Positions 1-36,392 of a DNA stretch of 36,392 nucleotides are shown here, piece by piece (the first letter of the stretch is position 1; every line of letters starts with the position of its first letter). The translations under genes and the position numbers were made by a program. A model generated the notes under the pieces. It was not told the origin of the DNA and made no database searches. It saw nothing but the letters and a program-made list of their open reading frames with translations. Source of the stretch: Pseudomonadota bacterium (GTDB lineage Bacteria > Pseudomonadota > Gammaproteobacteria > Burkholderiales > Burkholderiaceae_C). Location of the stretch: NCBI GenBank assembly GCA_021815805.1, contig JAKAZQ010000032.1, positions 1-36,392 on the forward strand, in the 5' to 3' direction.

Positions 1-260
1 CCTGCCTGGGCAACGCCGCAGATCGCCCGCAGCGCCTGCGCCCGAAGGCTTGGTGCGGAATCGGGCGCTGGCCGCACCCCGGATCTTGCGCGGGCGCCCA
101 GCCCGCGCTGCGATCCGGCGCACGCCCATCATCCCGATGCTGCACCAACGCGGCCCCCTGGGGTATTGCAACAGCCTGCGAGCGCCGGCCCGGCGCGCGT
201 GCTTGCAGCGCCGTCCGTGGTGCCGCCTGCGACGCAGCCTGCGACGCCGCAAGCGCGGCG
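1..260. other. Gene-free left margin
   Basis: No frame here resembles a known protein; the open frames are Arg/Ala-rich, as expected by chance at this GC content. CTGCGACGC occurs twice near 228-250. No clear promoter or terminator was seen. Confidence 0.4.
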
Positions 261-3200
261 TCAGTGCGACGCCGTGGTCTCGGCGGCGACGGCGGCGGCC
301 GTGCCGCCCGGCGTGGCCGTGCCGTGCCACTGCTGCAGCATGCGCTCCCACTGCGGCAGCACCTGCTCCACGCTGCGCTGCTTGACCGGGCCGAAGCCGC
401 CGATGCGCCCCGGCAGTTCGGCCAGGCGCAACGCCGCGTCGAGGTTGTCGGCGCGCAGATGCGCCAGCAGCACGCCCACGGTGTCGCGGTAGCGCCCGAT
501 CAGCTCGCGTTCCATGCGCCGCTCGGCGCTGCGCCCGAACGGGTCGAGCCAGGTGCCGCGCAGCACCTTGCCGTGCCGCAGCAGGCGCAGCACGCCGCCC
601 AGCCATGGGCCGAACTCGATCTTGCGCGGGCGCCCGTCGGGGCCGGGGCGTGCCAGCAGCGGTGGCGCGAGGTGGTAGCGCAGCCGGAAATCGCCCTCGA
701 ACTGCTCGCGCAGCGACGCGGCGAACGCCGGGTCGGCGTGCAGGCGCGCGACCTCGTACTCGTCCTTGTAGGCCATCAGCTTGAACAGCGTGCGCGCCAC
801 CGCCTCGGCCAGGCGCGTCGAGCCGAGCGCGGACTCGGCCTGCGCCACGCGCGCCACGACCTGCTCGTAGTCGCGCGCGTAGGCCGCGTTCTGGTAGCGC
901 GTGAGGAACTCGACGCGGCTGCGCAGCAACTGCTCCAGCCCCGGTCGGCGCGCGAACTCGATCACCTGCTCGGTGGCGCCCAGCGCGCTGAGCGCGTCGG
1001 GATGGGCGGCGGCATGCCGGCCCCACGCGAACGCGTCCTTGTTCTGCTGCACCGCGACGTCGTTGAGTTCGATGGCGCGCAGCAGCGATTCGCGGCGCAG
1101 CGGAATCCAGCCCTTCTGCCACGCGAAACCCAGCATCATGGGGTTGGCGTAGATGCTGTCGCCGAGCACCCGCCGCGCCAGCGCGTCGGCGTCGAAGCCG
1201 TGGATCCGGCCCGCGCCGGCGGCCTGCTCCAGCGCCTGGTGGCAGGCCGCCTGCGGAAACTGCCACTGCGGCTGGTGCACCAGCGCCGCGGTCGGCGCGC
1301 CATGCGTGTTCACGGCGATGAAGGTGCGATCCCGGCGCACCCGCGCCAGGGTCTCGCGGTCGGCGGCGACGATGGGGTCGCAGCCCAGCACCAGCTCGGC
1401 CTCGGCCATCGCCACCCGCGTGGTGTGGATCTGCGCCGGATCGTTGGCGATCAGCACATGGCTCCACGTCGCGCCGCCCTTTTGCGCCAGGCCGGCCGCG
1501 TCCTGCGTGACGATGCCCTTGCCCTCGATGTGCGCGGCCACGCCGAGCAACTGGCCGATGGTGATCACGCCGGTGCCGCCGATGCCCGCGACCAGGATGC
1601 CGTAGCTGCCGCCGCCCGCGCGGTCGGCCTGCAGCGGATCCGGGATGTCCGGCTCGGCCAGTTCCGGCAGCGCCTGCAGGCTGGGCGACGCGGCCGCGGC
1701 GGCCTTGCGGGGCCGCCCGCCGTCGACGGTGACAAAGCTCGGGCAGAAGCCCTTGAGACAGGAGAAGTCCTTGTTGCAGCTGCTCTGGTTGATGGTGCGC
1801 TTGCGCCCGAACTCGGTCTCCAGCGGTTCCACCGATAGGCAGTTGCTTTGTTCCGAGCAGTCGCCGCAGCCCTCGCACACCAGCGGGTTGATGGCCACCC
1901 GCCGATCCGGCTCGGCGAGCAGGCCGCGCTTGCGCCGGCGCCGCTTCTCGGTGGCGCAGGTCTGGTCGAAGATCAGTACCGTGGTGCCGGGCAGTTCGCG
2001 CAGGCGGCGCTGCACCGCGTCGAGTTCGTCGCGATGCAGCACCGAGCTGCCGGGCGCCAGGTCACGCACCTCGCGGTATTTTTCCGGCTGGTCGCTGAGC
2101 ACGACGATCTCGCGCACCCCTTCGGCGTGCAGTTCGCGGCTGATCTGCGCCACGCTGAGGTGCCCCTCCACCGGCTGCCCGCCGGTCATCGCCACGGCGT
2201 CGTTGTAGAGGATCTTGTAGGTGATGTTGGCACCGCTGGCGATGGCCTGGCGGATGGCCAGCAGCCCGGAGTGGTAGTAGGTCCCGTCGCCGAGGTTGGC
2301 GAACACATGCCGATCCTTGCTGAACGGCGCCTGTCCCACCCATGCCGCCCCCTCGCCACCCATCTGGCTGAAGGTCGAGGTGTTGCGATCCATCCAGACC
2401 ACCATATAGTGGCAGCCGATGCCCGCCATCGCGCGCGAACCGTCGGGTACGCGCGTGCTCGTGTTGTGCGGGCAGCCCGAGCAGAACCAGGGCGGGCGCT
2501 TCGCGCTGGCCGGCGCCGCGGCCAGCGCGCGCTGCTTGGCCTCGATGAGCTCGACGCGCTCGCGGATGCGCCGCCGCAGTTCCGCCGGGGCATCGTCGAG
2601 CAGGCCCAGGCGCTGCATGCGCGAGGCGATCGCGCGCGCGATCACCGCCGGGTCGAGATCGGCCTTCGCCGGCAGCAGCCAGCTGTCGCCGGGGTTCGGC
2701 TGGCTCCATTCGCCGCCGCTGCGGTCGCCGGGGCGCTCGTCGAACTTGCCGATCACGTTGGGCCGAACATCCTCACGCCAGTTGTACAGCTCCTCCTTGA
2801 GCTGGTACTCGATGATCTGGCGCTTTTCTTCGATCACCAGGATTTCCTGCAAGCCTGTCGCGAACTCGCGCGTGCCGTGCGCTTCCAGCGGCCAGACCAC
2901 CGCCACCTTGTGCAGGCGCAGGCCCAGCAGCGCGCAGGCCGCGTCGTCCAGGCCCAGGTCGGCGAGCGCCTGGCGGGTGTCGTTGTAGGCCTTGCCGGAG
3001 GCCATCAGGCCGAGGCGCGCGCGCGGGCTGTCGATGACCGTGCGGTTGAGCCGGTTGGCACGCACATAGGCCAGCGCGGCGTACCACTTGACTTCCATCA
3101 GGCGCGCTTCCTGGCTCAGCGCGTCGTCCGGCCAGCGGATGTGCACCCCGCCCTCGGGCATCGCAAAGTCCTCGGGCAGCACGATGCGCACGCGCTCGGC

Positions 3201-3878
3201 CGAGACGTCCACCGAGGCCGACGACTCCACCACCTCCTGGATGGTCTTCATCGACGCCCACAGGCCGCTGTAGCGACTCAATGCCAGCGCGTGCAGCCCG
3301 AGGTCGAGGATGTCCTGCACGTTGCTCGGAAAGAACACCGGGAAGCCCACGGCCTTGAACACGTGGTCGCTCTGGTGCGCGGCCGTCGAGCTCTTGGCCA
3401 CGTGGTCGTCGCCGGCCACCGCGATCACGCCGCCGTGGCGCGCCGTGCCGGCAAGGTTCGCGTGCTTGAACACGTCGCCGCAACGGTCGACGCCGGGGCC
3501 CTTGCCGTACCAGATGCCGAACACGCCGTCGAAGCGCTTGCTCTGCGGGTACAGGTCGAGCTGCTGGGTGCCCCACAGCGCGGTCGCGGCGAGCTCCTCG
3601 TTGACTCCCGGCTGGAACACGATGTCGTGTTCGGCCAGCAGCTTTTTGGCCTTCCACAGGGCCTGGTCGTAGCCGCCCAGCGGAGAGCCGCGGTAGCCGC
3701 TGATGAAGCCCGCCGTGTGCAGGCCGGCGAGCAGGTCGCGCTTGCGCTGCAGCAGCGGCAGGCGCACCAGCGCGTGAATGCCGCTCATGAAGGCGCGGCC
3801 GGTTTCCAGGGTGTACTTGTCGTCGAGCCGGATGGTTTCCAGGGCCCGGCGGACGGCCTCGGGCAGCGCAGCGTTCAT
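261..3878 (-). CDS. Fused indolepyruvate:ferredoxin oxidoreductase-type protein (IorA/IorB fusion)
   Basis: Predicted cytoplasmic 2-oxoacid oxidoreductase of 1205 residues that oxidatively decarboxylates aryl pyruvates (from aromatic amino acids) to acyl-CoA with ferredoxin as acceptor. Seen in order: an N-terminal pyrimidine-binding domain (GYRGSPLGGYDQ near residue 65), a thiamine-diphosphate domain (GDGTYYHSG near 530, then NDAVAMTGGQP), a cysteine-rich iron-sulfur segment (CEGCGDC near 666, later CLKGFC), a gamma-type domain (GIGGTGVITIG near 760) and a long C-terminal extension. This architecture and length are usual for the fused proteobacterial form. The ATG at 3878 was chosen because GAGGAG lies 9 nt upstream; an in-frame upstream extension to 4007 has no such site. 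It stands alone, with no ferredoxin gene next to it. Substrate is inferred from the family. Confidence 0.93.
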   Translation of the reverse strand: MNAALPEAVRRALETIRLDDKYTLETGRAFMSGIHALVRLPLLQRKRDLLAGLHTAGFISGYRGSPLGGYDQALWKAKKLLAEHDIVFQPGVNEELAATALWGTQQLDLYPQSKRFDGVFGIWYGKGPGVDRCGDVFKHANLAGTARHGGVIAVAGDDHVAKSSTAAHQSDHVFKAVGFPVFFPSNVQDILDLGLHALALSRYSGLWASMKTIQEVVESSASVDVSAERVRIVLPEDFAMPEGGVHIRWPDDALSQEARLMEVKWYAALAYVRANRLNRTVIDSPRARLGLMASGKAYNDTRQALADLGLDDAACALLGLRLHKVAVVWPLEAHGTREFATGLQEILVIEEKRQIIEYQLKEELYNWREDVRPNVIGKFDERPGDRSGGEWSQPNPGDSWLLPAKADLDPAVIARAIASRMQRLGLLDDAPAELRRRIRERVELIEAKQRALAAAPASAKRPPWFCSGCPHNTSTRVPDGSRAMAGIGCHYMVVWMDRNTSTFSQMGGEGAAWVGQAPFSKDRHVFANLGDGTYYHSGLLAIRQAIASGANITYKILYNDAVAMTGGQPVEGHLSVAQISRELHAEGVREIVVLSDQPEKYREVRDLAPGSSVLHRDELDAVQRRLRELPGTTVLIFDQTCATEKRRRRKRGLLAEPDRRVAINPLVCEGCGDCSEQSNCLSVEPLETEFGRKRTINQSSCNKDFSCLKGFCPSFVTVDGGRPRKAAAAASPSLQALPELAEPDIPDPLQADRAGGGSYGILVAGIGGTGVITIGQLLGVAAHIEGKGIVTQDAAGLAQKGGATWSHVLIANDPAQIHTTRVAMAEAELVLGCDPIVAADRETLARVRRDRTFIAVNTHGAPTAALVHQPQWQFPQAACHQALEQAAGAGRIHGFDADALARRVLGDSIYANPMMLGFAWQKGWIPLRRESLLRAIELNDVAVQQNKDAFAWGRHAAAHPDALSALGATEQVIEFARRPGLEQLLRSRVEFLTRYQNAAYARDYEQVVARVAQAESALGSTRLAEAVARTLFKLMAYKDEYEVARLHADPAFAASLREQFEGDFRLRYHLAPPLLARPGPDGRPRKIEFGPWLGGVLRLLRHGKVLRGTWLDPFGRSAERRMERELIGRYRDTVGVLLAHLRADNLDAALRLAELPGRIGGFGPVKQRSVEQVLPQWERMLQQWHGTATPGGTAAAVAAETTASH

Positions 3879-4082
3879 GGCGCTTATCTCCTCAGTGTGC
3901 GACGTGATGCGCAACGGCCGTCCCCCGCAACGGTGGCTGCGGGTGGTTCGCGACAGGCGCGGCAGGGTGGCGCCACGCCGGCCACGGGGCGTGCCTTGTG
4001 GGCGCACCCTGCGGTCGTCTTCCAGGGGATGGCGCCCGCGGCGGCCGCATGCGGCGCGGCCCCGGCACCTCCTTGAGGGGCG

Positions 4083-4111
4083 ATGCTAATTCCCCGCGGT
4101 GGGCTTGCCAA
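4083..4111 (-). promoter_or_regulatory. Candidate sigma70 promoter of the oxidoreductase gene
   Basis: On the minus strand TTGGCA (4106-4111) and TAGCAT (4083-4088) are separated by exactly 17 nt. Transcription would start near 4076, leaving a leader of about 200 nt before the ATG at 3878. Found by eye; similar matches can occur by chance. Confidence 0.35.
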
Positions 4112-4167
4112 CCGCAGGGCGAAACGCGCGCAGCCGGGCGGCCGCGGGTGTCAGGCGCGGGCCTGGG

Positions 4168-4902
4168 TCAGCGTTGCTCCAGGCACAGCACCTGCGCATC
4201 GGGATTGCGCAACCGGGTGATCGTGGCCTGCCGACCCTTGAACCAGACCTGGATCTGGGCGTTCGCGTAGCGCGCGCCGTCGGCCGCCACGGTCTGGTCC
4301 AGCGTGAGCACGCCGAGCGCTGTGCTCATGGTCACGTTGATGTCGCCGAAGGTGGCGAGAAACGAGGTGCCGTCGTTGCACACGTAGCGCACGGCGCCCG
4401 CCGCCGCGGCCGAGGCCGCCGCCGCCGGAGCCGACGCGGCGGGGGCCGATCCGGGCATGGCCGGGGCCGCCGGCGCCGATGCCGGCAGCGCCGCCGATGC
4501 GGGCGGCGTCGGCGCGGCGGGGGCGGCGCCCGAAGCCGGCAGCGCCGGCAGGCTCGCCGCGCTCGCCGGTGCCAGGGGTTGCACCTGCACGCCCGGTGTC
4601 GGCTGCAGGCCCTGCGCCTGCGCCGCGGGCGCCTGCGGTGGCGCGGGTGCCGCGGCGCTCGCCGGCGCCGATGGCGCCGATGCCGGGTGCAGCACGACCA
4701 CCGGCGCCGGGGTGTTCAGCGACACGGTCTCGCAGCCCGCGAGCAACGACAACGCGCCGCCGGCGGCCAGCGCCAGCAGCGTGCGCCCGGAAGCCCGGCG
4801 CGACAGCGCGGGGCGGCGCATGGCGGGCGAGCGCGCGGGATCCGGGCAACCCTGCGCATCACAGGGCGGAAGGGGCGTCGGGATGGGCGTCGAGGCAGGC
4901 AT
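4168..4902 (-). CDS. MliC-like lysozyme-inhibitor lipoprotein
   Basis: Predicted lipoprotein of 244 residues. A lipobox (LLAGC, Cys at about residue 56) follows a hydrophobic stretch, then a low-complexity Ala/Pro linker of about 110 residues. The C-terminal 75 residues fit the MliC/PliC family that blocks the active site of C-type lysozymes: YVCNDG, DGARYANA, VWFKGRQATI and a final C pairing with the first. The consensus S-G before the tyrosine loop reads D-G here. The start is uncertain: AGGAG at 4912-4916 supports the ATG at 4902, giving an unusually long 27-residue extension before the signal; the ATG at 4821 starts right at the signal peptide but has no clear ribosome-binding site. It lies next to mltA, so both may concern peptidoglycan. 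Family assignment is by motif only. Confidence 0.72.
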   Translation of the reverse strand: MPASTPIPTPLPPCDAQGCPDPARSPAMRRPALSRRASGRTLLALAAGGALSLLAGCETVSLNTPAPVVVLHPASAPSAPASAAAPAPPQAPAAQAQGLQPTPGVQVQPLAPASAASLPALPASGAAPAAPTPPASAALPASAPAAPAMPGSAPAASAPAAAASAAAAGAVRYVCNDGTSFLATFGDINVTMSTALGVLTLDQTVAADGARYANAQIQVWFKGRQATITRLRNPDAQVLCLEQR

Positions 4903-4998
4903 CGAGGCGAGCTCCTGGGCGGGACGTTGTCGATGGTATTACACCAGATCGCTGGTCTCGCGCTCGTGCAGGAGCACCCGCGGGCGGCGCGCCGCGGT

Positions 4999-6312
4999 TC
5001 AGCGCGCGGCGGCCCGGCGCGGCAGCAACAGCCACATGGAGCCGGGCGATTGCATGCGCCCGGCGGCGTCGCCGGCGGCCTCGCCGGTGCCGAAGAACAG
5101 GTCCGCGCGCAGCGCGCCACGAATGGCGCCGCCCACGTCCTGCGCGAACACCAGGCGCTGCAGCGGCCGGCCGCCGACGCTGGTGGACAGCCACAGCGGC
5201 ATGCCCAGGTCGAGCAGGCGCTTGTCGACGGCGACGCTGCGCATGGCCGTCAGCGGCACGCCGAGGGCGCCCAGCGGGCCGCGCTGCGGGTTGTCGAGCG
5301 GGCTGGCGCGGAAAAACACCACGCGTGGATCGGCGTCCAGCATCTGCTGCACGCCGTTCGGGTGCATGTGGGCCCAGGCGCGGATGCTCTGCATGGTCAC
5401 CGTGCCGCGCAGGTCGCCGTGGTCGAGCAGCCAGCGCCCGATCGAGCGGTACGGCCAGCCGTTGTCGCCGGCAAAGCTCACACGCAGCAGCGCACCGTCG
5501 GGCAGGCGCACCAGGCCCGAGCCCTGCACTCCCAGCAACAGCGCGTCCACCGGGTTGTCCAGCCACGCCACCACATGGCGCGACAGCAGGCGCTGCGCCT
5601 GTGCGTCCTGCCGGATCTGGGCGCGGCTCCAGAAGGGCACGATGCGCGTGCGCCCGTCGGCCTCGTCGACCACGCGCCCGCGCGTCACCTGCTGCGGGTC
5701 CGAGGCCGTCGCGGGCAGGGCGACGAGGTCGCGGGGCAGGCCCCACAGCGGTACCACGTAGGGCCAGCCGCGGGTCGTCGATCCGGCGTAGATCGGCTCG
5801 AAATAGCCGGTCACCAGCCCCTGGTCGGCGCCGTCGGCGGCCAGCAGGCGCCAGGGACGGAACCATTGCTCGAAGAATGCGCGCTGCGCGTCGGTGTCGT
5901 GCGCGGGGATGTCCGCGGAGGCGGCGCAGGCTTGCGCGAGCAGCGCGACGTGTGCCTGGCAATCGCGTCGCCATGCGCTCCACAGCCCCTGGAAGTCGTC
6001 GCTGGCCCATCCCGGCAGGCGCGCGAAGCTCGAAGGCCGCAGCGGCAGCGACGTGGCGCGCGCCGCCCGCGGCGCGGCGGCGGTCGCGCCGGACGCCGCC
6101 GACGCCGGTGCGGCTGGCGCGGAAGCCGGCGCACGCGGGGCCGATGCGGCGCCGGGCGCCGACGCGGCGGGGGCCGCGGCCGGAGCCTGCGGCAGGCTGC
6201 TGCACGAGCCCAGGCTCAGCGCCAGCGCCAGCGTGACCGCGACGCCCGTGGTCCACGCCAGCGCATGGCGTCGCGCGTGCGCCGCCCGGGCGCGCGTGGC
6301 GGGCTGGCTCAC
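4999..6312 (-). CDS. mltA: Membrane-bound lytic murein transglycosylase A
   Basis: Outer-membrane lipoprotein of 437 residues that cleaves the MurNAc-GlcNAc bond of peptidoglycan to form 1,6-anhydro-muropeptides. An N-terminal signal with lipobox LGSC is followed by an Ala/Pro-rich linker to about residue 105, then the MltA domain (VTGYFEPIYAGS, RIVPFWSRAQI). The C-terminal 3D domain carries QDVGGAIRG, whose aspartate (about 392) matches the family's catalytic acid. The start is GTG; no ATG precedes the domain. It begins 6 nt after the apaG stop, so apaG and mltA are probably co-transcribed. The Ala/Pro linker is longer than in the E. coli enzyme. Confidence 0.93.
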   Translation of the reverse strand: MSQPATRARAAHARRHALAWTTGVAVTLALALSLGSCSSLPQAPAAAPAASAPGAASAPRAPASAPAAPASAASGATAAAPRAARATSLPLRPSSFARLPGWASDDFQGLWSAWRRDCQAHVALLAQACAASADIPAHDTDAQRAFFEQWFRPWRLLAADGADQGLVTGYFEPIYAGSTTRGWPYVVPLWGLPRDLVALPATASDPQQVTRGRVVDEADGRTRIVPFWSRAQIRQDAQAQRLLSRHVVAWLDNPVDALLLGVQGSGLVRLPDGALLRVSFAGDNGWPYRSIGRWLLDHGDLRGTVTMQSIRAWAHMHPNGVQQMLDADPRVVFFRASPLDNPQRGPLGALGVPLTAMRSVAVDKRLLDLGMPLWLSTSVGGRPLQRLVFAQDVGGAIRGALRADLFFGTGEAAGDAAGRMQSPGSMWLLLPRRAAAR

Positions 6313-6318
6313 GCCGTC

Positions 6319-6696
6319 TCAGTGCAGGATCACGCCCGGTGGAACAAGGGCGAATTCGGGAATCGGCGCGTCGAAGGTCGAGCCGTCCTCGGTGACGCAG
6401 AGATAGCTGCCGCGCATGCTTCCGCTGGGGGTGTGCAGGCGCGTCCAGCTGGTGTACTCGAACACCTCGCCGGGGCGCAGCAGCGGTTGCTGGCCGACCA
6501 CGCCGAGCCCGCGCACCTCCTCGGTGCGTCCGGTCTCGTCCATGATCAGCCAGTGGCGCGCGATCAACTGCGCCGGGATGCGGCCGCTGTTGTGGATGCG
6601 CACGGTGTAGCTGTAGGCCCACAGGCCCTGCTCGGTGTCCGATTCGTCGGGCAGGAACGCGGGTTCGACCGAGACGGAAAATTGATACGCATCCAT
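6319..6696 (-). CDS. apaG: ApaG protein (DUF525, Co2+/Mg2+ efflux-associated)
   Basis: Protein of 125 residues, the normal length for ApaG, a fibronectin-III-like beta-sandwich domain linked genetically to Co2+ tolerance and Ap4A metabolism; its biochemical role is unsettled. Visible family blocks are [45 protein letters not shown] and [10 protein letters not shown]. The ATG at 6696 is chosen because homologues begin just before this beta strand; the in-frame extension to 6891 runs over rpe on the other strand and has no family similarity. It is divergent from rpe and directly precedes mltA. Confidence 0.94.
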
Positions 6697-6769
6697 GGTG
6701 CGAACGATTGTAGACACAGCGCCCCGGCGGCGCGTGGCGCCAGGGCGCGCGCCTCCTAGAATGCGCGCC

Positions 6770-7471
6770 ATGATGAAAAACTTCCGAATCGCCCCCAGCC
6801 TGCTGTCCGCGGATTTCGCCCGTCTGGGCGACGAGGTGCGCGCCGTCATCGACGCCGGCGCGGATTTCATCCATTTCGACGTCATGGACAATCATTACGT
6901 GCCCAATCTGACGGTGGGCCCGCTGGTGGCGCAGGCGATCAAGCCCTACTGCAAGCGTGCCGACGGCAGTGCGGTGCCGCTGGACGTGCACCTGATGGTC
7001 GAGCCGGTGGACGAGCTGGCGCAGATGTTCGCCAAGGCGGGGGCCGACATCATCAGTTTCCACCCCGAGGCGAGCCGGCATGTCGATCGCACGCTGCAGC
7101 TCATCCGCGACGCGGGTTGCCGCGCCGGGCTGGTGTTCAATCCGGCGACCGGCCTGGACATGCTCGACCACGTGATGGACAAGCTCGACCTGGTGCTGAT
7201 CATGAGCGTGAATCCGGGGTTCGGCGGCCAGAGCTTCATTCCCGAGGCGCTGCGCAAGACGGCGCTGGTGCGCCAGCGCCTGGATGCCTGGCGCGAGCGC
7301 GGCGGGCGCGAGGTGCTGCTGGAGGTCGACGGCGGCATCAAGACCGACAACATCGCCGCCGTCGCGGCGGCGGGTGCCGACACCTTCGTCGCCGGCAGCG
7401 CGATTTTCGGGCAGAAGGACTACCGTGCCGTGATCGGCGCCATGCGCGCCGAGCTGGCGCGCGTGGTCTGA
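6770..7471 (+). CDS. rpe: Ribulose-phosphate 3-epimerase
   Basis: Interconverts ribulose-5-phosphate and xylulose-5-phosphate in the pentose phosphate and Calvin cycles; cytoplasmic TIM barrel of 233 residues. Seen: [28 protein letters not shown] (metal/catalytic His and Asp), [21 protein letters not shown] and EVDGGIK with the second catalytic Asp. Two adjacent ATGs (6770, 6773) and one at 6761 compete; homologues favour 6770 or 6773. No clear ribosome-binding site is present, and a TAGAAT (6757-6762) just upstream raises the possibility of a very short leader. gph follows after 12 nt and trpE further on, a Burkholderiales-type arrangement. Confidence 0.96.
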
Positions 7472-7483
7472 GCGGGCGCGCAG

Positions 7484-8170
7484 ATGCCCGCCGCCCGCCT
7501 GGCCGGTGTGCCGCTGCGCGCGGCCATGCTCGACCTCGACGGCACGCTGGTCGACACGCTGGGGGATTTCCTCGCCGCGCTGCGCGGCATGCTCGGCGAG
7601 CTCGGGCTGGGCGACGTCACGCCGCAGCAGGTGGCGCAGCGCGTGGGCAAGGGATCCGAGCATCTGGTGGCGCAGGTGCTGCGCCTGCACCTGTCGGGCG
7701 CCGAGGCTGACGCCCTGCAGCAGCACGCGCTGGAGACCTACCAGCGGCACTATGCGCGCATCAACGCCGAGCACTCGACGGTCTTCCCCGGGGTGATGCA
7801 GGGGCTCGAGCGCCTGCGCGCCGCCGGCCTGGCGCTGGCCTGCGTGACCAACAAGCCGGGCCTGCACGCTCGCGAACTGCTGCGGCGAAAGGGTCTGCTC
7901 GACTACTTCGCGCAGGTGGCGGGCGGCGATGCGTTCGCCCGCAAGAAGCCGGATCCGCTGCCGCTGCTGCGCACCTGCGAACAGCTCGGCGCGCCGCCGT
8001 CGCAGGTGCTGATGGTGGGGGATTCGCAAAACGACGCGGCTGCCGCCGCGGCGGCCGGCTGCCCGGCGGCGCTGGCCACCTACGGGTACAACCACGGCGA
8101 GCCGATCCGCGCGTGTCGCGCGCTGGTGTACTTCGACCGCCTCGACCGCCTGCCGCTGCAGTTCGCCTGA
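7484..8170 (+). CDS. gph: Phosphoglycolate phosphatase (HAD superfamily)
   Basis: Hydrolyses 2-phosphoglycolate formed by DNA repair or by Rubisco oxygenation; cytoplasmic, 228 residues. HAD motifs are complete: I, MLDLDGTLVDT with the nucleophile and acid aspartates; II, CVTNKP; III, RKKPDP lysine; IV, MVGDSQND. The helical cap lies between motifs I and II, as in the Gph/PGP subfamily. The gene begins 12 nt after rpe. The ATG at 7484 puts 15 residues before motif I, within the family range. Gph-like HAD proteins can be promiscuous, so the substrate is inferred from context. Confidence 0.93.
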   Translation: MPAARLAGVPLRAAMLDLDGTLVDTLGDFLAALRGMLGELGLGDVTPQQVAQRVGKGSEHLVAQVLRLHLSGAEADALQQHALETYQRHYARINAEHSTVFPGVMQGLERLRAAGLALACVTNKPGLHARELLRRKGLLDYFAQVAGGDAFARKKPDPLPLLRTCEQLGAPPSQVLMVGDSQNDAAAAAAAGCPAALATYGYNHGEPIRACRALVYFDRLDRLPLQFA

Positions 8171-8289
8171 CGCAGGGCGCGGCGGTGCGGCCTGCCGGCC
8201 GCGCCGCCGCGCGACGACGCCCGCGCTCGCCGCATTTGCTACAGTGCCCGAAGCCTGCCGCCACGCCGCGGCGCCGCGTCCCGCCGACC

Positions 8290-9786
8290 ATGACCGAATC
8301 CGAATTCCACGCGCTGGCCGATGCCGGCTACAACCGCATCGCGCTGGTCTCGCAGGCCTTCGCCGACCTCGACACGCCGCTGTCGCTGTACCTGAAGCTC
8401 ACCGACGGCGGCAGCATGCGCAACACCTTCCTGCTGGAATCGGTGGTCGGTGGCGAGCGTTTCGGGCGCTACTCGTTCATCGGGCTGGCCGCGCACACCG
8501 AACTGCGGGTGAAGGACGGCATCACCCGGGTGCTGCGCGACGGCGTCGAGATCGAGCGTTCGGAGCAGGCGCCGCTGGAGTTCCTCGAATCCCTGCGCGC
8601 GCGCTTCAAGGTCGCGCTGCCGGAGGGCATGCCGCGCTTTTGCGGTGGCCTGGCCGGCTACTTCGGCTACGACGCGGTGCGCTACATCGAGCCGCGGCTG
8701 CACGAATCGGCGCTGCGCCACCCGCGCCCCGACCCGCTCGGGATGCCGGACATCCTGCTGCTGCAAAGCGAGGAACTGGCGGTGATCGACAACCTCGCGG
8801 GGCGCCTGACCTTCATCGTCTACGCCGACCCGGCCGAGCCCGACGCCTTCGCGCGCGCCACGCGGCGCCTGCAGGAGTTGCGCCACAGCCTGCGCGCCAG
8901 CGTGCACGCGCCGGCGATGCCGGGCAGCGAGGTGACGCCGGTGGAGCACGAGTTCGAGCATGCCGACTACCTGCGCGCGGTGGTGCGCGCCAAGGAGTTG
9001 ATCGCCGCCGGCGATTTCATGCAGGTGCAGGTCGGCCAGCGCCTGCGCAAGCGCTTCGAGCAGTCGCCACTGTCGCTGTATCGCGCGTTGCGTTCGCTGA
9101 ATCCCTCGCCGTACATGTACCTGTACAACTTCGGGGATTTCCAGGTCGTCGGTTCGTCGCCGGAAATCCTGGTGCGCCAGGAGGCCACGCCGGAAGGCCA
9201 GAAGGTGACCATCCGCCCGCTCGCCGGCACGCGTCCCCGCGGCGACGGCGCCGAGGCCGATCTGGCCAACGAGCGCGAGCTGCTGGCCGATCCGAAGGAG
9301 CGCGCCGAGCACCTCATGCTGATCGACCTCGCGCGCAACGACCTCGGGCGCATCGCCAGGATCGGCAGCGTCAAGGTGACCGAGGCCTTCGCCGTCGAGC
9401 GCTACTCCCACGTCATGCACATCGTCAGCAACGTCGAGGGCCTGCTGCGCCCCGGGCTCGGCGCGCTCGACGTGCTGCGCGCCACGTTCCCCGCGGGCAC
9501 CCTGTCGGGCGCCCCGAAGATCCGCGCGATGGAGGTCATCGACGAGCTCGAGCCGACGCGCCGGGGCCTGTACGGCGGGGCCGTCGGGTACTGGAGCTTC
9601 GCCGGGGACATGGATCTGGCGATCGCCATCCGCACCGGTATCGTCAAGTCGGGCTGGCTGTACGTGCAGGCCGCCGCCGGCGTGGTCGCCGATTCGGTGC
9701 CGGAAATGGAATGGCGCGAGACCGAGGCCAAGGCGCGCGCGCTGCTGCGCGCGGCGGAGCAGGTGCAGCAGGGGCTTGACGGCTGA
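8290..9786 (+). CDS. trpE: Anthranilate synthase component I
   Basis: First committed step of tryptophan synthesis: chorismate plus an amino donor to anthranilate. Of 498 residues. The N-terminal regulatory domain has FLLESVVGGERFGRYSF, matching the LLES motif of the tryptophan feedback site. The chorismate-binding domain shows NPSPYMYLY, IRPLAGTRPRG, LIDLARNDLGR, TFPAGTLSGAPKIRAMEVI and VPEMEWRETEAKA. The ATG at 8290 is the first in-frame Met before the conserved N-terminus. Upstream gph ends 119 nt away. No glutamine amidotransferase (trpG) follows; a transporter does, so component II must be encoded elsewhere. Confidence 0.96.
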   Translation: MTESEFHALADAGYNRIALVSQAFADLDTPLSLYLKLTDGGSMRNTFLLESVVGGERFGRYSFIGLAAHTELRVKDGITRVLRDGVEIERSEQAPLEFLESLRARFKVALPEGMPRFCGGLAGYFGYDAVRYIEPRLHESALRHPRPDPLGMPDILLLQSEELAVIDNLAGRLTFIVYADPAEPDAFARATRRLQELRHSLRASVHAPAMPGSEVTPVEHEFEHADYLRAVVRAKELIAAGDFMQVQVGQRLRKRFEQSPLSLYRALRSLNPSPYMYLYNFGDFQVVGSSPEILVRQEATPEGQKVTIRPLAGTRPRGDGAEADLANERELLADPKERAEHLMLIDLARNDLGRIARIGSVKVTEAFAVERYSHVMHIVSNVEGLLRPGLGALDVLRATFPAGTLSGAPKIRAMEVIDELEPTRRGLYGGAVGYWSFAGDMDLAIAIRTGIVKSGWLYVQAAAGVVADSVPEMEWRETEAKARALLRAAEQVQQGLDG

Positions 9787-9801
9787 GCCGGCGCGCCGCG
9801 C

Positions 9802-10650
9802 ATGTCCGCGACCCGCGCCTCCCGCGGCCGGCTTGCCGGGGCCGTGCTGTGGAGCGTGCAACCCGTCGCCGTGGCGATCGCCGCGCCCACGGTGCCGCCG
9901 CTGCTGCAGGCCACGCTGGCGACCACCGCGTCGCTGTTCCTAGTGTGGCTGTGGACGCGCTGGCGCGATATCGCCGTGTTCGCGCAGGACGCCACGCTGT
10001 TGCCCGGCGTGCGCCTGGGGCTGTTTTTCAGCGCGCGCATGGCGCTGCTCTATGTCGCCAGCGCCCGCCTCGGGGCGGTCGGCGCGGTCGAAGCCACCGC
10101 AGGCGTGCTGTTGCTGCTCGAACAGGCGCGCCGCCGCCGCTCGGCGCAGGCCGCGCCGGCGCTGCTCGCGGTGCTGGCCCTGTTCGTGCTGGGCCCGCGC
10201 CTGTCGTTCGCCGGCGGGGCGCTGGCGGCGCTGGCCGCGCTCGCCTGGGCGGCCATGGAAGCTGTCGCGCGCGATCCGCGCCTGCAGCCCTGCGGCGGCG
10301 AGAAGTTCGTGTTCTACCAGCTCATCGGCGCCGCCGTGACCTTGCCCGTGGCCTCGGTCGTGGCCGGCGAGAACTGGCTGGTCACGCCGAGCGTGGCGGC
10401 GTGGTGGGCGCTGGCGGCGCAGGTCGGCGCCGGCGTGCTGGCGCTGGCGCTGCTGTGGATCGTTCCCGTCGCCGGCGCCCGCGCACAGCGCCTGCCCACG
10501 CTGCTGACGGTGGCGCCGACGGCGGCGCTGGTGCTCGACAGCCTGCCCGGGCGCCTGCCGCCGGCCGCCTGCTGGGTGGCCGCGGCGCTGCTGCTGGCGG
10601 GCGCGCGCTGGCCGCAGCGCGCTGCCGGCCTCACCCCGGTTTCGGGATGA
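9802..10650 (+). CDS. EamA/DMT-family membrane transporter
   Basis: Predicted inner-membrane protein of 282 residues with about ten hydrophobic segments, the usual size and layout of two EamA repeats in the drug/metabolite transporter superfamily, many of which export amino acids or metabolites. It starts 15 nt after trpE, on the same strand, so co-transcription and perhaps export of an aromatic compound can be imagined, but nothing in the sequence defines the substrate. Its last 20 nt overlap the end of the convergent methyltransferase-like gene. The superfamily call comes from topology and composition, not a specific motif. Confidence 0.7.
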   Translation: MSATRASRGRLAGAVLWSVQPVAVAIAAPTVPPLLQATLATTASLFLVWLWTRWRDIAVFAQDATLLPGVRLGLFFSARMALLYVASARLGAVGAVEATAGVLLLLEQARRRRSAQAAPALLAVLALFVLGPRLSFAGGALAALAALAWAAMEAVARDPRLQPCGGEKFVFYQLIGAAVTLPVASVVAGENWLVTPSVAAWWALAAQVGAGVLALALLWIVPVAGARAQRLPTLLTVAPTAALVLDSLPGRLPPAACWVAAALLLAGARWPQRAAGLTPVSG

Positions 10651-11077
10651 ACTTCCAGGTGCGGGCGCGGTAGGCGGCGTACTCCGGCCAGCGCGCCAGC
10701 AGCAGGCGCTCCTCGAGTTCGGACTTGCCGTGCAGCACGAGCAGCAGGCCGAGCCACGCGGTGGCGCGCGCCGGATCGGGGCTGGCCAGCGCGACGCCGC
10801 CCATGACCAGCAGCAGCGCGCTGTACATGGGGTGGCGCATGCGTCGATACGGACCACCCTGGATCAGGCGTGCGCCGGCACGCGGCTCGGGTCGGATGTT
10901 GAAATTGCCGGGTCGGTTCCAGGCCATGACCCACAGGCCGAGCGCGCCGCCGAGGCCCGCGACGAGCAGCGCCCACGGCGTCAGGCGCCAGTGCGCCGGC
11001 CAGGCCAGCATGCCGGCGACCAGCGCGAACTGCGCCAGCACCCACAGACGCGAGCGCAGGCCCTGGGACAGGCTCAT
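10631..11077 (-). CDS. Isoprenylcysteine carboxyl methyltransferase-like membrane protein
   Basis: Small integral membrane protein of 148 residues. Three or four hydrophobic segments are followed by the ICMT/PEMT-type signature GPYRRMRHPMYSALLL (near residue 80) and a C-terminal EERLLLARWPEYAAYRARTWKFIP block, the usual SAM-binding region of this family. Substrate unknown; bacterial members methylate lipids or small molecules in only a few tested cases. Its ATG overlaps the stop of the upstream MaoC-like gene (ATGA), so the two are translationally coupled. The 3' end overlaps the convergent transporter by 20 nt. Confidence 0.82.
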   Translation of the reverse strand: MSLSQGLRSRLWVLAQFALVAGMLAWPAHWRLTPWALLVAGLGGALGLWVMAWNRPGNFNIRPEPRAGARLIQGGPYRRMRHPMYSALLLVMGGVALASPDPARATAWLGLLLVLHGKSELEERLLLARWPEYAAYRARTWKFIPKPG

Positions 11078-11562
11078 GCCGGCTGCTCCGGGGTGTCGGG
11101 GCGCATTCCCATCATGGCCCATCCGGTCATGCGCAGCACGTCGTCGGCGTGCTGGTTGCGCAACTCCCACAGGCAGCGCACCAGGCCCACGCCGGGCCGG
11201 CTGCGCATCACCCGGCTTTCCGTGATGGTCATGCGCAGGCTCAGCGTATCGCCCGGGCGCACCGGCTTGAGCCAGCGCAGTTCGTCCATCCCCGGCGAGC
11301 CGAGACTGCTGCTGCGCAGCAGGTAGGCGTCGCACATCATGCGCATGCACAGCGAGCAGGTGTGCCAGCCGCTGGCGCTGAGCCCGCCGAACAGCGAGGC
11401 TTCGCCGGCGCGCTCGTCGAGATGAAAGGGCTGCGGGTCGAACTCGGCGGCGAAGGCGACGATCTCGTCGCGCTGCATCCGGTGCGTGCCGCAATCGATC
11501 ACGCATCCGACCGGGAAGTCTTCCCAGTACAGCTTGCCCTGGGGGGGAATGGTTGCAGACAT
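11074..11562 (-). CDS. MaoC-like hot-dog-fold dehydratase
   Basis: Protein of 162 residues resembling (R)-specific enoyl-CoA hydratases. The hydratase motif is recognisable as AAEFDPQPFHLDE followed by LFGGLSASGWHT, carrying the catalytic Asp and His; LRWLKPVRPGDTL is the typical second block. The probable substrate is an acyl-CoA, not defined by sequence. It is first in a two-gene unit with the methyltransferase-like gene (4-nt overlap). The ATG at 11562 is close to the conserved YWEDFPVG start of the domain and no longer option is convincing. Confidence 0.87.
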   Translation of the reverse strand: MSATIPPQGKLYWEDFPVGCVIDCGTHRMQRDEIVAFAAEFDPQPFHLDERAGEASLFGGLSASGWHTCSLCMRMMCDAYLLRSSSLGSPGMDELRWLKPVRPGDTLSLRMTITESRVMRSRPGVGLVRCLWELRNQHADDVLRMTGWAMMGMRPDTPEQPA

Positions 11563-11638
11563 GCAACGATGGTAGCTGCGAGGCGCATGCCGCCGCCGGG
11601 GCGTGCCCGGGCGCGCGACGTATCACACGGTATCAGGG

Positions 11639-11668
11639 TTTGCCAGCGGCCCGTGCACGGCGCACAAT
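11639..11668 (+). promoter_or_regulatory. Candidate promoter of the DUF3579 gene
   Basis: TTGCCA (11639-11644) and CACAAT (11663-11668) are separated by 18 nt on the plus strand in the gap between divergent genes. Transcription would start near 11675, giving a very short leader to either candidate start (11680 or 11704). Confidence 0.35.
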
Positions 11669-11703
11669 GGCGTTTCAACATGTTTTCCTCTGTGCAACGT
11701 CCC

Positions 11704-12129
11704 ATGCCCGACCCAGTCGATTCCTCGGCCGCACTCAGCGCGGTCAGGAATGCCGTGAGACAGGCCCTGAATCGCGACCTCCAGCCCGGAGAGATCCTGC
11801 TGCTGGGGCGCACCCATGAAGGTCGCCTGTTTCGTCCCAGCGACTGGGCCGAGCGTCTGGCCGGCGTGATGTCGCGGTTCCGCCCGCGCGGCGCCGGACA
11901 CAGCGAGGGCCATCTGTGCTATTCGCCGCTGTGCATGCCGACGCTGGTCGACGGCGTGCGCGCGGTCGTGGTGAGCCGCGAGCTGGCCGACGTCGAGCCC
12001 ATGGCCTACGACTTCGTGCTGCGTTTCGCGCGCGACAACAACCTCGAGACCGTCGAGGCCTGCATGCTCGAGATCGACCCGCCCAACGGCAGCAGCGGGG
12101 TCGACGCGGCGCGCCGCCGCGTCGCCTGA
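11704..12129 (+). CDS. DUF3579 family protein
   Basis: Protein of 141 residues, function unknown. The central part matches what I recall of DUF3579, a family found mainly in betaproteobacteria: GRLFRPSDWAERLAGVMSRF, then CYSPLCMPTLVDGVRAVVV, then EPMAYDFVLRFARDNNLE. No signal peptide or membrane segment is visible, so it is probably cytoplasmic. An alternative ATG at 11680 adds eight residues; neither start has a convincing ribosome-binding site. It is monocistronic and divergent from the MaoC-like gene. Confidence 0.8.
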   Translation: MPDPVDSSAALSAVRNAVRQALNRDLQPGEILLLGRTHEGRLFRPSDWAERLAGVMSRFRPRGAGHSEGHLCYSPLCMPTLVDGVRAVVVSRELADVEPMAYDFVLRFARDNNLETVEACMLEIDPPNGSSGVDAARRRVA

Positions 12130-12172
12130 GCCTGGGCGGCGCGCCGGGGTGTCCGGCGCCTGGGGCGCGCCG

Positions 12173-12337
12173 TCAGCGCGCCGCCTGCCACCAGGCCGCG
12201 AGCAGCAGCAGCGGCACGAGCAGCCAGCCGCCGGCAGCGGGCCACGCCCGCGCCGCCGCCAGCGCCACGATCACGCCTGCGGCCACGCAGCCGACGTTGC
12301 GCCAGTCCCCGAACACGAGTTGCAGCAGCTTTTTCAT
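12173..12337 (-). CDS. Small hydrophobic membrane peptide (54 residues)
   Basis: Short protein beginning MKKLLQLVFGDWRN with two hydrophobic stretches (about residues 16-31 and 36-50), so probably one hairpin in the inner membrane. No known family recognised. Its ATG overlaps the stop of the E-x-x-E membrane protein by ATGA, which supports translation and a linked role. It is the last gene of the transport operon; the convergent DUF3579 gene ends 43 nt away. Possibly a small accessory subunit of the neighbouring permease, which is inference only. Confidence 0.7.
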   Translation of the reverse strand: MKKLLQLVFGDWRNVGCVAAGVIVALAAARAWPAAGGWLLVPLLLLAAWWQAAR

Positions 12338-13077
12338 GCCCCGACTCCCGCTCCCGCCGGCAGCGGCGCGCGCAGCCGGGCAGCGAGCATGCGCCCGCAG
12401 ACGGCGTAGATGACGAACAGCAGCGGCAGCATCAGATCCCCCATCGGCCATGCCGCGCGCTCGCCGAGCAGCCCGGCCATGCTCCAGAAGCTGCCGAAGG
12501 CGAGCAAGGCGCTGGCGACCAGGAACTTGAGGGTGTTCTCGGGAACCGCGGTGAGCGGCGCGCGCAGCGCCAGCCCGACCACGATCACCAGCAGCAGCGC
12601 CAGCACGGCGGCCGACACCGATTGCGTCCAGTCGAGGCTGTGTCCCATGGCGACGACCAGCAGCCAGACTTCCAGGCCCTCCAGCAGCACGCCCTTGAAG
12701 GCGATGATCCAGGCTGCGCGCACCTCGGCGTGATCCAGCGCCTCGCGGGTCTCGCGGAACTCCTCGGCCTCGTCGTGCAGCGCCGTGCGCCCGGCGTAGC
12801 GACGCACCGCCTTGACGTACCAGCGCAGGCCGAACAACAGCAGGAACAGGCCGATGATCATGCGCATCGCGCCCATGTCGGCGGACACGAAGCGCAGTCC
12901 CGCGGCGCTGGCGGCGATGAGCACCGCCACGGCGGCCAGCGCGCTGGCCGCGGCGCCGGCTGCGCGTGCCCAGCCGATGCTCAGCGCGACCGCCAGCACG
13001 ATCGTGAAGGCCTCCACCCATTCGACGGCGCTGGCCGCGAAAATCGCCCCGGCCGCGCCCCAATGCATCACGTTCAT
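12334..13077 (-). CDS. Polytopic membrane protein with paired E-x-x-E motifs (COG4280-like)
   Basis: Inner-membrane protein of 247 residues, six or seven hydrophobic segments. It resembles the uncharacterised COG4280 group: VEWVEAFTIVLAV (residues 18-30), LLLFGLRWYVKAVRR, FKGVLLEGLEVWLLVVAMG (128-145) and VPENTLKFLV. The two acidic motifs EWVE (19-22) and EGLE (133-136), each at the start of a membrane helix, recall the REGLE motifs of FTR1-type iron permeases and the repeats of LysE-like transporters, so a cation permease is plausible but unproven. TGATG overlap with the ATPase gene upstream and ATGA overlap with the small peptide downstream place it firmly in the uptake operon. Confidence 0.75.
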   Translation of the reverse strand: MNVMHWGAAGAIFAASAVEWVEAFTIVLAVALSIGWARAAGAAASALAAVAVLIAASAAGLRFVSADMGAMRMIIGLFLLLFGLRWYVKAVRRYAGRTALHDEAEEFRETREALDHAEVRAAWIIAFKGVLLEGLEVWLLVVAMGHSLDWTQSVSAAVLALLLVIVVGLALRAPLTAVPENTLKFLVASALLAFGSFWSMAGLLGERAAWPMGDLMLPLLFVIYAVCGRMLAARLRAPLPAGAGVGA

Positions 13078-14192
13078 CAAGCTGCCCTTTGCTCTGGTTT
13101 CATGTTGTGCGCGGCGCGGGCGCCGTCGACCGGCGTCGCGTCGCGGTAGATCAGGGCCTGGCGCAGATCCACGCACAGGCCCACCCTGTCGCCCGGCGCA
13201 TGCCAGGCATGCGAGCCCAGGCGCACGGCCACGCCGTGCAACTGCGCCGCGATCTCGATGCCCTGGGGCGTGCTCAGGCAGCCCAGCACCTGGGCCTCGA
13301 CCGGCACGCCGTTGTCGGCCCCCGCAGGCCCGGCCAGGCGTACCGCGGCCGGCGGCAGGTACAGGCGCGCCGGCCATCCGGCGGGCCCCGGCGCCGCGCA
13401 GTCCGCCGGCAGCCTGCCCCACGGCGCATGCCAGGCGTCGTCGACCTGTCGCAGCGGCCATGGCCCGAGCGCGTGCAGGAAGCTGGCCACCTGCTCGCAG
13501 CAGGCCTGCGCGAGCAGGCGTCGCGGCGCATCGATCTGCAGCAGGCGCCCCTCGTCCAGGATGCCGACGCGATCGCCGAGCGCGAAGGCCTCGCGGTGGT
13601 CATGGGTGATGTACAGCGCCGACAGGCCGTAGGCGCGCACCACGTCGCCGATGAGTTCGCGCAGTTCCTCGCGCAGGCCGGCATCCAGGTTGGACAGCGG
13701 CTCGTCGCACAGCAGCAGTTGCGGACGAACCGCCAGCGCGCGCGCCAGCGCGACGCGCTGCTGCTGACCGCCGGACAGTTCGTGCGGTCGGCGCTGCTGC
13801 ATGGCGTCGAGGCCGACGCGGCGCAGCATGTCGCGCGCCTGCGCGTCGACGGCGGCGCCGCGCGGCGCACGCGCGCGCAGCGCCAGCGCCACGTTGTCCA
13901 GCGCACTCAGGTGCGGCCACAGCGCATAGTCCTGGAACACCATGCCCAGGCCGCGTCGCTCCGGGGGCACGGGAGCCATGCCCGGCCCGTCGACGGGGCG
14001 CCCGCCCAGCTCGATGCTGCCCCGGTCGAGGTGTTCCAGGCCGGCGACCAGGCGCAGCAGGGTCGTCTTGCCGGAGCCGGAGGCGCCCAGCAGGCACACC
14101 ACCTCGCCGGGCTCGATGCTCAGATCCACACCGCGCAGCGCGAGGTGATCGTGGAAGCGTTTGTGCACGTCGCGCAGTTGCAGCGCTTTCAT
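13077..14192 (-). CDS. ABC transporter ATP-binding protein (FbpC/PotA type)
   Basis: Cytoplasmic ATPase of 371 residues driving import with the adjacent permease. Walker A GASGSGKTT (36-44), Q-loop at 87, signature LSGGQQQR (139-146), Walker B LLLCDEP (159-165) and H-loop His197 are all intact. The C-terminal 130 residues fit a TOBE-type regulatory domain, as in FbpC, PotA and CysA. The ATG at 14192 has AGGAGAT upstream and overlaps the permease stop (ATGA). In the FbpC family the transported substrate is set by the binding protein, so this sequence alone does not identify it. Confidence 0.93.
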   Translation of the reverse strand: MKALQLRDVHKRFHDHLALRGVDLSIEPGEVVCLLGASGSGKTTLLRLVAGLEHLDRGSIELGGRPVDGPGMAPVPPERRGLGMVFQDYALWPHLSALDNVALALRARAPRGAAVDAQARDMLRRVGLDAMQQRRPHELSGGQQQRVALARALAVRPQLLLCDEPLSNLDAGLREELRELIGDVVRAYGLSALYITHDHREAFALGDRVGILDEGRLLQIDAPRRLLAQACCEQVASFLHALGPWPLRQVDDAWHAPWGRLPADCAAPGPAGWPARLYLPPAAVRLAGPAGADNGVPVEAQVLGCLSTPQGIEIAAQLHGVAVRLGSHAWHAPGDRVGLCVDLRQALIYRDATPVDGARAAHNMKPEQRAA

Positions 14193-15883
14193 CGGTGATC
14201 TCCTGGTGCGGGCCGCGCGAAGCGGCGCCTGGCGCGTCCGAAGCTCCAGCGCGCAAGCGCCGCGAAGCCCAGCAACAGTGCCATGCCCAGCAGTTGCAAT
14301 TGCGCCTGCAGCCGCAGCTGGAAGCCCGACGCGGCGTCGAGCAGGGCCACGGCCAGCGGGGCATGGCCGGCCGGGTACAGCAACTGCGAGGCCGGCAGTT
14401 CGAAGGCCACGTGCAGGGCCGCCAGCAGCCAGGCCGCACCCAGCGCCGGCGCGAGCAGCGGCCATTCGACATGCAGCAGGGCCTGCAGGCGCGACATGCC
14501 GTGCACGCGCGCCGCCTCGCCCAGGCTGCCGTGCAGCTGTGCCACCGGCCCCTGCAGCACGCGCGTGGCCGCCGGCAGCGCCAGCGCCACGTAGGCCATG
14601 GCGAGCAGGCCGCTGCCGCCGTACCACGGCGTCAGCGGCAGGTTGTACATCTGCACGTAGGCCGCCGCCAGCACGATGCCGGGCAGCGCCATCGCGGCGA
14701 CCAGGCCGAGGTCGACCGCGCGTCCGAGGCGCCCCGGCGCGCCGACGGCGCGGGCCGCGGCCCAGGCCAGCACGGTGGTCACGCTCGCCGCGAGCACGGC
14801 CATGCGCAGCGAGTAGCCGAAGGCCGGCAGCACCTGCGCCGCGGCCTGCAGGAAATTGCCGCCATGGACGCGGCCGCCGAACGCCAGCGTGGCCGCGCTG
14901 GCCAGCGGCACGCCGAGCGCGAGCACGGCCAGCGCCGCCGCCGCGCAGGCGTGCGGCGCGGCGCGGCGCGTGCCGAGCACCACGGCCGGCGGCGGGCGGT
15001 GGCGCGGTCCCACGCTGCGCGCGCCGGCGGCGCGCCGGCGCGCCAGCGATTGCAGCGCCAGCGCCGGCACGACCAGCGCCAGCAGCATCCAGGAGGCCGC
15101 CGCCGCGGCCGCGAAATTCACCGGCATGGCGGCCACCGATTGCTCGATGGCGTAGGTGGCCATGACCGTGCCGCTGCTCGCGCCGAGGGTGGCGGCGATG
15201 GCGAAGTCGCTCGCCGATTCGGCGAACGCGGCGGCGAAGCCGGCGGCCAGCGCGGGCAGCAGCGCGGCGACCGCGAGCAGCAGGCGCTGGTGCCGGCGCA
15301 GGCCGAGCACGCGCGCCGCCTCCTGCGGCGCCGCCGACACCCCGCGCAGGCTCAGTTGCACGGCCAGGAAGGTGTAGGGAAGCGCCTTGAACGCCAGGCT
15401 CAGCGTGATGCCCGGTGGGCCGAGCAGCGTCTGCGTCGCGCCGAGCGCCGCGGGCCAGTGCGCGAACGGGCCGACCGGCGCGGCCAGCAGCATCCAGCCC
15501 GAGGCGATGAAATAGCCCGGCATGACCAGCAGCAGCCACACGCCGGCCTCGATCCAGCTGCGCCAGGCCAGCAGCGTGCGCTCGCGCAGCCAGGCCAGCC
15601 AGGCCCCGACGGGCAGCGCCAGCAGGCTGGCCGCGGCGGCGGCCAGCCAGGTGTTGCCGAGTGCCTGCGCGCCGCCGCCGCTCCAGGCCTGCGCGAAGGC
15701 CCCGAGCGACGGCTCAAGACGCCCGTGCAGCAGTCCCGGCAGCCAGGCCTGCAGCAGGAAGCCACCGAGCGGCCAGCCCCACAGCGCCAGCGCCGCCAGC
15801 AGCAGCGGCGTCGCCGCGAGGCGCGACAGCAGCGCTGCGGCACGCGGCGTGAACGCCGCGCGCCGCGCGCCCGGATTCGTCAC
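14189..15883 (-). CDS. ABC transporter permease, two fused domains (FbpB type)
   Basis: Inner-membrane permease of about 564 residues with some twelve hydrophobic segments and two BPD-type domains in one chain, as in FbpB/ThiP. Each half has an EAA-like loop that contacts the ATPase: EAARVLGLRRHQRLLL in the first and EAARVHGMSRLQALLHVEWP in the second. The start is probably GTG at 15883, 11 nt after the binding-protein stop; a TTG at 15898 overlapping that stop is an alternative. Neither has a good ribosome-binding site, so translational coupling is likely. It overlaps the ATPase gene by 4 nt. Confidence 0.9.
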   Translation of the reverse strand: MTNPGARRAAFTPRAAALLSRLAATPLLLAALALWGWPLGGFLLQAWLPGLLHGRLEPSLGAFAQAWSGGGAQALGNTWLAAAAASLLALPVGAWLAWLRERTLLAWRSWIEAGVWLLLVMPGYFIASGWMLLAAPVGPFAHWPAALGATQTLLGPPGITLSLAFKALPYTFLAVQLSLRGVSAAPQEAARVLGLRRHQRLLLAVAALLPALAAGFAAAFAESASDFAIAATLGASSGTVMATYAIEQSVAAMPVNFAAAAAASWMLLALVVPALALQSLARRRAAGARSVGPRHRPPPAVVLGTRRAAPHACAAAALAVLALGVPLASAATLAFGGRVHGGNFLQAAAQVLPAFGYSLRMAVLAASVTTVLAWAAARAVGAPGRLGRAVDLGLVAAMALPGIVLAAAYVQMYNLPLTPWYGGSGLLAMAYVALALPAATRVLQGPVAQLHGSLGEAARVHGMSRLQALLHVEWPLLAPALGAAWLLAALHVAFELPASQLLYPAGHAPLAVALLDAASGFQLRLQAQLQLLGMALLLGFAALARWSFGRARRRFARPAPGDHR

Positions 15884-15894
15884 GGGCAGGGCGC

Positions 15895-16887
15895 TCAATG
15901 CAGTACGTGCGCGCTGAACCAGCTGTCCACCGCGCCCTCGCGCGGGCCCCAGATGCGCGGGTCGAGGCGCTCGCGCGCCGGCACCGCCAGCGACGACACC
16001 GCGGGCAGCGGCGCCACGCCCTGCAGCAGCGGCTGGTAGTTGGAGTCGGCGCTCGGGTCGCCATGCTGCATCGCGCGCTGTCCGGCCGGCGACAGCACGA
16101 AGGCGACGAAGGCGCGCGCCTGCGCGAGTGCGCGACCGCGCGCGGCGGCGCCGATGGCGATGTCGGAGGGCAATTCGGCCGACGGCGGCGCGGCCACGAT
16201 GCGCAGGCCCGGCTGGCGCGCCGCGAAGCCCAGGGCCGCGGAGCTCTGCACCACGGCGACGTCGATCTGGCCGTACTGCAGTGCGCGCAGCGTGACGCTG
16301 TTGGTCGGGTAGACGCGCAGCCCGTTCGCCTTGAGGCGCTCGAAATACGCCTTGCCGGCGCGCATGCCGTCGTGTTGCAGGATGCCGGCGACGAACGGGA
16401 AGGTGGGGCCGGAGATCGCCGGGTTGTTCATGCCGACCTTGCCGCGCAGCGCCGGGCTCGCCAGGTCGGCCCAGCTGCGCGGCAGCGTGCCGACGCGCCG
16501 CGTGTCGACGAGCATGGTGCCGGCGTAGGTCAGGCCGGTCGGCAGGTAGCAGCGGTCGGCCGGCAGCAGCGCGCGGCCGGCCGCGTCGTACGACACGCCG
16601 GGCATCCAGCCGCAGGCCAGGCGATGCTGCAGGGCCAGCTCGCGCATCGCCAGGTTGCCGTCGAACCAGAGCACGTCCCATTGCGCGCGCGCGCCTTCGG
16701 CCTGCACGCGCGCCAGCAACGGGCCCGTGCTCAGGTGCACGAGTTGCACCGGAATGCCCGTGCTGCGGGTGAAGGCCTGGGCCACTGCGCGGTCATAGCC
16801 GAAGGCCGCGTAGATGGTCAGCGGGCGCGCGCGCGCCACGCCGGCACCGGCGGCGGCCAGCAGGAGAGCGAGAACAAGCCTTTTCAT
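15895..16887 (-). CDS. Periplasmic binding protein of an FbpA-like ABC importer
   Basis: Secreted solute-binding protein of 330 residues with signal peptide MKRLVLALLLAAAGAGVARA. The fold follows iron(III)/thiamine/2-aminoethylphosphonate binding proteins: FTRSTGIPVQLV, DVLWFDGNLAM, SWADLASPALRGKVGM, FERLKANGLRVYPTNSVTLRA and GQIDVAVVQ. In FbpA the last block is followed by the two iron-binding tyrosines; here the aligned positions are Ser215-Ser216, and the usual Glu ligand aligns with Asp76. Bare Fe3+ bound in the FbpA way is therefore unlikely. The ATG at 16887 overlaps the tonB stop (TGATG), an unusual direct link of a binding-protein gene to tonB. Confidence 0.88.
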   Translation of the reverse strand: MKRLVLALLLAAAGAGVARARPLTIYAAFGYDRAVAQAFTRSTGIPVQLVHLSTGPLLARVQAEGARAQWDVLWFDGNLAMRELALQHRLACGWMPGVSYDAAGRALLPADRCYLPTGLTYAGTMLVDTRRVGTLPRSWADLASPALRGKVGMNNPAISGPTFPFVAGILQHDGMRAGKAYFERLKANGLRVYPTNSVTLRALQYGQIDVAVVQSSAALGFAARQPGLRIVAAPPSAELPSDIAIGAAARGRALAQARAFVAFVLSPAGQRAMQHGDPSADSNYQPLLQGVAPLPAVSSLAVPARERLDPRIWGPREGAVDSWFSAHVLH

Positions 16888-17597
16888 CAGTTGTTCGAAA
16901 GGTGAAAGCGGACCCAGATGACGAAGGACAGCGCGTGTCCGGCCAGCGCAGCCGGTGGTTGCGGATAGGGCGCCGTGCGCACCGCCCGCAATGCCGCGCT
17001 GTCCAGAGACGGCACGCCGCTGGACTTGACGACGTGCACCTGGCTGACTCGGCCGTCGATGAAGGTGAAGCCGACCAGCGTGCGACCCTCGACCTGCATC
17101 AGGCGCGCGCTTTCCGGGTAATGCACCGCATCCTGCACGGCCTCGCGCAGCAGCGCCTCGAAGCTCATGCGCAGCGCAGCAACGTCGGCCTTCGGCGGCT
17201 TGCGCGGCGGCGGCGGCGGTGGTGGCGGCGCCACCGGCATGGTCGGCCGCGTCGCCGGCGCGGGCGTCGGCGGCGGCTGGATGCGCGGCTTCGGCGGCGC
17301 CGGAGGCGGCGGGTGGTGCACCACGTGGTGCACCACGCGCGGCTTCGGCTTGGGCAGCACCTTGGGCTTGGGCTTCGGCGGTGGCGGCTTGGGGGTCACC
17401 ACCTTGGGGGGCGGCTTGGGCTGCGTCAGCGTGATCTCCACCGGTTGCGGCGGGGGCGGGGGCGCGGGCCGGCTGGACCACCAGGCGAGGGCTGCCAGCA
17501 CCAGCAGCTCGATGAGCAGGGCCAGTGCCGTGGCGGTGGCCCAGCGCCGGCCTTCGCCGGGTTCGCGTGCGGCGTGCGACGGAAGGGTTGCGGACAC
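16887..17597 (-). CDS. tonB: TonB energy-transducing protein
   Basis: Inner-membrane-anchored periplasm-spanning protein of 236 residues that carries proton-motive energy from ExbBD to the outer-membrane receptor. One N-terminal membrane helix (19-40) precedes a long Pro/Lys linker (44-136) and a C-terminal TonB domain (about 146-234) with HYPESARLMQVEG, VGFTFIDGRV and VVKSSGVPSLDSAALRAV. The linker contains a VVHHVVHH element (88-95). The start is GTG at 17597, 2 nt after the exbD stop; no ATG precedes the helix. The 3' end overlaps the binding-protein gene. It probably serves the receptor encoded upstream. Confidence 0.92.
   Translation of the reverse strand: MSATLPSHAAREPGEGRRWATATALALLIELLVLAALAWWSSRPAPPPPPQPVEITLTQPKPPPKVVTPKPPPPKPKPKVLPKPKPRVVHHVVHHPPPPAPPKPRIQPPPTPAPATRPTMPVAPPPPPPPPRKPPKADVAALRMSFEALLREAVQDAVHYPESARLMQVEGRTLVGFTFIDGRVSQVHVVKSSGVPSLDSAALRAVRTAPYPQPPAALAGHALSFVIWVRFHLSNN
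17313..17336. repeat. Tandem palindromic 12-mers forming a 24-bp perfect palindrome in tonB
   Basis: GTGGTGCACCAC occurs twice in direct succession. Each copy is its own reverse complement, so the whole 24 bp is also a palindrome. It encodes the His-rich VVHHVVHH segment of the TonB linker. Confidence 0.9.
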
Positions 17598-17599
17598 GT

Positions 17600-18001
17600 T
17601 CAGGATCCGGTTTGCTGCTGCGCCGCGAGCCCGATGCGCGTCACGCCGGCCTGGCGGCAGGCGTCCATCACCTTCATCAGCAATTGCAGCGAGGTATGCC
17701 GATCCCCGGCGAGGATGACCTGCAGGTGCGACGGATCCGGCTTGTTCTTCAGCACCTGGGTCAGCTGTTGCGGGGTGAGCGCAAGTCCGCCCAGGTGGAT
17801 CTGGCCCTGGGCGTCGACCACGATGGTGACCTGCGGCGGCGGCAGCGCCTGCGCCGTGGAACTGGTCGGCAGGTGCGAATTGATGCCGTCGGCCGGGATC
17901 ATGCGCAACGTGACCATGATGAAGAACACCAGCAGGAAGAACATGATGTCGATCATCGGGATGATCTCGATGCGTGCCTTCTTGGTTTCGAAATATTTCA
18001 T
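17600..18001 (-). CDS. exbD: ExbD biopolymer transport protein
   Basis: Inner-membrane subunit of the TonB motor, 133 residues. The N-terminus IEIIPMIDIMFFLLVFFIM carries the membrane helix with the conserved proton-path Asp of the ExbD/TolR family (about residue 18), and the periplasmic domain follows (VTIVVDAQGQIHLGG, VILAGDRHTSLQLLMKVMDACRQAG, family-typical). The ATG at 18001 is preferred because ExbD proteins begin a few residues before this helix. It lies 84 nt after exbB and 2 nt before tonB in the same operon. Confidence 0.93.
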   Translation of the reverse strand: MKYFETKKARIEIIPMIDIMFFLLVFFIMVTLRMIPADGINSHLPTSSTAQALPPPQVTIVVDAQGQIHLGGLALTPQQLTQVLKNKPDPSHLQVILAGDRHTSLQLLMKVMDACRQAGVTRIGLAAQQQTGS

Positions 18002-18085
18002 CGCGCAAGACAAAAGACGCCGCGACGAGCGCGGCGGTGAAGCGGGAGACCGTTCCCGCACGGAGATGAACGGAAAGCCTCCGGC

Positions 18086-18859
18086 TCAGGCCGCGCTGGC
18101 CTGCAGCGCATGCGGCAGCGGCGCAGCGGTGGCGACGGGCCCGGCCGGCGCGGGCGCCGTCGCCGGCGCCTTGCGACGCGGCTCGTTGCCGCTGCTGTGG
18201 CTGGTGCTGGTGCTGGCGCTGGCGCCGGCACCGGCGCGGTAGTGCGGGTACATGCGGTTCGCCAGCATCAGCTTGATGCGTTCGAGCTGGTGCATGACCA
18301 GGCGCACGCGCTGATGCAGCGCATTGAAGGCCACCAGCCCGAGCACGGCGATGAACAGTCCGGCCGCGGTGGCCATCAGCGCCTCGCCGACGCCACCGGT
18401 CACCGCCTGCGTGGCGGCGCCCGGATGGGCCAGTGCCTGGAAGGTGTTGAACATGCCGATGATGGTCCCGAGCAGGCCGAGCAGCGGCGCGAGGGTGACG
18501 ATGGTGTCAAGCATCCACAGACCGCGGTCGATGCGCGGCGCCTGGTCCATCACGGCCTCCTCGAGGCGGTCGCTGAAGTGATCCAGCGGGTCGCCGAGGT
18601 CGTGGTGCAGCGCCACGGTCACGACCTGTGCCGCCGGCGAATGGGTGTCGCCCTGCAGCGCATCGCGCAGCGAGTCGGGATCCACGTGGGCGCGGCCCTT
18701 GAGTTCGCGTACCCAGCCGCGGCACTGCGCCTGCATGCGGCCGAGCGCCCAGAAGCGCTCGATGGTCACGGCCAGTGCCACCAGCAGCAGCACGGCCATC
18801 AGGTAGAGGATGCCGCCGGATTTATGCGCGGCGTCGAGAAGGATTTGCAGGGAAAGCAT
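18086..18859 (-). CDS. exbB: ExbB proton-channel protein
   Basis: Inner-membrane component of the TonB energising complex, 257 residues. Three hydrophobic segments: residues about 17-34, and the characteristic pair around LDTIVTLAPLLGLLGTIIGM and GVGEALMATAAGLFIAVLGLVAFN, which are the MotA/TolQ/ExbB channel signatures. GGAGAT 8 nt before the ATG supports the start. The last 45 residues form a Ser/Thr then Ala/Pro-rich low-complexity tail not typical of ExbB. It lies 57 nt after the receptor gene and is followed by exbD. Confidence 0.93.
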   Translation of the reverse strand: MLSLQILLDAAHKSGGILYLMAVLLLVALAVTIERFWALGRMQAQCRGWVRELKGRAHVDPDSLRDALQGDTHSPAAQVVTVALHHDLGDPLDHFSDRLEEAVMDQAPRIDRGLWMLDTIVTLAPLLGLLGTIIGMFNTFQALAHPGAATQAVTGGVGEALMATAAGLFIAVLGLVAFNALHQRVRLVMHQLERIKLMLANRMYPHYRAGAGASASTSTSHSSGNEPRRKAPATAPAPAGPVATAAPLPHALQASAA

Positions 18860-18916
18860 TGCACGATCTCCAGAGCGCGACCGGACTCCTGTTCCGGATC
18901 CGGCCGCGCGGCATGA

Positions 18917-21337
18917 TTAGAAGTCCGCCGAAATGCCGGCGTAGAAGGTGCGCGGTGCGCCTTGGTCCGCCAGGATGAAACCGGTGGATGGCAGGTTGTT
19001 GCTGAAGTAGATGTCGTTTGCCGTGCTGATGGTTTCAATGCTGTTGTATTGCTTGTTCAGCAGGTTCAGTACGCCGACATTGAATTTCCAGTCGCGAATC
19101 CAGTGTTCATGGACCGGCACCGTGGCATGCAGTTGGAGATTCCAGACGCCGTAGGCGGGCATCTGCTGGTTGGTGGGTGCACCTGCCAGATTCGACCAGA
19201 TGTACTGCGATCCGGTGTACTGGTAGGACAGAGCGCCATCCCAGAGCACCTGGGCTGCATAGAGCTTGTAGTCGACGCCGGCGCTCAGGGTGCGATCGGG
19301 CACATTGGAGACCGGAAGTCCGCTGTAGGTGGTGCTTCCGGGGCCACCCGAGGTGTAATTGTTGAAGGTCGCCTTCTCGAAATTCATGTTCGCGAAGGCG
19401 GTGGTATTGTAGGCAACGCGGTCGGACACGCTGAGGTCGAATCCCTTGTAGACCGAGTCGCCGTTGGCGTCGAAATAGGTCGTGCCGACGGTGTAGGGAA
19501 TGTATTGGTTGCTGTAATGGAGATGGTAGTAGGCCAGCGACAGCAGGAAGTCGTGGAGATAATCGGCCCGACGCACGTGGATCTTGAAGCCGACGTTGTA
19601 ATCCGTTCCCTTTTCGAGATTGAACGTGGATCCCTTCTTCTGGAACAGGCCGCCACCTCCGCCTACCGCCGGCTCCTTGTACGTGATGGCGTAGTTGCCG
19701 AATGCCGCCAGCCAGGGCCGCACGCGGTAGTTCGCGCTGATCGACGGTTCGAACTTGTGGTGACTGGCCGTGGCCCCCACCGAATTGGCTCCCTGCGCCG
19801 TGCAATTGGCACCGCTCGGGCAGCCCTCGAGATTCCAGGCGGCAGCAAAATCCGTGGCGTCGCCCGGGCTGTAGATCGTGGAATAGTCGACGAACCGGAT
19901 CCCGGGTGTGACATCGAGTTGCTGGATCGGGCGGATCCTGTCCTGCGCAAACAGCGCGAGATCCGTCTGGTCGAAGTAGTTGCTGCGGAAGTTTCCGTTC
20001 GGCAGGGTCTGGCTACCGTTCGCGAACGGCGCGGCACCTGCGCCGACCGGGGTGGCGTTGGGCATCCAGAACGCATTGCGCGTGTTGTACGTGCTCTTCA
20101 GCACGAATCCACCAAACGAAATCTTGTTGTGTGGCAGGGAAAGATCGGCCCACAATTTGTCACCGTAGACTCGCGTCGACGGATTGTTGTGCTCGTACAT
20201 ATAGCAACCGTACGTGCAATCGGCATTGGTTCCCCAGATGCTGAAATGATCATGCAGGCGCTTGGTGAGTTGGTACCAGAGCAGGTTGTGCAACGTCGTA
20301 TTCTGGTCGATGGCGACGTTGATCTTGCCGTACAGCATCCGCGTCGCGTTGCTGTCGTTCTTGTTCCATACCGAGCCCGGGGCCGCGCTGTAGAAGCCGG
20401 TCGCCTGCTGGCTGAGATAACCCGTGTTGTTCGTGCCGTCCAGGGTCAGGCCGGGGACGTTCGTGATCGGGATCGGCGCCGGGCGGAAGGCTGTCGAACG
20501 CGAGTTGTAGAAGCCGACGGAGAAATTGCCGCCCTGGAATTGCTTGCGCGTCTTCAGGAAAAGGGCCTCGTTGCTTGCCGGGCTGGAGAAACCGTCGGGC
20601 GTGGTGCGGAAGCTGTTGGAAGACGACGTGCCCCCGGCGATGACCGTCGACCAGCCGTCGAAGGTCCCGGTGTTGAACAGGTAGTGCAGGCCGCGCGAGC
20701 TGTCGCTGCCAAAACTGATGCCGACCGAGCCGCCGGCCTTGGCCTGCGGCTGAACCGGCACGAAGGCGATCTGGCCGCCGATGTTGTTGAACCAGCGATC
20801 CTCGGGGTCGCCGGGGCCTTTGGTGACGCCGATGCCCTGGATCAGGCTCATCTGGGGAACGAGGTCGGTCTGCCACAGGCCCGTGGACGGGTCGCTCATG
20901 GGGACGCCGTCGAAAGTGACCGAAATCGAACCATCGTCGATCTGGCCGCCGGAAAAGCCGCCCCAGCCCTGCTTGATCCCGTTGACGCTGATCTGGTTTT
21001 TCGTGCTGCCGCTCGAGCCGTAGCCGGTGACCGCGACGCCCGGCGCCAGCTGCAGGACTTGCCCGGAACCGGCGAAGGCGCCGGCCGAATCGATTTCCTG
21101 CTGGCCGAGCACCGTGGTCGACTGGCCGGACTTGAAGACAGCCTTCTTGGTGATCTTCTTTTCCTGACTGGTCTTGTCCGCGTGGCGCGTGCCGACGCTG
21201 GCGCCGGCTTGTACCGTGCCCAAGGCGGCGGGAGCCTGTTGAGCCCGCGCCGCGGGTGCGGCCGCGAGCGCGATCAGAATCGCCTGGGAAAGCCATTGCC
21301 GGCGAAATCCCGGCTGTTGGGTGAAGCGCTGTTTCAT
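18917..21337 (-). CDS. TonB-dependent outer-membrane receptor
   Basis: Outer-membrane beta-barrel importer of 806 residues. A signal peptide ends at about residue 32 (AAPAARA before QQAP). The plug domain shows VLGQQEIDSAGAFAGSGQVL, LAPGVAVTGYGSSGSTKNQI, FDGVPMSDP and VTKGPGDPEDRWFNNIGGQI; the barrel follows and ends in phenylalanine (ISADF), as required for Bam-dependent insertion. GGAGG 5 nt before the ATG fixes the start. Two cysteine pairs (CTYGC and CPSGANC) sit in likely surface loops. Base composition differs from its surroundings: the 60-nt rows starting at 19501 and 20101 are 30/60 and 29/60 GC, against well above 65% in neighbours. First gene of the nine-gene operon; substrate unknown. 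Confidence 0.93.
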   Translation of the reverse strand: MKQRFTQQPGFRRQWLSQAILIALAAAPAARAQQAPAALGTVQAGASVGTRHADKTSQEKKITKKAVFKSGQSTTVLGQQEIDSAGAFAGSGQVLQLAPGVAVTGYGSSGSTKNQISVNGIKQGWGGFSGGQIDDGSISVTFDGVPMSDPSTGLWQTDLVPQMSLIQGIGVTKGPGDPEDRWFNNIGGQIAFVPVQPQAKAGGSVGISFGSDSSRGLHYLFNTGTFDGWSTVIAGGTSSSNSFRTTPDGFSSPASNEALFLKTRKQFQGGNFSVGFYNSRSTAFRPAPIPITNVPGLTLDGTNNTGYLSQQATGFYSAAPGSVWNKNDSNATRMLYGKINVAIDQNTTLHNLLWYQLTKRLHDHFSIWGTNADCTYGCYMYEHNNPSTRVYGDKLWADLSLPHNKISFGGFVLKSTYNTRNAFWMPNATPVGAGAAPFANGSQTLPNGNFRSNYFDQTDLALFAQDRIRPIQQLDVTPGIRFVDYSTIYSPGDATDFAAAWNLEGCPSGANCTAQGANSVGATASHHKFEPSISANYRVRPWLAAFGNYAITYKEPAVGGGGGLFQKKGSTFNLEKGTDYNVGFKIHVRRADYLHDFLLSLAYYHLHYSNQYIPYTVGTTYFDANGDSVYKGFDLSVSDRVAYNTTAFANMNFEKATFNNYTSGGPGSTTYSGLPVSNVPDRTLSAGVDYKLYAAQVLWDGALSYQYTGSQYIWSNLAGAPTNQQMPAYGVWNLQLHATVPVHEHWIRDWKFNVGVLNLLNKQYNSIETISTANDIYFSNNLPSTGFILADQGAPRTFYAGISADF

Positions 21338-21375
21338 CGATCCTCCGGAGGGTGCGTTCTTGGATGCTTGGTAAC

Positions 21376-21428
21376 TGGAGCTCGCGGCGCACCTCAGGGT
21401 GCGCCCGGACGTGCGAGCGAAGCCTCCA
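21376..21428 (-). promoter_or_regulatory. Potential structured leader upstream of the receptor gene
   Basis: Nested inverted repeats: an inner perfect 8-bp stem (21386-21393 with 21398-21405, loop of 4), flanked by a 6-bp stem (21380-21385 with 21413-21418, 7-nt bulge) and a 4-bp stem (21376-21379 with 21425-21428). It ends about 40 nt before the receptor ATG. It could be an RNA leader fold or an operator; no U-tract for a terminator and no known riboswitch motif was recognised. Confidence 0.45.
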
Positions 21429-21451
21429 TTGCATCGAGCGCGTGTGATGTC

Positions 21452-21468
21452 CAGGTTGCGCAAACCTG
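21452..21468. promoter_or_regulatory. Short inverted repeat between regulator and receptor genes
   Basis: CAGGTT and AACCTG flank a 5-nt centre (GCGCA), 9 nt beyond the stop of the regulator gene. Too short and without a U-tract to be a convincing terminator; an operator half-site pair is equally possible. Confidence 0.3.
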
Positions 21469-21477
21469 TCCGTCTTC

Positions 21478-22236
21478 TCACCGGAATCGCGTAGTTGTTT
21501 CAAATCCTGATGCGTCCGCAGCGTCCGCGGCCCAGCGGTAGCCGCTTCCGTGCACCGTTTTCAGGCAAGGCTCCAGCCCGTGTTCGCGCAGCACCCGGCG
21601 CAGCTTTCCCACCGCGGTGTGCAGCGCCTGCGCGTCGGCGCGCGCCGGAATGTCGAGGGCCACGCGCAGGCTGGCGCTGCTCAGCACATGGCCGGGGCGC
21701 TCGCACAGCGCCCACAGCAGCCGGAACATCTGCGGCTGCAGGCGCGTGCTGCGGCCGGCGTGGCGCAGTTCGCGGGTCGCGGCCAGCAGCGTGCGCCCGG
21801 CACCCAGGTTCAGGGATCCCCCCGGTGGCGGCGCCACGCGATGGCGCAGGTTGGCCAGTTGCGCCTGCAGCAACGGCGTCGGCACGGCCGCCGGCAGGAC
21901 CACGTCGGCGCCGGCACGCAGCGCCTGCAGGGCCACCGGCCCCTGCGCATCGTCGACCAGCGCCAGCAGCACGGCGCGCATCGACGACGGGTGGTGGCGC
22001 ACCCGCATCATCCAGTCCAGCGCCGGCGAGGCGTGGCCTTCGCAATGCAGCAACGCGGCCCAGGAGCAGCCCTCGCTGAGCTGGCGCAGTGCGGTGTCGG
22101 GACACGCGGTCTGGGCGTTTTCCAGCGGGCAGGCGGGCCCGTGGTCGAAGCCCACGTAGAGTACCGAGTGCTTCGACGCGGAGGGCTCGGGCGCGGAGGG
22201 CATGGCGGGGGGCGAAAGCTGCGACAAGCGCAGCAT
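21478..22236 (-). CDS. OmpR-type winged-helix regulator with a degenerate receiver domain
   Basis: Predicted DNA-binding regulator of 252 residues. The C-terminal 75 residues match the Trans_reg_C winged helix: LQPQMFRLLWALCERPGHVL, then ALHTAVGKLRRVLREHGL and KTVHGSGYRW. The N-terminal part has the rhythm of a receiver domain (VLYVGFDHG, VLLALVDDA, ALRAGADVVLPA) but the expected phospho-acceptor region reads WAALLHCEGHAS with no aspartate, so it is probably a phosphorylation-independent pseudo-receiver. No kinase gene is nearby. It lies 29 nt after secF and 140 nt before the receptor gene on the same strand, making it a candidate regulator of the uptake operon. ATGs at 22236 and 22203 are both possible starts. 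Confidence 0.78.
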   Translation of the reverse strand: MLRLSQLSPPAMPSAPEPSASKHSVLYVGFDHGPACPLENAQTACPDTALRQLSEGCSWAALLHCEGHASPALDWMMRVRHHPSSMRAVLLALVDDAQGPVALQALRAGADVVLPAAVPTPLLQAQLANLRHRVAPPPGGSLNLGAGRTLLAATRELRHAGRSTRLQPQMFRLLWALCERPGHVLSSASLRVALDIPARADAQALHTAVGKLRRVLREHGLEPCLKTVHGSGYRWAADAADASGFETTTRFR

Positions 22237-22265
22237 CGCCGCCCCGCGTTACGCGGCGATGACGC

Positions 22266-23219
22266 TCAGACCACCGCGCCGGCGTTCGGGTCGTTGGGGT
22301 TCTTCGGGCGCCCGGAACCGGACTTCAACAGGTCCTCGCGCTTGACCCGCAGCCACATCGCGATCGCCGCGGCGACGAACACCGAGCTGTAGATGCTCAT
22401 CGAGATGCCGATGATCAGCGCCAGCGCGAAGTAGTGCAGCGCCGGGCCGCCGAACAGGAACATCGAGAAGGCCATCGCCAGGGTCGCGCCGTGGGTGATG
22501 ATGGTGCGGCTGATGGTGTTGGTGATGGCGCTGTCGATCACGCGCACCGTTTCGTACTTGCGGTACTTGCGGAAGTTCTCGCGCACGCGGTCGAAGATCA
22601 CCACCGATTCGTTCACCGAGTACCCCAGCACCGCGAGCACCGCCGCGAGCACCGGCAACGAGAACTCCCACTGGAAGAAGGCGAAAAAGCCGAGCACGAT
22701 GATCACGTCGTGCAGGTTGGCGACGATCGCCGCCACCGAGAACTTCCATTCGAAGCGCAGCGCCAAGTACAGCATGATGCCGCCGACCACGAAGGCCAGC
22801 GCCTTGAGCCCGTCGGTGGCCAGTTCCGAGCCGACCTGCGGGCCGACGAATTCGGTGCGCACCAGCTGGGCCTGCGCATCGACGGCATGCAGCGCGCTCA
22901 TCACGCGATCGCTTTGCGCGCTGCTGCTCTGGCCGCTGCGCAGCGGCAGCCGGATCACGACATCGTTCGCGTTGCCGAAAGCCTGCACCTGGACGTCGCC
23001 ATAACCCAGTTGCCTGGGCACCGCGCGCACCGCCGCGAGGTTGGCCGCGTGCGGATAGTGCACCTCCATCACGGTGCCGCCGGTGAACTCGATCGACAGG
23101 TGCAATCCCCGCGTGATCAGGAAGAACACGGCGGCGACGAACAGCAGCGCCGAGATCACGTTCAGCACCGGGGCGTAGCGCATGAACGGGATGTCGCGCT
23201 GAATGCGGAAAAACTCCAT
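22266..23219 (-). CDS. secF: Protein translocase subunit SecF
   Basis: Inner-membrane protein of 317 residues that, with SecD, uses proton-motive force to pull secreted proteins out of the SecYEG channel. Seen: N-terminal FFRIQRDIPFM and helix, IEFTGGTVMEV in the periplasmic domain, then the RND-type helices with LALRFEWKFSVAAI, LGYSVNESVVIFDRVREN and TISRTIITHGATLAM. AGGAGATCCTG before the ATG at 23219 is a good ribosome-binding site. It follows secD by 41 nt. Length and motifs are complete. Confidence 0.96.
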   Translation of the reverse strand: MEFFRIQRDIPFMRYAPVLNVISALLFVAAVFFLITRGLHLSIEFTGGTVMEVHYPHAANLAAVRAVPRQLGYGDVQVQAFGNANDVVIRLPLRSGQSSSAQSDRVMSALHAVDAQAQLVRTEFVGPQVGSELATDGLKALAFVVGGIMLYLALRFEWKFSVAAIVANLHDVIIVLGFFAFFQWEFSLPVLAAVLAVLGYSVNESVVIFDRVRENFRKYRKYETVRVIDSAITNTISRTIITHGATLAMAFSMFLFGGPALHYFALALIIGISMSIYSSVFVAAAIAMWLRVKREDLLKSGSGRPKNPNDPNAGAVV

Positions 23220-23260
23220 CAGGATCTCCTGCTCTCAAAGGGAGTAAGCGCTGCGTCGTG

Positions 23261-25153
23261 TCAACGCTTGGCCCCGGGCGCGGCGCCCGGCTTGGTGCTC
23301 GCGCCGGGCTTCCAGACCTGGCCGATCGACACCGACTGCAGGCGGCGGCGGCGCCCGTACCACAGGTTGACCAGGCCGCGCGAGAAGAACACCGCCGAGA
23401 ACATCGACGTCAGGATGCCCAGCACGTGCACCACGGCGAAGCCGCGCACCGCGCCGGAACCGAACACCAGCAGCGCCAGGCCGGCGATCAGCGTGGTCAC
23501 GTTGGAGTCCAGAATGGTCGCCCAGGCGCGCGCGTAGCCGGTGGCGATCGCCGCCTGCGCGCCGGCGCCGTTGCGCAGTTCCTCGCGAATGCGCTCGTTG
23601 ATCAGCACATTCGAGTCGATGGCCATGCCCAGCGCGAGGGCCATGGCGGCGATGCCCGGCAGGGTCAGCGTGGCCTGCAGCATCGACAGCAGGGCGACCA
23701 GCAGCAGCAGGTTGATCGCCAGCGCGATCGACGACACCGCGCCGAACAGCAGGTAGTACACGCACATGAACGCCACGATGGCGAGAAAGCCCCAGGTCAC
23801 CGAGTGGAAGCCCTGCGCGATGTTCTGCGCCCCCAGGCTCGGGCCGATGGTGCGCTCCTCGATGATCTGCATCGGCGCGGCCAGCGCGCCGGCGCGCAGC
23901 AGCAGCGCGACGTCGTTGGCTTCGGGAACCGTCATGTTGCCGGAGATCTGCACCCGTCCGCCGTCGATCTCGCTGCGCACCACCGGCGCGGTGACCACCT
24001 GCGCCTGGTGGCGGTCGATCAGCACCATCGCGATGCGCTTGCCGACGTTGGCCCGCGTGACGTCGGCGAAGATGCGCGAGCCGCGCGAGTCCAGCGTGAG
24101 GAACACGGCCGGCGCGTTGGTCTGCGGGTCGAAGCCGGGCTGCGCATCGGTCAGGTTCTGTCCGGTGAGCAGCACGTCGCGCTTGACCATCAGCGGGTTG
24201 CCGTCGCGATCGTAGAGCTTCTGGTCGCCTTCGGGCACCGGACCGGCGCCTGCCAGCGCGCTTAGCGCGGCCGGGCTGTCGTCGACCATGCGCACCTCCA
24301 GCGAGGCGGTGCGACCGAGGATGTCCTTGGCGCGCGCCGTATCCTGGATGCCGGGCAGTTCCACGACCACGCGATCACGCCCCTGCTGCTGGATCACCGG
24401 CTCGGCCACGCCGAGTTCGTTGATCCGGTTGTGCAGCGTGGTGATGTTCTGCTTGATCGCGTAGTCCTCGGTCTGCTGGATGGTGCGCGGGCTCAGGCGC
24501 AGCGTGATGCTGCCGCTCGAGGCCTGCGCGTCGATCAGCGCGTCGCCGGCGTTTTCGCGCACCAGCGGCAGCGCCGCGCGGAACATCTCGGGATCGTGGA
24601 ATTCCATGCGCACCGCATCGTCCACGCGCTTGAGTTCGCTGTAGCGCACGTCCTTGTCGCGCATCGCCGACTTCAGTTCCCCGGCGATGGAATCGAGTTT
24701 CTTGTGCAGCGCGGCCTGCATGTCGACCTGCAGCAGGAAGTGCACGCCACCGCGCAGGTCCAGCCCAAGGTACATCGGATGGGCGTGCAGGGCCGTCAGC
24801 CATGCCGGCGAGCGGCTCAGCAGGTTCACCGCGACGATGTACGAGGGCTGGTCCGGGTTCTTGTTCAGCGCATGGGCCAGCACCGCGCGCGCGCGCAGTT
24901 GCACGTCGGTGCTGCCGAAGCTGTAGTTCAGCGTCGCACCGTCGATCACCGCACGCTGCGCATGGATACCGTCGGCGGCGAGGATTTTCTCGCCTCGCTG
25001 CAGCAGCGCCGGGTCGGGGGCGTCGTGGCCAGGGTGCGCCGAGCTGATCTGCACCGCGGGCGCTTCGCCGTACAGGTTCGGCAGCGCGTACACGGCGCCG
25101 ACCACCAGTACGGCGACCATCAGGACATACTTCCACAGGGGGTAACGGTTCAT
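23261..25153 (-). CDS. secD: Protein translocase subunit SecD
   Basis: Inner-membrane partner of SecF, 630 residues, six membrane helices with a large periplasmic domain between the first two. Seen: N-terminal MNRYPLWKYVLMVAVLVVG, LGLDLRGGVHFLLQVDM, VELPGIQDTARAKDILGRTA, RAGALAAPMQIIEERTIGPS, and the C-terminal helices with MALALGMAIDSNVLINERIREEL. All are standard for proteobacterial SecD. Its ATG overlaps the stop of a small upstream ORF by ATGA. Part of the yajC-ORF-secD-secF unit. Confidence 0.97.
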   Translation of the reverse strand: MNRYPLWKYVLMVAVLVVGAVYALPNLYGEAPAVQISSAHPGHDAPDPALLQRGEKILAADGIHAQRAVIDGATLNYSFGSTDVQLRARAVLAHALNKNPDQPSYIVAVNLLSRSPAWLTALHAHPMYLGLDLRGGVHFLLQVDMQAALHKKLDSIAGELKSAMRDKDVRYSELKRVDDAVRMEFHDPEMFRAALPLVRENAGDALIDAQASSGSITLRLSPRTIQQTEDYAIKQNITTLHNRINELGVAEPVIQQQGRDRVVVELPGIQDTARAKDILGRTASLEVRMVDDSPAALSALAGAGPVPEGDQKLYDRDGNPLMVKRDVLLTGQNLTDAQPGFDPQTNAPAVFLTLDSRGSRIFADVTRANVGKRIAMVLIDRHQAQVVTAPVVRSEIDGGRVQISGNMTVPEANDVALLLRAGALAAPMQIIEERTIGPSLGAQNIAQGFHSVTWGFLAIVAFMCVYYLLFGAVSSIALAINLLLLVALLSMLQATLTLPGIAAMALALGMAIDSNVLINERIREELRNGAGAQAAIATGYARAWATILDSNVTTLIAGLALLVFGSGAVRGFAVVHVLGILTSMFSAVFFSRGLVNLWYGRRRRLQSVSIGQVWKPGASTKPGAAPGAKR

Positions 25154-25482
25154 GGCGATCCAGGTCGTCGGCGAGGCGTGGCGGAATGCTCGATCGGGTG
25201 CGCGGACGCGGCACGCGGGCGGCGCGCAAGATGCTGCGCGTCCGGCAAGGACATGTGAAGCGGGAGTCGCAGCGCGCCGCTGGTGATCGGAAGGCGCACC
25301 ACGGGCGCCGCCTGCACGCCCACGCTGCGCAGTTCCGGCCGGGGCGCGGCTTCAGCCGCGGGCGCCCGCGCTGCCGCAGCGGCCGGCGACGACCAGGCCG
25401 CGGCGAGCCGCGCCGCGACCGCCGGCCAGGCGAGCAGCGCAGGCGTCGCGCGGCGTCGGCAGGACAACGGCAGCAGGGTCAT
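25150..25482 (-). CDS. Hypothetical small protein between yajC and secD
   Basis: Open frame of 110 residues, rich in Ala, Pro and Arg. No family recognised. The first 30 residues (three arginines, then a moderately hydrophobic run LLAWPAVAARLAAAW) could be a signal peptide or anchor; the remainder contains SVGVQAAPVVRLPITSGALR. In its favour: it fills the gap between yajC and secD exactly, its stop overlaps the secD ATG as ATGA, and most of its codons end in G or C. Against it: no clear ribosome-binding site, basic low-complexity composition, and I know of no conserved gene at this place. Treat as uncertain. Confidence 0.45.
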   Translation of the reverse strand: MTLLPLSCRRRATPALLAWPAVAARLAAAWSSPAAAAARAPAAEAAPRPELRSVGVQAAPVVRLPITSGALRLPLHMSLPDAQHLARRPRAASAHPIEHSATPRRRPGSP

Positions 25483-25516
25483 GGAGGCGCGGGCTCCCGG
25501 CGTTGCGCGGGGAGGC

Positions 25517-25858
25517 TCAGGCGTCGAACTTCAGCGTGCCCTTGGGCAGCACGGTGCTCACCGCCGAGCGCTGCACCTGCACCTCGACCTTGCTGGCCAC
25601 TTCCAGTTGCAGGTAGTTTTCCCCCAGGCGGACCACGCGGCCGACCAGGCCGCCGCTGGTGACCACCTCGTCGCCCTTGGCCAGCGCCGCGATCATGGCG
25701 CGCACCTCCTTCTGGCGCTTCATCTGCGGACGGATCATGACCAGCCACAGGATCACGAACATCACCACCAGCGGAAGCACGTTGAGCAGGGTCGATTCGG
25801 CGCCGCCCTGCGAGGCGGCGGAGGCGGCATGGGCGACGGAAATCAGGTCGAGCGACAT
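25517..25858 (-). CDS. yajC: Sec translocon accessory protein YajC
   Basis: Single-span inner-membrane protein of 113 residues associated with SecDF. Seen: N-terminal SLDLISVAHAASA, the helix LLNVLPLVVMFVILWLVMI (about 25-43), then the family block RPQMKRQKEVRAMIAALAKG and GDEVVTSGGLVGRVVRLGEN. The ATG at 25858 has AGGA upstream and matches the usual N-terminus; a longer in-frame option to 25936 has no support. First gene of the secDF unit. A GACAAT on the minus strand at 25943-25948 may be its -10 element, with only a weak -35. Confidence 0.95.
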   Translation of the reverse strand: MSLDLISVAHAASAASQGGAESTLLNVLPLVVMFVILWLVMIRPQMKRQKEVRAMIAALAKGDEVVTSGGLVGRVVRLGENYLQLEVASKVEVQVQRSAVSTVLPKGTLKFDA

Positions 25859-26032
25859 GGTGATCCTGGGGAGTTGGTCCGTGGGGGCGCGGCGATCCTC
25901 GCGAAGCCCATAGGGCAGGCAGGGGCGTCGGCACAAAACCCGATTGTCGCAAATTCGGCGTGCGCCTCGCCTGCCGGGGGCTCGGCGGGCGGGCGCAGGG
26001 CCGCGTTCGCGCGGGCGGGCGCCGGCTCCCGG

Positions 26033-26806
26033 CTACCAGGGCGGCAGTACGCAGTGCCGCAGTGCAACACGAGCGTCGCGCCACGCCGGGTAGACCTCGG
26101 CCACCGCCGCCCAGAAGCGCGGGCCGTGGTTCATCTCGCGCAGGTGCGCGACCTCGTGCGCGACCACGTAATCGATGATCCGTGGTGAAAAATGCATCAG
26201 CCGCCAGTGCAGGCGGATGCGGCCGTCGGCGCCGGCGCTGCCCCAGCGGGTGCGCGCCGAACTCAGGCCGACCGCGCGTACCTGCACCCCGAGGCGCCGT
26301 GCGAACTCCTCGGCGCGCTGTGCGAACAGACAGCTCGCCTGGTCGCGCAACCAGGTCTCGGTCTGCTGGCGCAGACCCTGCGGGGAGCAGTCGGCCGACA
26401 GCGGCAGCAGCAGGCTGGCGGCATCCTGGCTCAGGTGGGCCCGTTCCACTGCCGCATCCAGGCGCAGCTGGACGACACCGCCGAGGTAGGGCAGGCGCGC
26501 GCCGTCGCCCCAGGCGATGCGCGCCAGGCGTTGCTCGCGCAGGCGTTGCTCGCGCAGGCGCAACTGGTGCAGTACCCAGTCGGTCTTGTCGGCCAGCACC
26601 TGTTCGATCTGTCCCAGGCTGACCCAGCGCGGCGCGCTCACGCGGACTCCGGCATCGTCGATGCGGATGCCCACGGACTTTCGCGTCGCGCGCTGCAGTT
26701 CGTAGCTGAAGCTCGCGGCGCCGTGGCCGAAGCGCCGCGTCGCGCGCGTGCCGGCGCCGGCCTCGGCGGGTTCGAACAGGTCGAACTGGAGCAGGCGCTG
26801 TTGCAT
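26033..26806 (-). CDS. YgjP-like zinc metallopeptidase (M48/DUF45)
   Basis: Protein of 257 residues in the DUF45/WLM metallopeptidase group. The zinc site is intact: VVAHEVAHLREMNHGPRFW (HExxH plus a third His) near the C-terminus, preceded by LSSARTRWGSAGADGRIRLHW, a conserved substrate-side block in YgjP proteins. The N-terminal domain includes SVGIRIDDAGVRVSAP, also typical. No signal peptide, so probably cytoplasmic. The ATG at 26806 is used; a GTG at 26815 would add three residues. A 15-bp tandem duplication (26526-26555) makes a repeated REQRL. It is last in the cluster running from phoH; physiological substrate unknown. Confidence 0.88.
   Translation of the reverse strand: MQQRLLQFDLFEPAEAGAGTRATRRFGHGAASFSYELQRATRKSVGIRIDDAGVRVSAPRWVSLGQIEQVLADKTDWVLHQLRLREQRLREQRLARIAWGDGARLPYLGGVVQLRLDAAVERAHLSQDAASLLLPLSADCSPQGLRQQTETWLRDQASCLFAQRAEEFARRLGVQVRAVGLSSARTRWGSAGADGRIRLHWRLMHFSPRIIDYVVAHEVAHLREMNHGPRFWAAVAEVYPAWRDARVALRHCVLPPW
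26526..26555. repeat. In-frame 15-bp tandem duplication in the metallopeptidase gene
   Basis: Unit AGGCGTTGCTCGCGC occurs twice in succession and adds five residues (REQRL) to a charged helix. It looks like a replication-slippage product. Confidence 0.85.
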
Positions 26807-26833
26807 CGTGTGCACGGGCCGCCGTACGCCGAC

Positions 26834-27640
26834 TCAGGCGCGTGCTGCCGCGTCGGCGGCGTCGGGGTAGGCCTGCGGATCCAGACGGCGCATTTCCGAC
26901 TCGATCCATTGCTGCACGCGGGCGTTGAGCCCGGCGGCGCCGTCGGCGCCGACCGCCAGCGGCGCCCCGATGGATACGTCGACCACGCCAGGGCGCTTGA
27001 CGAAAGCCTGGCGCGGCCAGCAGCGCGCCGAGGTCACGGCCACCGGGATCACCGGCACGCCGGTGACCTGCGCCAGTTTCGCGCCCCCCTGCTTGTACTG
27101 TCCCTGGCTGCCCCGCGCCGTGCGCGTGCCTTCCGGGAACATCACGATCCAGTACCCCTGCTCGAGCAGTCGGGCGCCCTGCTGCTGCAGGCGCCCGAAC
27201 GCCTGGGTGCCCCGACTGCGGTCGATGTGCACCATGTCCAGGCGCCCGAGCGCCCAGCCGAAGAACGGCACGCGCAGCAGTTCGCGCTTGAACACGTAGC
27301 TGAGCGGGCGCGGCAGCAGCAGCGGCAGCGCCAGGGTCTCCCACGCCGACTGATGCTTGACCAGCACGATGGCCGGCCCCTGCGGCAGGTTGTCGAGGCC
27401 GTGCAGGCGCCAGCGGATGCCGCAGATGCCACGCGCGCCGTACAGCGCCAGCCAGGCCCAGCCGACGCAGAAGCGGTACAGCGGTCGTCCGCGCAGCACC
27501 AGCGAAAGCAGCAGCGCCGCCAAGGCGTAGGGAACGACCGTGGCGATCAGCCAGGCCATGTACAGCGTCGAGCGTGCGCGCGCCGCCAGCGACGCACGCG
27601 GCGTGCCGCTGGCGCGGGGCGGGGTCTGGTGCGGGCGCAT
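26834..27640 (-). CDS. plsC: 1-acyl-sn-glycerol-3-phosphate acyltransferase
   Basis: Inner-membrane enzyme of 268 residues that acylates lysophosphatidic acid to phosphatidic acid in phospholipid synthesis. N-terminal hydrophobic segments (about 27-75) precede the acyltransferase domain: motif I as KHQSAWETL, where Glu stands at the usual Asp position (my recollection is that many betaproteobacterial PlsC share this), FKRELLRVPFFGWALG, MFPEGTRT (motif III) and VPVIPVAVTS (motif IV). Starts 17 nt after gmhB. The 27 residues before the first membrane segment are basic and poorly conserved in kind; Met28 is an alternative start. Confidence 0.94.
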   Translation of the reverse strand: MRPHQTPPRASGTPRASLAARARSTLYMAWLIATVVPYALAALLLSLVLRGRPLYRFCVGWAWLALYGARGICGIRWRLHGLDNLPQGPAIVLVKHQSAWETLALPLLLPRPLSYVFKRELLRVPFFGWALGRLDMVHIDRSRGTQAFGRLQQQGARLLEQGYWIVMFPEGTRTARGSQGQYKQGGAKLAQVTGVPVIPVAVTSARCWPRQAFVKRPGVVDVSIGAPLAVGADGAAGLNARVQQWIESEMRRLDPQAYPDAADAAARA

Positions 27641-27657
27641 GGCGAGCGGTGAGGGCT

Positions 27658-28212
27658 TCAGGAGCCGGCCGGCTGCGCCAGCAGCCAGTCGGCGAAACCG
27701 GCCAGGTCGTCATGCACCAGCGTGCCCTGCGGCAGCGGCGTCTGGGCCGCCAGTGCGCGTTCACCCTTGCCGCTGCGCACCAGGTGCAACTGGCAGCCCA
27801 CGGCCTGCGCCGCCTGCAGGTCGCGCACGCTGTCGCCGACCATCGGCACGCCGCGCAGGTCGTCGAGCCCGAAGCGTCGCGCGATGTCGCGCAGCAGTCC
27901 CGGGCGCGGCTTGCGGCAGTCGCAATGATCCTCCGGAGCGTGCGGACAGAAGAAGATGGCGTCGATGCGCCCGCCGGCGGCGTGCACGGCACGCTGCAGC
28001 TTCAGGTGGATGGCGTTGAGGGTGCTCATGTCGAAGAGGCCGCGTCCGAGCCCCGACTGGTTGGTCGCCACCACCACGCGCCAGCCCTCGCGATGCAGGC
28101 GCGCCAGGGCCTCGATGCTGCCCGGCAGCGCCACCCACTCGTCCGGTGATTTGACGTAGTCGTCGCGATCCTCGTTGATCACGCCGTCGCGGTCGATGAC
28201 CAGCAGCTTCAT
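27658..28212 (-). CDS. gmhB: D-glycero-beta-D-manno-heptose-1,7-bisphosphate 7-phosphatase
   Basis: HAD-family phosphatase of 184 residues in ADP-heptose synthesis for the lipopolysaccharide core. Seen: motif I LLVIDRDGVINED, motif II ATNQSGLGRG, the zinc-binding CPHAPEDHCDCRKPRPG characteristic of GmhB, and motif IV MVGDSVRDLQAA. Cytoplasmic. It lies between glyS (24 nt) and plsC (17 nt), an arrangement common in Burkholderiales, so it is probably co-transcribed with them. Confidence 0.95.
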   Translation of the reverse strand: MKLLVIDRDGVINEDRDDYVKSPDEWVALPGSIEALARLHREGWRVVVATNQSGLGRGLFDMSTLNAIHLKLQRAVHAAGGRIDAIFFCPHAPEDHCDCRKPRPGLLRDIARRFGLDDLRGVPMVGDSVRDLQAAQAVGCQLHLVRSGKGERALAAQTPLPQGTLVHDDLAGFADWLLAQPAGS

Positions 28213-28236
28213 GGAGTCCCCTCGTCGCCGTCGGCG

Positions 28237-30357
28237 TCAGGCGGCAAGGCGCGACAGGTCGGCGACCTGGCGCATGGCCTGTTGCAACTGCTCGAGCAGG
28301 GCCAGGCGGTTGGCACGCAGCGCCGCATCCTCGGCATTCACCATGACATGGTCGAAGAATTGATCCACCGGCGCCTTCAGCGCGGCCAGGCAGCGCAGCG
28401 CGCCGGCATGGTCGCCGTCGGCATGCGCCGCCTGCGCCAGCGGCAGCACGTCGCGCAGCGCCTGCGCCAACGCCTGCTCGGCGGGCTCGCGCAGCAGTTG
28501 CTGCGACAGCGGCGCCGCGCCGGCGGTCGCGGATTTCTTCAGGATGTTGCCGACCCGCTTGTTCGCCGCGGCCAGCGCCTGCGCCTCCGGCAGCGCGCCG
28601 AACGCGCGCACCGCGTCGAGGCGCGCGACCACATCGCCGAGCCACTGCGGGCGCAGCACGAGCACGGCATCGATCTGCTGCGCCGAGTAGCCCTGCTCAC
28701 GCAGCAGGTTGGCCATGCGCTCGAACATGAAGTCCGCCACCGCCTGCTGCGGCGACTCGAAGCGCTCGATCCCGGCGAAGGCCTCGCACGCCGCTGCCAG
28801 CACCTCGTCGACCGGCCACGCCGCCGATTCCCGCGGACGCTCCATGAGCATGCGTACCACGCCCAGCGCGTGCCTGCGCAACGCGAAGGGGTCCTTGTCC
28901 CCGCTGGGTCGCTCGCCGATGCCCCACAGGCCGCACAGGGTCTCCAGTTTGTCGGCCAGGGCGAGGCACAGGCCAGCGGCGCCGCGCGGCAGCTCGTCGC
29001 CGGCGAAGCGCGGACGGTAGTGATCCTCGATGGCCTCGGCGACGCCGGCCGCAAGCCCGTCGTGCAGCGCGTAGTAGCGCCCCATGGTGCCCTGCAGTTC
29101 CGGGAACTCTCCGACCATTTCGGTCAGCAGGTCGGTCTTGGCGAGCGTGGCCGCGAGTTCCACCGCCGGCACCAGCGCCGCATCCAGCCGGCGCGCCAGC
29201 GCGACGGCGATGCTGCGCACGCGCTGCATGCGCTGGGCCTGCGTGCCCAGGCGCGCGTGATAGACGACGCGGGCCAGCCCCGGTACCCGCTGCTGCAGCG
29301 ACTGCTTGCGGTCCTGGTCGAAAAAGAAGCGGGCATCGGCGAGGCGTGGGCGCACGACGCGCTGGTTGCCCTCAATCACCGCCGAAGGATCCTCGGGGTC
29401 GATGTTGCTGACGACCAGGAAGCGATGGCTCAGGCGCCCCTGCGCGTCGAGCAGCGGAAAGTACTTCTGGTTCGCCTTCATGGTCAGGATCAGGCACTCC
29501 TGCGGCACCTCCAGGTACTCCGGATCGAAGCGGCAGGCGAGCACGCGCGGCTTCTCGACCAGCGCGCACACCTCGTCGAGCAGCGCGTCGTCATGCAGCG
29601 GGCGCAGCCCGTCGCCGAGTTCGCGCGCCGCCTGCTCGAGCTGATCGACGATGCGCGCGCGGCGGCGCTCGAAGCTCGCGATCACGCCGCCGCGTTCCTG
29701 CAGCGCGCGCTCGTAGTCGTCGGCATGCGCCAGTTCGACGGGGTCGGCGAGCGCCTCGAAGCGGTGGCCGCGGGTGCTGCGCCCGGCCTGCAGGCCGAGT
29801 GCCTGCACCGGCACGATGTCGGCGCCATGCAGGGCCAGCAGCCCGTGCGCCGGGCGCACGAAGCGAACGGTGCTCCAGCCGTCGTCGAGCTGATAGCTCA
29901 TGAGCTTCGGAATCGGCAATTCGGCGAGCGTGTCGTCGAGGGCGCGCTGCAGGCCGTCGGCCAGGCTGGCGCCGGGTACCACGGTGTCGAGGAACAGCGT
30001 GCGCGCCTTGCCTTCGCCCTGCGCCTGCACCCGCTCGGCGGCCTGGTCGCCCAGGCCCAGCGCGCCCAGCTTCTTGCGCAGCGCGGGTGTCGCCCGGCCG
30101 TCGGCATCCAGGCCGACCGAGGCGGGCATCAGCTTGATGCGCTGCGCGCGGTCGGCCGCGCGCGGCAGCACGGAGCCGATGTGCGCGGCCAGGCGCCGCG
30201 GGCTGGCGAAGGCAGTGACCTGGGACGGCTCGTGCAGCAGGCCCTGCTGGCGCAGCGCCTCGCTCACGCCGGCGGCGAAGGCGCGGCCGAGTTGTGCAAG
30301 GGCTTTCGGCGGCAATTCCTCGACGAACAGTTCGACAAGCAGGTTTCGGGCGGTCAT
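28237..30357 (-). CDS. glyS: Glycine--tRNA ligase beta subunit
   Basis: Beta subunit (706 residues) of the alpha2beta2 bacterial glycyl-tRNA synthetase; it supplies tRNA recognition and is required for charging. Seen: LLVELFVEELPPKALAQLG at the N-terminus, SYQLDDGWSTVRFVRPAHG, LEVPQECLILTMKANQKYFP, RLADARFFFDQDRKQSL and a C-terminal anticodon-binding-like region with NRLALLEQLQQAMRQVADLS. Length is close to the E. coli subunit. It lies 57 nt downstream of glyQ on the same strand. Confidence 0.97.
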   Translation of the reverse strand: MTARNLLVELFVEELPPKALAQLGRAFAAGVSEALRQQGLLHEPSQVTAFASPRRLAAHIGSVLPRAADRAQRIKLMPASVGLDADGRATPALRKKLGALGLGDQAAERVQAQGEGKARTLFLDTVVPGASLADGLQRALDDTLAELPIPKLMSYQLDDGWSTVRFVRPAHGLLALHGADIVPVQALGLQAGRSTRGHRFEALADPVELAHADDYERALQERGGVIASFERRRARIVDQLEQAARELGDGLRPLHDDALLDEVCALVEKPRVLACRFDPEYLEVPQECLILTMKANQKYFPLLDAQGRLSHRFLVVSNIDPEDPSAVIEGNQRVVRPRLADARFFFDQDRKQSLQQRVPGLARVVYHARLGTQAQRMQRVRSIAVALARRLDAALVPAVELAATLAKTDLLTEMVGEFPELQGTMGRYYALHDGLAAGVAEAIEDHYRPRFAGDELPRGAAGLCLALADKLETLCGLWGIGERPSGDKDPFALRRHALGVVRMLMERPRESAAWPVDEVLAAACEAFAGIERFESPQQAVADFMFERMANLLREQGYSAQQIDAVLVLRPQWLGDVVARLDAVRAFGALPEAQALAAANKRVGNILKKSATAGAAPLSQQLLREPAEQALAQALRDVLPLAQAAHADGDHAGALRCLAALKAPVDQFFDHVMVNAEDAALRANRLALLEQLQQAMRQVADLSRLAA

Positions 30358-30414
30358 GGCAAGCGAATGGGGGACACGGGGCGGCGGCGCGCGGCCTGCG
30401 CGCGGCGGGCGCGC

Positions 30415-31359
30415 TCAGGCGGCGGATTTCGGCGCCAGTTCGACCGCGCTCTGCTCGGCCCACGCCGGCGGTGCCAGCGGGAAGCCCAGGCGTGCACGGC
30501 TGTGCAGGTATTCCTGCGCGACGGCACGCGCCAGGTTGCGGATGCGCCCGATGTAGGCGGCCCGCTCGGTGACCGAGATGGCGCCGCGCGCATCCAGCAG
30601 ATTGAAAGTGTGCGCGCACTTCAGCACCTGCTCGTACGCCGGCAGCGCCAGCTTGTGCTCGATGAGGTGCTGCGCCTGGCGCTCGTGCGCATCGAAGGCG
30701 TGCTGCAGGAAGCCGGCATCGCTGTGCTCGAAGTTGTAGGTGCTCTGCTCGACCTCGTTCTGGTGGAACACGTCGCGGTAGCGCAGCGCGCGGGTCACGC
30801 CGGCGACGCGTGTCTCGGTCCACAGCAGGTCGTACACGCTTTGCACACCCTGCAGGTACATGGCCAGGCGCTCGAGGCCGTAGGTGATCTCGCCGGTGAT
30901 GGGCTTGCAGTCGATGCCGCCGACCTGCTGGAAATAGGTGAACTGGGTCACTTCCATGCCGTTGAGCCAGACTTCCCAGCCCAGGCCCCAGGCGCCGAGG
31001 GTCGGGTTCTCCCAGTCGTCCTCGACGAAACGGATGTCGTTGCGCTGCAGGTCGAGGCCGAGCGCGCGCAGGCTGCCCAGATACAGGTCGAGGATGTCGG
31101 CCGGAGCCGGCTTGAGCACCACCTGGAACTGGTAATAGTGCTGCAGGCGGTTCGGGTTGTCGCCGTAGCGGCCGTCCTTCGGGCGCCGGCTGGGCTGCAC
31201 GTAGGCCGCGTTCCACGGCTCGGGGCCGATGGCGCGCAGGAAAGTGGCGGTATGGCTGGTGCCCGCGCCGACCTCCATGTCGTAGGGCTGCAGCAGCGCA
31301 CAACCCTGTTCGGCCCAATAGGTTTGCAGGCGGAGGATGATTTGCTGGAAAGTGAGCAT
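30415..31359 (-). CDS. glyQ: Glycine--tRNA ligase alpha subunit
   Basis: Catalytic class II synthetase subunit of 314 residues. Seen: [91 protein letters not shown] and [17 protein letters not shown], the near-invariant GlyQ blocks. The ATG at 31359 matches family N-termini. It is 50 nt downstream of lnt; glyS follows. Confidence 0.98.
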
Positions 31360-31409
31360 GGCGGGGGAGCGGACGGGGCCGGCGATCGCCGCGGGCGCGC
31401 CGGGCAAGG

Positions 31410-33017
31410 TCAGTCGCGGATTGTAGGCAGCCGCCGGGTCGACGCCGCGCCGAGCAGCAGGGCCAGCAGGCCGAGCAGGATCACCGGCGCATGGCCGAAG
31501 CGCGATGCCAGCCAGGCATAGGGGGTGATGCCGCTGCTGGGCTGCACGCTTCCCAGCAGCACCCCGGCGGTGTACGGGGCGAGTTGCGCGGTGACGCGTC
31601 CGCGTGCGTCGATGATCGCGGTCACCCCGGTGTTCGTGGCGCGGATGCTCGGCAGCTGGAATTCCAGCGAGCGCATGCGCGCGATCGCCAGGTGCTGCGG
31701 CAGCACCACGGTGTCGCCGAACCAGGCCAGGTCGGTGAGATTGGCGATCACGTTCGGCGCATCGGCCGCATCGCGAAAGCGCTGCGCCAGTTGTTCCCCG
31801 AACAGATCCTCGTAGCAGATGGTCGGCGCGATGCGCCGCCCCTTCACCACGAACGACGGCTGGTTGAGGCGTCCGCGCGCGAAGTCTCCCAGCGGCATGT
31901 TCATCAGGCGCACGAACCAGTGGAATCCGTAGGGGATGAACTCCCCGAACGGCACGAGGTGGGCCTTGTCGTAGCGATAGGCCTGCGCGCCGCCGAGCCC
32001 GATCACGCTGTTGGTGTATGCGTCGACGCCGCGGGTCAGCGGAATGCCGACCAGCGCGCGCGTCCCGTGGGCGCGCAGGTCGTGTTGCAGTCCCTGCACG
32101 AACCCCGCGGGGAGATCCCCGGGCAGCACGGGCAGCGCGGTCTCCGGCGTGACGATCAGGTCGGTGCGCAGGTGGCGCAGCCAGTTGCCATAGAGCTGCA
32201 GTGTCGGTGCCAGGCGTTCCGGGCGGAATTTCTGGCTTTGCGCAATGTCGCCCTGCAGCAGCGCCACGCGCAATGGCGCTCCGTCGGCATGCGTCCAGCG
32301 CGTGGATCCTGCGCGCGCCGCGCCGAGGGCCAGTACCAGCAGCAGCGCCACCGCGAGCGCGCTGCCGCGCAGGTTGAGCTGGGTCGGAAGCGCCAGCAGC
32401 GCGGCGAGCAGCACGGCGACGAACCCCACGCCATGGACTCCGAGCAGCGGGGCGACGCCGGCCAGCGGGCCGCCGACCTGGCTGTAGCCCACGGCCAGCC
32501 ACGGAAAGCCCGTGAACACGGTGCCGCGCAGGACTTCGCCCAGGGTCCAGGCTCCCGCCAGCGCACCGGCCGCGCCGAGGCCGCGCATCAACGACCACGG
32601 GGCGCGCGTGGCAGGCGGGGCCAGCGCCGCGGCCAGCGCGCAGGCGGCAGCCGGGTAGAGCGCCAGGTACAGGCTGAACAGCAACACCGCGCCGGCGGCC
32701 AGCGGCGCCGGCATGCCGCCGTATACGGCCATGCTGATGTACAGCCACCACAGTCCGCCGGCGAACCAGGCGACGCCGAACACCAGTCCGAGCAGCGCGC
32801 CACGCCGAGCCCGCGCCATCGCGGTGGGCAGCGGCGCGCGCCACAGCAATGCCGCGAACGCGGCCAGCGCAAGTACGGCCAGCCCCGCCGCATGGCTGCG
32901 CCCGAACGCTTGCGCCAGCAGCAGGCCGCAGCCGCCGGCCAGCCAGTACGGGCGTGCCAGCGCCCGCGACAGCAGGGCGCGCGGCCGCGCCACCGCGCGC
33001 GTCGTCGCCTCAGGCAT
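31410..33017 (-). CDS. lnt: Apolipoprotein N-acyltransferase
   Basis: Inner-membrane enzyme of 535 residues that adds the third acyl chain to lipoproteins, needed by the MltA- and MliC-type lipoproteins in this window. Several N-terminal membrane segments precede the nitrilase-like periplasmic domain with the triad: [11 protein letters not shown] (Glu), [16 protein letters not shown] (Lys) and [11 protein letters not shown] (Cys). A last membrane helix ends the protein. The start overlaps ybeY by 8 nt. In related genomes a corC gene often lies between ybeY and lnt; it is absent here. Confidence 0.95.
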
Positions 33018-33540
33018 CGCCGCGTCCTCCGCCGTCGTCGTAGGGGTCGGCGATGCCGAATCCGGCGAGGATCTCGCGTTCGGCCTGCTCCATGCGCTGC
33101 GCCTGCGCATTGCGCAGGTGGTCCCAGCCCAGCGCGTGCAGCACACCATGCACGACCAGGTGCGCGTAGTGGTCCTGCAGCGGCTTGCGCTGCGCCTGTG
33201 CCTCGGCGGCGACCACGCTGTCGCACAGCACGATGTCGGCGGACGGCGGCCAGCTCTGGTAGGCGAAGGTGAGCACGTTGGTCGCGTAGTCGCGATGGCG
33301 GAATTCGTGGTTGAGCCGGCGCGCCTCGTCGGCCGCCACGAAACGCAGGGTGATGCGGGCCGGCTCGTCGCTGGCGGCGGCGCCCGCGCCATCCGGCCCG
33401 CGGCGCAGGGTCGCGCGGATCCAGCGTGCCAGCAGGTTGCGCGGCAGCCAGGCTCGGTGCTCGCGGCTGGCGAATTGCACGCTGAGCTGCAGGTGCAGGC
33501 GTGGCACCGCGACGGGCGCCCGTTGCACGCGCGCCGTCAC
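33010..33540 (-). CDS. ybeY: Endoribonuclease YbeY
   Basis: Zinc-dependent RNase for 16S rRNA 3' maturation and ribosome quality control, 176 residues. The zinc motif HGVLHALGWDH (H3xH5xH pattern) and LNHEFRHRDYATNVLTFAY are diagnostic. The start is GTG at 33540, overlapping the phoH stop by 4 nt; the first 30 residues are not conserved in kind, so a later start is possible. phoH-ybeY-lnt is a standard order. Confidence 0.95.
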   Translation of the reverse strand: MTARVQRAPVAVPRLHLQLSVQFASREHRAWLPRNLLARWIRATLRRGPDGAGAAASDEPARITLRFVAADEARRLNHEFRHRDYATNVLTFAYQSWPPSADIVLCDSVVAAEAQAQRKPLQDHYAHLVVHGVLHALGWDHLRNAQAQRMEQAEREILAGFGIADPYDDGGGRGDA

Positions 33541-34622
33541 GATGCGTGGCGCCCGGCGTCGCGCCCGCGACGCGCGCCGGCCGCCCCCGCCGGCTGCGCC
33601 GCCGCCTCGGCGCGTTCGTAGGCGTCGACGATGCGCGCCACCAGCGGGTGGCGCACCACGTCGCTGCTGTCGAAGCGGGTCAATGCCACGCCGCGCACGC
33701 CCTGCAGCACGCGCGCCGCGTCGGCCAGTCCGCTGGTCATGCCGCGCGGCAGGTCGACCTGGCTGAGGTCGCCGGTGATCACCGCGCGCGAGCCGAAGCC
33801 GATGCGCGTGAGAAACATCTTCATCTGCTCGGCCGTCGTGTTCTGCGCCTCGTCGAGAATGATGAAGGCCTTGTTCAGCGTGCGTCCGCGCATGAACGCC
33901 AGCGGTGCGATCTCGATGGTCGCGCGCTCGAACAGGCGCTGCGTGCTCTCGAAGCCCAGCAGGTCGTAGAGCGCGTCGTACAGCGGGCGCAGGTACGGGT
34001 CGACCTTCTGCGCGAGGTCGCCGGGCAGGAAGCCCAGGCGCTCGCCGGCCTCCACCGCCGGGCGGGTCAGCACCAGCCGTTCCACGGCGTTGCGTTCGAG
34101 CGCGTCCACCGCGCAGGCCACGGCGAGGAAGGTCTTGCCGGTGCCGGCCGGGCCGAGTCCGAGGGTGAGGTCATGGCCGAGGATGTTGCGGATGTACTCG
34201 CTCTGGTGCGGCGTGCGGCCGTGCAGCCCGGCGCGCCGGGTGTGCAGCACCGGCTCGTCGCTGCCGGCGCCGAGCTTGGGCTCCTGGCCCTGGGCCGCCT
34301 GGGTCAGCTCCAGCTGGATGTCGTCGACGCTCAGCGCGGCGTCGGCGCGCTGCCACAACACCTGCAGCAGGCTCAGCGCCGAGCGTGCGCGCGCGCCGTC
34401 AATGCTGAATTCGTGATCGCGGTGTCGGATGGCCACGTCGAAGGCCGCCTCGATCTGGCGCAGGTTCTCGTCCAGCGGGCCGCACAGGTGCGCCAGACGG
34501 ACGTTGTCGGGAGGGGAAAAGTGCTGTTTGACGATCAAGGTGTCGCGAAGGTGTTGCGTGGATGCGCGGCGGACGATCCATGCGCATGGTTGCTGATACA
34601 GTTCCGATGCATTGTGCGCCAT
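33537..34622 (-). CDS. phoH: PhoH-like ATPase
   Basis: Cytoplasmic P-loop protein of about 361 residues (PhoH/YbeZ), thought to act with YbeY in RNA or ribosome metabolism. Walker A GPAGTGKTF, then LVLTRPAVEAGERLGFLPGD, KAFIILDEAQNTTAEQMKMF (Walker B) and RAVITGDLSQVDLP, all conserved. An N-terminal block FSPPDNVRLAHLCGPLDEN fits YbeZ. The start is uncertain: ATG 34622 is used; family similarity begins about 35 residues later. A candidate promoter (TTTACC at 34788-34793, TACGAT at 34765-34770, 17-nt spacer, minus strand) lies in the periodic AT-rich patch. Confidence 0.94.
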   Translation of the reverse strand: MAHNASELYQQPCAWIVRRASTQHLRDTLIVKQHFSPPDNVRLAHLCGPLDENLRQIEAAFDVAIRHRDHEFSIDGARARSALSLLQVLWQRADAALSVDDIQLELTQAAQGQEPKLGAGSDEPVLHTRRAGLHGRTPHQSEYIRNILGHDLTLGLGPAGTGKTFLAVACAVDALERNAVERLVLTRPAVEAGERLGFLPGDLAQKVDPYLRPLYDALYDLLGFESTQRLFERATIEIAPLAFMRGRTLNKAFIILDEAQNTTAEQMKMFLTRIGFGSRAVITGDLSQVDLPRGMTSGLADAARVLQGVRGVALTRFDSSDVVRHPLVARIVDAYERAEAAAQPAGAAGARRGRDAGRHAS

Positions 34623-34761
34623 GCCGACGCGGTATGGCGTATGGTGCCTGATCCCCGCGCGTGCCGCTGCGGCCGTACGCGGCAGATGGGGTTGCCGGCG
34701 CGCCGCATCGCGTCCGCTGGGCTTCGTGGAACGCCGGAATCGAAGCGCTTTCACGAAACCG

Positions 34762-34807
34762 AATATCGTAAAATTGCCAAAAATATCGGTAAATATCCAG
34801 GAATAGG
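34762..34807. promoter_or_regulatory. AT-rich array with a 10-bp AATATC-like period between phoH and the LuxR-type regulator
   Basis: Hexamers starting at 34762, 34772, 34782, 34792 and 34802 read AATATC, AATTGC, AATATC, AATATC and AATAGG; all begin AAT and are exactly 10 bp apart. The patch stands out in GC-rich DNA. It overlaps a candidate minus promoter for phoH and a plus-strand TAAAAT (34769-34774) that could be a -10 for the regulator. Phased sites for a DNA-binding protein, or intrinsically bent DNA, are both possible. Confidence 0.55.
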
Positions 34808-34824
34808 TTCGAGTCGACAATTCC

Positions 34825-35532
34825 ATGTCTGGCAACCCGCGCTGCACCCTGATCGTCGATCATCTCGAGGAGTCCCGCGAGGCGATGGCGCGCCTGCTCG
34901 CAAAAGTCCAGCCGGCGCTGCCGGTGTGCGAGGCCGGCACCCTGGCCCAGGCGGAAAGCCTGATGCGATCGCACAGCGTGGAGTTGGCGCTGATCGATTT
35001 CACGCTGCCCGACGGCAGCGGGCTCGACGCCCTGCGCCTGCTGCACCTGGCGCAGCCGGAGGCGCGCGCGGTGATGATCACGCTGTTCGACGACGATGCC
35101 CATGTATTCCCGGCCCTGCAGGCGGGGGCTTTCGGCTATGTGCTGAAGGATCGCCCGGAGATCGAGCTGGTGGCGCAACTGCGGCGCATCCGCGACGGCG
35201 AGCCGCCGCTGAGTTCGTCGGTCGCGCGCCGCATGCTGAAGCACTTCGCCGCGGTCAGCGGCCATCCGCCGGCGCTGCCGGACCTGCCCGTGGCGCCGAC
35301 CGAGCCGCCGCGCCAGGGCCTCGCCGAGGAGGCGGAAGTCGCGCTGACCGAGCGCGAGACCGAGGTGCTGCAGCGCGTCGGCAAGGGGTACACGCTGCCG
35401 GAGATCGCGCAGCAGCTCGGACTGTCGCGCCACACGGTGGCCGACTATGTGAAGCAGATCTACCGCAAGCTCGACATCTCGTCGCGCGCCGAGGCCGCGC
35501 TGGAGGCGGCGCGCCGCGGTCTCGTGCGCTGA
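34825..35532 (+). CDS. LuxR/NarL-family response regulator
   Basis: Two-component response regulator of 235 residues. The receiver (about 8-125) has the phospho-acceptor in LALIDFTLPDGSGLDALRLL, the Thr in VMITLFDDD and the Lys in FGYVLKD. The C-terminal helix-turn-helix (about 172-230) reads LTERETEVLQRVGKGYTLPE, then GLSRHTVADYVKQIYRKLDI, typical of NarL/FixJ. No histidine kinase is adjacent, so it is an orphan here. The ATG at 34825 matches the start of the receiver fold; no good ribosome-binding site precedes it. It is divergent from phoH across the periodic AT-rich patch. Signal and targets unknown. Confidence 0.92.
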   Translation: MSGNPRCTLIVDHLEESREAMARLLAKVQPALPVCEAGTLAQAESLMRSHSVELALIDFTLPDGSGLDALRLLHLAQPEARAVMITLFDDDAHVFPALQAGAFGYVLKDRPEIELVAQLRRIRDGEPPLSSSVARRMLKHFAAVSGHPPALPDLPVAPTEPPRQGLAEEAEVALTERETEVLQRVGKGYTLPEIAQQLGLSRHTVADYVKQIYRKLDISSRAEAALEAARRGLVR

Positions 35533-35556
35533 CGCGGCGGCGCCTGCTCCCGCGCA

Positions 35557-35604
35557 CCTCCTCGCGCCCGTCCTCGCGCCCGTCCTCGCCCCCGTCCTCG
35601 CGCG
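35557..35604. repeat. Four copies of a 12-bp tandem repeat
   Basis: Unit CGTCCTCGCGCC, with copies at 35557, 35569, 35581 and 35593; the second copy is exact and the others have one or two differences. It lies in the gap between the response regulator and the DUF493 gene. Confidence 0.9.
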
Positions 35605-35644
35605 CTTCGTCCCGCTCGTATCCATCCAGTATCCAGGCTGACCC

Positions 35645-35929
35645 GTGGCTGCCGGCCCATCCCCCATGCAGGGCGACGCCCTGTGGCAGTTTCCCTGCGA
35701 TTTCCCGCTCAAGGTGATGGGGCGCAATGTCGACGGCTTCGCCGACGCGGTGGCCGCCGTGGTGCGCGCGCACGTCCCCGACTTCGACGCGGCCGGCATG
35801 GAGCTGCGCCCGTCCTCCAGCCGCAACTACATGAGCTGCACCTGCACGGTACGCGCCACCAGTCGCGCGCAACTCGATGCGCTGTACCGGGCGCTGACGG
35901 CACACCCGATGGTCAAGGTGGTGCTGTGA
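35645..35929 (+). CDS. DUF493 / YbeD family protein
   Basis: Small cytoplasmic protein of 94 residues with an ACT-like fold; family function is not settled, although the gene often precedes lipB. Seen: FPCDFPLKVMGRNVDGFADA, ELRPSSSRNYMSCTCTVRAT, then QLDALYRALTAHPMVKVVL, a very typical C-terminus. The start may be GTG 35645 or ATG 35666 (seven residues shorter). No lipB follows: a ribosomal RNA promoter region does. Confidence 0.88.
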   Translation: MAAGPSPMQGDALWQFPCDFPLKVMGRNVDGFADAVAAVVRAHVPDFDAAGMELRPSSSRNYMSCTCTVRATSRAQLDALYRALTAHPMVKVVL

Positions 35930-35974
35930 GCGTGGCGCCGTGAGCCGGCCGTTGGCCGCGGCGTGAAATTGCGG

Positions 35975-36003
35975 TTGACACGTCGGCGCCCGCCACGCAC
36001 AAT
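35975..36003 (+). promoter_or_regulatory. Probable upstream rRNA promoter (P1)
   Basis: Consensus -35 TTGACA (35975-35980), 17-nt spacer and CACAAT (35998-36003). Orientation is toward the rRNA leader 300 nt downstream. No other gene lies between. Confidence 0.6.
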
Positions 36004-36090
36004 CTCGCTTCCCTTTTCGGCGCCGCCCTGGTTTGGCGGGGCCTGCGGGGCCGGGCAGCTTGACCGCCACTGACCGACACGTCGGGGCCC

Positions 36091-36132
36091 GAGCCTAGGC
36101 AGGTGAGCCTAGGCAGGTGAGCCGATGCAGGT
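36091..36132. repeat. Three copies of a 14-bp tandem repeat between the two rRNA promoters
   Basis: GAGCCTAGGCAGGT at 36091-36104 and 36105-36118 are identical; 36119-36132 is a third copy with three changes. Each exact copy contains the palindrome CCTAGG. Confidence 0.9.
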
Positions 36133-36229
36133 CGACCCGATGCGGGCCGCGATGCAAGGCAGTGTGACCCGGTGGCAGCAGGAAAGCGAGCGGGTTGCGG
36201 GAAAGATGTTGAAGATGTTGGCGAGGGTG

Positions 36230-36258
36230 TTGACGAACTCGCGATGCTGTGCAAGAAT
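36230..36258 (+). promoter_or_regulatory. Probable proximal rRNA promoter (P2)
   Basis: TTGACG (36230-36235), 17-nt spacer and AAGAAT (36253-36258). It is followed by the boxA-type leader. A triplet of (G/A)GTGTTG or GATGTTG repeats (36205, 36214, 36226) lies immediately upstream. Confidence 0.6.
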
Positions 36259-36315
36259 GTCGTTCTTCGCTGCTGATGCAGCAAACGCCTGAAAGCCGGA
36301 AGGCTGGCGAGGCGA

Positions 36316-36355
36316 GATCCTTAACAAGAAGCAGCCGATAAGTGTGGGCGTTTGG
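36316..36355 (+). promoter_or_regulatory. rRNA leader with boxA-like antitermination site
   Basis: ATCCTTAACA (36317-36326) resembles the boxA core CTCTTTAACA bound by NusB/S10. The following GCAGCCGATAAGTGTGGGCG (36331-36350) is a leader element I recognise from Burkholderiales rRNA operons. It lies about 30-60 nt before the predicted 16S start. Confidence 0.75.
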
Positions 36356-36381
36356 CTTTTCGAGGCGACAAGAGAAGTTGA

Positions 36382-36392
36382 ACGCTCAAGAG
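36382..36392 (+). rRNA. 16S rRNA gene, 5' end only (cut by window edge)
   Basis: The window ends in CAAGAG, which fits the GAAGAG just before the universal TTTGATC of 16S rRNA. Aligned to E. coli numbering, the last base would be position 11 and the mature end near 36382. Inferred from the leader and this short match, since the diagnostic part lies outside the window. Confidence 0.55.

Follow-up and report, generated by a model that had tools for sequence, protein, structure and literature searches.

Ten neighbouring genes of acid-mine bacteria related to Thiomonas look like one conserved import machine across both membranes

The window, that is, the whole analysed stretch of 36,392 nucleotides, carries nine minus-strand genes with tight junctions between positions 12173 and 21337, each lying where the initial annotation had placed it. 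A tenth gene, for an OmpR-type regulator, lies outside those coordinates, and its position is kept in relatives. The genes and features are as follows, from the highest coordinate downwards:

21478 to 22236, minus strand: OmpR-type regulator, DNA-binding domain (PF00486 only, 7.6e-12)
21464 to 21481, minus strand: candidate regulator site upstream of the receptor gene, a 7-bp direct repeat in two copies 11 bp apart
18917 to 21337, minus strand: TonB-dependent receptor, class A (PF00593 and PF07715 over cut-off)
18086 to 18859, minus strand: exbB (PF01618, 3.2e-29)
18018 to 18036, minus strand: terminator-like hairpin and T-run in the exbB-exbD gap
17600 to 18001, minus strand: exbD (PF02472, 9.3e-30)
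16887 to about 17597, minus strand: tonB (PF03544, 1.6e-12; GTG start from the DNA)
15895 to 16887, minus strand: periplasmic binding protein of the FbpA/AfuA/PhnS fold (PF13531, 2.6e-18; fold search)
14189 to about 15883, minus strand: fused double ABC permease (PF00528 in two stretches; GTG start)
13077 to 14192, minus strand: ABC ATPase (PF00005, 3.5e-36)
12334 to 13077, minus strand: OFeT_1/FTR1-like membrane protein with two E-x-x-E motifs
12173 to 12337, minus strand: small hydrophobic protein with Gly-Asp near its N-terminus

Reading of the DNA confirmed the overlapping junctions: TGATG joins tonB to the binding-protein gene and the ATPase to the membrane-protein gene, while ATGA joins the permease to the ATPase gene and the membrane-protein to the small-protein gene. 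The spacing is about 2 nt between exbD and tonB, about 11 nt between the binding-protein and permease genes, about 57 nt between the receptor gene and exbB, and about 84 nt between exbB and exbD. Rfam and tRNA scans gave no match, and PADLOC none.

The initial annotation had proposed a search for the same gene order in other genomes. We compared 25 stretches, which were searched for 14 window proteins only; 12 of them, all from the Thiomonas group (L023, L026-L033, L035, L036, L042), cover the full span from the regulator to the small protein. The ten-gene order was identical in 11 of these 12. The twelfth, L033, was without a tonB match only, and a gap of 784 nt lies at the place of tonB. Related gene orders were found in five other families (L108/L109, L181, L182, L184, L186). 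The binding-protein subfamily (E 1e-40) was present in five out of 321 class genomes, a count in which each of the five genomes was itself represented in the query profile and no more than six candidates per genome were scored, and the membrane-protein gene adjoined it in all five. This constant companionship, together with a receptor motif described below, supports the earlier claim of one conserved, dedicated system. Unrelated transport genes that are neighbours by chance would fit the different order of the operon genes in L072 and the lack of exbB and exbD matches in L060-L064 (there were also none near L181), but the gene set recurs in six families with constant companions; we therefore rejected a chance neighbourhood, which is very improbable.

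Pairwise distances of eight components were correlated (r 0.78-0.98), and for each of the 28 pairs none of 500 permutations was as high. Receptor distances, compared with those of eight other components, gave r of only 0.10-0.37. Within the genus, the co-variation is mostly plain descent, since the distances of most components track those of the flanking gene secF (r 0.80-0.93); the values against secF were 0.46 for exbB and 0.55 for the receptor, exbB being the lower. Judged by their sequences, the regulator, ExbB, ExbD, TonB, the binding protein, the permease, the ATPase, and the membrane and small proteins have a conserved order and a shared history, and the receptor is the exchangeable part of the operon.

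Two receptor classes alternate, and on the core tree, where 25 of 27 rows are labelled, the class changed at least five times. If the receptor is indeed swapped while the rest is constant, the operon offers a natural setting for finding out which component determines specificity. Barrel and plug of the receptor, ExbB, ExbD and the TonB C-terminal domain each scored over the Pfam cut-off. The N-terminal receptor motif LG[TS]V[QS]A occurs, across both classes, in 10 of the 15 readable N-termini of the system; four more are near variants and one (L075) is different. Four other receptors of this genome are without it. The shared motif fits a private TonB without proving one. A private energy module, as first proposed, agrees with the operon's own ExbB-ExbD-TonB and with the motif, but such a module is not unusual here: ExbD was matched 10 times in this genome, in several cases next to other receptors. 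Plasmid matches of the receptors had no ABC or membrane-protein genes nearby in the listed annotation.

The regulator had no Pfam receiver-domain match. Upstream of the receptor gene, a repeat spacing of 11 was the best lag in 13 related sequences (mean 4.85 of 7 positions identical; next lag 3.15), a test in which the anchor was drawn from the same sequences and a relative supplied the third pattern. The adjacent OmpR-type regulator probably controls the uptake system.

The initial annotation had left the E-x-x-E membrane protein as an extra permease of unknown role. That description gives way to a more specific one: by profile and motif comparison, the protein appears to be a distant member of the OFeT_1/FTR1 superfamily. 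Against the OFeT_1 family (PF16955; gathering score 26.9) it scored 21.9, and four of five homologues tested passed. In hhalign, the comparison with FTR1 gave 89%, and three controls gave 0.1, 0.1 and 0.3%. The two E-x-x-E motifs are 114 residues apart, while in FTR1 proteins with two motifs there the distance is 115-119. The hallmark of FTR1 (PF03239) is two R-E-x-x-E motifs, and this motif was seen in the FTR1 comparison alignment A3; the operon protein keeps E-x-x-E twice, but Val and Leu replace the Arg in 20 of 20 rows. It further differs from OFeT_1 and FTR1/EfeU in having a small partner, and there is no oxidase among the operon genes. The structural model was weak (pLDDT 69.8): its fold search gave no solved structure at E 0.001, a PDB search with the profile gave two chance-level matches only, and a plasmid search with the protein gave no match.

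A small hydrophobic protein of 53-84 aa follows the membrane protein in 69 of 74 loci, and in 60 of these 69 the two genes overlap by 4 nt. Gly and Asp near its N-terminus are conserved in at least 90% of the 17 rows, and no Pfam or NCBIfam family matched it. Whether the pair is tied to the transporter had been named as a point on which the original proposal would stand or fall; the membrane-protein gene accompanied the binding-protein gene in all five subfamily genomes, but the pair is also found where the transporter is absent, in other lineages. The two proteins thus form an independent module, and the iron-permease-like protein and its small companion reach far beyond this operon. Recurrent neighbours of the lone pair were few and weak, and none was constant. 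One alternative is that the pair exports metal, guarding the cell from metal that enters with the ABC substrate. Its existence without the transporter would agree with this, as would a metal-rich habitat (inferred from acid-mine MAGs) and the fact that two homologues weakly match, below cut-off, the cation/proton antiporter family GDT1; however, the nearest characterised relatives, FTR1/EfeU, are iron importers (PMC2631029), and we consider export improbable.

The fold of the binding protein is that of FbpA (HitA E 2.2e-19, TM 0.72/0.77; model pLDDT 78.6). Among solved structures, ferric-binding proteins are closest to it in both sequence and fold; when fold matches were ranked by E-value, ferric-binding HitA came first, next to binders of sugar phosphates, phosphonate and thiamine. 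The operon could accordingly be read as an FbpABC-like importer of ferric ions, in which the receptor brings a ferric chelate and the binding protein strips off bare Fe3+ for import by the ABC transporter. FbpABC/HitABC share the binding-protein fold and the permease and ATPase type with the operon, which also contains an iron-permease relative, and the receptor had below-cut-off scores for siderophore and heme families. However, the positions of the two consecutive iron-binding tyrosines of FbpA (195 and 196 in H. influenzae) hold Ser216 and Ala217, invariant in 12 of 12 alignment rows. Despite its fold, the protein therefore does not point to a plain Fe3+-ion importer, and of the initial "FbpABC-type" assignment the fold stands while the ferric-ion importer does not. 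In addition, no Fur box above chance was found upstream (best 9/19; 221 of 300 shuffles as good), and the operon, unlike FbpABC/HitABC, has its own receptor and TonB set. With the iron tyrosines missing, plain FbpABC iron uptake was rejected as an established reading, and we regard it as rather unlikely. Mutants of FbpA-type iron tyrosines are named in PDB titles of fold-search matches.

Other observations hint at an anionic cargo. In NCBIfam, the three ABC proteins matched the 2-aminoethylphosphonate families PhnS2, PhnU2 and PhnT2 best, far below curated cut-offs (49.4 against 392.75 bits, 48.6 against 593.25 and 246.5 against 457.7, respectively). AfuA, VcA0625 and P5PA have folds close to that of the binding protein, and for the L102 protein sugar-phosphate and pyridoxal-phosphate binders were the best matches. 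A Ser/Thr-Gly and a Ser-Gly stretch are shared with the PhnS2/AfuA/VcA0625/P5PA group in alignments, and the invariant Ser-Thr-Gly and Ser-Gly-Pro stretches of the binding protein are its likely anion site. Beside the pair lie phnM and DUF1045 genes in L105, and in G1340 a gene matching PF00149 over cut-off, for a phosphoesterase, lies downstream. An importer of phosphonates or organophosphates, whose receptor would accept a phosphorus compound that is large or carries metal and whose ABC transporter would import it while the pair balances metal or charge, would account for these matches. It is an unlikely reading: the PhnS2/U2/T2 matches all fell below curated cut-offs, no Pho box above chance was found (106 of 300 shuffles as good), and the Thiomonas stretches had no visible phosphorus gene beside the operon when only the 14 window proteins were used as queries. 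In contrast to PhnS2-type systems, this transporter is combined with an E-x-x-E permease and a receptor of the TonB-dependent type.

The same reading gains from acidophile TonB clusters. In Acidithiobacillus and Leptospirillum, receptors with ExbB-ExbD-TonB are described downstream of PhoB-like members of the OmpR regulator family, together with genes for phosphate or phosphonate; a 13-gene cluster of A. ferrooxidans has two receptors, one TonB system and two ABC systems, and in leptospirilla an Ftr1-like permease is reported separately from the TonB clusters (PMC2631029). These clusters resemble the operon in receptor, ExbB-ExbD-TonB and OmpR-family regulator, but, as that account describes them, no FTR1-like or small protein is named inside. 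For the terms searched, COG4280 included, we found no description of the present system in the literature.

The reading we prefer, to which we give a probability of about 0.4, is a dedicated TonB importer of an anionic metal chelate, with the ABC transporter for the anion or complex, the permease-like pair for the metal, and partial termination before exbD. A receptor of either class would bring the chelate across the outer membrane, powered by the operon's own ExbB-ExbD-TonB. The ligand would be of phosphonate, organophosphate or carboxylate type, and the metal most likely iron(III). The binding protein would take the anion or the whole complex and pass its cargo to the permease and ATPase, while metal freed in the periplasm would enter via the E-x-x-E permease, of which the small protein would be a subunit. 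If true, a complete import route from outer to inner membrane lies within one gene cluster.

The initial annotation had also assumed an uninterrupted unit without an internal terminator. The tight junctions are real, but a terminator-like hairpin with a T-run lies immediately upstream of exbD in 18 of 25 loci, as against 11 matches in 230,841 nt elsewhere. It was present in 18 of 20 Thiomonas-group loci and in none of the five others, and was not found in L042 or L072. Under the preferred chelate-importer reading, the hairpin would end part of the transcripts, and receptor and ExbB would therefore be in excess over the rest. A more specific version, in which the anionic ligand enters via the ABC transporter and the metal via a novel type of two-subunit permease, an OFeT_1-like protein with a tiny obligate partner, the terminator fixing how much receptor and ExbB is made relative to the other proteins, is speculative and rather unlikely. 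If true, a terminator within the ExbB-ExbD unit would be a simple means of setting unequal ExbB and ExbD numbers. RNAalifold on a MAFFT alignment of the gap gave 5 pairs only (-2 kcal/mol) and was set aside because the stems were out of register; pairing was instead counted by hand from the loop in 17 of the 18 hairpin loci (L041 dropped), a count biased towards pairing because the loci had been picked by pairing. In the window alone, a simple terminator scan gave 6 sites against 4.9 expected by chance, and the exbB-exbD gap folded modestly better than its shuffles (z -1.90; 8/200).

The window makes up an entire contig (C7 of genome G000). Gene reading bore out the nine-gene layout of the initial annotation, from receptor to small protein, and placed a gene for an OmpR-type regulator immediately upstream. 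The order of these ten genes was kept in 11 of 12 complete stretches within the genus. The membrane protein was present in at least 25 of 28 genus genomes (G152 among them only with a broken copy), at least 3/150 family genomes, at least 6/250 order genomes (two weak, one with stops), at least 8/321 class genomes (one weak), at least 8/337 genomes of the class of genome G245 (one partial) and at least 10/398 phylum genomes. Outside the genus, the receptor recurs in five families (loci L108/L109, L181, L182, L184 and L186) together with the three ABC proteins (binding protein, permease, ATPase), the membrane protein and the small protein; exbB and exbD were seen in these loci except L181, and regulator-like genes in L181, L182, L184 and L186. 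Gene order differs in L072, and the locus comparison showed no exbB or exbD in L060-L064. Only receptor, membrane protein and small protein stand in L075, and only the last two ("the pair") in L081 and L083; L075 and L081 have surroundings in common. In L102 and L104, from one other family, three ABC genes lie upstream of the pair; their products (binding protein, permease, ATPase) show 32-49% identity.

Distances of the eight non-receptor components were correlated across 27 loci (r 0.78-0.98; none of 500 permutations as high), and those of the receptor with the other components at r 0.10-0.37. For 11 loci of the genus (55 pairs), r between the flanking gene secF and the binding protein, permease, ATPase, membrane protein or regulator was 0.80-0.93, so the co-variation there is mostly plain descent; exbB (r 0.46) and receptor (r 0.55) followed secF less. 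A quick tree built from four core proteins, with 25 rows labelled, requires at least five switches of receptor class; some of its branches are weak and three are long. The start could be read for 15 receptors, and 10 of them carry LG[TS]V[QS]A there:

Class A: window, L073, L026, L027, L060, L109
Class B: L031, L042, L076, L181

Four receptors carry near variants (L072, L182, L184, L186); the readable start of the L075 receptor lacks the motif, and the four other receptors of the window's genome start differently. On Acidiphilium cryptum plasmid pACRY05 (L187), an ExbB gene and, beyond it, IS elements come after a receptor at 36% identity; this mobilizable plasmid may carry what is left of such a system.

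Upstream of the receptor, 13 sequences have two 7-bp repeats 11 bp apart (mean identity at lag 11, 4.85/7; next lag, 3.15), a spacing usual for OmpR-type sites. Neither a Fur box nor a Pho box rose above chance there. Between exbB and exbD, a hairpin with a T-run was located 13-24 nt upstream of exbD in 18/20 Thiomonas-group loci and 0/5 others; the rest of the scanned stretches, 230,841 nt, had 11 such sites (0.003 per 60 nt). Stem sequences vary by locus (13 different 5' arms among 17), and pairs 3-7 show changes on both sides in 3 to 8 rows. A separate promoter would hardly fit between hairpin and exbD, so exbD and the genes downstream probably depend on read-through. A T-rich stretch precedes the exbD start codon in the window (18001-18036) and relatives; by eye, these gap sequences hold no clear Shine-Dalgarno sequence, and the T-run could therefore have a role in translation as well.

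The window membrane protein scored 21.9 bits against OFeT_1 (cut-off 26.9), which four of five homologues passed. Against 15 FTR1 proteins hhalign gave 89%, in the second half only (controls: permease 0.1%, ExbB 0.1%, reversed FTR1 profile 0.3%). All 20 rows keep the two E-x-x-E motifs unchanged and lack the FTR1-type Arg, and no FTR1 gene was found in the window's genome. In L176 (3966-4709) the OFeT_1 match pairs the first half of the protein with the profile's second half, suggestive of an internal repeat.

The small protein follows in 69/74 loci (about 64 distinct contigs as judged by length, 59 with the small protein; L048-L059 left out of the count), with a 4-nt gene overlap in 60 of the 69. 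The loci lacking a match were L047 (G152) and L111 (G043), whose copies of the membrane-protein gene are broken, L072, where another search found it, and L183 and L185, of the same family. Ten queries with homologues, five being small proteins, placed the small protein in neither a Pfam nor an NCBIfam family. RpiR-like regulator genes adjoin the membrane protein in L100 and L102, from two different families; L099, L100 and L103 have another membrane-protein gene nearby in common.

By sequence and fold, the binding protein groups with FbpA/HitA, AfuA, VcA0625, 2-aminoethylphosphonate and thiamine binders. In the alignment, its Gln-Ser-Ser-Ala (invariant in 12 rows) stands against FbpA's Asn-Asn-Tyr-Tyr, and its Ser-Gly-Pro against FbpA's Ser-Gly-Ala stretch, which is an anion site in FbpA. 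Its structural model is fair (pLDDT 78.6), with a wide spread over five models (78.6 to 36.9). By eye, the binding proteins of L108, L109, L181, L182 and L186 begin with a run of hydrophobic residues resembling an uncleaved membrane anchor, whereas those of Thiomonas have a signal peptide.

Phosphorus hints come only from relatives. In L105, phnM (645.5 bits, cut-off 486) and DUF1045 adjoin the pair; in genome G1340, a calcineurin-like phosphoesterase above the Pfam cut-off lies downstream of a second ABC set. The binding protein of that set scores below cut-off with 2-aminoethylphosphonate models, and the permease has sulfate models as its first matches. One published account describes acidophile TonB clusters governed by PhoB-like regulators and accompanied by phosphate genes, for which it proposes uptake of phosphate-chelated iron (PMC2631029). 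We propose an anionic metal chelate as the putative cargo, a reading in line with these hints, with the clusters as described there and with the iron-permease relative.

With 10 ExbD matches and 5 receptors, the genome retains further TonB sets, and the operon's private set is thus one of several. Three more TonB-ExbB-ExbD-ExbD sets lie on contigs C50, C35 and C23 (L150, L151, L152); a receptor adjoins those on C50, with sugar-related genes, and C35. The C35 and C23 sets are near-copies, each next to a peroxiredoxin-like gene.
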